DNA from: Pseudomonadota bacterium
GTDB taxonomy: Bacteria > Pseudomonadota > Gammaproteobacteria > Burkholderiales > Burkholderiaceae_C
Direction of reading: 5' to 3'
DNA: 64,000 nt
Assembly: GCA_021816585.1 (NCBI GenBank)
Contig: JAKAXL010000003.1
Span: 1 to 64,000, forward strand
Shown: positions 1-64,000 of the stretch, piece by piece
How positions within the stretch are numbered: position 1 is the stretch's first letter
Layout: each line of letters starts with the position of its first letter
Program-made: the position numbers and the translations under genes
The notes under the pieces: generated by a model
What the model saw: only the letters and a program-made list of their open reading frames with translations
Told to the model about the DNA's origin: nothing
Databases searched by the model: none

Positions 1-261
1 AACTTCGGGATGGCGCGTCGCCACCGCAAGCAAGGTCTGCGCAGCTCCGGACGGCTTGCGCCGGCCTTGCTCCCACTCCTGCAGCGTGCGCACCGACACC
101 CCCATGAGGCCTGCGAACTGCGACTGCGAAAGCCCGGATGCGACGCGCGCCTGCGCGACCGGCGAATACACGACAGCACCCTGCCCGGCACGCATCTGCT
201 TGACAGCCTCGAGCAGCTTGCTGCCCAGCTCGTCGCCTGTCATGGCCTCACGCTTGGTCAT
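1..261 (-). CDS. XRE-family antitoxin of a type II toxin-antitoxin module, cut by the window edge
   Basis: The reverse strand is open from an ATG at 261 to the window edge (87 codons), so the C-terminus is missing. The product starts MTKREAMTGDELGSKL. It contains a helix-turn-helix with the SGLSQSQFAGLMGVSVRTLQ pattern followed by EWEQGRRKPSGAAQTLL, which is characteristic of antitoxins that partner RelE/HigB-like toxins. Its start overlaps the 3' end of the upstream toxin gene by 14 nt, so the two are translationally coupled in toxin-first (HigBA-like) order. It should neutralise the toxin and autorepress the promoter at 575-602. I infer the function from family and context. Confidence 0.85.
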   Translation of the reverse strand, partial: MTKREAMTGDELGSKLLEAVKQMRAGQGAVVYSPVAQARVASGLSQSQFAGLMGVSVRTLQEWEQGRRKPSGAAQTLLAVATRHPEV

Positions 262-568
262 TGTCGAGTTCCTCCTTGATGGCCTTGAGGATGTGGGCGG
301 GGATGTTGCCTCGGACCGCCTTGGCGTAGATCACCAGCAACCAGATCACACCAAGCTCCAGCCTATTGAAATAGATTACCCGCACTCCGCCGCGCTTGCC
401 ACGGCCCTGCCGAGTCCAGCGCAGTTTGCGGCATCCGCCCGAGCCCGGAATGACGTCCCCTACGTCCGGGTTCACCGCCAGCCAAGCGCAGAATTCGCCT
501 CGCTCGTCCTCGGTCCAAATCCTCCTGGACTCGGCGCTGAACAGCGGCGTCTCGACGATGGTGTACAC
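248..568 (-). CDS. RelE/HigB-like toxin of a type II toxin-antitoxin module
   Basis: This 106-residue protein begins MYTIVETPLF and contains IPGSGGCRKLRW, GVRVIYF and IWLLVIYAK segments, the usual landmarks of RelE/ParE-superfamily ribosome-dependent mRNA interferases. The start codon is GTG at 568-566. A strong promoter on the same strand has its -10 (TATAGT, 580-575) only six bases before this GTG, so the transcript may be leaderless. The gene overlaps the antitoxin start by 14 nt. The toxin probably cleaves mRNA at the ribosome. Lineage within the superfamily (HigB2/NadT-like against RelE proper) cannot be settled by eye. Confidence 0.85.
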   Translation of the reverse strand: MYTIVETPLFSAESRRIWTEDERGEFCAWLAVNPDVGDVIPGSGGCRKLRWTRQGRGKRGGVRVIYFNRLELGVIWLLVIYAKAVRGNIPAHILKAIKEELDNDQA

Positions 569-574
569 GCGGCA

Positions 575-602
575 ACTATACGTCTTTGACGGATGTCGTC
601 AA
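575..602 (-). promoter_or_regulatory. Promoter and overlapping palindromic operator of the toxin-antitoxin module
   Basis: On the reverse strand TTGACG (602-597) is followed after 16 nt by TATAGT (580-575), a near-consensus sigma-70 promoter. The -35 box is one arm of a perfect inverted repeat, TTGACG-N5-CGTCAA (586-602). That is where an XRE antitoxin dimer would be expected to bind for autorepression. The promoter is seen in the sequence; its repression is inferred. Confidence 0.75.
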
Positions 603-753
603 CCGTATCACCATGCTGATCGCATGCCATGCTGGGCGGCGAGTGCGAAGATCTCGACCACAGACTCCCCCTCGCACGGGATGCCCCATGACCGACGAAG
701 GCGGCGAGTGACACCCAGCCTGGGCCATCTGCTTATTAACACCCCGCCCAAAC

Positions 754-780
754 AAAAAGCCCGGCCGAAGCCGGGCTTTT
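754..780 (-). terminator. Rho-independent terminator of the Bax-inhibitor-1 gene
   Basis: An 11-bp perfect stem (755-765 with 770-780) encloses, on the reverse strand, a UUCG tetraloop and ends in a run of U residues. It lies 16 nt past the stop codon at 796. Confidence 0.9.
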
Positions 781-795
781 CAACGGGGCTGCCGC

Positions 796-1509
796 TCAGC
801 GGCGGCCGCCGCCACCGCCGCCGCCGAAGATGCTCAGCAGCGCCAGCAGGTTGACGAACACGTTGTACAGGTCGAGGTAGATCGCCAGGGTGGCCGAGAT
901 GTAGTTGGTCTCGCCGCCATCCAGCACGCGCTTCACGTCGATCAGCATGAAGGCGGAGAAGATTCCCACCGCGGCCACCGAGAAGGTGATCATCAGCGCG
1001 GGCATCTGCAGCCAGATGTTGGCGATGCCGGCGATCATCAGCATGATCACTCCGATGAACAGGAACTTCGCCAGTCCGCTGAGGTCGCGCTTGACCACCG
1101 TGGCCAGCGAGGCCATCGCCGCGAAGATGATCGCGGTGCCGCCGAAGGCCATCGTGATCAGCTGCACGCCGTTGGCAAGACCCAGCACGATGCTGAGCAT
1201 CTGCGACAGCATCAGGCCCATGAAGAACGTGAAGCCCAGCAGCAGCCCGACGCCCAGACCGGAATCCCGGTTGCGCTGGACGGCGAACATCAGCCCGAAG
1301 GCGCCGGCCAGGAACAGCAGCATGCCCATGCCGGGGTTGAGGATCATCCACTCGCCGAGCCCGGTCCGCAGGCCTGCCCACGCGCCCGCCACCGTGGGTA
1401 CCAGCGAAATGGCCAGCAGCGTGTAGGTGTTGCGCAGTACGCGGTTGCGCTCGACGGCGTAGCCGCCCGATGCGTAGGACGGGTATTGCGGTTGGAAGCG
1501 GTCGTTCAT
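796..1509 (-). CDS. Bax inhibitor-1 / YccA family inner-membrane protein
   Basis: This 237-residue protein starts MNDRFQPQYPSYAS after a good ribosome site (GGGAGAA, about 8 nt upstream). It has about seven hydrophobic spans and the family's LRNTYTLLAISLVPTVAGAW opening and YISATLAIYLDLYNVFVNLLALL ending, followed by a glycine-rich tail. In enterobacteria YccA modulates the FtsH protease; ftsH lies 8 kb away but is not linked. Bacterial members are otherwise described as pH-sensitive calcium leak channels. The physiological role here is unknown. A longer reading frame extends upstream, but this ATG has the only credible ribosome site. Confidence 0.85.
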   Translation of the reverse strand: MNDRFQPQYPSYASGGYAVERNRVLRNTYTLLAISLVPTVAGAWAGLRTGLGEWMILNPGMGMLLFLAGAFGLMFAVQRNRDSGLGVGLLLGFTFFMGLMLSQMLSIVLGLANGVQLITMAFGGTAIIFAAMASLATVVKRDLSGLAKFLFIGVIMLMIAGIANIWLQMPALMITFSVAAVGIFSAFMLIDVKRVLDGGETNYISATLAIYLDLYNVFVNLLALLSIFGGGGGGGRR

Positions 1510-1824
1510 GTAGGGTTCTCCCGAAACGAAATTGCGCGTGCCGGCCTTGCGCCGCGACAAACGCGTGGTGCGGCCTGGCGTTCCCGGTGCTTGGACTCCC
1601 GTGCGCCCCGCGAGTTCCCGTAGATGGAACACCCGGGACACCCGGCGGGCACGCCGCGGCAGCGGTGGATCCGCGCTCTTGCAGCACAGTGTAGACGCTG
1701 AGCCTGAAATGGGGCTGAAAGCAGCACTTGCAAGAGATGTCGCGATGTTGCCGACTGCGGTGGAGCCGGGTGCGTGCTGCAGCGCAACACACGCCCGGCT
1801 CGCGCGTCGGGAGGGCATTTCCCG

Positions 1825-1830
1825 TACAAT
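1825..1830 (+). promoter_or_regulatory. Candidate -10 box for carA
   Basis: TACAAT matches the -10 consensus in five of six bases and lies 278 nt before the carA start, on the carA strand. No good -35 is present at 16-18 nt spacing, so this is tentative. Confidence 0.3.
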
Positions 1831-1906
1831 GAGAAGGATTTGCGTGCGGCCTGCGCGGGAACCAGGACCGGGAATGGCCCAAGTGCCTTGGCGGGAATCC
1901 AGCGAT

Positions 1907-1930
1907 GGAAGCCGGCCGCGGCCGGCTTCC
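1907..1930. repeat. Perfect 24-bp palindrome upstream of carA
   Basis: The left 12 bases (GGAAGCCGGCCG) are the exact reverse complement of the right 12. It lies in the presumed carA 5' leader downstream of the candidate -10 box. It could be an RNA hairpin or a protein site. There is no T-run, so it is not a standard terminator. Confidence 0.6.
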
Positions 1931-2107
1931 CGGGCCGGGGTTCGCGTCCAGCGGCCGACGCCCAACCCAACCACGCCGCCGCCGAGGCGCCTTTCGCCGC
2001 ACCGCTCCCGTCCCGCCCGCCTGGCGCCCTCGCGCGCCGCGGCCGGCGCGCGCCGCACGGTCGCTGCAGGTCCACCCCGGCGCGGAGTTCGAGCGGAGAG
2101 TACATCC

Positions 2108-3271
<1,164 letters not shown>

Positions 3272-3301
3272 AGGCGCGGCACCCACCGGATCCCGCAAGC
3301 C

Positions 3302-3952
3302 ATGCATCCCTTCGGCATCACCGATCTCCCGCTGTACGTCGTCGGCGTGGTGTTCATCGTGCTGCTGCCGGGGCCGAACTCGCTGTACGTGCTGGGCCTG
3401 GCGGCGCAGCGCGGCGTGCGTGCCGGCTACCTCGGCGCATGCGGGATCTTCATCGGCGACAGCGTGCTGATGCTGATGGCGGCGGCCGGACTGGCCAGCC
3501 TGCTGCAGGCTGTGGCCTGGCTGTTCATGCTGGTCAAGTTCGCCGGCGCCGCCTACCTGGCGTGGATCGGCCTGGCGATGCTCCGCGCGGGCCTGCGCAA
3601 CTGGCGCCGCGCCGAGGTCCCGGCCGCGCCGCAGGCACGCGTGGACGCCGCGCACCCGCTGCTCAAGGCGCTGCTGATCAGCCTGCTGAACCCGAAGGCG
3701 ATCCTGTTCTTCATTTCCTTTTTCATCCAGTTCGTCGAACCCGGCTACGCCCACCCGGCGCTGTCCTTCCTGGTGCTCGGCGCGATCGTGCAGCTGTTCA
3801 GCGCGCTGTACCTGTCGACGCTGATCTTCGCCGGCGCGCGCCTGGCCGAGGCCTTCCGCCGTCGCCGGCGCCTCGCGTCGGGGCTCACCGCGGGGCTGGG
3901 CATGGCCTTCATGGCCTTCAGCGCCCGCCTGGCCACCGCGACCCCGCACTGA
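3302..3952 (+). CDS. leuE: LysE/RhtB-family amino-acid exporter (LeuE-like)
   Basis: This 216-residue membrane protein has the LysE-family signature [18 protein letters not shown] near the N-terminus, then [21 protein letters not shown] and about six hydrophobic spans. Family members export leucine, homoserine, threonine or related amino acids. It lies between carA and carB with short gaps (30 and 62 nt), so it is probably in the same transcript. The substrate is not proven; the name reflects best resemblance to leucine efflux proteins. Confidence 0.85.
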
Positions 3953-4014
3953 GCCGGGCCACGCACTCGCCGAACCAGCACGAACCCGAGCCCACCTTCC
4001 ACCGAAGCTGCCTC

Positions 4015-7248
<3,234 letters not shown>

Positions 7249-7279
7249 AAGTTTGGTCCGGCGTCGCGGCGCCGGGCAG

Positions 7280-7311
7280 TATTCGTCACCATCCGTATTC
7301 GTCACCATCCG
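7280..7311 (+). repeat. Exact tandem repeat, 2 x 16 bp, upstream of greA
   Basis: The 16-bp unit TATTCGTCACCATCCG occurs twice in succession, ending 21 nt before the greA start. It may be a small replication slippage or a doubled regulatory site. Confidence 0.8.
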
Positions 7312-7332
7312 TTTCGAGGACCCCAGTTTCCC

Positions 7333-7806
7333 ATGCCTACCCCCATGACCCGCCGCGGTGCGGAAAAGCTGCGCGCCGAGCTGCAGCGTCTGAAGACCGT
7401 CGAGCGGCACGCGGTGATCCAGGCCATCGCCGAGGCGCGCGCGCAGGGCGACCTGTCGGAGAACGCCGAGTACGAGGCGGCGAAGGACCGCCAGGGCTTC
7501 ATCGAGGGGCGCATCGCCGAGCTCGAGGGCAAGCTGTCGTCGGCGCAGATCATCGATCCGGCCGAACTCGATGCCGATGGGCGCGTCGTGTTCGGCGCCA
7601 CGGTCGAGCTGTGCGACGAGGACAGCGGTGACGAGGTCTCCTACCAGATCGTCGGCGACGACGAGGCCGACCTGAAGCAGGGCATGATCTCGGTGAGCTC
7701 GCCGATCGCGCGCGCGCTGATCGGCAAGGAGGAGGGCGACCTCGTGAAGGTCGCCGCTCCCGCCGGTACGCGCAGCTACAGCATCGTCAAGGTCACGTAT
7801 TCCTGA
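7333..7806 (+). CDS. greA: Transcript cleavage factor GreA
   Basis: GreA enters the RNA polymerase secondary channel and stimulates cleavage of backtracked RNA. The 157-residue product starts [20 protein letters not shown] and has the coiled-coil tip [23 protein letters not shown] with the acidic residues needed for cleavage. The C-terminal FKBP-like domain carries [18 protein letters not shown]. It follows carB after 84 nt, a common betaproteobacterial arrangement. Confidence 0.97.
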
Positions 7807-7837
7807 AGCCCCCGCATCGCCCACCGGACCCCGACCC

Positions 7838-8308
7838 ATGGCACCCCTGCGACGTCTTCGAATCCAGATGCTGCTTGCCGGCCTGTGGCTGGGCGGCATG
7901 GCCGCGGTCGGGTTGATCGGCGCGCCGACCGCCTTCGCGCTGATTCCGCACAAGCTGGCGGCGGCCGCGGTGGCCAGCCGCATGTTCTACCTGATGGCGC
8001 TGGCCGGCGCCGTGCTGGGCGCCGTGCTGCTGGTGATCGAGAGAAACCGCAGTTCCGGCATGACCACGCCGCTGCTGCTGGTGATGGGCGGGCTGTTCTG
8101 GGACGTGCTCGGCGAGTTCGTCATCGTGCCGCAACTGCTGGCCGCGGCGGCCGCGCATGCCGCGGTCGCCGCGAACTGGCACATCGCGGCCAGCGCGGCC
8201 TACGGCGCGCAGGCGCTGTGCGTGCTGGTCTATGTCTGGATGCTGCCCTCGCAGCTCGGTCGCGACCCGGAGCCCGTGGCGGTTGCCGCGGGCGCCGCGG
8301 ACACTTGA
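7838..8308 (+). CDS. DUF4149 membrane protein
   Basis: This 156-residue protein has four hydrophobic spans, a GLWLGGMAAVGLIGAPTAF opening and a LFWDVLGEFVIVPQL segment, typical of the DUF4149/TMEM205-like family often found beside greA and yhbY in betaproteobacteria. Its biochemical role is not known. It begins 31 nt after greA and is convergent with yhbY. Confidence 0.8.
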   Translation: MAPLRRLRIQMLLAGLWLGGMAAVGLIGAPTAFALIPHKLAAAAVASRMFYLMALAGAVLGAVLLVIERNRSSGMTTPLLLVMGGLFWDVLGEFVIVPQLLAAAAAHAAVAANWHIAASAAYGAQALCVLVYVWMLPSQLGRDPEPVAVAAGAADT

Positions 8309-8337
8309 GAGGCGCGGCGGCTGCGGCGCCCCGGGCC

Positions 8338-8820
8338 TCAGCCCAGGCGCACCTTCTTCACGCTGGAGCGGCGCGGCTTGGCGCGCTTGACCTTGCCGGC
8401 GGGGGTCACGCGCTGGTTGCCCAGCACGGTCAGGCGCTTGACCTTCGGGCGGTGCGTCGGACTGCTCGACGGGACGATCACCTTGATCTGGCGCGGTCCC
8501 GCGCCGCGCGCCGCGCGCGCGCCCGCATCGGCCTCGGCTTCGTCCGCGAGCGGGCGATACAGCACCAGCATGCGCCCGATGCTCTGCACGGGGGCGGCGC
8601 CCAGGCGCTCGCAGATGTCGTGCAGCATCGCCGCGCGCTGCTCGCGGTCGTCGCCGGCCACGCGCACCTTGATCAGGTCGTGCGCGCGCAGCGTGCGCTC
8701 GATCTCGGCCAGCACGGCGTCGCTCAGGCCCTGGTCGCCGATCAGTACGCTGGGCTTGAGGGCATGGGCCTGCGCGCGCTTGGCGCTGCGTTCGGCCGGG
8801 GTCAGGAATAGGGTGCTCAT
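8338..8820 (-). CDS. yhbY: CRM-domain ribosome-associated RNA-binding protein YhbY
   Basis: The 160-residue product starts MSTLFLTPAERSAKRAQAHALKPSVLIGDQGLSDAVLAEIERTLR-like at about residues 1-45, then has LIKVRVAGDDREQR, a standard YhbY CRM fold that binds the 50S precursor. A basic tail of roughly 60 residues (rich in K, R and P) extends beyond the usual ~97-residue core. It is divergent from rlmE, with 72 bp between start codons, as in many proteobacteria. Both act on large-subunit RNA. Confidence 0.92.
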   Translation of the reverse strand: MSTLFLTPAERSAKRAQAHALKPSVLIGDQGLSDAVLAEIERTLRAHDLIKVRVAGDDREQRAAMLHDICERLGAAPVQSIGRMLVLYRPLADEAEADAGARAARGAGPRQIKVIVPSSSPTHRPKVKRLTVLGNQRVTPAGKVKRAKPRRSSVKKVRLG

Positions 8821-8892
8821 TGCGACATTATCCGTCTTCCCGCGGCGTGCGGGTCGACGCGGCGTCTCCACGCGGTCCATCGCGTCCCGTTC

Positions 8893-9546
8893 ATGAAAAA
8901 GAACCGTTTCAAGAAGCAGTGGCTCAACGAGCACCTGCACGACCCCTTCGTCAAGCAGGCGCAGAAGGACAACTACCGTTCGCGCGCCGTCTACAAGCTG
9001 CAGGAGATCGACCAGGACCATCGCCTGGTGCGCCCGGGGCAGCGGATCGTCGAACTCGGCAGCGCGCCCGGCGCATGGTCGCAATACCTGGTCCGCAGGC
9101 TCGGCAGCGATGCCGACGGCGCGTTGCGCGGACAGATCGTGGCGCTCGATCTGCTGCCGATGGAGCCGGTCGACGGGGTGCAGTTCCTGCAGGGGGACTT
9201 TCGCGAGCCGCAGGTGCTGCAGGGGCTGGAGCAGTTGCTCGCCGGCCGGCGCGTCGACCTCGTGCTGTCGGACATGGCGCCGAATCTGTCGGGAATCGCG
9301 TCGGCCGACGCCGCGCGCGTCGAGCACCTGGCCGACCTGGCGCTGGAATTCGCCACGCGCTGGCTCGCCCGCGACGGCTCGCTGCTGATCAAGACCTTCC
9401 ACAGCGGATATTTCAGCCAGATCGTCACGCGCTACAAGAAGCACTTCAGGCTCGTGCGCGCGATCAAGCCGAAGGCCTCGCGCGAGCGCTCGGCCGAGGT
9501 GTTCGTGCTGGCGCAGCAGCCGCGCTTCGACGCGGACGGGGAATAG
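8893..9546 (+). CDS. rlmE: 23S rRNA (uridine-2552-2'-O) methyltransferase RlmE (FtsJ/RrmJ)
   Basis: RlmE methylates U2552 in the A-loop of 23S rRNA late in 50S assembly. The 217-residue product has the SAM-binding VELGSAPGAWSQYL motif and the K-D-K-E catalytic tetrad: SRAVYKL, LSDMAPNLSG, LLIKTFHSGYF and RERSAEVFVLA. The start is MKKNRFKKQWLNEH. It lies upstream of ftsH, the classic rlmE-ftsH heat-shock pairing, but a 223-bp gap separates them. Confidence 0.97.
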   Translation: MKKNRFKKQWLNEHLHDPFVKQAQKDNYRSRAVYKLQEIDQDHRLVRPGQRIVELGSAPGAWSQYLVRRLGSDADGALRGQIVALDLLPMEPVDGVQFLQGDFREPQVLQGLEQLLAGRRVDLVLSDMAPNLSGIASADAARVEHLADLALEFATRWLARDGSLLIKTFHSGYFSQIVTRYKKHFRLVRAIKPKASRERSAEVFVLAQQPRFDADGE

Positions 9547-9547
9547 T

Positions 9548-9575
9548 GGCTATCATGGAAGCATCGTTGATAGCC
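9548..9575. repeat. Hairpin downstream of rlmE
   Basis: GGCTATCA (9548-9555) pairs perfectly with TGATAGCC (9568-9575) across a 12-nt loop, starting immediately after the rlmE stop. There is no T-run, so it may be a processing or partial termination element in the rlmE-ftsH gap. Confidence 0.45.
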
Positions 9576-9769
9576 CTTCCGTATGCTGCGGTGCAGCGCG
9601 CACCGCACACATGACCTTCAAGTATGCAAGGGTATTCCCGGGTTCTCCCGGAGCCGTCTCGCAAGCTGCGCAGAATCAGAGGGCGCGGGGCTTGATTCGC
9701 CTAGAATCGGCAACACATGGTGGGGACATGCGCGGAGCAATCCCGCCTTCGGGGCTTTAGGAGTCTGTC

Positions 9770-11671
<1,902 letters not shown>

Positions 11672-11682
11672 GCCGGCCGGCC

Positions 11683-12609
11683 TTGGCAGCGCAGGCGCAG
11701 CCCGACACAGCGCCCGGCGCCCGCCCCGAAGGGGCGTGGCAGGCCGGGCGCTTTGTCTTGCCGCTGCGCTGCACGCTGCTGATGGGCATCGTCAACGTCA
11801 CGCCCGACTCGTTCTCCGACGGCGGCGCGCACGATGCCCCGGCCGCCGCGCTGGAGCATGCGCGGCGCCTGCTCGACGAGGGGGCCGACATCCTCGACGT
11901 CGGCGGCGAATCGACGCGCCCCGGCTCGCAGCCGGTGGACGACGACGAGGAATGGAACCGCGTCGGCCCGGTGCTGCGCGAGCTGGTGCGCTGGAACGTG
12001 CCGGTGTCGATCGACACCTACCATCCGCGCACCATGCGCGCCGCGCTCGAGCTCGGCGTCGACATCGTCAACGACGTCTGCGCGCTGCGCCGCCCGGGGG
12101 CGCTGGAGGCGGTGGCGCGCAGTCCCGACGCCGGCGTGTGCCTGATGCACATGCAGGGCGAGCCGGTGACCATGCAGCAGTCCCCGCACTACGACGACGT
12201 GGTCGCCGAGGTCGTCGGCTTTCTGCGCGAGCGTGCCGAATGCCTGCAGGCGGCCGGCGTGGCGCGTCGGCGCATCTGTCTGGACCCGGGCTTCGGCTTC
12301 GGCAAGACCCGCGAGCACAACCTCGAACTGGGGCGTCGCCTGGAGCAGCTCGCGGCGCTGGGGTACCCGCTGCTGATCGGGGTCTCGCGCAAGTCCATGC
12401 TGGCCGGCACGTCGAAGCTGCCGCCGCTGCAGCGCATTCCGGCCAGCCTGGGGGCCGCGCTGGCCTGTGTGGTCGCCGGCGCGCGCATCGTGCGCGTGCA
12501 CGACGTGGCCGCGACGCGCGACGCGGTGCGCACCTTCGAGGCCATGCGTGCGTCGGATCCCATGCAGCCGCCGCCGGCGATTCGCGCGCCGCAGGCGATC
12601 CGCAGTTGA
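11683..12609 (+). CDS. folP: Dihydropteroate synthase
   Basis: FolP condenses p-aminobenzoate with dihydropterin pyrophosphate in folate synthesis. Signatures are [45 protein letters not shown] and [13 protein letters not shown]. The first ATG (11782) falls inside the conserved first strand and would remove [10 protein letters not shown], which family members keep. I therefore place the start at TTG 11683, 11 nt after ftsH, giving 308 residues. The ribosome site there is weak, so the exact start is uncertain. Order ftsH-folP-glmM is conserved in proteobacteria. Confidence 0.92.
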
Positions 12610-12662
12610 GCGCGCGGCCGCGCCGCGCGGCCGACCGTGTCATGCAACAGGAGTGAGCCAAG

Positions 12663-13982
12663 GTGAGCAGCAGGAAATACTTCGGCACCGACGGGGTGCG
12701 CGGGCGCGTCGGAACCGCTCCCATCGTTCCTGAATTCGGGCTTCGACTCGCGCATGCCGCGGGGCGCGTGCTGCGTGCGCAGGGCGAGGCGCGCCCGACG
12801 GTGCTGATCGGCAAGGACACGCGGGTCTCCGGCTACATGCTGGAGGCCGCGCTGGAATGCGGCTTCGCGGCCGCCGGCTGCGATGTCGTGCTGGTGGGGC
12901 CGCTGCCCACGCCGGGCGTGGCCTACCTGACGCGCGCGTTGCGCCTGGACCTCGGCGTGGTGGTCAGCGCCTCCCACAACCCTTACGCCGACAACGGAAT
13001 CAAGTTCTTCTCCGACTCCGGCAGCAAGCTGCCCGACAGCTGGGAGCTGGAGGTCGAGGCCGAGCTGGCCCGCGCGGAGGGCTGCGTGGCCTCCGAGCAA
13101 CTGGGCAAGGCGCGGCGCCTGGACGACGCGGCCGGGCGCTACATCGAGTTCTGCAAGAGCACCTTCCCGAACCACAAGACCCTCAAGGGCCTGAAGCTGG
13201 TGGTCGACTGCGCGCACGGCGCGGCCTACCACATCGCGCCGGCCGTGTTCCACGAGCTGGGCGCCGACGTCGTGACCATCGGCGTGCAGCCCGACGGCTT
13301 CAACATCAACCAGGGGGTGGGCGCGACCGCGCCGCAGGCGCTGATCGAGGCCGTGCGCGAGCACCGGGCCGACTACGGCATCGCGCTCGACGGAGACGCC
13401 GACAGGCTGCAGATGGTCGACTCCGAAGGCCGCCTGCTCGGCGGCGACGAACTGCTGTACCTGCTGGCCATGGACCGGCGCCCCGACGGAGTCGTCGGCA
13501 CCTTGATGACCAACTTCGCGGTCGAGCAGGCGCTGCTGGCGCAGGGCATGCAGTTCGTGCGCGCCGCGGTGGGCGACCGCTACGTGCTGGAGGAACTGCT
13601 GGCGCGCGGCTGGCAGCTCGGCGGCGAGGGCTCGGGGCACCTGCTGCTGCTGGACCGACAGACGACCGGCGACGGAATCGTCTCGGCGCTGCAGATGCTG
13701 GAACTGGTCGTGCGCAGCGGCAGGAGCCTGAGCGAGCAGCTCAGCAGCCTGCGCCTGCTGCCGCAGACGCTGCTCAACGTGCGCATGCGCGAAGGCGTGG
13801 ACTGGAAGACCCATGCCGCGCTGGCGCAGGCGCGTCGCGACGTGGAGGCGCAGCTTGGCGAGCAGGGGCGTCTGCTGGTGCGCGCCAGCGGCACCGAGCC
13901 GGTGCTGCGCATCATGGTCGAGCATCCCGACCCGGGATTCGGCCGCGCCTGCGCGCAACGCCTGGGCGACGCCCTGCAGTAG
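12663..13982 (+). CDS. glmM: Phosphoglucosamine mutase
   Basis: GlmM interconverts glucosamine-6-phosphate and glucosamine-1-phosphate for UDP-GlcNAc, and so for peptidoglycan and lipopolysaccharide. The 439-residue product (slightly short of the usual ~445) begins with GTG as [17 protein letters not shown]. It has the phosphoserine loop [13 protein letters not shown] (Ser104), the metal loop [13 protein letters not shown] and the phosphate-binding [14 protein letters not shown] near the C-terminus. It sits 53 nt after folP. Confidence 0.97.
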
Positions 13983-14050
13983 GCCTGCGCCCGCAATTCC
14001 CGCGGCGGCGACGTGCGCGCCGGCGGCCGCGCGACACGACATTTCGGGGC

Positions 14051-14068
14051 GGTCACCAAAATGTCATA
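14051..14068 (+). promoter_or_regulatory. Candidate Pho box upstream of pstS
   Basis: GGTCACC (14051-14057) and TGTCATA (14062-14068) are two half-sites spaced 11 bp apart with an A-rich linker, the layout of a PhoB-binding Pho box. The site is 67 nt before the pstS ATG. The downstream -10 is weak, as expected for a PhoB-activated promoter. Confidence 0.6.
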
Positions 14069-14135
14069 ATTCGCCGGTCCAATGAGGATCCAGACACCGG
14101 GCACTGACCGGTGCATGACCTCAGGAGAAACTTGC

Positions 14136-15218
14136 ATGTCGATCGATACGTCTCGCCGTCAACAGCTCAAGCTGGCTCTCGCCACCGCGGGGCTGGTGCT
14201 CGCCACCTCCGTCGTCCCGATGGCCGCTCACGCGGCGGACGTGACCCTGCTGGAGACCGGCTCCACGCTGCTGTACCCGCTGTTCAACCTGTGGGTGCCC
14301 GACTACACGAAGGCGCATCCGGGCGTGCGCATCACCACGCAGGGAACCGGTAGCGGAACCGGCATCGCGCAGGCGATTTCGGGCGTGGCGCAGATCGGTG
14401 CCTCCGACGCCTACATGAGCGACGGCCAGATCAAGCAGAACCCGAGCATCCTGAACATTCCTCTGGCCATCTCGGCTCAGACTGTCAACTTCAACGTGCC
14501 GGGCCTGAACAAGGACCACCTGAAGCTCGACGGCCCCGTGCTCGCCGGCATCTACAGCGGTTCGATCAAGAACTGGGACGACGCGGCGATCAAGGCGCTG
14601 AACCCGGGCGTGAAGCTGCCGAACCACGCCATCGTGCCGATCCACCGCACCGACGGCAGCGGCGACACCTTCATCTTCAGCCAGTATCTGTCCTTCTCCA
14701 CTCCGAAGTGGAACAACAGCGTCGGCTATGGCACCACCATCAGCTGGCCGGCGGTGCAGGGCGGCGTGGGCGCCAACGGCAATCCGGGCATGGTGCAGGC
14801 CTGCCAGCAGACCCCGTACTCCATCGCCTACATCGGCGTGAGCTTCCATGAGCAGGTCGCCAAGGCCGGCCTGGGCACCGCGCTGCTGAAGAACCGTGCC
14901 GGCCACTTCCTGCTGCCCAACGCGAAGACCGTCGGTGCCGCTGCCGGCGGACTGGTCTCGAAGACCCCGACCGACGAGCGCCTGAGCCTGGTGTTCTCCC
15001 CCGGTGCCGATTCGTACCCGATCATCAACTACGAGTACGCGATCGTCAATTCGAAGCAGGCCAACCCCGAAGTGGCCAAGGCGGTCAAGGAATTCCTGGG
15101 CTGGGCGGTCGAATCCGACGGCGGCAACGCGTCGAAGTACCTGGAAGCGGTTCGCTTCATCGCGCTGCCCAAGCGCATCCAGGAGCTGAGCAAGGCGCAG
15201 ATCGCGAAGATCCAGTAA
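14136..15218 (+). CDS. pstS: Periplasmic phosphate-binding protein PstS
   Basis: PstS captures phosphate for the PstCAB importer. The 360-residue product has a signal peptide ending about MAAHA-A (residue 33) whose n-region, SRRQQLKLAL, resembles a twin-arginine motif. The mature part has LLETGSTLLYPLF, TTQGTGSGTGIAQAI, IGASDAYMS and HRTDGSGDTFIFSQYL, the loops that ligate phosphate. The ATG at 14136 follows AGGAGAAA. It is first in pstSCAB-phoU-phoBR and preceded by a Pho-box-like site. Confidence 0.96.
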   Translation: MSIDTSRRQQLKLALATAGLVLATSVVPMAAHAADVTLLETGSTLLYPLFNLWVPDYTKAHPGVRITTQGTGSGTGIAQAISGVAQIGASDAYMSDGQIKQNPSILNIPLAISAQTVNFNVPGLNKDHLKLDGPVLAGIYSGSIKNWDDAAIKALNPGVKLPNHAIVPIHRTDGSGDTFIFSQYLSFSTPKWNNSVGYGTTISWPAVQGGVGANGNPGMVQACQQTPYSIAYIGVSFHEQVAKAGLGTALLKNRAGHFLLPNAKTVGAAAGGLVSKTPTDERLSLVFSPGADSYPIINYEYAIVNSKQANPEVAKAVKEFLGWAVESDGGNASKYLEAVRFIALPKRIQELSKAQIAKIQ

Positions 15219-15230
15219 TCCGGCAGTACC

Positions 15231-15286
15231 GATGCGCCGATGGGCGCATCGCCCAGGCGCTCGGCACCCGCGAGGGTGCCGAGCGC
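15231..15286 (+). promoter_or_regulatory. Two intergenic hairpins between pstS and pstC
   Basis: The first hairpin pairs 15231-15238 with 15243-15250 (8 bp). The second pairs 15257-15269 with 15274-15286, a perfect 13-bp stem closed by a GCGA (GNRA) tetraloop. No T-run follows. Such elements commonly protect the 3' end of a highly expressed binding-protein mRNA and lower expression of the downstream permease genes. That role is inferred. Confidence 0.75.
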
Positions 15287-15324
15287 GTTCACGAAAGCAG
15301 GACCCGACAGGCAGGCAAACAGGC

Positions 15325-16278
15325 ATGAAATGGTTCCGACACGGGCTGCGGACGATCTCCGCGCTGATCCCGCTGGCACTGCTGGCCGTGTTCCTGTTCC
15401 TGACCGTGTACTCGTGGCCCGCGATCCGCTTCAACGGCTTCGGATTCCTGTTCTCGCAGACCTGGAACCTCGGCAACCTGTATGCCAACCCGGTGCACGT
15501 GCGCGGCATGCTGGTGCCGCCGGCGGCCCACTACGGCATCTGGGTGTTCATCGTGGGTACGCTGGCCAGTTCGGCCCTGGCGCTGCTGCTGGCGGTGCCG
15601 GTGGGAGTCGGCGTCGCGCTGTACCTGGTCGAATATGCCCCGCACCGCCTCAGCGGCGCCTTCGCGCAGATCACCGAGCTGCTGGCGATGGTCCCCAGCG
15701 TGGTGTATGGCCTGTGGGGCCTCGAGGTGCTGGCCCCGCTGACCCTGAAGTACCTGGCACCGGCGATCGCGTCCGCGGTGCCCTTCCTGTCCTTTTTCTC
15801 GACACCGGCCAGCAGCGGTTTCGGGCTGTTCACGGCCAGCCTGGTGCTGGCACTGATGGTGCTGCCCGTGATCTCCAGCACCTTGATCGAGGCCTTGCGC
15901 CGGGTTCCTCGCGAACTGCGTGAATCCTGCTTCGCGCTCGGCGCGACCCGCGCCGAGGTGCTGCGGCGGGCCTTGCTGCCGGCGGTGCGCACCCCCCTGA
16001 TCGGCGCGGTGATCCTCGCGCTCGGGCGCGCGCTCGGCGAGACCATGGCGGTGCTGATGGTCAGCGGCGGCGCGCTGAATTACCTGCCCCACACCCTGTA
16101 CAGCCCGATCACCAGCATGGCCGCGTTCATCGCCTCGCAGCTCGACAGCGCGCTGCAGGACACCAGCGGCATGGCCGTGCGCTCGCTGGCCGAGATCGCC
16201 CTTGTCCTTCTCATCATCGCCGTCATCGTCAATGTCATCGCTCGCCTCCTCACGCGGCGCGTTGCGCTCGGGTCCTGA
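15325..16278 (+). CDS. pstC: Phosphate ABC transporter permease PstC
   Basis: PstC is one of two membrane subunits of the high-affinity phosphate importer. The 317-residue product starts MKWFRHGLRTISALIPL. It has about six transmembrane spans and the inner-membrane permease EAA-type loop EALRRVPRELRESCFALGATRAEVLRRALLPAVRTPLIGAVILALGRALGE (split across about residues 193-243). A longer reading frame begins at 15232 but would include the hairpin region. The ATG at 15325 is the natural start. Confidence 0.95.
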   Translation: MKWFRHGLRTISALIPLALLAVFLFLTVYSWPAIRFNGFGFLFSQTWNLGNLYANPVHVRGMLVPPAAHYGIWVFIVGTLASSALALLLAVPVGVGVALYLVEYAPHRLSGAFAQITELLAMVPSVVYGLWGLEVLAPLTLKYLAPAIASAVPFLSFFSTPASSGFGLFTASLVLALMVLPVISSTLIEALRRVPRELRESCFALGATRAEVLRRALLPAVRTPLIGAVILALGRALGETMAVLMVSGGALNYLPHTLYSPITSMAAFIASQLDSALQDTSGMAVRSLAEIALVLLIIAVIVNVIARLLTRRVALGS

Positions 16279-16282
16279 ACCC

Positions 16283-17119
16283 GTGCTGCGCGTATCCCGA
16301 CGCCGGCGCGCGGATGCCGTGGTGTTCGGCATCCTGTGCGGGCTGGCCTTCCTGCTGGTCGTCGTTCCGCTGGCCGACATCCTGTGGACGGTGCTGTCGC
16401 GCGGCGCGCGGGCGCTGAACCTGACGGTGTTCACGCAGGTCACCAACGGGATCAGCGGCGGACTGCTCAATGCCATCGAGGGCACGCTGGTGCTCAGCGC
16501 AGGGGCGCTCGCCTTCGCGGCGCCGGTGGGCGTGCTCACCGGCGTCTACCTGGCCGAATACGGCAACGGTCCGTGGGGCAATTCGGTGCGCTTCCTTGCC
16601 GACGTGCTGACCGGCGTGCCGTCGATCGTGCTGGGCTATTTCAGCTACGTCACGCTGGTCGAGGGTCTGGGCTGGCAGTTCTCCGCGCTGGCCGGGGCGA
16701 TCACGCTGGCCATCCTGATCGTGCCGTACATCGCGCGCTTCACCGAGCTGGCGATGCGCCAGAATCCGCCGAGCCTGCGCGAGGCCGGTTATGCACTGGG
16801 CTGCAAGGAGCACCAGGTGGTGTTCAGGATCCTGCTGCCGGCGGCGCGCTCCGGGGTCATCACCGGGGTGCTGCTGTCGCTGGCGATCTCGGTCGGCGAG
16901 ACCGCGCCGCTGATCTACACCGCGGGCTGGTCCAACTACATGTGGAACGGCCAGATGACCAAGGAGCCGATCGGCTACCTGACCTACGTGATCTGGAGTT
17001 TCATCAACCAGCCTTTCGCGTCGGCGCACGCCCTGGCCTATGCGGCCGCCTTCCTGGTGATCGCCGTCGTGCTGGCGATCAACATCGCCACGCGCATGTT
17101 CCTGCGCAAGCGCCTGTGA
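16283..17119 (+). CDS. pstA: Phosphate ABC transporter permease PstA
   Basis: PstA pairs with PstC to form the phosphate channel. The product has six hydrophobic spans and the EAA-type loop [31 protein letters not shown]. The start is uncertain. GTG 16283 (4 nt after pstC, 278 residues, [16 protein letters not shown]) gives the normal length. In-frame ATGs at 16232 and 16202 would overlap pstC by 47 or 77 nt. None has a strong ribosome site, so translation is probably coupled to pstC. Confidence 0.93.
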
Positions 17120-17165
17120 GCCGGTGCGCCGCGTGAACCGCATGCTCGACACCCGAGACCCCACG

Positions 17166-17954
17166 ATGAATCAAGAGGCCAACGAGCCGGCCGCGGCGCC
17201 CAGCGCGCGCCTGTCGGTGCGAAACCTGAACTTCTACTACAGCCGATTCCATGCCCTGAAGGACATCAGCCTGGACATCGCGACGCGCCAGGTGACGGCG
17301 TTCATCGGGCCTTCGGGCTGCGGCAAATCGACGCTGCTGCGCGTGTTCAACCGCATGTTCGAGCTCTACCCGGAGCAGCGCGCCGAGGGCGAGGTGCTGC
17401 TGGACGGGCGCAACATCCTGGCGCGCGAGGAGGACGTCTCGCTGCTGCGCGCACGCGTGGGCATGGTGTTCCAGAAGCCCACGCCGTTTCCGATGTCCAT
17501 TTACGAGAACGTGGCCTTCGGCATCCGCCTGTACGAGAAGCTGCCGCGCGCCGAGATGGAAGAGCGCGTACAGTGGGCCTTGACCAAGACCGCGCTGTGG
17601 GACGAGGTGAAGGACAAGCTGGGCCAGAGCGGCCTGAGCCTGTCGGGCGGGCAGCAGCAGCGCCTGTGCATCGCGCGTGCGATCGCCATCCGCCCGGAGG
17701 TGCTGCTGCTCGACGAGCCGACCTCGGCGCTCGACCCGATCTCCACCGGCAAGGTCGAGGAGCTGGTCACCGAGCTCAAGAGCGACTACACGGTGGCCAT
17801 CGTGACCCACAACATGCAGCAGGCGGCGCGCGTGTCCGACTACACCGCCTACATGTACCTCGGCGAACTCATCGAGTTCGGCGACACCAACCAGATCTTC
17901 CTCAAGCCGCGCAAGCAGCAGACCGAGGACTACATCACGGGCCGTTTCGGCTGA
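17166..17954 (+). CDS. pstB: Phosphate ABC transporter ATP-binding protein PstB
   Basis: PstB powers phosphate import and takes part in signalling to PhoR through PhoU. The 262-residue product has Walker [10 protein letters not shown] (48-56), the PstB-typical [22 protein letters not shown]-loop [19 protein letters not shown], signature [16 protein letters not shown] and Walker [15 protein letters not shown] chose ATG 17166 ([10 protein letters not shown]). In-frame starts 24 and 42 nt upstream are possible. Confidence 0.96.
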
Positions 17955-17976
17955 CACCGCGGCAGGAGGCAGCGCC

Positions 17977-18678
17977 ATGGACAAGCACCTTTCCACCCAG
18001 TTCGACGCCGAGATCAGCGCCATTTCCACCCGTGTACTGGAGATGGGGGGGCTGGTCGAATCGCAGATCGCGCAGGCCGTCTACGCGCTGCGCCACTTCG
18101 ACGCCGAGGCGGCGCGCGGCGTGATGATCAACGAGAAGCGGGTCAACCAGATGGAGGTCGAGATCGACGCCGACGTGGCGCAGATCATCGCCAAGCGCCA
18201 GCCCACCGCGCGCGACCTGCGACTGATGCTGGCGATTTCCAAGACCATCACCAACCTGGAGCGCGTCGGCGACGAGGCCGACCGCATCGCGCGCATGGCG
18301 CGCGACCTGATCGAGGCCGGCGCCAACCTGAGCATCTCGTTCAACGAGATCACGCGCGAGTCCGATCTGGCGGTGGCGCAGATCCGCAAGGCGCTGGACG
18401 CCTTCGCGCGCCTGGACGAGCGCGCCGCGGTGGACATCGTCACCGCCGACAGCGCGGTCGACGCCGAGTTCGATTCCTTCATGCGCAAGCTGATCACCTA
18501 CGTCATGGAGGATCCGCGCAACATCTCGGCCAGCCTGGACCTGGTGTTCATCGCCAAGGCCATCGAGCGCATCGGCGACCACGCGAAGAACATCGCCGAG
18601 TTCGTGATCTACGTGGTGCGCGGCACCGACGTGCGCCACAACAAGGAAGCCTTCAACGAGGTGGCGGGAACCCTTTGA
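17977..18678 (+). CDS. phoU: Phosphate signalling protein PhoU
   Basis: PhoU links Pst transporter state to PhoR and limits phosphate uptake. The 233-residue, all-helical product has two three-helix repeats carrying the metal-binding motifs NLERVGDEADRIARMA and AIERIGDHAKNIAEFVIY. It lies 22 nt after pstB and 41 nt before phoB. Confidence 0.97.
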   Translation: MDKHLSTQFDAEISAISTRVLEMGGLVESQIAQAVYALRHFDAEAARGVMINEKRVNQMEVEIDADVAQIIAKRQPTARDLRLMLAISKTITNLERVGDEADRIARMARDLIEAGANLSISFNEITRESDLAVAQIRKALDAFARLDERAAVDIVTADSAVDAEFDSFMRKLITYVMEDPRNISASLDLVFIAKAIERIGDHAKNIAEFVIYVVRGTDVRHNKEAFNEVAGTL

Positions 18679-18719
18679 ACGCGCCCGCCGCAACGGCAAC
18701 GCGTGCCTGAGCGACCACT

Positions 18720-19442
18720 ATGGCCAGCAACATCCTGATTGTCGAAGACGAGCCGGCGATCGCCGAGCTGCTCGCGGTGAACCTGCGCCATGCCGGGCAC
18801 TGCCCGATCCTGGCGGCGAGCGCCGAGGAGGCGCTGCGCCTGATCCGCGACGTGCTGCCGGACGTCATGCTGGTGGACTGGATGCTTCCCGGGATGTCGG
18901 GCGTGGCGCTGGTGCGCGAACTCCGCCAGGGCGAGCGCACGCGCGGCATCCCGATGATCCTGCTGACGGCGCGCAGCGAGGAGACCGACACCATCGTCGG
19001 CCTCGACGCCGGCGCCGACGACTACATCACCAAGCCGTTCTCGCCGAAGGAGCTGCTGGCGCGCATCCGCGCCGTGCTTCGCAGGCGCTCGCCGCAGCTC
19101 ACCGACGAGCCGGTGCGCGCGGGCGGACTGGCCGTCGATCCGTCGACGCGCCGCGTCACCTTCACCACGGCGGGCGGCGCCGAGCAGGACCTGCGCCTGG
19201 GGCCGACCGAATTCAAGCTGCTGCATTTCATGATGACCCATCCCGAGCGCGTGCACAGCCGCGGCGCCCTGCTCGACAAGGTGTGGGGGGATCATGTGTT
19301 CATCGAGGAGCGCACGGTGGACGTGCACATCAAGCGCCTGCGCGAGGCGCTGGCACCGGCCGGCTGCGCCGAACTGATCGAGACCGTGCGCGGCGCCGGC
19401 TATCGTTTCACGCAGCGCCAGGGTGCGACCGCGGCCGGTTGA
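18720..19442 (+). CDS. phoB: Phosphate regulon response regulator PhoB
   Basis: PhoB is the OmpR-type activator of the Pho regulon. The 240-residue product has a receiver domain with acidic pocket E9/D10 and phospho-acceptor Asp53 (MLVDWMLPG), LLTARSEETD, and KPFSPKELLARI. The winged-helix domain has GPTEFKLLHFMMTHPERVHSR and RTVDVHIKRLREAL. It would bind Pho boxes such as those noted upstream of pstS and between ppk and ppx. Confidence 0.97.
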   Translation: MASNILIVEDEPAIAELLAVNLRHAGHCPILAASAEEALRLIRDVLPDVMLVDWMLPGMSGVALVRELRQGERTRGIPMILLTARSEETDTIVGLDAGADDYITKPFSPKELLARIRAVLRRRSPQLTDEPVRAGGLAVDPSTRRVTFTTAGGAEQDLRLGPTEFKLLHFMMTHPERVHSRGALLDKVWGDHVFIEERTVDVHIKRLREALAPAGCAELIETVRGAGYRFTQRQGATAAG

Positions 19443-19467
19443 GGCAGCGGCGGGCGGCACCTCCGGC

Positions 19468-20829
19468 ATGCGTTCCGTGATCCTGCGCCTGAGCATCATC
19501 GCCGTGGCGATGGTGCTGGCGGTCGTGTTCGGCGCACACTGGCTGAGCCTGGCCCACGGGCTGGCGCTGGCTTGTCTGGTCGCGCTGGCGGTGATCGGCT
19601 TCGACACGCTGGCGCTGACGCGCCTGCTGGCGTGGCTGCGCTTTCCGCAGCGCGACACCGTGCCGCAGTCCTTCGGCACGTGGGGCGAGGTGTTCCACCG
19701 CAGCGCGCGCCAGCTGCGGCTGTGGCAGAGCCGGGTGCAGCGCGAGGAAGGCAAGCTCGCGCGTTTCATCGAGGCCTTGCAGGCCTCGCCGAACGGGGTC
19801 ATGCTGCTCGACGCCAACGGCCAGATCGACTGGTGCAACGCGACCGCCGCGGGCCATTTCGGGCTCGATCCGCGGCGCGATCTGCGTCAGCATGCGGTGC
19901 ACCTGATCCGCAACCCCGAATTCGTCGCCTACCTTGCGGCCCACCAGTTCGCCGAGCCCTTGCTGATGCGCCGTACCGGCAGCCACGGCAGCCTGCTGCT
20001 GAGCGTGCAGGTGATTCCCTACGGCGACGGCGACGGCGACCGCCTGCTGCTGTCGCGCGACGTGACGCAGATCGAGCGCACCGAGGCGATGCGGCGCGAC
20101 TTCGTCGCCAATGTCTCGCACGAGATCAAGACCCCGCTGACCGTGATCGCCGGCTTCGTCGAATCCCTTCGCAGCCTGGACCTGTCCGCCGAGGAGCGCG
20201 ACCATATTCTCGGGTTGATGCAGCAGCAAAGCGATCGTATGCGTCACCTGGTCGAGGATCTGCTGACCCTGGCCCACCTGGAAGGCGACCCGCACCAGCC
20301 GGCCGAGGAACTGCTGGACATGCCGGCCATGGTGGCGCGCCTGGCCGCCGATGCGCGCGCGCTGTCCGGAGGACGGCATCGCATCGAGACCAGCGCCGAC
20401 CTGAGCAAGCTTCGCGGCGCCGGCAGCGAACTGGCCAGCGCCTTCGGCAACCTGGTGAGCAACGCCGTGCGCTACACGCCGCCCGGCGGCGTGGTGCAGA
20501 TCCGCTGGCGCGTGCTGGACACCGGCATCGGCGACGCGGCAGGCGAGTTCAGCGTGACCGACACCGGAATCGGCATTCCCGCCGAGCACATCCCGCGCCT
20601 GACCGAGCGCTTCTACCGCGTCGACCGCGGGCGCTCGCGCGAGTCGGGCGGCACCGGGCTGGGCCTGGCCATCGTCAAGCACGCGCTGCTGCGGCACCAG
20701 GCCGAGCTGCGCATCGCCAGCGAACCGGGGCACGGCAGCACCTTCAGCGCGCGCTTCCCGGCGCAGCGCGTGGTGCTGCCCGCCGCGGCGGTGACGACCC
20801 CGCAGGAAGCCGAGTCCGGGCAGGACTGA
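19468..20829 (+). CDS. phoR: Phosphate regulon sensor histidine kinase PhoR
   Basis: PhoR senses phosphate status through Pst/PhoU and phosphorylates PhoB. The 453-residue product has two N-terminal hydrophobic spans (about 5-25 and 28-45), a basic linker and a PAS domain (about 95-200). Its HisKA domain has phospho-His218 (FVANVSHEIKTPLTVI). The ATPase domain carries N-box NLVSNAVRYTPPGG, DTGIGIPAEHIPRLTERFYRVD and GGTGLGLAIVKH. I use ATG 19468. A GTG at 19423 would overlap phoB. Confidence 0.95.
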   Translation: MRSVILRLSIIAVAMVLAVVFGAHWLSLAHGLALACLVALAVIGFDTLALTRLLAWLRFPQRDTVPQSFGTWGEVFHRSARQLRLWQSRVQREEGKLARFIEALQASPNGVMLLDANGQIDWCNATAAGHFGLDPRRDLRQHAVHLIRNPEFVAYLAAHQFAEPLLMRRTGSHGSLLLSVQVIPYGDGDGDRLLLSRDVTQIERTEAMRRDFVANVSHEIKTPLTVIAGFVESLRSLDLSAEERDHILGLMQQQSDRMRHLVEDLLTLAHLEGDPHQPAEELLDMPAMVARLAADARALSGGRHRIETSADLSKLRGAGSELASAFGNLVSNAVRYTPPGGVVQIRWRVLDTGIGDAAGEFSVTDTGIGIPAEHIPRLTERFYRVDRGRSRESGGTGLGLAIVKHALLRHQAELRIASEPGHGSTFSARFPAQRVVLPAAAVTTPQEAESGQD

Positions 20830-20831
20830 GC

Positions 20832-22925
20832 TCAGGCCTGCAGCGGCGGGTTGCGCGACTCGATCAGCGCCTGGTGGCTTCCCACGTCCGTATGCCAGCC
20901 GCGGGCGCGGCGCCAGCCTCCGGAACTGTCCATGTCCCACGCGTTGCCCGGGTGCAGCCAGTGCACGCGCAGGCCTTCGCGGATGACCTTGGCCTTCGCC
21001 GACCGATCGAGAATCGGTGCGGCTATTTCGACGCGGCGGAACAGGTTGCGTTCCATCCAGTCGGCCGACGAGATCCACACGTCCTCGGCACCGTCGTGGT
21101 AGAAGTAGAACACCCGCGAATGCTCGAGGAAGCGCCCGATGACCGAGCGCACGCGGATGCTCTGCGACAGCCCCGGCACTCCCGGGCGCAGCATGCAGGG
21201 GCCGCGTACCAGCAGACGGATCTCCACGCCGGCGCGCGCCGCCTTGTACAGCTCGGCGATCACCGTCGGCTCGACCAGCGCGTTCACGCGCGCCCAGATG
21301 CGGGCGCGGCGACCCGCGCGCGCCGCGCGGGCCTCGTGACGGATCGACTTGATCAGGTTGTCGAGCAGCGAGAAGGGCGACTGCCACAGGCGGCGCAATG
21401 GCGAGAAGCGCGACGATCCGGTGATTTCCAGGAACACCTGGTTGACGTCGGCGCAGATCGCCTCGTCGGCGGTGAGCAGCCCGAAATCGGTGTACAGGCG
21501 AGCCGTGCGCATGTGGTAGTTGCCGGTTCCCAGATGCACGTAGCGCCGCAGCTGCTCGACGCGCCGGGCGCTGCGCTCGCGGCGCACCACCATGAGCATC
21601 TTGGCGTGGCACTTGAAGCCGACGACCCCGTACACCACGTGCGCGCCCTCGGCCTCCAGGCGCGCCGCCCAGTTGATGTTGGTTTCCTCGTCGAGCCGCG
21701 CCATCAGCTCCAGCACGACGGTGACTTCCTTGCCGTTGCGCGCCGCCTCGATCAACGCCTCCATCAATTCGGAGGTATGCCCGGCGCGATAGATGGTCTG
21801 CTTGATCGCCAGCACCTGCGGGTCGCGCGCCGCGGTGCGCACGAGGTCGACCACCGGCGCGAAGCTGTCGTAGGGGTGATGCAGCAGGATGTCGCCGGCA
21901 CGGATGCGCTCGAACAGCTCGGGTTCCGCGCCTGGCCATCCGGGAAGCGCCGCCGGCACGTGCGCCGGGTACACCAGCTCGGGGCGCGGCACCATGTCGA
22001 TCACCGACTGCAGGCGCGCGAGGTTCACCGGTCCGTCGACGCGGAAGCAGTCGCGCGGCTGCAGCGCGTTCTCGCGCATCAGGCGGTCGAGCAGCGGCTG
22101 CGGGCACGCGTTGGTGACCTCCAGGCGCACCGCGTCGCCGTAGTGGCGCGCGCGCAGTTCGCCCTGCAGCGCGGTGCGCAGGTTGGTGATCTCGTCGTCG
22201 TCGACGAACAGCTCGCTGTTGCGGGTGACGCGGAACTGGTGCACGCCCAGCACCCTGAGTCCCGGGAACAGGTGGCCGGCGAAGGCCTGCATCAGCGACG
22301 ACAGCAGCACGAACGCGTGGCGGTGATCGCCGTCGACGAGGTCGAGCGGCATCGCCAGCACGCGCGGCAGCGCGCGCGGCGCCTGGATGATGCCGAGGTC
22401 GACGTTGCGCCCGAAGGCATCGGTGCCGTCGAGCATGACGGCGAAGTTCAGGCTCTTGTTGAGCACCTTGGGGAAGGGGTGCGCGGGGTCGAGCCCGATC
22501 GGGGTCAGCACCGGCAGCACTTCGCGCTCGAAGTAGCCGCGGGCCCATTGCAGCTGGCGCTCGCTCCACTGGCCGCTGGTGGCGAAGCGGATGCCCTCGC
22601 CCTGCAGCAGCGGGTAGATCGACCGCTGCAGAACCTGGTACTTCTGCGCCACCAGCGCATGCGCGTCGTCGGCGATCATGCGCAGGGCCTCGGAAACGGG
22701 CAATCCGTCCGGGGTCAGCGTCGCGGGGTCGTGTTCCAGCAGATCCTGCAGCTGCGCGACCCGCGTCTCGAAGAATTCGTCCAGGTTGGACGCCACGATG
22801 CACAGGTAGCGCAGGCGTTCGAGCGCGGGAATCGTCGGATCCAGCGCCTGGGCGAGCACGCGGCGGTTGAAGGCCAGGATGCCCAGTTCCCGATTCAGCA
22901 ACGGTGGCGGCGGTAATGGGGCCAT
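20832..22925 (-). CDS. ppk: Polyphosphate kinase 1
   Basis: PPK1 reversibly polymerises the gamma-phosphate of ATP into polyphosphate. The 697-residue product starts MAPLPPPPLLNRELGILAFNRRVLAQA. It contains the N-terminal, head and two phospholipase-D-like domains, with the autophosphorylated histidine in GFKCHAKMLMVVRRE and the conserved HLGTGNYHMRTARLYTDFGL. It is convergent with phoR (stop codons 2 bp apart) and divergent from ppx, with Pho-box-like sites between. Confidence 0.97.
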   Translation of the reverse strand: MAPLPPPPLLNRELGILAFNRRVLAQALDPTIPALERLRYLCIVASNLDEFFETRVAQLQDLLEHDPATLTPDGLPVSEALRMIADDAHALVAQKYQVLQRSIYPLLQGEGIRFATSGQWSERQLQWARGYFEREVLPVLTPIGLDPAHPFPKVLNKSLNFAVMLDGTDAFGRNVDLGIIQAPRALPRVLAMPLDLVDGDHRHAFVLLSSLMQAFAGHLFPGLRVLGVHQFRVTRNSELFVDDDEITNLRTALQGELRARHYGDAVRLEVTNACPQPLLDRLMRENALQPRDCFRVDGPVNLARLQSVIDMVPRPELVYPAHVPAALPGWPGAEPELFERIRAGDILLHHPYDSFAPVVDLVRTAARDPQVLAIKQTIYRAGHTSELMEALIEAARNGKEVTVVLELMARLDEETNINWAARLEAEGAHVVYGVVGFKCHAKMLMVVRRERSARRVEQLRRYVHLGTGNYHMRTARLYTDFGLLTADEAICADVNQVFLEITGSSRFSPLRRLWQSPFSLLDNLIKSIRHEARAARAGRRARIWARVNALVEPTVIAELYKAARAGVEIRLLVRGPCMLRPGVPGLSQSIRVRSVIGRFLEHSRVFYFYHDGAEDVWISSADWMERNLFRRVEIAAPILDRSAKAKVIREGLRVHWLHPGNAWDMDSSGGWRRARGWHTDVGSHQALIESRNPPLQA

Positions 22926-22984
22926 GAATGCGAGGTAAAGCGGCGCGCAACCCTAAACAGAATGAGCCGAGGATTCCATGTTTC

Positions 22985-23002
22985 CGTGAAATCTACATGA
23001 CA
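22985..23002 (-). promoter_or_regulatory. Candidate Pho box facing ppk
   Basis: On the reverse strand TGTCATG (23002-22996) and TTTCACG (22991-22985) are spaced 11 bp, the Pho-box geometry, about 60 nt upstream of the ppk ATG. The match is partial. Confidence 0.5.
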
Positions 23003-23003
23003 T

Positions 23004-23021
23004 CGTCAAACCGGTGTCATG
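23004..23021 (+). promoter_or_regulatory. Candidate Pho box facing ppx
   Basis: CGTCAAA (23004-23010) and TGTCATG (23015-23021) are spaced 11 bp on the ppx strand, back to back with the ppk-facing site. Together they make an inverted CATGACA...TGTCATG arrangement (22996-23021). Confidence 0.4.
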
Positions 23022-23190
23022 TTCGTCCCGCGGCCCCATCAGTCTAGGCTGTCGGCGCGCGAGCGGTCGCACGCGCGATTGCGCTGCGTCACGACACGTC
23101 CTGCATCACGACACGGCCACCCAGGTGCCCGCAACCCGTAGACTTTCGCCAGCGCCGCCTTCTTCTTCCGCCCGTCCTCCAACCGCTTCC

Positions 23191-24705
23191 ATGTCCGCGC
23201 CTCCCCAGCATCTGGCCGCCGTCGACCTCGGCTCCAACAGCTTTCGCATGCTGGTGGGCAAGGCTGCGCAAAGCCCGCACGGCACCCAGATCTATCCGCT
23301 GGATTCGCTGCGCGAAGCGGTGCGCCTGGGCGCCGGGCTGGACGAGAACAAGAACCTCACCGAGGAAAGCCAGCAGCGCGCGCTGGCTGCGCTGCGGCGC
23401 TTCGGCGACCGGCTGCGCCAGTTCCATCCGGAGCGGGTGCGCGCGGTGGCGACCAATGCGGTACGCGTGGCGAAGAATGCCCCGGCCTTCCTGGAGCGGG
23501 CGCAGCGGGCGCTGGGTTTTCCGATCGAGGTCATCGCCGGGCGCGAGGAGGCCCGCCTGGTGTACATCGGGGCCGCGCATTCGGTGGCGCCCGCCGACGG
23601 CAACCGGCTGGTCGTCGACATCGGCGGAGGTTCCACCGAATTCATCATCGGCGCCGGGCTGGAGCCGCGCATGATGGAGTCGCTGTACATCGGCTGCGTG
23701 TCGATGAGCCGCGAGTTCTTCCCCGCGGGCCGGGTCGACGAGCAACGCATGAAATCGGCCGAGCTGGCCGCACGGCGCGAAGTCCAGATCATCGCGCGCA
23801 ACTTCCGCAAGGCGGGGTGGGCGGCGGCGGTGGGCTCCAGCGGCACCGCGCGGGCGCTGGCCGACATCCTCGCCGGCAGCCAGCTCAACGACGCCGGCGC
23901 AGGACTGGGCATCACCCGCGCCGGGCTGCGCAGGCTGCGCAAGATCTACGTGCAGGCGCAGGACCTGAACTCGCTGCGCATGCCCGGGCTCAAGCCCGAT
24001 CGCATCCCGGTGGCCGCGGGCGGTCTGGCCATCATGCTGGCGGTGTTCGAGGAGCTGGGCCTGAAGGCCATGGAGGCCACCGACGCCGGGCTGCGACTGG
24101 GGGTGCTGTACGACCTGCTCGGACGCGAACAGCACCAGGACATGCGGGCGCTGACGGTGCAGCAGTTCATGCATCGCTACGGCGTCGATGCCCGGCAGGC
24201 GGCGCGTGTCGAGCACATCGCGCTGCGACTGCTGCAGCAGATGGATCCGTTGGCGAACCCGCAGCGCCGCCAGGCACTGGGTTGGGCCGCGCAACTGCAC
24301 GAGGTCGGGTTGTCGATCTCGCACAGCGCCTACCACAAGCATTCAGCCTACATCGTCGGCAATGCCGACATGCCGGGCTTCTCGCGCAGCGAACAGGCAG
24401 CGATGGCCGAGATGCTGCTGTGCCACGGCGGCAAGCTGAAGAAGCTGGGCGCGCTGAGCGGCCCCGGACTGGACCTGCGCGCGCTGCTGGCGCTGCGCCT
24501 GGCGGTGCTGCTGGCGCGCAACCGGCGCGATGTCGAGCTCGACGGCCTGAGCCTGCAACCCGGGCCGCACGGCGTGTCGGGCAGCCGCATCCAGGCCGAC
24601 ACCCGCTGGTTGCGGGCGTCGCCGCTGACCCAGTACAGCCTGGAGCAGGAAGTGGCCGAGTGGCAGCGCGTCGGGCTGGACCTGCAGCTGCAGCTCGGCG
24701 CCTGA
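23191..24705 (+). CDS. ppx: Exopolyphosphatase
   Basis: Ppx removes terminal phosphate from polyphosphate; the same family also hydrolyses pppGpp. The 504-residue product starts MSAPPQHLAAVDLGSNSFRMLVGK. It has the actin-like ATPase fold motifs AVDLGSNSFRML, VRAVATNAVR, VIAGREEARLVYIG and VVDIGGGSTEFI, and a C-terminal HD-like helical domain (WAAQLHEVGLSISHSAYHKHSAYIV). It is divergent from ppk. A longer upstream frame exists but runs through the regulatory region. Confidence 0.95.
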   Translation: MSAPPQHLAAVDLGSNSFRMLVGKAAQSPHGTQIYPLDSLREAVRLGAGLDENKNLTEESQQRALAALRRFGDRLRQFHPERVRAVATNAVRVAKNAPAFLERAQRALGFPIEVIAGREEARLVYIGAAHSVAPADGNRLVVDIGGGSTEFIIGAGLEPRMMESLYIGCVSMSREFFPAGRVDEQRMKSAELAARREVQIIARNFRKAGWAAAVGSSGTARALADILAGSQLNDAGAGLGITRAGLRRLRKIYVQAQDLNSLRMPGLKPDRIPVAAGGLAIMLAVFEELGLKAMEATDAGLRLGVLYDLLGREQHQDMRALTVQQFMHRYGVDARQAARVEHIALRLLQQMDPLANPQRRQALGWAAQLHEVGLSISHSAYHKHSAYIVGNADMPGFSRSEQAAMAEMLLCHGGKLKKLGALSGPGLDLRALLALRLAVLLARNRRDVELDGLSLQPGPHGVSGSRIQADTRWLRASPLTQYSLEQEVAEWQRVGLDLQLQLGA

Positions 24706-24713
24706 AGTCCCGT

Positions 24714-24730
24714 CCCGCCGGCGCGGCGGG
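24714..24730. terminator. Hairpin between convergent ppx and olsB
   Basis: CCCGCCG pairs with CGGCGGG across a 3-nt loop in the 37-bp gap between the two stop codons. It has no T-run in either direction, so it is a possible terminator or 3'-end stabiliser. Confidence 0.4.
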
Positions 24731-24742
24731 CAGGACGCGGGT

Positions 24743-25525
24743 TCACGCGGCGTCGAGGAAATGCCGCGCGTAGCGCTGCTGCACATCGCCCAGACGCATC
24801 AGCAGCGGGAAGTCCGCGGTGTTGAAGTCGGGATCCCAGGCCGGCGCGCCGCAGATGCGCGCGCCCACCCGCAGGTAGCCCTTGAGCAGCGCGGGGGCCT
24901 GCGCCGGCAGGTCCTGCCGCAGGTCGTCCACCGGCAGTGCCAGGCGCGGCTGCACGTGGTCCTCGACCGGCGCCAGGTGGCTGGCGCGCAGGCGCGCCCA
25001 CAGGCTGGCCGCGTAGTGCCCGCCGTCGTGCATCGACACGCTGGAGCAGCCGATCATGGCCTGCAGCCCATGCCTGCGCATGTAGTCGGCCAGCCCGGCC
25101 CACAGCGCCAGGATGACCGCGCCGTTGCGATGCTCGCGATGCACGCAGGCGCGACCGAGCTCGAGCAGTCGCTCGCGCAGGTGCACGAGTCGCGTCAGGT
25201 CGAACTCGGTCTCCGAGTACAGGCCGCCGACGCGGCGCGCCTGGTGCGGCGGCAGCACGCGGTAGGTGCCGATCAGGCGGCCGTCGCGGTCGCGTGCCAG
25301 CAGATGGTCGCAGTAGGGGTCGAAGATGTCGATGTCGTACCCGGGTTGCGGACTCGACACGCGTGCGCCGAGTTCGTCGACGAAGATCTTCCAGCGCAGC
25401 CTTTGCGCCTCGCGGATCTCGTCGGCATGGCGTGCCCACGAAATGCGCAGCCCCGTTCGCGCATGCGCTGCGCCTGCGGGTGCCGCAGCGGGGACGAAAT
25501 GGTCCGCGGGATCGTCATCGAACAT
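24743..25525 (-). CDS. olsB: L-ornithine N-alpha-acyltransferase (OlsB-like, GNAT superfamily)
   Basis: OlsB acylates ornithine with a 3-hydroxyacyl group from acyl-ACP to give lyso-ornithine lipid, the first step to phosphorus-free membrane lipids. The 260-residue product has the family segments REAQRLRWKIFVDELGA, GYDIDIFDPYCDHLLARD, GTYRVLPP, LYSETEFDL and ELGRACVHREHRNGAVI near acyl-donor-binding positions. The ATG at 25525 (MFDDDPADHF) has an AGGAG ribosome site. The partner acyltransferase olsA is not adjacent. Its place beside ppx and the pho block is notable. Confidence 0.85.
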   Translation of the reverse strand: MFDDDPADHFVPAAAPAGAAHARTGLRISWARHADEIREAQRLRWKIFVDELGARVSSPQPGYDIDIFDPYCDHLLARDRDGRLIGTYRVLPPHQARRVGGLYSETEFDLTRLVHLRERLLELGRACVHREHRNGAVILALWAGLADYMRRHGLQAMIGCSSVSMHDGGHYAASLWARLRASHLAPVEDHVQPRLALPVDDLRQDLPAQAPALLKGYLRVGARICGAPAWDPDFNTADFPLLMRLGDVQQRYARHFLDAA

Positions 25526-25661
25526 GCGTTGCTCCTGGCTGGTCTCGTTGGTTCGAGACACGATACGCAACACACATGTCGATCGCGTGACGGATCGGTG
25601 ACGTTCGCGTGACGTCGTCGGCGCAGCGGCGACCCCGCTGAGCCTGGGGGCAAGCGGCTGC

Positions 25662-26141
25662 TCAGTCGAGCAGGTCCGGGCTGATGCCGGCGCGCAGCAG
25701 GCGGTTGAAGCTGTCGCCGCGCTCGCGTTCGCTGACCCAGATCAGGCCGCCCTTGCGCAGCGTGAAGGGCGCGTCGCTTCCGCTGAGCCAGCGCAGCGCG
25801 GCACTTCCCAGCGAGGGCTGGTGGCCGCACAGCACGAGCGCCGCGCCGGAGTCGCGATGCTGCTGCACCAGGCGCAGGATGTCGTCCGGGCTCGCCTGCG
25901 GCGCCAGCAGCGGCTGCTCCACCGGGTAGTCCACCAGCGCCAGCGCGGTCTGTCGCGAGCGCAGCGCCGGGCTGCAGCACACGGTCCACGGCTTGGGGAC
26001 ATGGGCCTTGATCCACGCCGCCATGGCGCTGGCGTCGCGCCGGCCTTCGCGGGTCAGCGCGCGGCGCAGGTCGTCGGCGTCGGGGGCAGGCTCCTCGGCC
26101 GCGGCGTGGCGCCAGAAAATCACATGCAGCAAGGTACTCAT
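25662..26141 (-). CDS. sixA: Phosphohistidine phosphatase SixA
   Basis: This 159-residue member of the histidine phosphatase superfamily starts MSTLLHVIFWRHAAAEE, with the catalytic RH motif. It has SPALRSRQTALAL and the second His in LVLCGHQPSLGSAALRWLSG. SixA removes phosphate from His residues of phosphorelay or PTS proteins. Assignment is by family. It is co-oriented with the methyltransferase-like gene upstream, with a 109-bp gap. Confidence 0.85.
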   Translation of the reverse strand: MSTLLHVIFWRHAAAEEPAPDADDLRRALTREGRRDASAMAAWIKAHVPKPWTVCCSPALRSRQTALALVDYPVEQPLLAPQASPDDILRLVQQHRDSGAALVLCGHQPSLGSAALRWLSGSDAPFTLRKGGLIWVSERERGDSFNRLLRAGISPDLLD

Positions 26142-26250
26142 CGCGGGCGTCCTCGACGGCGTCGCCGCGTCGGCGGCGGCTGGCTGCACGCACTGTAGCG
26201 CGCGCCGCGGGGTTCGCGCACGACTGGCCGAAGCCCGAGCAGGCGGATGA

Positions 26251-27030
26251 TCAAGAAGCGTGCGAGCCGGCCTCGGCATCCTGCTCGAGCGGGGCACCGT
26301 GCAGCGCGGCCTGCAGCTTGCGCGCCATGCCTTCGAGGTCGAGCTCGTGCTGCGCGGCCAGTTCGCGCGCACGGCGGTGCAGCAGCGACGGCTGCGGCCA
26401 GGCGGCGGCGCGGCGTGCCAGCGCGATGGTGTTCTCGCCCTGCTCGGCGCTGATCGCGGCCACGCCCGACTCGAAGCTGGCCCGCATGCGCGCGATCACC
26501 GCGTCGCGCCTGGCCTCGGGTGCCCAGATGTTGGAGACCAGCACGCCGCCGGGGCGCAACGCGCGCGCGCAGGCGTCGTAGAAGTCCTGGGTCGACAGCG
26601 CGTCGGGCAGGCCGCCGGAGTCGAATCCGTCGAGCAGCAGCACGTCGCAGTGCTGCGGGTGCTCGTGCACCCAGCGCGCGCCGTCCGCTTCGACCACCGC
26701 GAAGCTCTCGTCGTCCGGCGGCACCGCGAACAGGCCGCGCATCGCGATCACGTCGGGGTTGATCTCGACCGCGGTGAAGCGGCTTTGCGGCAGGTGCGCG
26801 CGGCAGTACTTGGCGATCGAGCCGCCGCCCAGCCCGATCATCACGATGTGCCGCGGCTGCGGCTGCAGCAGCACGAAGCTCATCAGCGCGCGCGTGTAGT
26901 CGAGCACCAGCCGGTTCGGCTCGGCCGTGCGCATGCGGCTTTGCAGCGCGGCCATGCCGAAGTGCAGCGAGATCTCGCCGCGCTGTTCGCACACGAAGGG
27001 CTCGCCGGCGCGGCGGCGGCGGCGCATCAT
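26251..27030 (-). CDS. Spermidine-synthase-like SAM-dependent methyltransferase-fold protein
   Basis: The 259-residue product has a Rossmann fold of the spermidine synthase family: [28 protein letters not shown] (cofactor loop), [38 protein letters not shown] and GGVLVSNIW. No speD lies nearby, so polyamine synthesis is not assured. Many such genes are annotated only as fused or orphan spermidine-synthase-like proteins. Its ATG overlaps the lysS stop codon by ATGA, indicating translational coupling. Confidence 0.75.
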
Positions 27031-28568
27031 GGGTTGGCGCTGCGGCGCAGTGCCGGGAACAGGATCACGTCGCGGATGCTGGCGGCGTCGGTCAGCAGCA
27101 TGACCAGACGGTCGATGCCGATGCCGCAGCCGCCGGCGGGGGGCATGCCGACTTCGAGTGCGCGGATGTAGTCGGCGTCGAAATACATGGCCTCCTCGTC
27201 GCCGGCATCCTTCGCGGCGACCTGCGCGGCGAAGCGCGCGGCCTGGTCCTCCGGGTCGTTGAGCTCGGAAAAGCCGTTGGCGATCTCGCGTCCGCTGATG
27301 AACAGTTCGAAGCGCTCGGCCAGCGACGGGTCGGCGCCGCTGGCGCGCGCCAGCGGCGACACCTCCACCGGATAGTCGACGATGTAGGTCGGCTGCCAGA
27401 GCTTATCCTCGACCACCGCCTCGAACACGCCGAACTGCAGTTCCGCGACGCCCCAGTGCGCCGGCGCCGCCTCGCCGGCCGCCTGCAGCAGCGCACGCAG
27501 CGCCTGCGCGTCGTCGAGCTGGTGCCGCGCCACGCCGGCGTGCAGCGCCACCGCGTCGCGCACGCTCAGGCGCGCGAACGGCGCGCCGAAGTCGATCTCG
27601 CGGCCCTGGTACTCGATGCGCGCCGAGCCGCGGGCACGGATCGCCGCCTGGCGCAGCAGGGATTCGGTGAAGTCCATCACGTCCTGGTGGTTCCAGTACG
27701 CGCAGTAGAACTCCATCATCGTGAACTCGGGGTTGTGGCGGACCGAAATCCCCTCGTTGCGGAAATTGCGGTTGATCTCGAACACGCGCTCGAAGCCGCC
27801 GACCACGAGTCGCTTCAGGTACAGCTCGGGGGCGATGCGCAGGAACATCTGCTGGTCCAGCGCGTTGTGGTGCGTGATGAAGGGCTTCGCGTTGGCGCCG
27901 CCGGGGATCGGGTGCAGCATCGGGGTCTCCACCTCGACGAAGCCGGCCTGCTCCATCTCGGCGCGCAGCGCCGACACGATGCGCCCGCGCTGCACGAAGC
28001 GCTCGCGCGACTCGGGGGTCACCAGCAGGTCGACGTAGCGCTGGCGGTAGCGCGTCTCGACGTCCTCGAGGCCGTGGAACTTGTCGGGCAGCGGGTGCAG
28101 GTTCTTCGACAACAGGCGCAGCTGCGAGGCCTGCACCGTCAGTTCGCCGCTGCGCGTCTTGAACAGCGTGCCGCGGCAGGCGACGATGTCGCCGAGGTCG
28201 AAATGCTTGAACGCCGCATGGCCGGCGTCGCCGGTATGGTCGTTGGTGACGTAGATCTGGATGCGCCCGCTGCCGTCCTGCAGCGTGCCGAAGCTGGCCT
28301 TGCCCATCACCCGCTTGAGCATCAGGCGCCCGGCCACCGCCACCTGGCGGGCCAGCGCCGGCAGTTCGTCGGCGGGCACCCGGTCGTACTCGGCGTGCAG
28401 CTCGGCCGCGCGGGCGTCGGGCTTGAAGTCGTTCGGGTAGGCCTCGCCCTGCGCGCGCAGCGCGGCCAGCTTGGCGCGGCGCTCGGCGAGCAGCGCGGAG
28501 GGATTGGCCGCGGCGGGTGCCGGGGTCGCGGAGGGGTTTTCGCGCCCTTCGGCGGGATGCTTGCTCAT
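27027..28568 (-). CDS. lysS: Lysyl-tRNA synthetase, class II
   Basis: LysS charges tRNA-Lys. The 513-residue product starts [14 protein letters not shown]. It has an OB-fold anticodon domain ([24 protein letters not shown]) and class II motif 1 ([15 protein letters not shown]). Motif 2 is [20 protein letters not shown], and motif 3 is [15 protein letters not shown]. It overlaps pgi upstream and the methyltransferase-like gene downstream, by 4 nt each. Confidence 0.97.
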
Positions 28569-30070
28569 TCGATGTGATTCCGGAGATAGTCCAGCGAGGC
28601 GGCGGTCTCGGCACTCAGGCCCTGCGCGTCGTGCTGCAGCAGCGCGCGCTCGATGCGCGACGCCAGGGTCTTGCCGAGCTCGACCCCCCACTGGTCGAAG
28701 GGATTGATGCCATACAGCCAGCCCTCGACCACGGTTCGGTGCTCGTACAGCGCCAGCAGCGCGCCGAGTTCGCGCGCGCGCAACTCGCGCATCCAGATGA
28801 AGGTCGACGGCCGTCCGCCGGGGCAGGCGCGGTGGTGCGCGGCGCGCAGCGCCTCGTCGGCCGCCATGCCCTGCTGCTGCAGCTCGCGTTGCCAGCTGGA
28901 GGCGTCCTTGCCGTTCCACAGCGCGTCGGCCTGACCCAGCGCGTTCGACAGCAGCGCCAGATGCTCGGCGTGCCGCCCGTGCCAGGCACGCGCGACGGCG
29001 ACGATCTCGTGGAACACCGGGACCGCCGCCTGGTGCAGCAGCTGGAAATAGGTGTGCTGCACCGGCGTGCCCACGCCGCTGATCACGGCCGGCCCGCTGA
29101 CCGCCACCGGCTGCACGCCGTCGGCGGCGGTGGACTTGCCCAGCGATTCCATCAGCAGCTGCTGCAGGTACAGCGGCATGTGCGAGAAGGCGTCGCCGTA
29201 CAGCCCGATCGACAGCAGCGGCAGGCCGAAGCGCACGCGATAGGCGTGCGACAGCCCGGCGAGCAGCCCCGGCGCGCTGGCGTGCAGCGGCTGCTCGAGG
29301 AAGTGCCGGTCCATCTCGAGCGCCCCGGCGTGCAATTCGGCGACGACGTCGGCGCCGAAGGCCAGCAGCAGCACCAGTCCGTGCGCGCTCCACAGCGAGA
29401 AGCGGCCCCCGATCTCGGGCAGCGAGCGGAAGATCTGCTGCATCGGCATGCCGAAGCGCTGTTGCGCGTACTCGGCGTTGGAGGTCAGCGCAACCAGTCG
29501 TGAGCGCGCCTCGTCGGCCCCGATCTGCGCGCCCAGCCAGCGCACCACCGACTCGGCGTTGCGCATGACCTCCTGCGTGCGGAAGGACTTGCTGTTGATC
29601 AGCACCCAGGTGCGGCGCGGGTCGCTGGCCTGCAGCGCCGCGTCCAGCGTGGCGCCGTCGAGGTTGGCGACCCAGTGCACGCGGCAGCGCGGCGCATGCA
29701 GCACCGACAACGCGGTGTGCAGCGCCAGCATCGGGGTTTCCGAGCCGCCCGCGCCGAGGTGGATGATGTCCAGCGGCTGCCCGGCGTCGGCGATCAGCGC
29801 CTCGGCCCATGCCGCCATGCGCGCGTGCTCGGCGTGCAGGAACGACGCGGCGGCCGACGACGGGCCGTCGCGCCCCTGCGCGTGCAGGCGCGACAGCATG
29901 TGCCAGGCCGGGCGGCCCTCGCTGCCGTTGAGCACGCTGTCGGAAACCAGCTCGGCGGGGCGCTGCGGCAGCGTCGCCAGCGTGGTGCGGGCGGTGGCCA
30001 GCGCCTGCGCGCCGTGGCGCGTGAATTCCAGGCGCAGGCCGGCGGTATCGATGAAGGAGCTTGCGGGCAT
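28565..30070 (-). CDS. pgi: Glucose-6-phosphate isomerase
   Basis: Pgi interconverts glucose-6-phosphate and fructose-6-phosphate. At 501 residues it is shorter than E. coli Pgi (549). Active-site regions are present: [26 protein letters not shown] (Glu), [12 protein letters not shown] (His) and [13 protein letters not shown] (Lys). The phosphate loop reads [13 protein letters not shown], where most enzymes have GIGGS followed by D, L, G and P. It is divergent from rmlB and overlaps lysS by ATGA, so these three reverse-strand genes form one operon. Confidence 0.92.
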
Positions 30071-30168
30071 GTCGGGTCGAGCCCCGCGCCGGGGCGCCGG
30101 GCGCTGCGTGGGTTCGGACGTGCGCGGGCGGCTGCTGCAGCCGTGTCGGCCGTCCCCACGCGCGCACG

Positions 30169-30189
30169 CCGCATGGCCTGGCCATGCGG
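30169..30189. repeat. Palindrome between divergent pgi and rmlB
   Basis: CCGCATGGCC and GGCCATGCGG are perfect 10-bp arms around a single T. It lies near two opposed TAGAAT -10-like boxes (reverse strand at 30210-30205, forward at 30252-30257). It could be an operator for either gene. Confidence 0.5.
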
Positions 30190-30311
30190 TCGGGAAATCC
30201 CCGGATTCTAGCTGCTCGGGGCGTCCCGGCGCCGCAGCCCCGGCGGGCTTCTAGAATGCCCGCCACCCGGGCCGCGCTGGTGGCGGCCGATCCCCGCGGA
30301 GTCGCCATTCC

Positions 30312-31364
30312 ATGATCTTCATCACCGGAGCCGCCGGATTCATCGGCGCCAATTTCGTCCACCATTGGCTGGACTCCCACGACGAGCCGCTGCTGGTGCT
30401 GGACGCGCTGACCTACGCCGGCAACCTGGAGAGCCTGGGCGACGTGCGCGCCGACGCGCGATTCGGCTTCGAGCGCGTCGACATCTGCGAGCGCGCGACG
30501 GTCGACGCCCTGCTGCGCAGGCACCGGCCGCGCGCGCTGCTGCACTTCGCCGCGGAAAGCCACGTCGACCGCTCCATCGAGGGGCCCGGCGCCTTCGTGC
30601 GCACGAACATCCAGGGGACCTTCGAGTTGCTGGAGGCGACGCGCGCGTACCACGCGCAACTGGGGGCGGACGAGGCGGCGGCCTTTCGCTTCCTGCATGT
30701 GTCCACCGACGAGGTCTACGGCTCGCTGGGCGAGCACGACGCGCCGTTTCGCGAGACCACGCCCTACGCGCCCAACAGCCCCTACGCGGCCAGCAAGGCC
30801 GCCAGCGACCATCTGGTGCGCGCCTGGCACCACACCTACGGGCTGCCGGTGCTGACCACCAACTGCTCGAACAACTACGGTCCCTACCAGTTCCCGGAGA
30901 AGCTCATCCCGCTGATGATCCACCACGCGCTGGCGGGCAAGGACCTGCCGGTGTACGGCGACGGCGCCAACGTGCGCGACTGGCTGTACGTGCAGGACCA
31001 CTGCCGCGCGCTGGCGCGGGTTCTGGAGGCCGGGGCGCCGGGGTGCAGCTACAACATCGGCGGACGCAACGAGGTGCGCAACATCGACCTCGTGCGAGGC
31101 CTGTGCGAACTCCTGGACCGCTTGCGCCCGCGCGCCGACGGCGTGTCGTATGCGACGCAGATCCGCTTCGTCGCCGACCGCCCGGGGCATGACCGGCGCT
31201 ACGCGATCGACTGTTCGCGCATCGAGCACGAACTGGGCTGGACGCCGCAGGTCGATTTCGCCAGCGGCCTGCAGCGTACCGTGCAGTGGTATCTCGAACA
31301 CGGCGAGTGGGTCGCGCACGTGCTGAGCGGCCAGTACCGGCAGGCCGGCGGAGCCGCGGCATGA
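30312..31364 (+). CDS. rmlB: dTDP-glucose 4,6-dehydratase
   Basis: RmlB makes dTDP-4-keto-6-deoxyglucose, en route to dTDP-L-rhamnose for surface polysaccharides. The 350-residue extended SDR has [15 protein letters not shown] (NAD loop), [22 protein letters not shown] with the catalytic [18 protein letters not shown] with Tyr/Lys, and [18 protein letters not shown]. Its stop overlaps the rmlD ATG (ATGA). rmlA and rmlC are not in the window. Confidence 0.95.
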
Positions 31365-32275
31365 ACCCGCCCGGCCTGCTGCTGCTGGGGGCCGACGGCC
31401 AGCTCGGCTGGGAGCTGCGGCGCGCGCTGCTGCCGCTGGGCGAGCTGACCGCGCTGGGGCGCGCGCAAGCCGACCTTCGCGACCCCGCCGGGCTGCGCGA
31501 CCTGCTGGGGCGGCTGCGTCCGGCGGTGATCGTGAATGCGGCGGCCTACACCGCGGTGGACCGCGCCGAGAGCGAGCCGGAGCTGGCGCGCCAGGTGAAT
31601 GCCGACGCGGTCGAGCTGCTCGCCGGGCATGCGGCGCGCAACGGTGCCTGGCTGGTGCACTATTCGACCGACTACGTGTTCGACGGCAGCTCGCAGCGCC
31701 CCTGGCGCGAGGACGACGCACCGAACCCGCTGAGCGTGTATGGACGCACCAAGCTGCAGGGCGAGCAGGCGGTGCGCGCCAGCGGCTGCGCGCACCTGAT
31801 CCTGCGCACCAGCTGGGTGTTCGCGGCGCGCGGCAACAATTTCGCGCGCACCATGGTCCGGCTGGCGCAGGAGCGCGAGCAGCTGCGCGTGGTGGCCGAC
31901 CAGTTCGGCGCGCCGACCTCGGCCGAGCTGATCGCCGACGTCAGCGCGCTGGCGCTGCACCGGCTGCTGCGCGAGCCGCGGCTGGCGCAGGACAACGCCG
32001 GGCTGTACCACCTGAGCAGCGGCGGCAGCACCAGCTGGCACGGCTACGCGCAACACGTGCTGCGCCACGTCGCGGCGCGCGGCATGGCGCTGCGTTGCGA
32101 CGAGCACGCGGTGCAGGCGATCAGCACCGCCGAGTACCCGCTGCCGGCGCCGCGTCCGGCCAATTCGCGCCTGGACTGCGCGGCGCTGCAGGACTGGCTG
32201 GGGGTGCGGCTGCCGGCGTGGCAGCCGCAGCTCGAGCGCATGCTCGACGAGGCCTTCGACCTGCACGCGGGCTGA
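31361..32275 (+). CDS. rmlD: dTDP-4-dehydrorhamnose reductase
   Basis: RmlD does the last step of dTDP-L-rhamnose synthesis. The 304-residue SDR has [58 protein letters not shown] and [14 protein letters not shown]. It is translationally coupled to rmlB by a 4-nt overlap. Confidence 0.95.
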
Positions 32276-32282
32276 CCCGGGC

Positions 32283-32300
32283 GCCCCCGCGCGCGGGGGC
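32283..32300. terminator. GC hairpin between convergent rmlD and minE
   Basis: An 18-bp perfect palindrome (GCCCCCGCGCGCGGGGGC) fills most of the 37-bp gap between the two stop codons. It can fold in both transcripts. No T-run follows, so it may be a factor-assisted or partial terminator. Confidence 0.5.
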
Positions 32301-32312
32301 CGGCGTGCATGC

Positions 32313-32564
32313 TCAGGATTGCTGGATCTCGATCTTCACTTCCAGCACCTCGAGCGACTCGTGGCGCTCGAGCTTGACCTGGATGTCGTTCGGGTCGATG
32401 CGCACGTAGCGCGAAATGACTTCCATGAGGTCGCGCTGCAGCGCGGGCAGGTAGTCGGCCGGTGCGCCGGACGCACGCTCGTGCGCCAGGATGATCTGCA
32501 GTCGCTCCTTGGCGATGCTGGCGGTCTTCTTCTTCTCGCCGAGCAGGAAGGACAGGATGGACAT
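32313..32564 (-). CDS. minE: Cell division topological specificity factor MinE
   Basis: MinE drives pole-to-pole oscillation of MinD and so confines MinC inhibition to the poles. The 83-residue product has the membrane-targeting and MinD-binding N-terminus [30 protein letters not shown] and the dimerisation domain [31 protein letters not shown]. It begins 14 nt after minD. Confidence 0.97.
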
Positions 32565-32578
32565 GGGCGATCTCCTGC

Positions 32579-33391
32579 TCAACGGCCGAACAGGCGCTTG
32601 AACAGGCCCGGCTTCTGGTAGTCGGTGAAGCGCAGCGGGCGCTCCTCGCCCAGAAAGCGCGCGATCACGTCCTGGTAGGCGCCGGCCACGTCGCTGCCCT
32701 CGAGGTGGATCGCCGGCGTGCCCTGGTTGGACGCCTGCAGCACCGCCTCGCTTTCCGGGACCACCCCGATGAGCCTGAGACGCAGGATCTCCTGGATATC
32801 GTCGATCGACAGCATCTCGCCCTCGGCGACGCGCCGCGGGTTGTAGCGGGTGATCAGCAGGTGCTCGCGGACCGGCTCGGCGCCTTCGATGGCGCGCCGG
32901 GTCTTCGAGCCGAGGATGCCCAGGATGCGGTCGGAGTCGCGCACCGACGACACCTCCGGGTTGGTCACCACCAGCGCCTCGTCGGCGAAGTGCATCGCCA
33001 GCAGCGCGCCGCTCTCGATACCGGCCGGGCTGTCGCAGACGATGTAGGTGAAGCCCATCGCGTCGAGCTCCTGCAGGACCTTCTCCACGCCTTCCTTGGT
33101 CAGCGCGTCCTTGTCGCGGGTCTGCGAGGCCGGCAGCACGTACAGCTGGTCGCACAGCTTGTCCTTGATCAGCGCCTGGTTCAGGTTGGCCTCGCCCTGG
33201 ATGACGTTGATGAAGTCGTACACCACGCGGCGCTCGCAACCCATGATCAGGTCGAGATTGCGCAGGCCGACGTCGAAGTCGATGACCGCGGTCTTGTGCC
33301 CGCGCAGGGCCAGGCCGGACGCGAAGGCCGCGCTGGTCGTGGTCTTGCCGACCCCGCCTTTGCCCGAGGTGACGACGATGATTTTTGCCAT
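32579..33391 (-). CDS. minD: Septum-site-determining ATPase MinD
   Basis: MinD is a membrane-associated ATPase that recruits MinC. The 270-residue product has the deviant Walker [20 protein letters not shown] (Lys11 and Lys16), [28 protein letters not shown], and the C-terminal amphipathic membrane helix [11 protein letters not shown]. It is second in minCDE, 64 nt after minC. Confidence 0.98.
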
Positions 33392-33455
33392 GGTGACTGG
33401 AATCGTGGGAAGGGGCTGCTGGTGATGAATGTCGGGAGATGCGCGTGTGCGGGCT

Positions 33456-34205
33456 TCAGCGGCCTCGCAGGGGTTCGAAACGCAGGCTGTCGCCGTCGAG
33501 CAGCACCTGCGCGCTCTTGCCGGCGACCTCGGGCGGCAGCGGCTGCTCGGCGGTGCGGTACACGCCGGCGATGGCCACCAGCTCCGGCTCCAGGCAGCTG
33601 CAGAAGATGCGTGCGCTGGTATCGCCGTGCGCCCCCGCCAGCGCGCGCCCGCGCAGCGGCGCATAGACATGGATGTTGCCGCCGGCGATGATCTCGGCGC
33701 CGTGGCTGACGGAGTCGAGCACGATCACGTCGCCGGCCGAGTACACGCGCTGACCGGATCGCAGCGGGCGGTCGACGAGCAACGTCGAGGGCGCCGCGGC
33801 GGGCGCTGGCGGCGCGGCCGGCGTACCGGCAGGCGTACCTGCGTGGGCCTGGCCCGTCGTGTCGGCGGTGTCCGCCCCTTGCGCGTCGGCGCCGCGGCGC
33901 TGCGGAACGTGCAGCAGCGGCAGCCGCCCGCCGGGCTCGCGTCCGGGCTGCGCGACCAGCCCCAGCGGGCGCAGCCCGCGCTCGGCCAGCCATTCGGCCA
34001 GCGCGTCGGCGTCCAGGCGGGTGTCGTCGGGCAGGCGCCGCAGGTCGATGACCACCGCGGCGTCGCGGAAGAACTCCGGCGACGCGTCCAGGTGCGCGCC
34101 CAGCGCCTCGCGCAGGGCTTGCGCGTCGCCGGTGCGCGGGCTGAGCTGCAGCGCCTCGACGTTGCCGGCCCGCAGGTCGAAGAGCTGGGGCTTGCGCGGG
34201 CTCAT
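33456..34205 (-). CDS. minC: Septum-site-determining protein MinC
   Basis: MinC blocks FtsZ assembly away from midcell. The 249-residue product has the N-terminal FtsZ-inhibiting domain (about 1-105) and an Ala/Pro/Thr-rich linker (about 108-140). The C-terminal beta-helix MinD-binding domain has LRSGQRVYSAGDVIVLDSVSHGAEIIAGGNIHVYAPLRGRALAG. The domain order and minCDE context make the call firm. Confidence 0.96.
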   Translation of the reverse strand: MSPRKPQLFDLRAGNVEALQLSPRTGDAQALREALGAHLDASPEFFRDAAVVIDLRRLPDDTRLDADALAEWLAERGLRPLGLVAQPGREPGGRLPLLHVPQRRGADAQGADTADTTGQAHAGTPAGTPAAPPAPAAAPSTLLVDRPLRSGQRVYSAGDVIVLDSVSHGAEIIAGGNIHVYAPLRGRALAGAHGDTSARIFCSCLEPELVAIAGVYRTAEQPLPPEVAGKSAQVLLDGDSLRFEPLRGR

Positions 34206-34526
34206 CGGCCTGCGCTCCCGGGATGGCCGGACCGTGCACGCCGGCGGGGCGGCGGCAGGCGATGCAGGGGCGACGCGGGGATCGGAACCAGCGCCTGGTG
34301 GTTCTCGAAGCTCGGGGATGGGGGCGGCTTGGGCACGGTCGGGCGATTCTCGGCCGGCAGGGCCGGCAACGGGCTGGGGTCGGGCGGGCGGCGCGCGCGA
34401 CGCCGCATCGTTGCAGCGTATGGTACTTGGCCGCGTACTTGCCGCGCGACGGCGTCCGCCCTATAACGGCGTTGCAACGGCGGCCGTCGCCGCCGAATCC
34501 GCGCGCCCGGCGCGCGCCGCAATGCG
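34206..34526. other. 321-bp divergent promoter region between minC and the aidB-like gene
   Basis: No gene is apparent. A good sigma-70 promoter for the aidB-like gene is at 34439-34467. No clear minC promoter or terminator was recognised. The minC-proximal half is simply GC-rich. Confidence 0.5.
34439..34467 (+). promoter_or_regulatory. Promoter of the aidB-like gene
   Basis: TTGCCG (34439-34444), a 17-nt spacer and TATAAC (34462-34467) form a near-consensus sigma-70 promoter, 60 nt upstream of the ATG at 34527. Confidence 0.65.
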
Positions 34527-36170
34527 ATGCACGACTGGACCACCCACGACGTCGACAACGTGGTCGACGCGCCGACCGGCTACAACCTGTACGACACCGA
34601 CCTGGCGCTGCGCGAGGCGGTGCTGCGCGAGGGGGCGGCGTGGGCCGACGACACGCTGCATGGAATCGGCGCCGAGCTGGGCCAGCCGCGCCAGGGCGAG
34701 CTGGCGCGCCTGGCCAACGCCTGCGAACCGCAGGCGCAGCCCTACGACGCGCAGGGCAGGCGGGTGGACCGCCTGCAGTTCCACCCGGCCTGGCACGAGC
34801 TGATGCGCGACATCTGGCGTCGCGGGCTGCATTGCTCGGCATGGGCGCAGCCGCGCGACGGCGGTTTCGTCGCGCGCGCGGCAGCCTTCGTGCTGCAGGG
34901 CCAGCTGGAGGCCGGAACCCTGTGTCCGACCACCATGACCTTCGCGGCCGTGCCGCTGCTGCGCGAGCAGCCGGGGCTGTGGCCGCACCTGCAGGAGCAC
35001 CTGTTCAGCGCCGACTACGACGCCGCCGACGCGCCGCTGGAGTCCAAGCGGGGCATGCTGGTCGGCATGGGCCTGACGGAGAAGCAGGGCGGTTCCGACC
35101 TGCGCGCGGCGTCCACGCGGGCGCGCCCCGCGCAAGGCCCCGGCGGCCCCGGGCAGGCCTACGCGCTGGTCGGCCACAAGTGGTTCTTCTCCGCGCCGCA
35201 GGCCGATGCGCACCTCGTGCTGGCGCGCGTCGCGGAGGACACGCCGAGCTGCTTCTACGTGCCGCGCTGGCTTGCCGACGGCCGGCGCAACGCGGTGCGC
35301 GTGCGGCGCCTGAAGGACAAGCTCGGCAACCGCTCGAACGCCAGCGCCGAGGTGGAGTTCGAGGATGCCTGGGGCGTGCTGGTCGGCGAGCCGGGCCGCG
35401 GAATTCCCACGCTGCTGCGCATGGCCCATTACACCCGCATGGACAACGTGCTGGGTTCGACGGCGCTGCTGCGCGCCGGTCTGGTGCAGGCGCTGCACCA
35501 TGCGCGGCGTCGCCGCGCCTTCGGCAAGGCGCTGGAGGAGCATGCTCCGATGCAGGCGGTGCTCGCCGACCTGGCGCTGGAAGTCGAGGCTGCGACGGCG
35601 CTGGCGCTGCGCCTGGCGAGTTCCTTCGACCGTTCCGGCGGCGACCCGCTGGCCGCGGCGTTGCAGCGAGTGCTGGTGCCTGCGGCCAAGTTCTGGGTCT
35701 GCAAGCGCGCGGTGGCGGCGCTGGCCGAATGCATGGAGGTGCTGGGAGGCAACGGCTATGTCGAGGAGCAGGTGATGCCGCGGCTGCTGCGCGAGGCGCC
35801 GGTGAACTCGATCTGGGAGGGCAGCGGCAACGTGGTCGCGCTGGACGTGCTGCGCGCGCTGCGCAGCGAACCGGAGGCCATGCTCGCGCTGCGGGAGTGG
35901 CTGCATGCTCAGCCGGGGCTTCCCCGGCAGGCACTGCACGATCTGGACGCGCTGTGCGCGCGGGCGCTGCAGGACACCTCGCTGGCGCGCCTGGTCGCGC
36001 AGCAACTCGTGCTGCTGGTGCAGACGGCGCTGCTGCAGGCGCACGCGCCGCAGCCGGTGGCCGACGCCTTCTGCGCGACCCGGCTGGGGCGGGGCGGCTT
36101 CGTGTTCGGCGCGTCCGGCGCGATCGGCGACGCGGCGCAACTGCTGCGCCGCGCCTGGCCGATGGACTGA
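34527..36170 (+). CDS. aidB: AidB-type acyl-CoA dehydrogenase
   Basis: This 547-residue flavoprotein matches AidB in length and layout: long N-terminal helical domain, then MTFAAVPLLRE, MGLTEKQGGSDLRA, LVGHKWFFSAPQADAHLVLAR, LKDKLGNRSNASAEVEFED, ARRRRAFGKALEEHAPMQ and the terminal EAPVNSIWEGSGNVVALDVLRAL. E. coli AidB is a DNA-binding, alkylation-inducible protein with weak dehydrogenase activity. Homologues in betaproteobacteria may act as isovaleryl-CoA-type dehydrogenases, so the function is open. Confidence 0.85.
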   Translation: MHDWTTHDVDNVVDAPTGYNLYDTDLALREAVLREGAAWADDTLHGIGAELGQPRQGELARLANACEPQAQPYDAQGRRVDRLQFHPAWHELMRDIWRRGLHCSAWAQPRDGGFVARAAAFVLQGQLEAGTLCPTTMTFAAVPLLREQPGLWPHLQEHLFSADYDAADAPLESKRGMLVGMGLTEKQGGSDLRAASTRARPAQGPGGPGQAYALVGHKWFFSAPQADAHLVLARVAEDTPSCFYVPRWLADGRRNAVRVRRLKDKLGNRSNASAEVEFEDAWGVLVGEPGRGIPTLLRMAHYTRMDNVLGSTALLRAGLVQALHHARRRRAFGKALEEHAPMQAVLADLALEVEAATALALRLASSFDRSGGDPLAAALQRVLVPAAKFWVCKRAVAALAECMEVLGGNGYVEEQVMPRLLREAPVNSIWEGSGNVVALDVLRALRSEPEAMLALREWLHAQPGLPRQALHDLDALCARALQDTSLARLVAQQLVLLVQTALLQAHAPQPVADAFCATRLGRGGFVFGASGAIGDAAQLLRRAWPMD

Positions 36171-36243
36171 AGCGGGGGGCGCGGGCCCCGCCGCATCGCG
36201 TTCGCCGCCTCCCCGAGGTCCGGGCGGCGCCTCGGAGCGCGCG

Positions 36244-36816
36244 TCAGCGGCGCGCGTAGCCGGCCAGCGCCAGCACGCGTGCGGACAGCCAGGCCGAGAA
36301 CCATCCGATGAGCGCGCCGCCCAGCACATCGGCGGGGAAGTGAGCGCCCACTGCGATGCGTGCCCATGCCACCCACAGCGCGAACGCCACCAGCAGCGCG
36401 CGCAGCGCCCAATGCGCGCCCGGCAGCAGGCTGGCCGCGGCGGCGAATGCGAAGGCGGCATGCCCGGAGGGAAAGCTGTGGTAGTACTCGGGACGGCCCA
36501 CCACATGCACCGCCTGCAGTCCGAGCGCCAGCGGCGGACGCGGGAAGTCCAGCGCGTGCTTGAGGGCCACGACCGGCAGCCAGTCGATCAGGTAGGCGAC
36601 GAAGAAGCCCAGCACGGCGCGCGGGGCCAGCAGGTTCGGCCGCTTCATGGACAGCGCCAGCGCGAGGGCCGCCCACACCGGGAAGTACAGGTGGTCGCCG
36701 GCGACCGTGCCCCATGCGGCGAGGCTGTCGCGCAGTCCGCCGGCGCCGGCATGGTTGATGACCAGGAACAGGCTGCGGTTGAGCCCGCCCCAGGAGTACC
36801 ACCAGGCGGAGTTCAT
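36244..36816 (-). CDS. PAP2-family membrane phosphatase
   Basis: The 190-residue product starts MNSAWWYSWGGLNRSLFL. It has about five hydrophobic spans and the three PAP2 motifs: KHALDFPRP, YHSFPSGHAAFAF and ARIAVGAHFPADVLGG (the usual Ser before Arg is Ala). Such enzymes dephosphorylate undecaprenyl pyrophosphate, phosphatidic acid or similar lipids. Its ATG overlaps the stop codon of the DUF4337 gene (ATGA), so the two are coupled. Confidence 0.85.
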   Translation of the reverse strand: MNSAWWYSWGGLNRSLFLVINHAGAGGLRDSLAAWGTVAGDHLYFPVWAALALALSMKRPNLLAPRAVLGFFVAYLIDWLPVVALKHALDFPRPPLALGLQAVHVVGRPEYYHSFPSGHAAFAFAAAASLLPGAHWALRALLVAFALWVAWARIAVGAHFPADVLGGALIGWFSAWLSARVLALAGYARR

Positions 36817-37406
36817 CCGATGAATCCCCAGCCCAGCGCGCCGATCCACAGCCCGACGCCGACCAGCGCGCTGAGCATGGCCGCACCGAACAGCCAGCGG
36901 CGTCCGGTCAGCGCGGTGATCGAGGCCAGCGAGATGGCGATCTGCAGCGCGATGATGCTGCGCAGCATGGCCGCGTGCGGGTGGCTCAGACGTTCGGAGC
37001 GAAGGTTGGCGCGCGCCGATTCCTCATCGAGCTTGCGGGCCTTGTCGGCGATCTGTTCCTTCTGCGTCACGTACTTGGCGATCTTCGCGTCGGCCGCCGC
37101 GCGGGCCTGGGCACGGTCGGCAGGAAGCAGGTCGCGCGCCAGCTCCATCAGATGCTGCTTGGTGCTCACCGCCTGGTAATAGTTCCACTGGTCGGTCGCG
37201 TGCGCCTTCTCGAGCACGGCCTCGTTCTTGGCCAGTAGCACTTCCTCCATCAGCAGCGAACCCTGGTAGCTGACCAGCGCGCCGATGGCCGCCAGCAGCG
37301 CGGTGAACACCGCGATCCACTGATTGAGCCTTCCGGCGCCTGGGCTCGCCGCATGGTGCAGCATCTCCTCGTGGGGGGCGTGCGCGTGGACTCCGGACTC
37401 ACTCAT
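36813..37406 (-). CDS. DUF4337 membrane protein
   Basis: The 197-residue protein has one hydrophobic span after residue 28, a long helical, charged middle (about 55-140: HATDQWNYYQAVSTKQHLMELA, KYVTQKEQIADKARKLDEESARANLRSERLSH) and two C-terminal spans. This is typical of the uncharacterised DUF4337 family. Two or three membrane segments flank a probable coiled coil. It is coupled to the PAP2 gene and follows lolC by 84 bp. Confidence 0.8.
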   Translation of the reverse strand: MSESGVHAHAPHEEMLHHAASPGAGRLNQWIAVFTALLAAIGALVSYQGSLLMEEVLLAKNEAVLEKAHATDQWNYYQAVSTKQHLMELARDLLPADRAQARAAADAKIAKYVTQKEQIADKARKLDEESARANLRSERLSHPHAAMLRSIIALQIAISLASITALTGRRWLFGAAMLSALVGVGLWIGALGWGFIG

Positions 37407-37490
37407 GGCTTCGCAAGGGAAGGGTTGCTGGCCCGGGACGTCGAAGACATGCCGGTCGAAGCCGTGAAGTGTAATGTTTTGTTAGCCGTT

Positions 37491-38783
37491 TCACTCGTAG
37501 CGTAGCGCTGCCGCCGGTTGCACCCGCGATGCGCGCCAACTCGGGTACAACGTGGCCAGCAGGCTCAGCCCCAGCGCGATCAGCGTGATGGTCAGCACGT
37601 CGCCCACGCGCGGATCGCTGGGCATGGTGTGGATCAGGTACACGCTGCTGGGCAGGAACTGGGTGTGGAACAGCCACTCCAGGAACGACACGATGGGGTC
37701 GACGTTGAAGGCGATCAGCAGCCCCAGCGCGACCCCCGAGAGCACCCCGAACACCCCGGTCACCGCGCCCTGGATCACGAAGATGCCCATGATCGAGCGC
37801 GGGCTGGCGCCCTGGGTGCGCAGGATCGCGATATCCGACTGCTTGTCGGTCACCGTCATCACCAGCGTGGACACCAGGTTGAACGCAGCGACCGCGACGA
37901 TCATCGCCAGGATGATGAACATCATGCGCTTCTCGATCACCACCGCCTCGAACCAGGTGCGGTTCTGCGTGGTCCACGGTTGCGCCACCAGGGTCGCGGG
38001 AAGTCGGGCCTGCAGCTGCTGCGCCACCAGCGGGGCGTCGTCGACCGAGCGCGTCTGCACGCGCAGTCCGGTGGGTCCTCCGGTCAGGAACAGGCGTTCG
38101 GCGTCGCGCAGGTCGAGCAGCGCCAGGCTGGAGTCGTATTCGTAGTTGCCGATGCGGAACAGGCCGACCACGGTCAGGGTGCGCAGGCGCGGGATCATCC
38201 CGGCCGGGGTGAGCGAGCCGCTGGGGACGACCATCGTGACCAGGTCGCCGGGGCCGACGCCCAGGCGCTGCGCCAGGTCCTCGCCCAGCACCACGCCGAA
38301 TCTCCCCGGACGCAGGCTCGACAGCGAGCCGGCGACCATGTGCGACGCGATGCTCGAGACCTGCGGCTCGAGCGCGGGGTCGATGCCCCAGGCCAGCACC
38401 CCGAACAGCGAATTGCCCTGTGCCAGCAGCGCCTGGCCCTGCACCACCGGGGCGATCCCGGTGACGCTCGGGTCGCGGCGCAGCCGTGCCGCCAGGCCGC
38501 GCCAGTCCGGCCCCAGCGCGGCGCCGTCGGCGCTGAGCACCTGCACGTGGGGAATGACTCCCAGCATGCGGTCGCGTACCTCCTTCTGGAATCCGTTCAT
38601 CACCGAGATGACCACGATCAGCGCAGCCACTCCGAGCGCGATGCCGGCCACCGAGACGAAGGAAATGAAGGAGATGAACCCGTTGTTGCGCGTGCGCCGC
38701 CCGGCGCGCGTGTAGCGCCAGCCGATCAGCAGTTCGTAGGGCCACGAGGAGGTTTCGGGCAGGCGGGGGGCGGGGCTGGGCAT
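37491..38783 (-). CDS. lolC: Lipoprotein-releasing ABC transporter permease LolC/LolE
   Basis: LolC/E subunits extract mature lipoproteins from the inner membrane and pass them to LolA. The 430-residue product has WPYELLIGWRYTRAGRRTRNNGFISFISFVSVAGIALGVAAL at the N-terminus (split at about 13-55), a large periplasmic domain, and three C-terminal spans with IEKRMMFIILAMIVAVAAFNLVSTLVMTVTDKQSDIAILRTQGAS. Many betaproteobacteria have one such protein with LolD. Here lolD is not downstream; DUF4337 and PAP2 genes follow instead. Confidence 0.9.
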   Translation of the reverse strand: MPSPAPRLPETSSWPYELLIGWRYTRAGRRTRNNGFISFISFVSVAGIALGVAALIVVISVMNGFQKEVRDRMLGVIPHVQVLSADGAALGPDWRGLAARLRRDPSVTGIAPVVQGQALLAQGNSLFGVLAWGIDPALEPQVSSIASHMVAGSLSSLRPGRFGVVLGEDLAQRLGVGPGDLVTMVVPSGSLTPAGMIPRLRTLTVVGLFRIGNYEYDSSLALLDLRDAERLFLTGGPTGLRVQTRSVDDAPLVAQQLQARLPATLVAQPWTTQNRTWFEAVVIEKRMMFIILAMIVAVAAFNLVSTLVMTVTDKQSDIAILRTQGASPRSIMGIFVIQGAVTGVFGVLSGVALGLLIAFNVDPIVSFLEWLFHTQFLPSSVYLIHTMPSDPRVGDVLTITLIALGLSLLATLYPSWRASRVQPAAALRYE

Positions 38784-38906
38784 GGCTCGAAGTGTACGGG
38801 GCGGCGCGCGCGCGACCGGGGGCCGCGGCGCGCGAAGTCGACGATCATGGCGCGGGCCTCGGCCCGGCCGGCGCGTCTGCTAGGGCAAATCCCGATGCAT
38901 GGAACG

Positions 38907-38935
38907 TTGTGGTCCGGCGCATGGGAGCATATAGT
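38907..38935 (+). promoter_or_regulatory. Promoter of the MHS-family transporter gene
   Basis: TTGTGG (38907-38912), a 17-nt spacer and TATAGT (38930-38935) form a good sigma-70 promoter, with the start codon 138 nt downstream. A long leader carrying GGAACAAAACG...TTTTCC-type partial symmetry (38944-38966) could be an operator. Confidence 0.6.
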
Positions 38936-39073
38936 GCTCGGGACGGAACAAAACGTACCATTTTCCAAGAAAATCATCGCGTGCGACCTCGGTGTCGAGC
39001 GCGGGTTCCGTGCCGGGCGGCGTCCGCCGCGCCGTCGCTGGGTAGCCGAATGATCCATCGTCGAGGAGACACC

Positions 39074-40420
39074 ATGAGCGCATCGCAATCCCAGGCAACG
39101 ACCTCGTCCGGGCTCGCCCCGGGGGCGTCCGCGCCGACCAACAGCAAGGCCACGATCGTATTCGCCAGCACCCTGGGCACGACGATCGAGTGGTACGACT
39201 TCTTCCTCTACGGCGTGTTGACCCCGCTGGTGCTCAACCGCCTGTTCTTTCCCAACCTGTCGCCGATGCTCGGCACCATCGCGGCGTACACCACCTTCGC
39301 GGTCGGCTTCCTGTCGCGTCCGATCGGCGGCATCATCTTCGGGCATTTCGGCGATCGCATCGGGCGCAAGACCATCCTCGTGATGACCATGCTGATCATG
39401 GGGGGCTCGACCTTCCTGATCGGCGCGCTGCCGACCACCGCGTCGGTGGGCGTGGCGGCTCCGCTGCTGCTGCTGGCCCTGCGCGTGCTGCAGGGCATCG
39501 GCATCGGCGGCGAGTGGGGTGGTGCGGTGCTGATGACCATCGAGCATGCCAGCCCCGGCAAGCGCTCGCTGTACGGAAGCTGGCCGCAACTGGGGGTTCC
39601 GCTGGGCCTGATGGGCAGCGCCGCGGTGGTGGCCGTGCTGAACCTGCTGCCCGACTCCTCGTTCATCTCCTGGGGCTGGCGCGTGGCCTTCTTCGTCAGC
39701 GGGCTGCTGGTGGCCATCGGCCTGTACGTGCGCCTGCGCATCATGGAGACCCCGGACTTCGAGCGCGCGCAGCGTGAGAAGCGCATCGTCCCGGTGCCCG
39801 TGACCGCGATGTTCCGCGACTTCAAGCGCGAGGTGCTGCTGACCCTGGGCGCGCGCTATGTCGAGGGCGCCTGCTTCAACACCTTCGGCGTGTTCAGCAT
39901 CTACTACATCACGCATTCGCTGGGGCTGTCGCGCGGCGACGCGCTGAACGCGGTGATCATCTCGTCGGCGCTGATGCTGCCCTTCATCCTGCTGTCGGGA
40001 TGGCTGGCCGACCGCTACGGCTTGCGGCGCGTGTTCGCCCTCGGCTCGATCGCGATCGGCGTGACCTCGGTGCTGTCGTTCTGGGCCATGCATACCTGGG
40101 GCGCGCACAACTACCCGGTCGTGCTGCTGGGCATCATCGTTCCCTTCTCCTTCGCCTATCCGATGGTGTACGGGCCCGAGTCCTCGCTGTTCGCGAGCCA
40201 GTTCGACGCCCACGTGCGCTACACCGGCGTGTCCTTCGCGTATCAGTTCTCGGGCATCTTCGCCAGCGGCCTGACGCCGCTGATCGCGACGGCGCTGATC
40301 GGCGCCGGGCACGGCAACCCGTGGCTGGTGGCCGGCTACATGGTGGTGGTGGCGCTGATCAGCCTGGTGTCGGTGCTGCTGATGCGCGGAGTCTCGCGCG
40401 CCGACGCGCAGCGCGCCTGA
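39074..40420 (+). CDS. MFS metabolite:proton symporter (MHS family)
   Basis: The 448-residue product has about 12 hydrophobic spans and MHS signatures: STLGTTIEWYDFFLYG, PIGGIIFGHFGDRIGRKTILV and RVLQGIGIGGEWGGAVLM. Relatives include ProP, KgtP and ShiA, which import betaines, 2-oxoglutarate or shikimate. The substrate is unknown. The ATG at 39074 follows GAGGAG. It is convergent with a PuuB-like oxidase, so a joint role in an amino compound or carboxylate is possible but unproven. Confidence 0.9.
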   Translation: MSASQSQATTSSGLAPGASAPTNSKATIVFASTLGTTIEWYDFFLYGVLTPLVLNRLFFPNLSPMLGTIAAYTTFAVGFLSRPIGGIIFGHFGDRIGRKTILVMTMLIMGGSTFLIGALPTTASVGVAAPLLLLALRVLQGIGIGGEWGGAVLMTIEHASPGKRSLYGSWPQLGVPLGLMGSAAVVAVLNLLPDSSFISWGWRVAFFVSGLLVAIGLYVRLRIMETPDFERAQREKRIVPVPVTAMFRDFKREVLLTLGARYVEGACFNTFGVFSIYYITHSLGLSRGDALNAVIISSALMLPFILLSGWLADRYGLRRVFALGSIAIGVTSVLSFWAMHTWGAHNYPVVLLGIIVPFSFAYPMVYGPESSLFASQFDAHVRYTGVSFAYQFSGIFASGLTPLIATALIGAGHGNPWLVAGYMVVVALISLVSVLLMRGVSRADAQRA

Positions 40421-40452
40421 TCCGGCCGGGCCGGGGGCCCGGCACGAACGAC

Positions 40453-40486
40453 GAGGGCCCGCGCAGATGCTGCGCGGGCCCTCTTG
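40453..40486. terminator. Terminator hairpin between MHS transporter and FAD oxidoreductase
   Basis: GAGGGCCCGCGCAG (40453-40466) pairs perfectly with 40470-40483 across a 3-nt loop and is followed by TTGT. It lies between the two convergent genes and best serves the forward transcript. Confidence 0.7.
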
Positions 40487-40529
40487 TCATGGTGCCGGGG
40501 TGCCGGCCCGCGGGGCCGGGGTCGCGGGT

Positions 40530-41957
40530 TCAGAGCATCTCGTCGCGCAGGTAGTACCAGCGGTAGAGGAAGCGCTGGCCCATGCGGCGCATCGGCGCCA
40601 GCAGCGGCGAGCGCACCAGGTTGAAGGCGTTCGGGTACTCGAGCTCGCTGTCGTAGATCGGCAGGTCGAGCACCGGCAGCGCCTTGCCGGCCACGCGCTG
40701 CGCCAGGCGCCGTCCGGCATGCGCGGAGAAGGACACCCCGTTGCCGCCGTAGCCCAGCGCGTAGTACACCTGCTGCGAAGGGTCGGGCTGCGTGATGCGC
40801 GGCATCATGTCGTGGCTGACGTCGACCCAGCCCCACCACGAGTAGTCGATGCCGACCTCGCGCAGCGCCGGGAACTTGCGGTGCAGCCCGCCGAGCAGCA
40901 ACTGCAGGTGCTTCGGGTTCGGCGCATCGGCGCCGGTGATCGAACTGCGGCTGCCGATCTGCACCCTGCGGTCCGGGAGCAGGCGGTAATAGAAGCGCAG
41001 CGTGCGGGTGTCGGTGATGACCTCGTGGGTGCGAAACCCTGTGGCCTCGATCTCGGCGTCGGTCAGCGCTCGTGTGACCAGCGAGTTGGACAGGATCGGC
41101 AGGATCTTGTTGCGCAACCGAGAGTGCAGCGCGTTGCTGGTGTAGCCCCCGGTGGCGAAGGCCACCGCGCGGGCACGCACGATCCCGCCCGGCGTGCGCA
41201 GCCGGTAGCTGCCGTTCGAGCCCTCGCAGCCCAGCACCGGGCTGGCGGTGTGGATGCGCACGCCCAGCGCGCGCGCCGCGCGCTGGTAGGCGAAGGCCAG
41301 CTTCAGCGGGTGCACGCCGATGCCGTCGGGTTCGTGCAGCGCGCCGCAGGCCTCGGCGTCGCGCACGTACTGCTCGTGCACCTGCTCGCGGCTGAGCATG
41401 CGCGTGTCGTAGCCGAAGATCTCCTTCATCACCTGCGCCTCGTTGCGCAGGAAGGCCATCTTCTTCTCGCGATGCGCGATGTACAGGTGACCGCCGGGCT
41501 GCGGCTCGCATTCGGGGAACTCGGCCACCAGCGACTTGAAGGTCTCGAAGCCCTCGCGGATCTCGCGGTCCAGTCGCAGCGCCGTGTCGCGGCCCCAGCG
41601 CGCGATCCATTGCGAGCGGTACAGGCGGCCGCTGGCGTTCTGACCCTGGCCGCCGTTGCGGCTGGTGCAGCCCCAGGCCGTCTGGTTGGCTTCCAGCACG
41701 GTGGCGCGGATCCCGTGCTCGCGCGCCAGGAACAGGGCCGCCGAAAGCCCGGTGAAGCCCGAGCCCACGATGGCCACGTCGACGTCGATGTCGCCGCGCA
41801 CCGGCCCGTCGTCGGCGGGCGGCACACCCGCCGTCCCCACCCAGTAGGTGGGGGCGTAGGCGTTGCCATGCCCCGGGGTGGGATGGACCAGCGGGTCGTA
41901 GCGCGGGTCGTAGGGATTCAGCGTGGACCGCAGCAGGGGTTCGGCGGAGGCGTTCAT
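40530..41957 (-). CDS. FAD-dependent amine oxidoreductase (PuuB / DadA-like)
   Basis: The 475-residue product has an N-terminal dinucleotide-binding VDVAIVGSGFTGLSAALFLAREHG, TAWGCTSRNGGQGQNASGR, GVHPLKLAFAYQRAARALGVRIH and the C-terminal ALGYGGNGVSFSAHAGRRLAQ. This pattern matches gamma-glutamylputrescine oxidase and related DAO-family enzymes that oxidise amine groups. No other putrescine-pathway gene is nearby, so the substrate is open. Its upstream region carries clustered GGTGC/GCACC palindromes. Confidence 0.85.
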   Translation of the reverse strand: MNASAEPLLRSTLNPYDPRYDPLVHPTPGHGNAYAPTYWVGTAGVPPADDGPVRGDIDVDVAIVGSGFTGLSAALFLAREHGIRATVLEANQTAWGCTSRNGGQGQNASGRLYRSQWIARWGRDTALRLDREIREGFETFKSLVAEFPECEPQPGGHLYIAHREKKMAFLRNEAQVMKEIFGYDTRMLSREQVHEQYVRDAEACGALHEPDGIGVHPLKLAFAYQRAARALGVRIHTASPVLGCEGSNGSYRLRTPGGIVRARAVAFATGGYTSNALHSRLRNKILPILSNSLVTRALTDAEIEATGFRTHEVITDTRTLRFYYRLLPDRRVQIGSRSSITGADAPNPKHLQLLLGGLHRKFPALREVGIDYSWWGWVDVSHDMMPRITQPDPSQQVYYALGYGGNGVSFSAHAGRRLAQRVAGKALPVLDLPIYDSELEYPNAFNLVRSPLLAPMRRMGQRFLYRWYYLRDEML

Positions 41958-42352
41958 GGGAGTGTCGTGCTCGTGGATTCAACAGAACCCGTTTCGGTAC
42001 GGGTTTACGAGCCATGATAGGGGGTGTATTTCATGGTGCATGGATCCAGATGGCACCAAAATGATGGTCCAGATCCGGTGCATCCGATGCACCCATGGCG
42101 ACCCTATTTTGATAATGGCCTTGTCGGTGCACCGGGCAGGTGCGCTCACGATTGCAGGGTGCAATTCTCAGGGTTTCCGCGATCGGGACAAACCCTTATT
42201 CCGGCTGGCTGCGCATGCCCTTTTCCGGTGCGAATTCCGGGCGCCCGATCTGGCTCCATCAAAGGCGCCGAACTGGATCTACCCAGCAGAGCCGGGCGCT
42301 CACTATATTGAAAAAAACGAAAACCCTTTGGCTAATGTTGAATCGAATTTCC
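41958..42352. other. 395-bp divergent regulatory region with clustered GGTGC palindromes
   Basis: No gene is supported here. This stretch is noticeably less GC-rich than its surroundings and contains several dyads built on GGTGC/GCACC (42035-42057, 42077-42093, 42126-42133). A -10-like TATATT (42304-42309) precedes the NTF2-like gene. It probably controls both the FAD oxidoreductase and the ABC-transporter operon. Confidence 0.55.
42035..42133. promoter_or_regulatory. Cluster of three GGTGC...GCACC dyads
   Basis: GGTGC...GCACC arms occur at 42035-42057 (13-bp gap). A perfect GGTGCATC-C-GATGCACC is at 42077-42093, and a fused GGTGCACC at 42126-42133. Further single GGTGC half-sites follow at about 42139 and 42158. 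Repeated dyads suggest cooperative binding by one regulator, not identified in the window. Confidence 0.5.
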
Positions 42353-42730
42353 ATGCAACCGACGACCGAAACACTGCAGGCATTTTCAGACGCGTGGAAC
42401 GCGCATGACCTGGAACGTTTGATGTCCTTCATGAGCGACGACTGTATATTCCACGCCGTAGCCGGCCCGGATCTGTTCGGTCGCACGTTTCGCGGTCGCG
42501 ACGAGGTGCGCGCCGGCTTCGAGATGGCGTGGAAGGCATTCCCCGACGCGGCGTGGCTGGACCCGGTGCACTTCGTGTGCGGCGACCGCGGCGTCACCGA
42601 GTCGACCTTCTGCGGCACGCGCACCGACGGCGTGCGCGTGGAGGCCCGCATGGTCGACGTGTTCACCTTCGCCGACGGCAAGATCGCGGTGAAGAACGCG
42701 TTCCGCAAGGATCGCACTCCGTCGCGCTGA
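42353..42730 (+). CDS. NTF2/SnoaL-like protein
   Basis: The 125-residue product (MQPTTETLQAFSDAWNAHDLERLMSFMSDDCIFHAVAGPDLFG at the N-terminus, in part) has the SnoaL/NTF2 cone fold pattern: helix AWNAHDLERLMSFM, GRDEVRAGFEMAWKAFPD, and a terminal strand MVDVFTFADGKIAVKNAF. Such proteins are small isomerases, dehydratases or accessory binding proteins. It is 13 nt before the permease gene and so in the ABC operon. An ATG 18 nt upstream is an alternative start. Function unknown. Confidence 0.75.
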   Translation: MQPTTETLQAFSDAWNAHDLERLMSFMSDDCIFHAVAGPDLFGRTFRGRDEVRAGFEMAWKAFPDAAWLDPVHFVCGDRGVTESTFCGTRTDGVRVEARMVDVFTFADGKIAVKNAFRKDRTPSR

Positions 42731-42743
42731 GGAGGGCCTGGAC

Positions 42744-43592
42744 ATGAGCGCCGTACCCGAACAGGGGAAGAACATGAAACTCTCCGCACCGCCCCCATCG
42801 GCCCCCCGCGAGCGCAGGCTGCGCCTGAAGCTGGCACCCCAGTGGGTGACGGCGCTCGTGCTGCTGGGCGCGCTGGTGGTGTGGCAGCTGGTGGCCAACG
42901 CGGGCGTGTTTCCCGCCTTCGCGCTGCCGTCGCCGGTGGCCGTGTGGAAGGCCTTCGTGGCCATCCTCCGCCAGGGCTACGGCGGGCAGTCGCTGGGCGC
43001 CGACATCGCGGTCAGCTGCCTGCGCATCCTGATCGGGTTCGTCGGCGCCATCGTCATCGGGGTGCCGATCGGCTTGCTGATGTCGCGCAACAAGCTGGTG
43101 TTCGACATCATCGACCCGCTGCTGCAGTTCGTCCGACCGGTGCCGCCGCTGGCCTACATCCCCTTGCTCGTCGTGTGGTTCGGGATCGGCGAGCTGCCCA
43201 AGGACATCCTGATCCTCGTCGGCACCATCCCGGTGATCATCATCGGCACCATCTCGGGGGTCAAGAGCACCCCGGCGCTGCGCATCTCGGTGGCGCGCAC
43301 GCTGGGCGCGAGCAACGCGCAGATCTTCCGCAAGGTCGTGCTGCCGTCGGCGCTGCCGGAGATCTTCACCGCGATGCGCGTGGGCATCGGCGTGGCCTGG
43401 ACCTGCCTGGTGGCGGCCGAGCTGATCGCCGCCAGCAGCGGCCTGGGCTGGCTGGTGCAGTTCGCCGGCCAGGCCCTGCAGGTCAGCATCGTGATCGTCG
43501 GCATCGTGATCATCGGGCTCATCGGCTACGCGATGGAGCTGGTGATCCGCAAGATCGAAAGCGTGGTCGTGCCCTGGCGCGGGCACAACTGA
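42744..43592 (+). CDS. ABC transporter permease, nitrate/sulfonate/taurine type
   Basis: The 282-residue product has about six hydrophobic spans and the EAA-type loop ARTLGASNAQIFRKVVLPSALPEIFTAMRVGIGVAW, as in SsuC and TauC. ALPSPVAVWKAFVAIL near the N-terminus is also typical. The ATG at 42744 follows GGAGG. Together with the next two genes it makes a complete importer. Proximity to the sulfonate genes suggests an organosulfonate substrate, but the family also imports nitrate, pyrimidine precursors and others. Confidence 0.88.
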   Translation: MSAVPEQGKNMKLSAPPPSAPRERRLRLKLAPQWVTALVLLGALVVWQLVANAGVFPAFALPSPVAVWKAFVAILRQGYGGQSLGADIAVSCLRILIGFVGAIVIGVPIGLLMSRNKLVFDIIDPLLQFVRPVPPLAYIPLLVVWFGIGELPKDILILVGTIPVIIIGTISGVKSTPALRISVARTLGASNAQIFRKVVLPSALPEIFTAMRVGIGVAWTCLVAAELIAASSGLGWLVQFAGQALQVSIVIVGIVIIGLIGYAMELVIRKIESVVVPWRGHN

Positions 43593-43635
43593 GTACCGCA
43601 GTTCCCAGTACGAACCCCAAGAGAGGAGAGTGGAG

Positions 43636-44649
43636 ATGAACAAGCGAACCTGGATGCGCGGCGCGCTCGCCGCATGCACGCTCGCGGCGGGACTGGTGCC
43701 GGTGGCCGCGTCGGCCGCCTCCAAGCCCGACGTGATCATCGGCTACGAGAACAACGGCGCCGACCCCTACATGGTGTCGATGGCCGAGCACATGTTCGAG
43801 AAGCAGATGGATGCGAACGTGCAGTACAAGCTGTTCAGCTCGGGCCCGGCGGCGATGAGCGCGCTGGCCTCGAACAGCCTGACCTTCATGTGCGGCCTGG
43901 GCGTGCCGCCGCTGGTCACGGCCATCACGCAGGGCCTGCCGATGACCATCGTCTACAACCAGGAGCGCTACACCACGGCGGCCGGGATCGTGGTCAAGCC
44001 GGACAGCGGGATCACCAGCGTGGCCGGGCTCAAGGGCAAGAAGATCGCCATCGTCGCCGGCTCGCAGTCGTCGTTCGAGCTCGCCACCTTCCTCGCCGAG
44101 GCGCATGTGGCCTATGACTCGGTGACCCAGATCAACATGGCGCCGCCGCAGATGCGCACCTCGTGGGTGACCGGCGCGATCGACGCCGCGATCGTCTGGG
44201 ATCCGGTGTTCAGCGCGCTGCAGGCCGCCGGCGGCAAGGTGCTGAAGAACGACGGCGACCTGCCGCGCACCGCGTCGAGCTACAACGTGTGCATCGCCGA
44301 CTCGAAGTGGGCGGCCGCGCATCCGGCGCTGGTGCACGGCTTCGTCGCCGCGATGAACGAGGGCTACCAGATGACGCGCGAGCAGCCGGCCAGGGCGCTC
44401 GCCGACATGGCCCGCGAAACCGGCGTGACGGTGGACGTGGCGCGCAAGGAAATGGCCGGCTACGAGTTCTTCTCGGGCCCCGACCAGAGCACGCCGAAGG
44501 TGATGGGCAAGGGCGCGGGGGTCGAGAGCTCGGCGACCTACATGACCCTGGTGAACACGGCCAAGGTGCTCAAGCAGATCGGTCGCATCCAGCAGGTGCC
44601 GGCCAGCTTCGCCGACAACGTGGCGCCGCAGTACTCGATCGCCCGCTGA
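43636..44649 (+). CDS. ABC transporter periplasmic substrate-binding protein (SsuA/TauA-like)
   Basis: The 337-residue product has a signal peptide (MNKRTWMRGALAACTLAAGL, cleavage near ASAAS) and an NMT1/SsuA-type fold with VIIGYENNGADPYMVSMAEHMFEKQM, FSSGPAAMSALASNSLTFM, LKGKKIAIVAGSQSSFELATFL and AIDAAIVWDPVFSAL. It should deliver its ligand to the adjacent permease. I use the ATG at 43636, 6 nt after an in-frame GTG, because GAGAGGAG is optimally placed for it. Confidence 0.88.
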   Translation: MNKRTWMRGALAACTLAAGLVPVAASAASKPDVIIGYENNGADPYMVSMAEHMFEKQMDANVQYKLFSSGPAAMSALASNSLTFMCGLGVPPLVTAITQGLPMTIVYNQERYTTAAGIVVKPDSGITSVAGLKGKKIAIVAGSQSSFELATFLAEAHVAYDSVTQINMAPPQMRTSWVTGAIDAAIVWDPVFSALQAAGGKVLKNDGDLPRTASSYNVCIADSKWAAAHPALVHGFVAAMNEGYQMTREQPARALADMARETGVTVDVARKEMAGYEFFSGPDQSTPKVMGKGAGVESSATYMTLVNTAKVLKQIGRIQQVPASFADNVAPQYSIAR

Positions 44650-44706
44650 CCCCCGGGCGCGACCGGCGCGGCGCATCGCCGCGCCGGTCGCGCCGAGGAG
44701 AACCAA

Positions 44707-45444
44707 GTGCATATCGTCATCGATTCCCTGTACAAGACCTTCGGCTCGACCACCGCGCTGGAAAACATCAACCTGCAGTTCCAGGGCGGCGAGTTCGTCA
44801 CCGTGCTGGGGTCCTCGGGCTGTGGCAAGACCACGCTGCTGCACCTGCTGGCGGGGTTGACCACGCCGTCGCGCGGGGCGATCTACGTCGACGGCGAGGT
44901 CAAGAGCAGGCCGGGTGCGGACCGCGTCGTCGTGTTCCAGCAGGCCGGCCTGTATCCCTGGCTCAATGTGCAGCAGAACATCGAGTTCGGGCTGGACCTG
45001 CAGGGGGTGTCGCGCGAGCAGCGCCGGCGCGCCAGCTCGGAGATCCTGCGCACCATCGGGCTCGAGGCCTTCGCGCGCCACAAGCCCTATGAGCTGTCCG
45101 GGGGCATGCAGCAGCGCGTGGCCATCGCACGTGCGCTGGTCATGAAACCCAAGGTGCTGCTGATGGACGAGCCCTTCGGCGCGCTGGACGCGCAGACCCG
45201 CAGCTCGATGCAGAGCTTCCTGACCTCGCTGTGGGACCAGCTGCAATGCACGATCGTGTTCATCACCCACGACATCGACGAGGCGATCTTCCTGGGCACG
45301 CGCCTGGTCGTGCTGTCGGCCCGACCGGGGAGGGTCGCGCTGGACGTGCCCATCGAACTCGAACGCCCGCGCACCGCCGAGGTGGCCTTCGATCCGCGCT
45401 TTCTGGAGCTGAAGAAGCGCGCGATGGGGATCCTCGCGCATTGA
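44707..45444 (+). CDS. ABC transporter ATP-binding protein (SsuB/TauB-like)
   Basis: The 245-residue ATPase has Walker A GSSGCGKT (35-42), Q-loop VVFQQAGLYPWLNVQQNI, signature ELSGGMQQRVAIARALV, Walker B VLLMDEPFGALD and the His switch FITHDIDEAI. This is the layout of taurine/nitrate/sulfonate importers. The start codon is GTG after GAGGAG. It ends the forward operon and is convergent with the MocR gene. Confidence 0.92.
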   Translation: MHIVIDSLYKTFGSTTALENINLQFQGGEFVTVLGSSGCGKTTLLHLLAGLTTPSRGAIYVDGEVKSRPGADRVVVFQQAGLYPWLNVQQNIEFGLDLQGVSREQRRRASSEILRTIGLEAFARHKPYELSGGMQQRVAIARALVMKPKVLLMDEPFGALDAQTRSSMQSFLTSLWDQLQCTIVFITHDIDEAIFLGTRLVVLSARPGRVALDVPIELERPRTAEVAFDPRFLELKKRAMGILAH

Positions 45445-45505
45445 AAGGCCGCGGGATTTCGCGCCGGGGCGGCGCCGCCGTGCGCCGCCGCCCTGCGCCG
45501 CCACC

Positions 45506-47011
45506 TCAGCGCGAAGCCTGCAGCTCGCGGATCAGCGAGCCGAGCGCGACGACCCCGGGCTCGATGGACTTCTCCGGAATCGATTGCCAGCCCAGGCGCA
45601 GGAACGGCCCCGGCGCCGGCTGACCGAAGAAGAACACGTCGCCGGTCTCGATCAGCACGCCGCGCGCCGCCGCGCGGCGTGCCAGTTCCGCGGTGTCGAC
45701 GCCGTCGGGCAGACGCAGCCAGCACGATCCGCCGCCGATCACCGGAGTGACCTGGCACTGTGGCGCATGGCGCGCCAGCGCGTCCAGCACGGCGCGGCTG
45801 CGCTGCTGCTGCGCCAGCGCGATGCGCCGCAGCTGCGAGTCGTGGTGCCCGAGCGACAGGAACAGCGCGAAGGCTCGCTGGATGAAGGCCGAGGGGTGGC
45901 GCAGCATCAGCCGGCGCAGCGCCCGCATCTCCTGGATCAGCGACGCCGGCGCCACGATGTAGCCCAGGCGCAGACCCGGAGCCCAGCTCTTCGACAGGCT
46001 GCCGATGTAGATCACGCGATGGTTGTGGTCCAGGCTCTTGAGCGCCGGGATCGGCTCGCCGCCGAAACGGTTCTCGCTCTCGAAGTCGTCCTCGATGATG
46101 ATCAGGTCGCGTTCGTCGGCCAGTTGCAGCAGCCGGCGCCTGCGTTCCAGCGGCATGGTCACGCCGGTCGGGCACTGGTGGCTGGGGGTGACGTACAGGT
46201 AGTCGACGTCGTGCAGGCGTTCGTCCACCGGCAGGCCGTCGGCGTCGACCGGGATCGGCAGCAGCTTCGAGGTGTGGCGGGCGAAGATGTTGCGCGCGTC
46301 CGGGTAGCCGGGATCCTCCAGCGCCAGCGAGGTCTGCGGGCCCACCAGCAGGTCGGCCACCAGGTACAGCGCGTGCTGGGCCCCCACGGTGACCACGATC
46401 TCGTCGGCCGCCGCCCATACGCCGCGGCGCGGCAGCACGCGGGTGCGGATCTGCTGCACCAGCGTGTCGTCGTCGCGGTTGATGTGGTCGGGGGCCCAGT
46501 CGCGGATGTCCAGCACCGACAGGGCCTTCAGGCAGCATTCGCGCCAGTTGGCGGTCGGGAACAGCGAGGCGTCGAACTGCCCGTAGAGAAAGGGGTAGGA
46601 GAACTTCTGCCAGTCGGCCGGCTTGTGGATGCTGCGCTGCCGGCTCGGGCGCATGCGCAGCCGCGCGTCCCAGTCGGCCGGCGCGGGGCTGGCCTGCGCG
46701 GTGCCGGTGTCGGGATCGCGCGCGCGCAGCCCGGCGACGAACTCGGCGTTGACGAAATGACCGCTGCGCTGGCGCGACAGCAGGTAGCCCTCGTCGGCCA
46801 GCTGCTTGTAGGCCAGCACCACCGTGTTGCGCGCCACGCCGAGCTGCTCGGCGAGCTCGCGCCCGGACGGCACCAGCGATCCCGGGGCGATCAGGCCGTC
46901 GAGGATCGCCGACACCAGCATCTCGCGGATCTGCCCCTGCAGGCTGAGGTTGCCGCGGGCGCTGCGCTGGAGCAGCTGCTTCCACAGCAGCGGATGGGTG
47001 CGTTGGTTCAT
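45506..47011 (-). CDS. MocR-type regulator (GntR helix-turn-helix fused to aminotransferase-like domain)
   Basis: The 501-residue product has an N-terminal GntR winged helix (LQGQIREMLVSAILDGLIAPG, LPS-type PSGRELAEQLGVARNTVVLAYKQL, split) and a fold-type I aminotransferase domain (about 120-501) with YVTPSHQCPTGVTMPLERR, IIEDDFESENRFGG and the PLP-lysine region YIGSLSKSWAPGLRLGYI. TauR and GabR are relatives that sense an amino compound through PLP. It lies 52 nt after the SauS-like gene, so it is likely in the sauR-sauS operon, and is convergent with the ABC importer. Confidence 0.88.
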   Translation of the reverse strand: MNQRTHPLLWKQLLQRSARGNLSLQGQIREMLVSAILDGLIAPGSLVPSGRELAEQLGVARNTVVLAYKQLADEGYLLSRQRSGHFVNAEFVAGLRARDPDTGTAQASPAPADWDARLRMRPSRQRSIHKPADWQKFSYPFLYGQFDASLFPTANWRECCLKALSVLDIRDWAPDHINRDDDTLVQQIRTRVLPRRGVWAAADEIVVTVGAQHALYLVADLLVGPQTSLALEDPGYPDARNIFARHTSKLLPIPVDADGLPVDERLHDVDYLYVTPSHQCPTGVTMPLERRRRLLQLADERDLIIIEDDFESENRFGGEPIPALKSLDHNHRVIYIGSLSKSWAPGLRLGYIVAPASLIQEMRALRRLMLRHPSAFIQRAFALFLSLGHHDSQLRRIALAQQQRSRAVLDALARHAPQCQVTPVIGGGSCWLRLPDGVDTAELARRAAARGVLIETGDVFFFGQPAPGPFLRLGWQSIPEKSIEPGVVALGSLIRELQASR

Positions 47012-47063
47012 CGTGGCGCGGGCGCCACGCGCTTCGCCCGCGCCGCCGGGCAGGCCCGGTGCT

Positions 47064-48515
47064 TCAGTCCAGCCCGTGGCGCCTGCGGTACGCGCCGAAC
47101 ATGTCGTCGATGCTCGGTTCGTCCGGGGTGCACGGCGAGGCGATTCGCGTGATGTTCAGGAAGTGCTTGTAGTTCAGATTATCAGAGATGCTGTTGCGAC
47201 CCCAGGTCCCGCAACCCATCGACAGCGAGAACGGCAGTCCGTTGTCGAAACTGCCGCCGGTGGCGAAGCAGTGCGCCTGGTTGACGATCACGCGGCAGGC
47301 CGGCATGCCCAGGCCCAGTTGCATTGCGCGCTCGGGCCGCTGCGAATGCAGGCCGATCGAATGCCCGGCCCCCTCGTGCGCGTAGATGGCGCGCACGATC
47401 TGCTGCGCGTGCTCGAAATCGCGCGCGCGGTACACGGTGAGCACCGGCGACAACTTCTCCCCCGAGAACGGGTGGTCGTGGCCGACCCCGCTGTCCTCGA
47501 CCATGAGAAAGCGCGCGGTCTCGAATCGCGGCCCCTGCAGCCCCGCCAGCGCGGCGATCACCGGCGCCGCCTTCGCGGTCACCGCCGGCGACAGCTTGCC
47601 CGACGGCCACATCGTCTGCTGCAGGCGCTGCTTCTGCGCCGCATCGAGCAGCACGCCGCCTTCCGCGGCGAGCGCCTGCAGCATCGCGTCGTACATCGCG
47701 TCGACGATCACCACGCTGTTCTCGGAGGAGCAGCTGGTGGCGTTGTCGAAGGTCTTGGAGCGGCGGATCTTGTTCGCCGCCTGCGCCGCGTCGGCCGTCT
47801 CGTCGACGATCACCGCGACGTTGCCCGCGCCGACCCCGATCGCCGGGGTGCCGCTTTCATAGGCGGCGCGCACGTTGTTCTGCGAGCCGGTGACCACCAC
47901 CAGGTCGACCTGGCGCATCAGTTCCAGGGTCGCGGCCTTGCTCACCGGCGCCGGCAGCTGCTGCACCAGGTCGCGCGGCGCGCCCACGCGCTCGAGTTCG
48001 TCGCCGATGTAGCGCAGCAGCAGCGTGCTGGTGGTGTAGCCCTTCGGGGACGGCGACAGGATGATCGCGTTGCGCCCCTTCAGCGCATTGAGGATCTTGT
48101 TGGCCGGGGTGGCGGCCGGATTGGTCGACGGCGTGACCGCGGCGACCACGCCGACCGGGCGGGCGATCTCGATCACGCCCTTGGCCTTGTCCTCGGAGAT
48201 CACGCCGACCGACCTGCGTCCGCGCAGGTCGCGCAGCAGCCCGAGGGTCTTGCGGTGATTCTTGATCACCTTGTCCTCGACATTGCCCAGTCCGGTGTCG
48301 GCGACCGCCAGTTCGGCCAGCGCGCGGTTGCGCGCGGGCTCCATGATGGCCCAGCCGACGGCCAGCACGACCTCGTCGACCTGCTCCTGGGTGAAGTTGT
48401 CGTAGGCGCGCTGCGCCTCGCGCGCGCGCGCCACGCATGCGGCGACCTGGCTGCGCACCGTGTCGGCGGCCGTGGCCGCGGGGTTGGCGGAGGGGGTGGA
48501 AGTGCTCATGTCCAT
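47064..48515 (-). CDS. sauS: CoA-acylating sulfoacetaldehyde dehydrogenase (SauS-like)
   Basis: In sulfoacetate catabolism SauS reduces sulfoacetyl-CoA to sulfoacetaldehyde with NADPH, releasing CoA. The 483-residue aldehyde-dehydrogenase-fold protein has the CoA-acylating type Cys loop FDNATSCSSENSVVIVD (Cys262), VVAAVTPSTNPAATPANK, GNVAVIVDETADAA, and a C-terminal HCFATGGSFDNGLPFSLSMGCGTWG region shared with SauS and acylating acetaldehyde dehydrogenases. Ribosome site GAGGAA precedes ATG 48515. Xsc, Pta and the ligases nearby support the assignment. Confidence 0.85.
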   Translation of the reverse strand: MDMSTSTPSANPAATAADTVRSQVAACVARAREAQRAYDNFTQEQVDEVVLAVGWAIMEPARNRALAELAVADTGLGNVEDKVIKNHRKTLGLLRDLRGRRSVGVISEDKAKGVIEIARPVGVVAAVTPSTNPAATPANKILNALKGRNAIILSPSPKGYTTSTLLLRYIGDELERVGAPRDLVQQLPAPVSKAATLELMRQVDLVVVTGSQNNVRAAYESGTPAIGVGAGNVAVIVDETADAAQAANKIRRSKTFDNATSCSSENSVVIVDAMYDAMLQALAAEGGVLLDAAQKQRLQQTMWPSGKLSPAVTAKAAPVIAALAGLQGPRFETARFLMVEDSGVGHDHPFSGEKLSPVLTVYRARDFEHAQQIVRAIYAHEGAGHSIGLHSQRPERAMQLGLGMPACRVIVNQAHCFATGGSFDNGLPFSLSMGCGTWGRNSISDNLNYKHFLNITRIASPCTPDEPSIDDMFGAYRRRHGLD

Positions 48516-48577
48516 CAATGGTTCCTCGAAGGATCGGTGAACGGGCGGCGTCGTGGCGCCGCGGGAAGTCGAAGGCA

Positions 48578-49399
48578 TCAGGCGACCAGGTCGGCCGCCG
48601 CGTCCTGCGCGGTGGCGCGCGAGCGCCGCGCCGCCGGCGCCGGCGCCGGAATCATCTCGGCGATCGCCGCGGCGGTTTCGCGCAGCTGCGGGAGGTGGCG
48701 CATCAGCATGTCCATGTCGCAGCGCGCCACCGGCGCCTGCACCGCCACCGCGCCCCAGGCGCGGTAGGCATCGCGCATCACCGGCACCGCGATCGACACC
48801 AGGCCCTGGATGAACTCCTGGTCGTTGATGCCGATGCGCCGGCGCCGCGTCTCGGCGAGATCCTGGCGCAGTCGCGCGGCGTCGGTGATGGTGCGCTCGG
48901 TCATCTTGCGCAGCGGCAGCGAGTCGACGATGCGGTTGCGCATCGCCGCCGGCTGCAGGCTGAGCAGCAGCTTGCCGCTGGAGGTGCAGTGGATCGGCAC
49001 GTGCGAACCCGGTTGCAGGTGCATGCGCAGCGGGGATTCGGTCTCGACCCGGTCGAGGTAGACGATCTGGTCGCCGTCCAGCGCGGTCAGGTTCACCGTC
49101 TCGCCCAGGCTCTCGCCGAGCTTGCGCAGCACCGCATGGCGCGCCGTCGCCGGCCCCGTGTGCATCAGCACCGACACGCTCATCTGGCGCACCCGCGGAC
49201 CGCATTCGTAGCCCTGGCCGTCGAGATTGCGCACCACCAGCTGGGCGGCGGCCAGGGTCTTCAAGATGCGATGCACGGTCTGCTTGGGCAACTGCAGGCC
49301 GTCGGCGATCTGCATCAGGCTCATCGATTCGGCGCTGCTGAGCAGTTCGAGTACGCGAAACGCGCGCACCGCTGCGGCGTTGGACTGGTTCGAGGTCAT
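48578..49399 (-). CDS. sauR: IclR-family regulator (SauR-like)
   Basis: The 273-residue product has the IclR winged helix (VRAFRVLELLSSAESMSLMQIADGLQLPKQTVHRILKTLAAAQL in parts, about 12-60) and a GAF-like effector domain with GETVNLTALDGDQIVYLDRVETESPLRM, PIHCTSSGKLLLSLQP and GINDQEFIQGLVSIAVPV. It is divergent from the first ligase gene and upstream of sauS, matching the sauR-S-T-U layout known from Cupriavidus necator. It probably controls both directions. I use ATG 49399. A TTG 21 nt upstream is possible. Confidence 0.85.
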   Translation of the reverse strand: MTSNQSNAAAVRAFRVLELLSSAESMSLMQIADGLQLPKQTVHRILKTLAAAQLVVRNLDGQGYECGPRVRQMSVSVLMHTGPATARHAVLRKLGESLGETVNLTALDGDQIVYLDRVETESPLRMHLQPGSHVPIHCTSSGKLLLSLQPAAMRNRIVDSLPLRKMTERTITDAARLRQDLAETRRRRIGINDQEFIQGLVSIAVPVMRDAYRAWGAVAVQAPVARCDMDMLMRHLPQLRETAAAIAEMIPAPAPAARRSRATAQDAAADLVA

Positions 49400-49505
49400 G
49401 GCGGATCGACGACTGGGCAACGTGGACTGCGGGATTGCAGGGCGGCCGGCTCCGGCGAAACAGGCCCGGCGACGAAGCGCCGAAGCCTACGCGGACAACT
49501 GTATC

Positions 49506-49526
49506 CATTTCTACGAGCGAGAAACG
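49506..49526. promoter_or_regulatory. Candidate IclR operator upstream of sauT copy 1
   Basis: CATTTC (49506-49511) and GAAACG (49521-49526) flank a 9-bp centre. The equivalent site before copy 2 (52924-52944) is a perfect CGTTTC/GAAACG dyad, although the surrounding bases have diverged. It adjoins the sauR -10-like box, which suits autoregulation. Confidence 0.45.
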
Positions 49527-49586
49527 ACACCAGGCGGTCCCGAAAAGTGCTTGGATGCAAAATTCCGTGGCGATTTCGAGCGATTG

Positions 49587-51291
49587 GCAAGAAAACGGGA
49601 CTGTTCGGTGGCATTTTTTTCCATAAATTGCCACCAGACCCTGCGCGGCGGCCGCCACGGACCGTGACGACGCAGGGCTCGCGCCGAGGCGCCCACAAGA
49701 CCAGACCGTTCACGAAGCCAGCCATGAATCGCCCCGAGAACCCCTTCCCGCAAGCCCAGGCGCAGCTGCCCGCGTACAGCGGAGAGCTGCTGAGCATGCA
49801 GCAGCTGGTGGATGCCAATGCGCTGCGCGACCCGCAGGCGACGTACTTCATCGCCGCCGAGACGGGGCGCTCGATACGTTTCGAGGAGCTGCGGCGCGTG
49901 TGCGTCGAGCTCGGCGCGTACTTCGCGGCGCAGGGTCTGGAGCCGGGGGATGTGGTGTCGCTGTTCCTGCCCAACGGGCTGGAGGCGGCGATGCTGATCC
50001 TGGCCACGATGTACCACGGCATGGTGGTCAATCCGATCAACCTGCTGTCGCAGCCGGCGCAGCTGAGCTACATCCTGGAGCACAGCGAGACGCGGCTGCT
50101 GCTGACGGTTCCCGAGTACGAGGCGCAGCTGCGCGAACTGGCCGCGCAGCTGCCGCGAGAGCTGCGGGTCGAGAGCATCGCCGACGCCGGCTGGCTGGAT
50201 CGGGCGCGCGGCGATGCCGCGGCGCCGCGCCGCGCCGCGCAGCTCGACGACCCCGCGCTGCTGATGTACACCTCGGGCACCACCGGGACGCCGAAGGGCG
50301 TGCTGCTCAGCCACGGCAACCTGTGCGCCAACGGCATCAACATCAGCCGCGAGCACCAGCTGGGTCCGGCCGACCGCGGGCTGGCGCCGCTGCCGCTCTA
50401 TCACATCAACGCGCTGGTGGTGAACCTGGTGACGCCGCTGGTCCACGGCGGCTCGCTGGTGATGCCGCCGAAGTTCTCCGCCACGAACTTCTGGCGCGAC
50501 GCGCTGCAGTTCGAGTGCACCTGGGTCAACGCGGTGCCCACGATCATCGCCTACCTGATCCAGTCGGCGCCCGAGGAGCTGGGGCCGCGGCAGCTGTCGC
50601 ACATCCGCTTCTGCCGCTCGGCGTCGGCCGCGCTGCCGCCGGAGCACCACCGCGCCTTCGAGGCGCGCTTCGGGGTCGACATCATCGAGACCATGGGGCT
50701 GACCGAGACGGCCGCGCCGTCGTTCAGCAACCCGGTGCAGCGCGAGCTGCGCAAGATCGGCAGCATCGGCAAGCCCTCGGGGACGCAGGCGCGGGTGGTC
50801 GGCGCCGACGGCGGCGTGCTCGGCCAGGGCGAGGTGGGGGAGATCCAGCTGCGCGGAGGCAACGTCATGCGCGGCTACCTGAAGAACCTGGTGGAGACCG
50901 CGAAGGCCTTCACCGCGGACGGCTGGTTCCGCACCGGAGACCTGGGCTATCGGGACGCCGACGGCTACTACTTCATCACGGGGCGCGCCAAGGAGCTGAT
51001 CATCAAGGGCGGGGAGAACATCTCGCCGCGCGAGATCGACGAGGCGCTGCTCAAGCACGCCGCGGTGCTGGAGGCCGCGGCGGTGGGGGTGCACGACAGC
51101 AACTACGGGCAGAACATCGAGGCCTACCTGGTGCTGCGCCCCGGGGCCGAACTGCACGAGCACGAGCTTCGCGAACATTGCCTGCAGCACCTGGGGCGCT
51201 ACAAGACCCCGCGCGCCTGCCACATCGTCGACGACCTGCCGCGGGGCCCGTCGGGAAAGATCCAGCGCCTGAAGCTGCCGGACCTCCCCGC
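49587..51291 (+). repeat. 1705-bp direct repeat, copy 1 (sauT plus upstream 137 bp)
   Basis: Bases 49587-51291 match 53005-54709 at a constant offset of 3418 with no difference that I found. Reading frames in all registers across both copies give the same proteins. Before 49587 and after 51291 the two copies remain alignable but diverge. Confidence 0.9.
49607..49635. promoter_or_regulatory. Long dyad upstream of sauT copy 1
   Basis: GGTGGCA (49607-49613) and TGCCACC (49629-49635) flank a T/A-rich 15-bp centre with CATAAAT, which may include the -10 element. It is repeated exactly at 53025-53053. Confidence 0.5.
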
Positions 51292-51328
51292 ACAGGCGGT
51301 GCGCGCGTCGTTGCGACTGCACCCCTGA
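49724..51328 (+). CDS. sauT: AMP-forming CoA ligase, sulfoacetate-CoA ligase-like (SauT), copy 1
   Basis: SauT activates sulfoacetate with ATP and CoA to sulfoacetyl-CoA, AMP and pyrophosphate. The 534-residue ANL enzyme has the P-loop MYTSGTTGTPKG (181-192), ETMGLTETAAPSFSNP, TGDLGYRDADGYYFITGRAKELIIKGGENISP (split across the hinge) and catalytic Lys512 in GPSGKIQRLKL. Context (sauR, sauS, xsc, pta) gives the substrate. The family itself is broad. The last residues (ASLRLHP) differ from copy 2 (RSLQLTQA); the rest appears identical. Confidence 0.8.
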   Translation: MNRPENPFPQAQAQLPAYSGELLSMQQLVDANALRDPQATYFIAAETGRSIRFEELRRVCVELGAYFAAQGLEPGDVVSLFLPNGLEAAMLILATMYHGMVVNPINLLSQPAQLSYILEHSETRLLLTVPEYEAQLRELAAQLPRELRVESIADAGWLDRARGDAAAPRRAAQLDDPALLMYTSGTTGTPKGVLLSHGNLCANGINISREHQLGPADRGLAPLPLYHINALVVNLVTPLVHGGSLVMPPKFSATNFWRDALQFECTWVNAVPTIIAYLIQSAPEELGPRQLSHIRFCRSASAALPPEHHRAFEARFGVDIIETMGLTETAAPSFSNPVQRELRKIGSIGKPSGTQARVVGADGGVLGQGEVGEIQLRGGNVMRGYLKNLVETAKAFTADGWFRTGDLGYRDADGYYFITGRAKELIIKGGENISPREIDEALLKHAAVLEAAAVGVHDSNYGQNIEAYLVLRPGAELHEHELREHCLQHLGRYKTPRACHIVDDLPRGPSGKIQRLKLPDLPAQAVRASLRLHP

Positions 51329-51465
51329 AGCAGGCAGCTCACGCCGCAGCATCGCGAAAGGAGTCCATCCCGCCCACCGCCGTTCACAAACCTTCGTGTC
51401 CACCGAACAAGCCGCGCCACAAGCGGTCCGGGGAGCGTGCAGTGCCAACCTTCCATGAGGAGACA

Positions 51466-52863
51466 ATGATGACTACGAGTAGCAACGATCTGGCTGCACA
51501 GGCAGCCATCGGCGCGCGAATCGATCGCCTGCCGTTGAGTCGCGTCACATGGGGCATCGTGATCCTGGCCGGGCTGGCCTGGCTCACCGAGGCCCTGAGC
51601 ATCGGTTCGCTGGGGGTTTCGATCCCGGCGCTGAAAGAGACCTTTCACATCTCTCCGGGGCAGATCGGGCTGCTCGTCGCATCGCAGACCTTCGGCGTGG
51701 TGATCGGCCTGATTCCGGCCGGGACCCTGGCGGATCGCATCGGACGCAAGAAGGTGCTGATCTACGGAATCGTCTGGTACAGCCTGTTCACCTTCGCCTG
51801 CGGCCTCGTGTCGAGCTACACGGAACTGCTGGTCGTGCGCTTCCTCGCCGGGCTCGGCATGGGCGCCGTGTTCCCGCTGCCGTACGCGATCGTCTGCGAG
51901 CTCGTTCCGAAGACCCGCCGCGCCGCGTGCAACGGGGTCATGGACGCGTTCCTGTCGCTCGGCTATTTCATCGCGCCCCTGCTCGGCTTCCTGGTCTTCC
52001 CGGCCTTCAGCCCGGACGACTCGTGGCGGGTGTTCTTCGCCATCGCGGCGTCGCCGATCCTGTATGCGCTGCTCATCCACTTCAAGCTGCCCGAGAGCCC
52101 GCGCTGGCTGGCCCGCAAGGGCCGCCGGGAGGAAGCCGAGCGCGCTCTGCAGGGGCTGGAAGACGCGACGCGGCGCGCCATCGGGCGCGAACTCGATCCG
52201 CCGGCGGCGGTCAGCGTGCCCAACGGTTCCTCGATCGGAGTCGACTCGTCGCAGCTGTCGCAGATCTTCGGCCCGCGTCTGATCAAGCGCACGGTGGTGC
52301 GGACGCTTTCCGCGACCGGGGTGTTCTTCATGTTCTACGTGGTGATGACGTACATGCCGACGATCTTCACCGAGCAGGGCTACAAGCTGCCGGCGTCGCT
52401 GCTGTTCACGGCGATCATCACCGGCGCGGCGCTGCCGGGCAAGCTGCTCAACGGCTACATCGGGGAATTCCTCGGCCGGCGAGCCGCCTACGTGATCTTC
52501 ATGGGGCTTGCCGGGGTCGGGGCTCTGATGTTCGGCGTGGCGGGTTCGCTCGTCGGCGCCATCGCCTATGCCTGCGTCATGTCCTTTTTCGGCACCGGGG
52601 CCTTTCCGGCGATGAAGATGTCATTGGCCGAACAGTATCCCTTGCAGCTGCGCGCGACCGGGGCCGCCACCGTCGAAGCCCTTTCGCGCCTGCTCGGCGG
52701 AGTCGTGGGCGGCTACGCGATGCCGGTGCTGCTGCACCGCTTCGGCACGGAAGCCTCGTTCGTGACCATTGCGGTCGTGGCGTTCATCGGCGTGGCGCTG
52801 GAGCTGACGATGAGCATGGAGACGCGCAACAGGACCGTGGAAGAGCTCGAGCACGCGGTCTGA
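51466..52863 (+). CDS. MFS transporter, candidate sulfoacetate importer
   Basis: The 465-residue product has 12 hydrophobic spans and AAHS/sugar-porter-like signatures: LTEALSIGSLGVSIPALKETF, IPAGTLADRIGRKKVLIYG, RFLAGLGMGAVFPLPYAIVCELVPKTRR and ESPRWLARKGRREEAERAL. It lies between the two ligase copies, the position taken by the transporter SauU in Cupriavidus, but I cannot tell whether it is a true SauU orthologue or a functional substitute. ATG 51466 (MMTTSSNDLA) follows GAGGAG. Confidence 0.82.
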   Translation: MMTTSSNDLAAQAAIGARIDRLPLSRVTWGIVILAGLAWLTEALSIGSLGVSIPALKETFHISPGQIGLLVASQTFGVVIGLIPAGTLADRIGRKKVLIYGIVWYSLFTFACGLVSSYTELLVVRFLAGLGMGAVFPLPYAIVCELVPKTRRAACNGVMDAFLSLGYFIAPLLGFLVFPAFSPDDSWRVFFAIAASPILYALLIHFKLPESPRWLARKGRREEAERALQGLEDATRRAIGRELDPPAAVSVPNGSSIGVDSSQLSQIFGPRLIKRTVVRTLSATGVFFMFYVVMTYMPTIFTEQGYKLPASLLFTAIITGAALPGKLLNGYIGEFLGRRAAYVIFMGLAGVGALMFGVAGSLVGAIAYACVMSFFGTGAFPAMKMSLAEQYPLQLRATGAATVEALSRLLGGVVGGYAMPVLLHRFGTEASFVTIAVVAFIGVALELTMSMETRNRTVEELEHAV

Positions 52864-52868
52864 CGCTC

Positions 52869-52913
52869 GCGCGTGGGCCGCTCGCGCCGGGTCGGGCGCG
52901 GCGGCCCACGCGC
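52869..52913 (+). terminator. Strong hairpin after the MFS transporter gene
   Basis: A perfect 13-bp GC stem (52869-52881 with 52901-52913) encloses a 19-nt loop, 5 nt after the stop codon. It has no T-run. It probably ends or stabilises the sauT1-MFS transcript before the control region of copy 2. Confidence 0.5.
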
Positions 52914-52923
52914 GCAGGCATGT

Positions 52924-53053
52924 CGTTTCTTCGGGCTGGAAACGGGCGGTGATTGTCTCGAAAAGTGCGTGAATGCAAAATTCCGTGCCAAGTTCGAGTG
53001 ATTTGCAAGAAAACGGGACTGTTCGGTGGCATTTTTTTCCATAAATTGCCACC
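52924..53053. promoter_or_regulatory. Control region of sauT copy 2 with two dyads
   Basis: A perfect CGTTTC/GAAACG dyad lies at 52924-52944. The exact GGTGGCA-N15-TGCCACC dyad seen before copy 1 is at 53025-53053. Bases 52959-53004 match copy 1 at 39 of 46 positions; from 53005 on the match is complete. Confidence 0.5.
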
Positions 53054-54709
53054 AGACCCTGCGCGGCGGCCGCCACGGACCGTGACGACGCAGGGCTCGC
53101 GCCGAGGCGCCCACAAGACCAGACCGTTCACGAAGCCAGCCATGAATCGCCCCGAGAACCCCTTCCCGCAAGCCCAGGCGCAGCTGCCCGCGTACAGCGG
53201 AGAGCTGCTGAGCATGCAGCAGCTGGTGGATGCCAATGCGCTGCGCGACCCGCAGGCGACGTACTTCATCGCCGCCGAGACGGGGCGCTCGATACGTTTC
53301 GAGGAGCTGCGGCGCGTGTGCGTCGAGCTCGGCGCGTACTTCGCGGCGCAGGGTCTGGAGCCGGGGGATGTGGTGTCGCTGTTCCTGCCCAACGGGCTGG
53401 AGGCGGCGATGCTGATCCTGGCCACGATGTACCACGGCATGGTGGTCAATCCGATCAACCTGCTGTCGCAGCCGGCGCAGCTGAGCTACATCCTGGAGCA
53501 CAGCGAGACGCGGCTGCTGCTGACGGTTCCCGAGTACGAGGCGCAGCTGCGCGAACTGGCCGCGCAGCTGCCGCGAGAGCTGCGGGTCGAGAGCATCGCC
53601 GACGCCGGCTGGCTGGATCGGGCGCGCGGCGATGCCGCGGCGCCGCGCCGCGCCGCGCAGCTCGACGACCCCGCGCTGCTGATGTACACCTCGGGCACCA
53701 CCGGGACGCCGAAGGGCGTGCTGCTCAGCCACGGCAACCTGTGCGCCAACGGCATCAACATCAGCCGCGAGCACCAGCTGGGTCCGGCCGACCGCGGGCT
53801 GGCGCCGCTGCCGCTCTATCACATCAACGCGCTGGTGGTGAACCTGGTGACGCCGCTGGTCCACGGCGGCTCGCTGGTGATGCCGCCGAAGTTCTCCGCC
53901 ACGAACTTCTGGCGCGACGCGCTGCAGTTCGAGTGCACCTGGGTCAACGCGGTGCCCACGATCATCGCCTACCTGATCCAGTCGGCGCCCGAGGAGCTGG
54001 GGCCGCGGCAGCTGTCGCACATCCGCTTCTGCCGCTCGGCGTCGGCCGCGCTGCCGCCGGAGCACCACCGCGCCTTCGAGGCGCGCTTCGGGGTCGACAT
54101 CATCGAGACCATGGGGCTGACCGAGACGGCCGCGCCGTCGTTCAGCAACCCGGTGCAGCGCGAGCTGCGCAAGATCGGCAGCATCGGCAAGCCCTCGGGG
54201 ACGCAGGCGCGGGTGGTCGGCGCCGACGGCGGCGTGCTCGGCCAGGGCGAGGTGGGGGAGATCCAGCTGCGCGGAGGCAACGTCATGCGCGGCTACCTGA
54301 AGAACCTGGTGGAGACCGCGAAGGCCTTCACCGCGGACGGCTGGTTCCGCACCGGAGACCTGGGCTATCGGGACGCCGACGGCTACTACTTCATCACGGG
54401 GCGCGCCAAGGAGCTGATCATCAAGGGCGGGGAGAACATCTCGCCGCGCGAGATCGACGAGGCGCTGCTCAAGCACGCCGCGGTGCTGGAGGCCGCGGCG
54501 GTGGGGGTGCACGACAGCAACTACGGGCAGAACATCGAGGCCTACCTGGTGCTGCGCCCCGGGGCCGAACTGCACGAGCACGAGCTTCGCGAACATTGCC
54601 TGCAGCACCTGGGGCGCTACAAGACCCCGCGCGCCTGCCACATCGTCGACGACCTGCCGCGGGGCCCGTCGGGAAAGATCCAGCGCCTGAAGCTGCCGGA
54701 CCTCCCCGC
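53005..54709 (+). repeat. 1705-bp direct repeat, copy 2 (sauT plus upstream 137 bp)
   Basis: This is the second copy of 49587-51291, same orientation, offset 3418. A synonymous A/G difference at 51292/54710 marks the right end of identity, and the codons beyond it are diverged yet alignable. Confidence 0.9.
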
Positions 54710-54749
54710 GCAGGCGGTGCGTCGATCCCTGCAACTCACACAGGCCTGA
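53142..54749 (+). CDS. sauT: AMP-forming CoA ligase, sulfoacetate-CoA ligase-like (SauT), copy 2
   Basis: The 535-residue product is the same as copy 1 to residue 527 and then ends RSLQLTQA. It has its own copy of the control region and heads a likely operon with the TctCBA-type transporter. An in-frame extension upstream to 52953 is open but crosses the operator-like dyads, so I keep the ATG at 53142. Two ligases with the same catalytic sequence under separately diverging upstream elements suggest dosage or differential control rather than different substrates. Confidence 0.8.
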   Translation: MNRPENPFPQAQAQLPAYSGELLSMQQLVDANALRDPQATYFIAAETGRSIRFEELRRVCVELGAYFAAQGLEPGDVVSLFLPNGLEAAMLILATMYHGMVVNPINLLSQPAQLSYILEHSETRLLLTVPEYEAQLRELAAQLPRELRVESIADAGWLDRARGDAAAPRRAAQLDDPALLMYTSGTTGTPKGVLLSHGNLCANGINISREHQLGPADRGLAPLPLYHINALVVNLVTPLVHGGSLVMPPKFSATNFWRDALQFECTWVNAVPTIIAYLIQSAPEELGPRQLSHIRFCRSASAALPPEHHRAFEARFGVDIIETMGLTETAAPSFSNPVQRELRKIGSIGKPSGTQARVVGADGGVLGQGEVGEIQLRGGNVMRGYLKNLVETAKAFTADGWFRTGDLGYRDADGYYFITGRAKELIIKGGENISPREIDEALLKHAAVLEAAAVGVHDSNYGQNIEAYLVLRPGAELHEHELREHCLQHLGRYKTPRACHIVDDLPRGPSGKIQRLKLPDLPAQAVRRSLQLTQA

Positions 54750-54842
54750 GCCGGCACAGGGAACGGCCCAGGCCCTTCCCCGGGAATGTCCCGGGAACTC
54801 AGCCGTAGGTACCCTGATACAACGCCAAGAGGAGACATCACC

Positions 54843-55847
54843 ATGGTTCACACACAAGGGATCTCATCCCGACGCACCGCGGGATTCGCGCGGACCTGCT
54901 GGGGCTCGCGCCTGCGCAAGGCGGCTGCCGCCATCGGCGTGGCCGCGATGCTGCCGCTGGCGCACGCGGCTTATCCGGATCGTCCGATCAACTTCATCGT
55001 GCCGTGGGGCCCGGGCGGCGGCGCCGACCTGCTCGCGCGCACCTCGTCGAAGATCATGCAGAAGCAGCTCGGCGTGTCGCTGCCGGTGATCAACGTGCCG
55101 GGCGCCGACGGCATGGTGGGCATGACCAAGCTGCTGACCTCGCCGGCCGACGGCTACAACGTCGCCGTGCTGATCGGCGACACCTTCGCGCTGGTGTCGG
55201 GGCAGCATCCGCCGTTCACCCTCAAGCAGATCATCCCGCTGGCCATCATGATCCAGCAGCCCTCGGGCTACTGGGTCAACGCGAAGGGCCCGTTCAAGAA
55301 CTGGCAGGACGTGGTCGCCGCGGCGAAGAAGCGCACGCTGACGGTGGCCGTGACCGGCTTCGGCAGCGCCGACGACATCACCACGCGCTACCTGGCGCAC
55401 AAGCTGGGCATCAAGCTGGAGTCGGTGCCCTTCGCCAAGCCGGGGCAGCGCTACAGCTCGATCCTGGGCGGCAACGCCGACATCGTGTACGAGCAGACCG
55501 GCGACGTGCGCAGCTACTTCGACTCGGGCAAGTTCCGCCCGGTGCTGTTCTTCTATCCGAAGCCGGTGCCGATTCCCGTGTTCTCGAAGGTTCCGGTTTC
55601 GGCGCAGCTGGGCCTGGACGTGACCCTGCCGCAGTTCCGGGCCATCGTGGTGAAGGCCGGCACCCCGCCGGACCGCGTGAAGAAGCTCGCCGACGCGCTG
55701 CAGAAGGTCGCGCAGACGCCAGCGTTCAAGGCCTACCTGAACCAGCAGTACGCCGACCCCAACAGCTACGTGCCGATGCAGGACGCCGACGCCTTCATGT
55801 CCAACTGGCTCAAGCAGGCCGAGATGACCATCGCGGCATCGAAGTGA
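54843..55847 (+). CDS. tctC: Tripartite tricarboxylate transporter substrate-binding protein (TctC/Bug family)
   Basis: The 334-residue product has a long signal peptide (cleavage after about residue 42, LAHA-AYPDRPINF) and Bug-family motifs: YPDRPINFIVPWGPGGGADLLAR, NVPGADGMVGMTKLLTSPADGY, and NADIVYEQTGDVRSYFDSGKFRPV. Such proteins bind carboxylates for the TctAB membrane pair. The linked ligase suggests sulfoacetate or another sulfonated carboxylate as ligand. ATG 54843 follows AAGAGGAG. Confidence 0.88.
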   Translation: MVHTQGISSRRTAGFARTCWGSRLRKAAAAIGVAAMLPLAHAAYPDRPINFIVPWGPGGGADLLARTSSKIMQKQLGVSLPVINVPGADGMVGMTKLLTSPADGYNVAVLIGDTFALVSGQHPPFTLKQIIPLAIMIQQPSGYWVNAKGPFKNWQDVVAAAKKRTLTVAVTGFGSADDITTRYLAHKLGIKLESVPFAKPGQRYSSILGGNADIVYEQTGDVRSYFDSGKFRPVLFFYPKPVPIPVFSKVPVSAQLGLDVTLPQFRAIVVKAGTPPDRVKKLADALQKVAQTPAFKAYLNQQYADPNSYVPMQDADAFMSNWLKQAEMTIAASK

Positions 55848-55918
55848 GCCGCGCGGCGCCGCGCCCCGGTGCGGCGCCCGCGCAGCTTCGAACGGATCGA
55901 TTCCCAAGGAGGGGGACG

Positions 55919-56449
55919 ATGTCCACCAGCACACTCAAGCGCGTGATCCCGTACCTGATCACGCTCGCCCTGGCGGTGTTCCTGTATGTCAAGGCCGGGC
56001 AGTTCGACATGGTCGGCCGACCCGGCATGCCGGGGCCGGACCTGTGGCCGAAGATGGCCTGCGTGCTGCTGGCCGGGACCTCGCTGATCGGCCTGCTCGG
56101 CGCGCTGTTCGGCAGCGCCGAGCAGACGCCGGTCGAGGAGGTCGACGACGCGCTGGTGTCGCCGCCGGAAACCCATCCGCACCTGGTGTGGATCGGCGTC
56201 GCCGCGACCGGGCTGTACGTGGCCTCGATGCCGTACCTGGGATTCTTCATCGGCACCTCGCTGTTCGCGGCGGCGCTGCTGGTGATCGGCGGCATGCGCC
56301 GCTGGGCCTGGCTGGCGCCGACGGCGATCGCGCTGGCCGGCGTGTTCACGCTGATCTTCATGAAGGTCGTGTACGTCTCGCTGCCGCTCGGGACGGGGCC
56401 CTTCATGGACATCTCGATGCTCATCTTCAAGCTGCTCGGAATCCATTGA
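55919..56449 (+). CDS. tctB: Tripartite tricarboxylate transporter small membrane subunit (TctB)
   Basis: The 176-residue product has about four hydrophobic spans: RVIPYLITLALAVFLYV, MACVLLAGTSLIGLLGALF, LVWIGVAATGLYVASMPYLGFFIGTSLFAAALLV and FTLIFMKVVYVSLPLG (regions only). The position between tctC and tctA fixes the assignment. AGGAGGGG precedes the ATG at 55919. Confidence 0.85.
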   Translation: MSTSTLKRVIPYLITLALAVFLYVKAGQFDMVGRPGMPGPDLWPKMACVLLAGTSLIGLLGALFGSAEQTPVEEVDDALVSPPETHPHLVWIGVAATGLYVASMPYLGFFIGTSLFAAALLVIGGMRRWAWLAPTAIALAGVFTLIFMKVVYVSLPLGTGPFMDISMLIFKLLGIH

Positions 56450-56450
56450 A

Positions 56451-58004
56451 ATGAACGTGATGCACGATCTGGCGCTGGGCATGATGCATGTGTTCCAGCC
56501 CCACGACCTGCTGATGCTGGTCGTCGGAATCCTGGTGGGCATGCTGGTGTCGATCATGCCCGGGCTGGGATTCGTGATGGGCGTGATCCTGGCGTTGCCG
56601 TTCACCTACAAGATGCCCATCGAGCCGGCGGTGATCCTGCTGACGGCGATCTATTTCTCCGGCACCTACGGCGGCTGCTTCACCACCATCCTCTACCGCA
56701 TTCCCGGCGAGCCCAACGACGTTCCGCTGCTGTGGGACGGCTACACCATGGGCAAGCGCGAGGGAGCCGCCAAGCCGCTGGGCTGGGCGCTGGTGGCGGC
56801 GCTGATCGGCGGCCTGGTGTCGTCGGCCGTGATGGTGGCGCTGACCCAGCCGCTGACCGACGTCGCGTTGAAGTTCAACTCCGAGGACTATTTCGCCGCC
56901 ATCGTGTTCGGCCTGACCACGGTGGTCTCGCTGGCCGGCAAGTCGCTGGCCAAGGCCTTCATCAGCATGAGCCTGGGGCTGCTGGTGGCGTGCATCGGCG
57001 TCGACAGCATCTACGGCGTCAGCCGCTACACCTTCGGCGTGCCCATCCTGGGCGACGGCGTGCAGCTGGTCGCGGTGCTGGTGGGCATGTACGGCCTCGG
57101 CGAGGTGTTCAAGCGCATCGGCCAGGGGCTGGCGATCAAGGGCGCGCCAGGCGACGCCAAGCTCAAGGTGCAGACCAGTTTCCCGAAGCTGCGCGAGATC
57201 TGGGGCGTGCGCGGCGCGATCCTGCGCAGCAGCGCCATCGGCACGCTGCTGGGCGTGGTGCCGGGAGCCGGCGCCACCATCACCTCGTTCATCTGCTACG
57301 GCGTCGAGAAGCAGTACGGGCGCGAGCGCGCCAAGCTCGGCACCGGACATCCGAGCGGCATCGTGGCACCGCAGATCGGCTCCACGGCCTCGGTGGCCGG
57401 GCACCTGATCCCGATGCTCACGCTGGGCATCCCGGGCAGCGCGGCCACCGCGGTGATCCTGGCCGCCTTCCTGCTGCACGGCGTGCAGCCCGGGCCGATG
57501 CTGCTGTCGGATCCGAGCTCGCGTGTCACCGTCTACACCATCCTGGCGTCGATGTTCGTCGCGGTGATCGGCATGTGCCTGATCGGCTTCTTCTGGATCC
57601 GCCTGGTCGTGCGCGTGCTGCTGATTCCGCAGTACCTGCTCAATGCCATCGTCGTGCTGTTCTGCCTGGTCGGTGCCTATGCCGACCGCAACTCGATGTC
57701 CGACGTCTGGATGATCCTCATCTTCGGCGTGCTGGGCTACCTGTTCGAGAAGTACAGGTTCCCGATCTCCCCGATGGTGCTGGGGGCGATCCTGGGCCCG
57801 ATCGGCGAGTCCAACTTCATGCGCAGCATGGTCGTGCATCACAACGACTGGACCGCCGCCTTCACGCAGCCGCTGAGCGGAACCCTGCTGGCGATGTCGG
57901 CCTTCGCGGTGCTCTATCCGATGCTGCGCGACTTCCTGCACTGGCTGCGGCGCCGCGGCCGGCGCCCGGCGCTGGCCGGCGCGGCGCCGGGTCCGCAGGC
58001 CTGA
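56451..58004 (+). CDS. tctA: Tripartite tricarboxylate transporter large membrane subunit (TctA)
   Basis: The 517-residue product has about 11-12 hydrophobic spans and the TctA signatures GMLVSIMPGLGFVMGVILALP near the start, YFSGTYGGCFTTILYRIPGEPNDVPLLWDGY, and GTLLGVVPGAGATITSFICYGVEKQY with TLGIPGSAATAVILAAFLLHGVQPGP later. It begins one base after the tctB stop codon. With TctB and TctC it forms a complete secondary transporter. Confidence 0.92.
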   Translation: MNVMHDLALGMMHVFQPHDLLMLVVGILVGMLVSIMPGLGFVMGVILALPFTYKMPIEPAVILLTAIYFSGTYGGCFTTILYRIPGEPNDVPLLWDGYTMGKREGAAKPLGWALVAALIGGLVSSAVMVALTQPLTDVALKFNSEDYFAAIVFGLTTVVSLAGKSLAKAFISMSLGLLVACIGVDSIYGVSRYTFGVPILGDGVQLVAVLVGMYGLGEVFKRIGQGLAIKGAPGDAKLKVQTSFPKLREIWGVRGAILRSSAIGTLLGVVPGAGATITSFICYGVEKQYGRERAKLGTGHPSGIVAPQIGSTASVAGHLIPMLTLGIPGSAATAVILAAFLLHGVQPGPMLLSDPSSRVTVYTILASMFVAVIGMCLIGFFWIRLVVRVLLIPQYLLNAIVVLFCLVGAYADRNSMSDVWMILIFGVLGYLFEKYRFPISPMVLGAILGPIGESNFMRSMVVHHNDWTAAFTQPLSGTLLAMSAFAVLYPMLRDFLHWLRRRGRRPALAGAAPGPQA

Positions 58005-58029
58005 GCCGCCTCGAGTTCGTGGGTTGTTC

Positions 58030-58063
58030 GGCCTCGTCCGTTCGCGGGCGAGGCCTTCTTTTT
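58030..58063 (+). terminator. Rho-independent terminator of the sauT2-tctCBA operon
   Basis: An 11-bp stem (58030-58040 with 58045-58055, one G-U pair) capped by a UUCG tetraloop is followed by TTCTTTTTC. Confidence 0.85.
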
Positions 58064-58086
58064 CGGCTGCGTGCGCAGCCGGCCGC

Positions 58087-59049
58087 TCAGGTCTCGTCGT
58101 GCGTGGCGACCACCGACAGCGCCACCGAGGCCAGGCGCGCCGTCAGCGAGTCGGCGCGCGAGGTCAGCACCACCGGCACGCGCGCGCCCAGCACCAGCCC
58201 GGCGCACTCGCCGCCGCCGACATAGACGAAGCTCTTGTACAGCATGTTGCCGGCGTTGAGGTCCGGCACCACCATCAGGTCGCAGTCTCCGGCGCAGCGC
58301 GACTCGATGTGCTTGGTGCGCGCGGCCTGGGCCGAGAAGGCATTGTCGAATCCCAGCGGCCCCTCGACGATGGCGTCGCCGAAGCGGCCCTCGCGTCCCA
58401 GTCGCGCCAGCTCCTGCGCGTCCAGCGTGGCGGGGATCGCCGGATTGACCGTCTCCACCGCGGCGATCGCGGCGGCCTTCGGCGCCTGCACGCCGAGGCG
58501 GCGCAGCAGCCCCAGCGCATTGCCGAGGATGTCGATCTTCGATTTCAGATCGGGGGAGATGTTCACCACGCAGTCGGCCAGCGCCAGCAGCTTGTGGTAG
58601 CGGGGCAGGTCGAACACGAAGGCATGGCTGATGCGCGAATTGCCGCGCAACCCGGTGTTGCGGTCCACCACCGCCGACATCAGCTCGTCGGTGTGCAGCG
58701 AGCCCTTCATCAGCGCGCGCACGCTGCCGTCGCGCGCCAGTTCCACGGCCCGCGCGGCAGCCGCCGCGCCGGCGGCCGCGGTGTCGACGATCTCGAAGTC
58801 GCGCGCATCCACGCCGGCCTGCTGCGCCGCCTGCGCGATCAGCTGCGCGTTGCCCACCAGCAGCGGGTGGGCGATGGCGTCGTCGCGGATGCGCGCGGCG
58901 GCCTCCAGCGCCAGTGCGTCGCAGGGGTGCACCAGCGCGATGCGCGCCGGGGCGCGCGCGGCGAGGCTTCGCGCATGCTCGACCAGCGCGCGCAGGCGCG
59001 GGAAGTCGCTGTCGGCTGCGCTGTCGGCAGCCAGGGTAGGGGAGTTCAT
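58087..59049 (-). CDS. pta: Phosphate acetyltransferase (Pta, short form)
   Basis: Pta turns acetyl phosphate made by Xsc into acetyl-CoA. The 320-residue product is the catalytic-domain-only form of the phosphate acetyl/butyryltransferase family: IALVHPCDALALEAAARIRDDAIAHPLLVG, LMKGSLHTDELMSAV, RISHAFVFDLPRYHKLL, DIVEGPLGFDNAFS-like GDAIVEGPLGFDNAF, and DLMVVPDLNAGNMLYKSFVYVGG. It is downstream of xsc in the same direction. The family also contains butyryl and hydroxyacyl enzymes; the xsc linkage favours acetyl. Confidence 0.88.
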   Translation of the reverse strand: MNSPTLAADSAADSDFPRLRALVEHARSLAARAPARIALVHPCDALALEAAARIRDDAIAHPLLVGNAQLIAQAAQQAGVDARDFEIVDTAAAGAAAAARAVELARDGSVRALMKGSLHTDELMSAVVDRNTGLRGNSRISHAFVFDLPRYHKLLALADCVVNISPDLKSKIDILGNALGLLRRLGVQAPKAAAIAAVETVNPAIPATLDAQELARLGREGRFGDAIVEGPLGFDNAFSAQAARTKHIESRCAGDCDLMVVPDLNAGNMLYKSFVYVGGGECAGLVLGARVPVVLTSRADSLTARLASVALSVVATHDET

Positions 59050-59080
59050 CGGCAGGGATCTCCGGCGGTGCGGGAAGGGA

Positions 59081-59152
59081 GGGCCCGCATGCGCGCGCGC
59101 CCGCGCCGCCCCCGAAGGGGCGGGCGGGCGCGGCGCGCGGGGCTGCGGGCCC
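59081..59152 (-). promoter_or_regulatory. Long GC hairpin between xsc and pta
   Basis: GGGCCCGCA (59081-59089) pairs perfectly with TGCGGGCCC (59144-59152). The interior (about 59091-59140) folds into a further near-complete GC stem with a small GAA loop near 59114-59116. Such a structure in the 112-bp gap of an operon could trim the mRNA, stabilise the xsc message or attenuate pta. No T-run follows. Confidence 0.7.
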
Positions 59153-59161
59153 GTGCTGCGA

Positions 59162-60982
59162 TCAGACGTAGTCCTTGTACTTGTCGAGGAAGCGCACCGG
59201 CTTGCTCAGCGCGTCGCGGCGGAACGGGTCGCCCAGCTCGCGGGTGCACAGGATCTCGACCACGCAGGTCTTGCGCTCGTTCATCTGCATGTCCACCGCG
59301 CGCTTGAGCGCCGCGCCGACGTCCTCCAGGCGGTCGACCACGATGGCTTCCGAGCCCATCGAACGCGCGATCTGCGCGAAGCTGGGGTTGTCGAGCTCGC
59401 CGGCGACGAAGCGACGGTTGTAGAAGTCGACCTGGTTCTTCTTCTCGGCGCCCCACTGGCGGTTGTGGAACACCACCGCGGTGACCGGGATGTCGTGGCG
59501 CACGCAGGTCATGATCTCCACCATGCTCATCGCCCACGCGCCGTCGCCGGCGTAGGAGATCGCCGGACGGTCGGGCGCCGCCAGCTTGGCGCCGATGATG
59601 GTCGGCAGCGCGTAGCCGCAGTTGCCGAAGCTCATCGGCGCGAAGAAGCTGCGCGGCTCCTCGAAGCGCAGGTAGCTGTTGGCCACCGAGTTGATGTTGC
59701 CGATGTCGGTGGACACCATGGCACGCGGCGGCATGGCCTTTTCCAGCTCGCGCAGCACCTGGCGCGGGTGCAGGTACTCGCCGCCGTTGAAGGTCTTCTC
59801 CTTCTTGGCTTCCTCGATCATGTCGAGGCTGTAGGCGTCGCGCTCGTGGGTCCACGAGTCGAGTTCCTTCTCCCACGCTTCCTTTTCGGAGCGGATGGTC
59901 TGCGCGCGCTGCTCCTTGCTGGCGTCGCAGGCCAGCGTGCGGCCCTGCAGGCGCTGCGTGATGGCCTTCGCCGCGGCCTTCGCGTCGCCGTGGATGCCCA
60001 CGCTGATCTTCTTCACCAGCCCGAGGTTGGTGTGGTCGGCCTCGACCTGGATGATCTTGGCGTTCTTCGGCCAGTAGTCCATGCCGTGCTGCGGCAGCGT
60101 GCCGAAGGGGCCCATGCGCGAGCCCAGCGCGACCACCACGTCGGCCTGGGCGATCAGCTTCATCGCCGCCTTCGAGCCCTGGTAGCCCAGCGGGCCGGCC
60201 CACAGCGGGTGGCTGGCCGGGAACGCGTCGTTGCGCAGGTAGCCGGTGACCACCGGGGCACCCAGGCGCTCGGCCAGTTGCTTGCATTCCTCGACCGCGT
60301 CGCCCATGACCACGCCGCCGCCGGCCAGGATCACCGGGAACTTGGCCTGCGCCAGCAGTTCGGCCGCCTCGTGCAGGCTGTGCTCGCCGCCGGCGCCGCG
60401 CTCGACACGCATCGGGCGCGGGATCTCGCACTGGATCTCGCCGTAGAAATAGTCACGCGGAATGTTCAGCTGGGTCGGGCCCATTTCGCTGATCGCGCGG
60501 TCGAAGGCGCGCCCGGTCAGCTCGGCCATGCGCTTGGGGTTGACCACGTGCGCCTGGTAGCGCGTGAATTCCTGGAACATCGGCAGCTGGTTGGCTTCCT
60601 GGAAGCCGCCCAGCCCGATGCCCATGGTGCCGGTCTCGGGGGTGATCATGACCACCGGGCTGTGCGCCCAGTAGGCGGCGGCGATCGCGGTCACGCAGTT
60701 GCTGATGCCGGGGCCGTTCTGCCCGATCACCACGCCGTGGCGGCCGCTGACGCGCGCGTAGCCGTCGGCCATGTGGGCGGCGCCCTGTTCGTGCACCACC
60801 GGGATCAGGCGGATCCCGGCCGGCGCGAAGATGTCCATCGCATCCATGAAGGCCGAACCCATGATGCCGAAGATGTCGGTCACGCCGTTCGCGACCATGG
60901 TTTCGACAAAGGCCTCGGAAGGGGTCATTTTCTGCACGCCGGTGACGACCTTGCGGTTGTCGGCGGGGGTGGACTGGCTCAT
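59162..60982 (-). CDS. xsc: Sulfoacetaldehyde acetyltransferase (TPP enzyme)
   Basis: Xsc converts sulfoacetaldehyde and phosphate to sulfite and acetyl phosphate, the desulfonating step of taurine, isethionate and sulfoacetate pathways. The 606-residue TPP enzyme has MTPSEAFVETMVANGVTDIFGIMGSAFMDAMD, YARVSGRHGVVIGQNGPGISNCVTAIAAAYWAHSPVVMITPETG, and the TPP-binding GDGAWAMSMVEIMTCVRHDIPVTAVVFHNRQWG (segments only). ATG 60982 (MSQSTPADNRKVVTG) follows GGAGA. A near-consensus promoter lies 82 nt upstream. Confidence 0.95.
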   Translation of the reverse strand: MSQSTPADNRKVVTGVQKMTPSEAFVETMVANGVTDIFGIMGSAFMDAMDIFAPAGIRLIPVVHEQGAAHMADGYARVSGRHGVVIGQNGPGISNCVTAIAAAYWAHSPVVMITPETGTMGIGLGGFQEANQLPMFQEFTRYQAHVVNPKRMAELTGRAFDRAISEMGPTQLNIPRDYFYGEIQCEIPRPMRVERGAGGEHSLHEAAELLAQAKFPVILAGGGVVMGDAVEECKQLAERLGAPVVTGYLRNDAFPASHPLWAGPLGYQGSKAAMKLIAQADVVVALGSRMGPFGTLPQHGMDYWPKNAKIIQVEADHTNLGLVKKISVGIHGDAKAAAKAITQRLQGRTLACDASKEQRAQTIRSEKEAWEKELDSWTHERDAYSLDMIEEAKKEKTFNGGEYLHPRQVLRELEKAMPPRAMVSTDIGNINSVANSYLRFEEPRSFFAPMSFGNCGYALPTIIGAKLAAPDRPAISYAGDGAWAMSMVEIMTCVRHDIPVTAVVFHNRQWGAEKKNQVDFYNRRFVAGELDNPSFAQIARSMGSEAIVVDRLEDVGAALKRAVDMQMNERKTCVVEILCTRELGDPFRRDALSKPVRFLDKYKDYV

Positions 60983-61063
60983 CGCGCTGTCTCCGGTGGG
61001 GCTGGGTGGCTTCGGGCGGAATGGGTTAAAACGGTACGGAACATTCCATCGTTGGTGGGGCGA

Positions 61064-61092
61064 ACTATAGAAGGCGTGTCGCCGGGCGTCAA
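61064..61092 (-). promoter_or_regulatory. Sigma-70 promoter of xsc-pta
   Basis: On the reverse strand TTGACG (61092-61087), a 17-nt spacer and TATAGT (61069-61064) form a near-consensus promoter. Confidence 0.8.
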
Positions 61093-61099
61093 CAGCCGA

Positions 61100-61134
61100 T
61101 TTCGAAATCCGGTATATGATGTTTCGGAATCCGG
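61100..61134. promoter_or_regulatory. Tandem operator-like repeats between xsc and the second iclR gene
   Basis: TTTCGAAATCCGG (61100-61112) and TTTCGGAATCCGG (61122-61134) are direct repeats with one mismatch, 22 bp apart, about two helical turns. The first overlaps a perfect 12-bp palindrome GATTTCGAAATC (61099-61110). They sit immediately upstream of the xsc -35 box, as expected for an IclR-type activator or repressor encoded by the divergent gene. Confidence 0.6.
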
Positions 61135-61182
61135 AACGGCTTGCGACCTGCCGCATGTTCCGCGCCGACCACCGCCGCTGCC

Positions 61183-62019
61183 ATGAACCTCGCCGACCCC
61201 TCCGTTCCCGAACTCGAACCGCCCCCGGCGCCGGCCGCCTCGGACACCCCGCTGGCGCGCCTGTTCGGGCTGCTGGAGGCGGTGGCCGGGCGCGACCAGC
61301 CGTTCACGCTGCAGTCGCTGGCCCTCGAACTCGACCTGCCCAAGCCCACCGTGCACCGGCTGCTCGCGCAGCTCGAGCAGGCCTCGCTGCTGCAGCGCCA
61401 GGGGGATTCGCGGCACTACGCGGCCGGGCTGCGCCTGCGCCGGCTGGCCGAGAAGCTCATGCTCAACGACAGCTTCAACGGCGCGCGCCGCATGGTGCTG
61501 CGCTCGGTGGTGCAGGAGCTCGGCGAGAGCTGCAACATCACGGCGCTGGCCGGCAGCGAGGTGGTCTACCTGGATCGCGTCGAGACGGCCGCTCCGCTGC
61601 GTTTTTACCTGCAGCCGGGATCGCGCGTGCCGGTGCACTGCTCGGCCAGCGGCAAGCTGCTGCTGGCGCAGATGAAGCCGGCGCAGCGCCGGCGCCTGCT
61701 CGAGCATGTGCCGCTGGACGCCTACACGGCCAGCACCATCACCGATGCCGCGAGCCTGGAGCGCGAGCTCGACGAGGTGCGCGAGCAGGGCTACGCGCTG
61801 GACCGCGAGGAGTTCCTGCCGGGGCTGCTGTGCGTGGCGGTGCCGGTGCCGGCCGAGCCGGGGCGCCTGTCCAACCTGTGCGTCGCGGTGCAGGCCCCGG
61901 TGATGCGCCTGAGCGCGTCCAGCGCGCCGCAGGTGCTGCCGGCGCTGCGCCGCGCCGCCGACGCGCTGGCGCGCATCGAGGCCGATGCGATGCCGCGCCC
62001 GCAGCGGGCCGCGAGCTGA
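61183..62019 (+). CDS. IclR-family regulator of xsc-pta
   Basis: The 278-residue product has an IclR winged helix (PLARLFGLLEAVAGRDQPFTLQSLALELDLPKPTVHRLLAQLEQ across about 20-65) and an effector domain with GESCNITALAGSEVVYLDRVETAAPLRFYL, PVHCSASGKLLLAQMKP and DREEFLPGLLCVAVPVPAE. It is divergent from xsc with the tandem repeats between. It resembles the SauR-like protein in layout but is clearly a different sequence. The direction of control is not known. Confidence 0.88.
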   Translation: MNLADPSVPELEPPPAPAASDTPLARLFGLLEAVAGRDQPFTLQSLALELDLPKPTVHRLLAQLEQASLLQRQGDSRHYAAGLRLRRLAEKLMLNDSFNGARRMVLRSVVQELGESCNITALAGSEVVYLDRVETAAPLRFYLQPGSRVPVHCSASGKLLLAQMKPAQRRRLLEHVPLDAYTASTITDAASLERELDEVREQGYALDREEFLPGLLCVAVPVPAEPGRLSNLCVAVQAPVMRLSASSAPQVLPALRRAADALARIEADAMPRPQRAAS

Positions 62020-62053
62020 GCCCCGCCACCCCCTTTCATCCACTGCCCTTGCC

Positions 62054-63028
62054 ATGACCGACCTGAACACCCTGCGGCCCGAGCGCATGCTCGGAGTGCG
62101 CGAGACCTTCGGCATCGACTCCGACCTGCAGGTGCCGGCCTTCGCCGAGCGCGACGACCACGTGCCGGAGGTCGACGAGGCCTACCGCTTCAATCCCGAT
62201 GTCACGCTGGCCCTGCTGGCCGGCTTCCGGCGCAACCGCCGGGTGCTGGTGCAGGGCCTGCACGGCACCGGCAAGTCGACCCATATCGAGCAGGTCGCGG
62301 CGCGCCTGAACTGGCCCTGCGTGCGCGTCAACCTGGACGCGCACATCAGCCGCCTGGACCTCGTCGGCAAGGACGCCGTGGTGCTGCGCGACGGCGCGCA
62401 GGTCACCGAGTTCCAGGAAGGCATCGTGCCGTGGGCGCTGCAGCGCCCGGTGGCGCTGATCTTCGACGAGTACGACGCCGGGCGCCCCGACGTGATGTTC
62501 GTGATCCAGCGCATCCTCGAGCGCGACGGCAAGTTCACGCTCACCGACCAGAACCGCGTGCTCAGCCCGCATCCGCACTTTCGCCTGTTCGCCACCGCGA
62601 ACACCGTCGGCCTGGGCAACCTGAACGGGCTGTACCAGGGGGTGCAGCGACTGAACCATGCGCAGATGGACCGCTGGGACATCGTCGCGTCGCTGAGCTA
62701 CCTGGCGGCGGCCGAGGAGATCGCCATCGTGCTGGCGCGCGTTCCGGGCAAGAACACCCAGGCCGGCCGCGAGCTGGTGGCGCAGATGGTGGCGGTGGCC
62801 GAGCTGACGCGCCGCGGCTTCGCCGCCGGCGACGTGTCCACGCTGATGTCGCCGCGCACCGTGATCACCTGGGCCGAGAACTGCGAGATCTTCCGCGACC
62901 CGGCGCTGGCCTTCCGGCTGTCGTTCCTGAACAAGTGCGACGACGCCGAGCGCGCGCTGGTGGCGGAGTACTACCAGCGTTGCTTCGGCCAGGAGCTCGA
63001 CCCCGGCGCCGCGCCGGCGGCGGCGTGA
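62054..63028 (+). CDS. cobS: Aerobic cobaltochelatase subunit CobS (AAA+ ATPase)
   Basis: CobS, with CobT and CobN, inserts cobalt into hydrogenobyrinic diamide in aerobic cobalamin synthesis. The 324-residue product has VRETFGIDSDLQVPAFAERDDHVPEVDEAYRF near the start, Walker A GLHGTGKSTHIEQ, Walker B ALIFDEYDAGRPDVMFVIQ and FRLFATANTVGLGNLNGLYQG, strongly CobS-like. cobN and other cob genes are not in view, so a chaperone role for another enzyme remains possible. ATG 62054 lies 34 nt after the iclR stop. Confidence 0.88.
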   Translation: MTDLNTLRPERMLGVRETFGIDSDLQVPAFAERDDHVPEVDEAYRFNPDVTLALLAGFRRNRRVLVQGLHGTGKSTHIEQVAARLNWPCVRVNLDAHISRLDLVGKDAVVLRDGAQVTEFQEGIVPWALQRPVALIFDEYDAGRPDVMFVIQRILERDGKFTLTDQNRVLSPHPHFRLFATANTVGLGNLNGLYQGVQRLNHAQMDRWDIVASLSYLAAAEEIAIVLARVPGKNTQAGRELVAQMVAVAELTRRGFAAGDVSTLMSPRTVITWAENCEIFRDPALAFRLSFLNKCDDAERALVAEYYQRCFGQELDPGAAPAAA

Positions 63029-63036
63029 GCCACGCC

Positions 63037-64000
63037 ATGAGCGACGAGCGCCAGCTCGCCCGCCGGCAGCGTCGCATCGAGGACCTGTGCGCGGCGACCA
63101 TCCGCGCCGTCTCCGGCCAGCCGCAGCTGCAGTGGCGCGGCGGACGCCTGTGGCGCGGCAGCGAGCGCCTGCCGCGCTTCGCCCCGCACCTGTACCCGGA
63201 CTTCGAGCGCGCCGACTTCGGCTCCTTCCGCGGCGCCGCCGACGGCCTGGCGCTGCGCGCCGCGTTGTCCGACGCGCGGCTGCACCGGCGCCTGCAACCG
63301 CACGACGCGGTGGAGCGCCTGGTGTTCGACATGCTCGAGCAGTTCCGCGTCGAGTCGCTGGCGCCGGCGGTGCAGCGCGGACTCCGGCGCAACCTGGAGC
63401 ATCGCTTCCGCGCCTGGTCCGACGAGTTCGTCGCCTCCGGGCTGACCGAGGGCGCGCTGGGCATCCTGCTGTTCACGCTGGCGCAGGCCGCGCGCACCCG
63501 CATCACCGGCGAGGAGATGCCTGAAGTGGTCGCCGACCTCATCGAGGCCACGCGCGCCGGCCTGAGCAGCGTGCTCGGCCCGCCGCTGCGCGCCATGCGC
63601 CTGCATCGCGACGACCAGGCCGCCTACGCGCGCGCCGCGCTGCAATTGGCTGCCGCCGTCGGCGAGCGCGCGCGCCAGGTGCAGCAGCAGGCCGACGACG
63701 CCGCAGCCGCCGACGGCGACGAGGCCGCCGACACCCGCAACGGTTTCGAGCTGCTGCTCGATGTCGAGTCCGGCGACGGCGGCGCGCTGCCGGTGGCGCA
63801 GTCCTCGCGCAGCGGCGCCAGCACGGCAGTCGAGGCCTACCGCGTGTTCACGCGGGCATGGGACCGCGAGGCGGCGGCCGGCGAACTGGTGCGCGTCGAG
63901 CAGTTGCGCGAGCTGCGCGAGCGCCTGGACCGGCTCGCCGCCGACAGCGCGATCCACGTCGGACGCCTGGGTGCGCAGTTGCACGCGCTGCTCGCGCAAC
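63037..64000 (+). CDS. cobT: Cobaltochelatase subunit CobT, 5' part only
   Basis: The frame opens at ATG 63037 (MSDERQLARRQRRIEDLCAA), 8 nt after cobS, and stays open to the window edge, giving 321 codons with no stop. It contains VFDMLEQFRVESLAPAVQRG, LGILLFTLAQAARTRITGEE and AYRVFTRAWDREAAAGELVRVEQLRELRERLD. These are typical of the CobT middle region. The acidic linker (ADDAAAADGDEAADT) is also typical. The C-terminal von Willebrand A domain should lie beyond the window. Confidence 0.85.
   Translation, partial: MSDERQLARRQRRIEDLCAATIRAVSGQPQLQWRGGRLWRGSERLPRFAPHLYPDFERADFGSFRGAADGLALRAALSDARLHRRLQPHDAVERLVFDMLEQFRVESLAPAVQRGLRRNLEHRFRAWSDEFVASGLTEGALGILLFTLAQAARTRITGEEMPEVVADLIEATRAGLSSVLGPPLRAMRLHRDDQAAYARAALQLAAAVGERARQVQQQADDAAAADGDEAADTRNGFELLLDVESGDGGALPVAQSSRSGASTAVEAYRVFTRAWDREAAAGELVRVEQLRELRERLDRLAADSAIHVGRLGAQLHALLAQ

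Follow-up and report, generated by a model that had tools for sequence, protein, structure and literature searches.

Two probable sulfoacetate-CoA ligase genes with a base-identical interior and diverged, probably homologous ends in the draft genome of a bacterium related to Thiomonas

Sulfoacetate clusters and the locus under study

Among the closest described systems is the sauRSTU cluster for sulfoacetate use in Cupriavidus necator H16, which was reportedly presented by Weinitschke et al. in 2010. It has a one-gene MFS transporter, SauU (PMC12625764), and its SauR system responds to sulfonatoacetate (PMC7057948). In sponge symbionts, sauST occurs in hybrid clusters that include a tripartite tricarboxylate transporter (PMC12625764). 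Gene conversion and concerted evolution of duplicated prokaryotic genes are treated by Wang and Chen 2018 (PMC6053082).

The window, i.e., the whole stretch of 64,000 bp that was analysed, is contig 74 of 131 in a draft genome of 3.4 Mb with an estimated completeness of 93.6%, and its host bacterium is related to Thiomonas. The gene order is sauS, sauR, sauT1, sauU, sauT2, tctC, tctB, tctA, pta and xsc, the first two and the last two genes lying on the minus strand and the others on the plus strand. Two products score above NCBIfam equivalog cut-offs, namely SauS, an acylating sulfoacetaldehyde dehydrogenase (47064-48515, upper end approximate; NF047625 with 778.7 bits on 47067-48437, cut-off 600), and Xsc, a sulfoacetaldehyde acetyltransferase (59162-61156; TIGR03457 with 1038.4 bits, cut-off 676.4). 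The genes sauT, sauU, sauR, tctC, tctA and pta were assigned from Pfam family and context. The regulator encoded by sauR (48578-49420; PF01614, PF09339) is of the IclR type, as SauR of C. necator presumably is. Beside sauS and sauR lies sauT1 (49724-51328, 534 aa), whose product is a probable sulfoacetate-CoA ligase with the AMP-binding domains PF00501 and PF13193, followed by the gene for the MFS transporter SauU (51466-52863, 465 aa; PF07690), which matches the sauT-adjacent transporter of two relatives, G005 and G011, at 75-76%. The product of sauT2 (53142-54749, 535 aa) is the SauT1 protein with another C-terminus. Further along are tctC for the receptor of a tripartite tricarboxylate-type transporter (54786-55847; PF03401), tctA (56451-58004; PF01970) and the phosphate acetyltransferase gene pta (58087-59049; PF01515). 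Among the matches listed (25 of 103), no NCBIfam family reached its cut-off with sauT; the adjacency of sauS and sauT recurs in loci L051-L053. Sulfoacetate is well founded by context as the predicted substrate of the cluster, with the activity of SauT being putative. A strong, terminator-like hairpin without a T run follows sauU on the plus strand (52868-52914; fold of 52855-52930 with -54.8 kcal/mol, z -5.1), and sauT2 is therefore probably transcribed from its own promoter. Past xsc, a second IclR-type gene (61478-61908) is a diverged inverted paralogue of sauR (48722-49147, about 69% DNA identity) and sits at the same place in several relatives. The second IclR gene of the relatives was rejected as a candidate for SauR, its match of 40-43% being that of a paralogue.

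The genus set comprised 28 genomes including the window's own, G000; scoring covered ten sauT candidates in each of them, and the counts refer to the matches listed. A single sauT directly 5' of tctC was found in nine genomes (G002, G012, G013, G014, G017, G019, G021, G022 and G023), and sauT followed by sauU in G005 and G011, in which tctA had no match at E 1e-200. Both sauU and tctA are present in G000 and G006, the remaining 15 genomes gave short sauT matches only, and relatives of sauU at 49-50% lie on other contigs of G012 and G019. Two sauT copies occurred in G000 only, and this genome, at its estimated completeness of 93.6%, yielded no third one. The family-level search gave the same picture, as 26 of the 399 genomes matched at an E-value of 1e-130 or lower and two copies were again found in G000 only; it scored three candidates per genome, and a diverged second copy could escape it. 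Among the matches listed in both searches, no genome was found in which these positions are occupied by two sauT genes that have diverged, so an older paralogue pair is something that we infer. Thiomonas sp. FB-6 (L050, 84%) is a named relative with the same cluster, and the 11 loci L039-L049 (71-92%) belong to MAGs with contig names of the NODE type.

The nearest sister genome, G006, has a single visible sauT, which is cut off at codon 472 by the contig end. On its contig C8 the end of sauU adjoins pta (L119, 5227-5303) with no tctCBA between them, an order unlike that of the window, and contig C101 carries the end of tctC, tctB, tctA and then other genes. The relative positions of the tct block and of sauU-pta have therefore apparently changed. 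Contig C101 is doubtful and was used with caution, because its last 112 bases (L122, 3629-3740) are 100% identical to contig C39 of G000 (L195, 674-785), while the compared genes differ by about 5%; the identity is perhaps that of a chimeric contig end or of a recent transfer.

The exact repeat and its diverged ends

The two sauT genes share a direct repeat with an offset of 3,418 bp. Each repeat copy on the plus strand, 49587-51291 and 53005-54709, comprises a promoter region of 137 bp and the greater part of sauT1 or sauT2, respectively, and the two are equal at 1,705 of 1,705 bases with 0 mismatches. The run of identity is bounded precisely by these positions, so the base-identical copies of about 1.7 kb in the original prediction were recovered down to the same end bases. 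No other long near-identical pair of repeats was found in the window among the matches listed. Elsewhere in the window, diverged direct repeats at 4052-5187 and 5690-6780, with 68-73% identity in pieces, are perhaps two tandem paralogous genes.

An exact repeat of 1.7 kb is hard for short reads, and since the genome is a draft of 131 contigs, the zero differences between the copies may be partly an effect of consensus assembly. It could even be that differing sauT copies were collapsed into one consensus path that was used twice, so that the exact identity is unreal, but we regard this as improbable. Assemblers for metagenomes are built to yield a consensus, and the bulges that metaSPAdes collapses are larger than those collapsed by SPAdes (PMC8021871); however, the flanks with 84% identity stayed separate in the assembly, and the collapse should need very similar copies, so a recent homogenisation would still be required. 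If the junctions sauR-sauT, sauT-sauU, sauU-sauT and sauT-tctC are right, a linear chromosome using each of them once would read sauR-sauT-sauU-sauT-tctC, the other option being a separate sauT-sauU circle. On this reasoning the duplication itself is fairly safe and the exact zero less so.

Exact alignment of the copies together with their flanks, the check proposed alongside the prediction, placed related rather than unrelated DNA upstream of the repeat. The plus-strand flanks 49537-49586, which includes half of an operator-like pair, and 52955-53004 agree at 42 of 50 positions and at 39 of the last 46, the latter being the figure that had been predicted. Their local alignment score of 63 compares with maxima of 29 for a 300-base stretch and 23 for a 100-base stretch in 300 shuffles. 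Similarity beyond the flank is weak (18/32 at 49504-49536). In an alignment covering G006 and the nine tct-type genomes, the operator-like pair reads GTCCCG in 9/10 (GTCTCG in G013) and CGGGAC in 10/10, and it was not seen in G005 and G011 in the same alignment. The window has GTCCCG upstream of sauT1, GTCTCG upstream of sauT2 and CGGGAC in both places. Because the pair is conserved in the relatives, part of the likeness of the upstream flanks may be selected.

This conservation, together with the single copy in the relatives, would fit a simple, recent duplication of sauT that left sauU between the copies, in which the likeness of the flanks reflects shared regulatory sequence and chance. The downstream flank is also compatible with it when taken blindly, as its score of 23 does not exceed the shuffle maxima of 27-29. 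We nevertheless find a plain duplication quite unlikely, for two observations run against it. The non-conserved spacer 49551-49586 agrees at 29/36 positions between the two copies as opposed to 17/36 between sauT1 and G006 (14/36 with G022 and 13/36 with G002), and both copies end in complete but different sauT C-termini.

Downstream of the repeat, a mismatch at 51292 is followed by 11 equal bases (11/12), after which the 3' ends differ. According to the alignment, sauT1 has its own end at 51292-51328 and sauT2 at 54710-54749, both on the plus strand, and after a common VR the proteins finish with ASLRLHP and RSLQLTQA, respectively, before the stop. These aligned but different last codons had been anticipated, and beside nine single-copy relatives both are recognisable as sauT 3' ends. 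The two copies agree here at 24/36 positions, sauT1 and the relatives at 23-26/36, and sauT2 and the relatives at 25-30/39. The difference between the two 3' ends is thus about that between species, although the last 100 bases of the repeat are identical, and sauT1 and sauT2 look like two complete genes sharing one interior. An origin of sauT1 together with sauU from the type found in G005 and G011 was rejected for the interior, which matches the nine tct-type genomes at 80-82% versus 74-75% for G005 and G011 among the matches listed; the C-terminus of SauT1 likewise resembles the tct-type relatives and not G005 and G011.

Silent-site divergence from the sister genome

A jump in raw identity between the window's sauT and that of G006 was first doubted, as all relatives are more divergent in the N-terminal third, and silent sites were then compared. 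The dS between G000 and G006 is 0.475 in codons 1-180 and 0.145 in codons 181-472, a roughly threefold contrast. The best break lies at codon 176 (about position 50250 of the window), and 0 of 2000 shuffles were as extreme in a test that searches all breaks, whereas the Fisher p of 7e-7 for the cut at codon 180 is post hoc, the cut having been picked after viewing the profile. In four other pairs the observed contrast was reached by 86, 342, 97 and 348 of 500 shuffles. Of seven pairs among the other relatives, six lacked the contrast and G012-G019 (p 0.015) showed it in the opposite direction. Against outgroups, the 5' part of G000 or G006 was mildly more diverged in 10/10 pairs (e.g., 0.62 versus 0.44), with p<0.05 in 2/10, and so part of the excess between G000 and G006 may not be due to recombination.

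The tree of the 5' segment joins G000 and G006 as sisters (100/97) on long branches of 0.094 and 0.11. The 3' segment gives the two genomes short branches (0.01 and 0.024) in a tree that does not resolve their pairing. Most simply, the comparison would be between two paralogue types, separated on the common stem, in the 5' segment and within a single type in the 3' segment. The jump in the 5' segment could also come from horizontal replacement in G006 or G000. Divergence from G006 is uneven across the neighbourhood in general. The dS values of sauS (0.12-0.19), sauR (0.185), tctA, pta and xsc range over 0.12-0.23, with sauU (0.349, 181 codons) and tctC (0.025, 107 codons) as outliers. The unusually low silent divergence of tctC, with a dS of 0.025, concerns its 3' part (55523-55847).

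Homogenisation of older paralogues and comparison with known systems

We consider the homogenisation of older sauT paralogues by recombination to be the best reading and a reasonably probable one, because the ends on both sides look diverged but homologous, those sister genomes that carry sauT have one copy, and the comparison with G006 gives an independent sign of patching. The interior is far more alike (1,705/1,705) than the flanks (42/50 upstream and 24/36 downstream). We hypothesize that sauT1, with sauU, and sauT2, with tctCBA, would be paralogues whose origin or encounter dates to the shared stem of this species and G006, before the two split, and that each would have retained its own outer ends, i.e., the 5' flank, the last codons and the downstream gene. 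The direct copies would then have recombined, most simply by gene conversion of the RecA type, so that one 1.7-kb interior was recently replaced by the other, and the replacement would have halted on both sides where homology drops. Conversion as the event, its age and the truly exact identity of the copies are what we infer. A weak hint that sauT2 may have been copied over sauT1 comes from the upstream flank of sauT1, since it is nearer to that of sauT2 than to that of G006.

Direct repeats commonly recombine, and unequal crossing-over between sister chromosomes, with a sauT-sauU array that grew and then shrank, could have homogenised the interiors without non-reciprocal conversion. The copies, as direct repeats 3,418 bp apart, suit such a process, which would leave the outer and inner flanks as they were found. 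It needs at least two exchanges versus one for conversion, nothing else speaking specifically against it, and we hold it to be unlikely. Conversion and unequal exchange leave the same trace and are not told apart here. Of the gene conversion originally proposed, the homogenisation of older paralogues is therefore upheld by the diverged ends, the single-copy sisters and the silent-site jump, while conversion as the process is not separable from unequal exchange.

The geometry of a removable 3.4-kb unit is sound, and such a removal is possible judging by the layout of the repeats; losing one unit would give the order sauR-sauT-tctC, as in nine sister genomes. That sulfoacetate use is tuned by deletion or amplification of this unit, as was also proposed, is speculative. 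We think it very unlikely that the locus is a maintained recombination cassette, in which exchange between the sauT copies would reversibly loop out or multiply the sauU unit and so switch between uptake by tctCBA only and by sauU plus tctCBA, with conversion keeping the arms identical.

The case is a fresh instance of a known process and leaves general views unchanged. On a small scale, it cleanly illustrates how two transporter-ligase modules with the same probable substrate can be brought together in one cluster, the shared ligase being apparently homogenised, and it cautions that 'identical' paralogues of draft genomes require proof at the level of reads. A search by title in the literature on sulfoacetate or sauT, on Thiomonas sulfonates, on conversion or amplification and on assembly found no report of a duplicated sauT, and we do not claim its absence from print. 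As in the concerted evolution described in PMC6053082, paralogues of the same genome resemble each other more closely than would be expected from their flanks and history; unlike there, a single gene pair in a single genome is concerned, and the event is apparently recent, with no long-lasting pattern evident. The locus shares SauS, the AMP-binding ligase SauT, the MFS transporter SauU and an adjacent regulator with sauRSTU of C. necator H16 (PMC12625764, PMC7057948), and differs from it in having sauT twice and tctCBA as a second transporter. The sauST genes with a tripartite tricarboxylate transporter that PMC12625764 describes for sponge symbionts are arranged as in the nine relatives with one sauT, whereas the window, unlike those symbionts, has both types of transporter, each behind its own copy of sauT.
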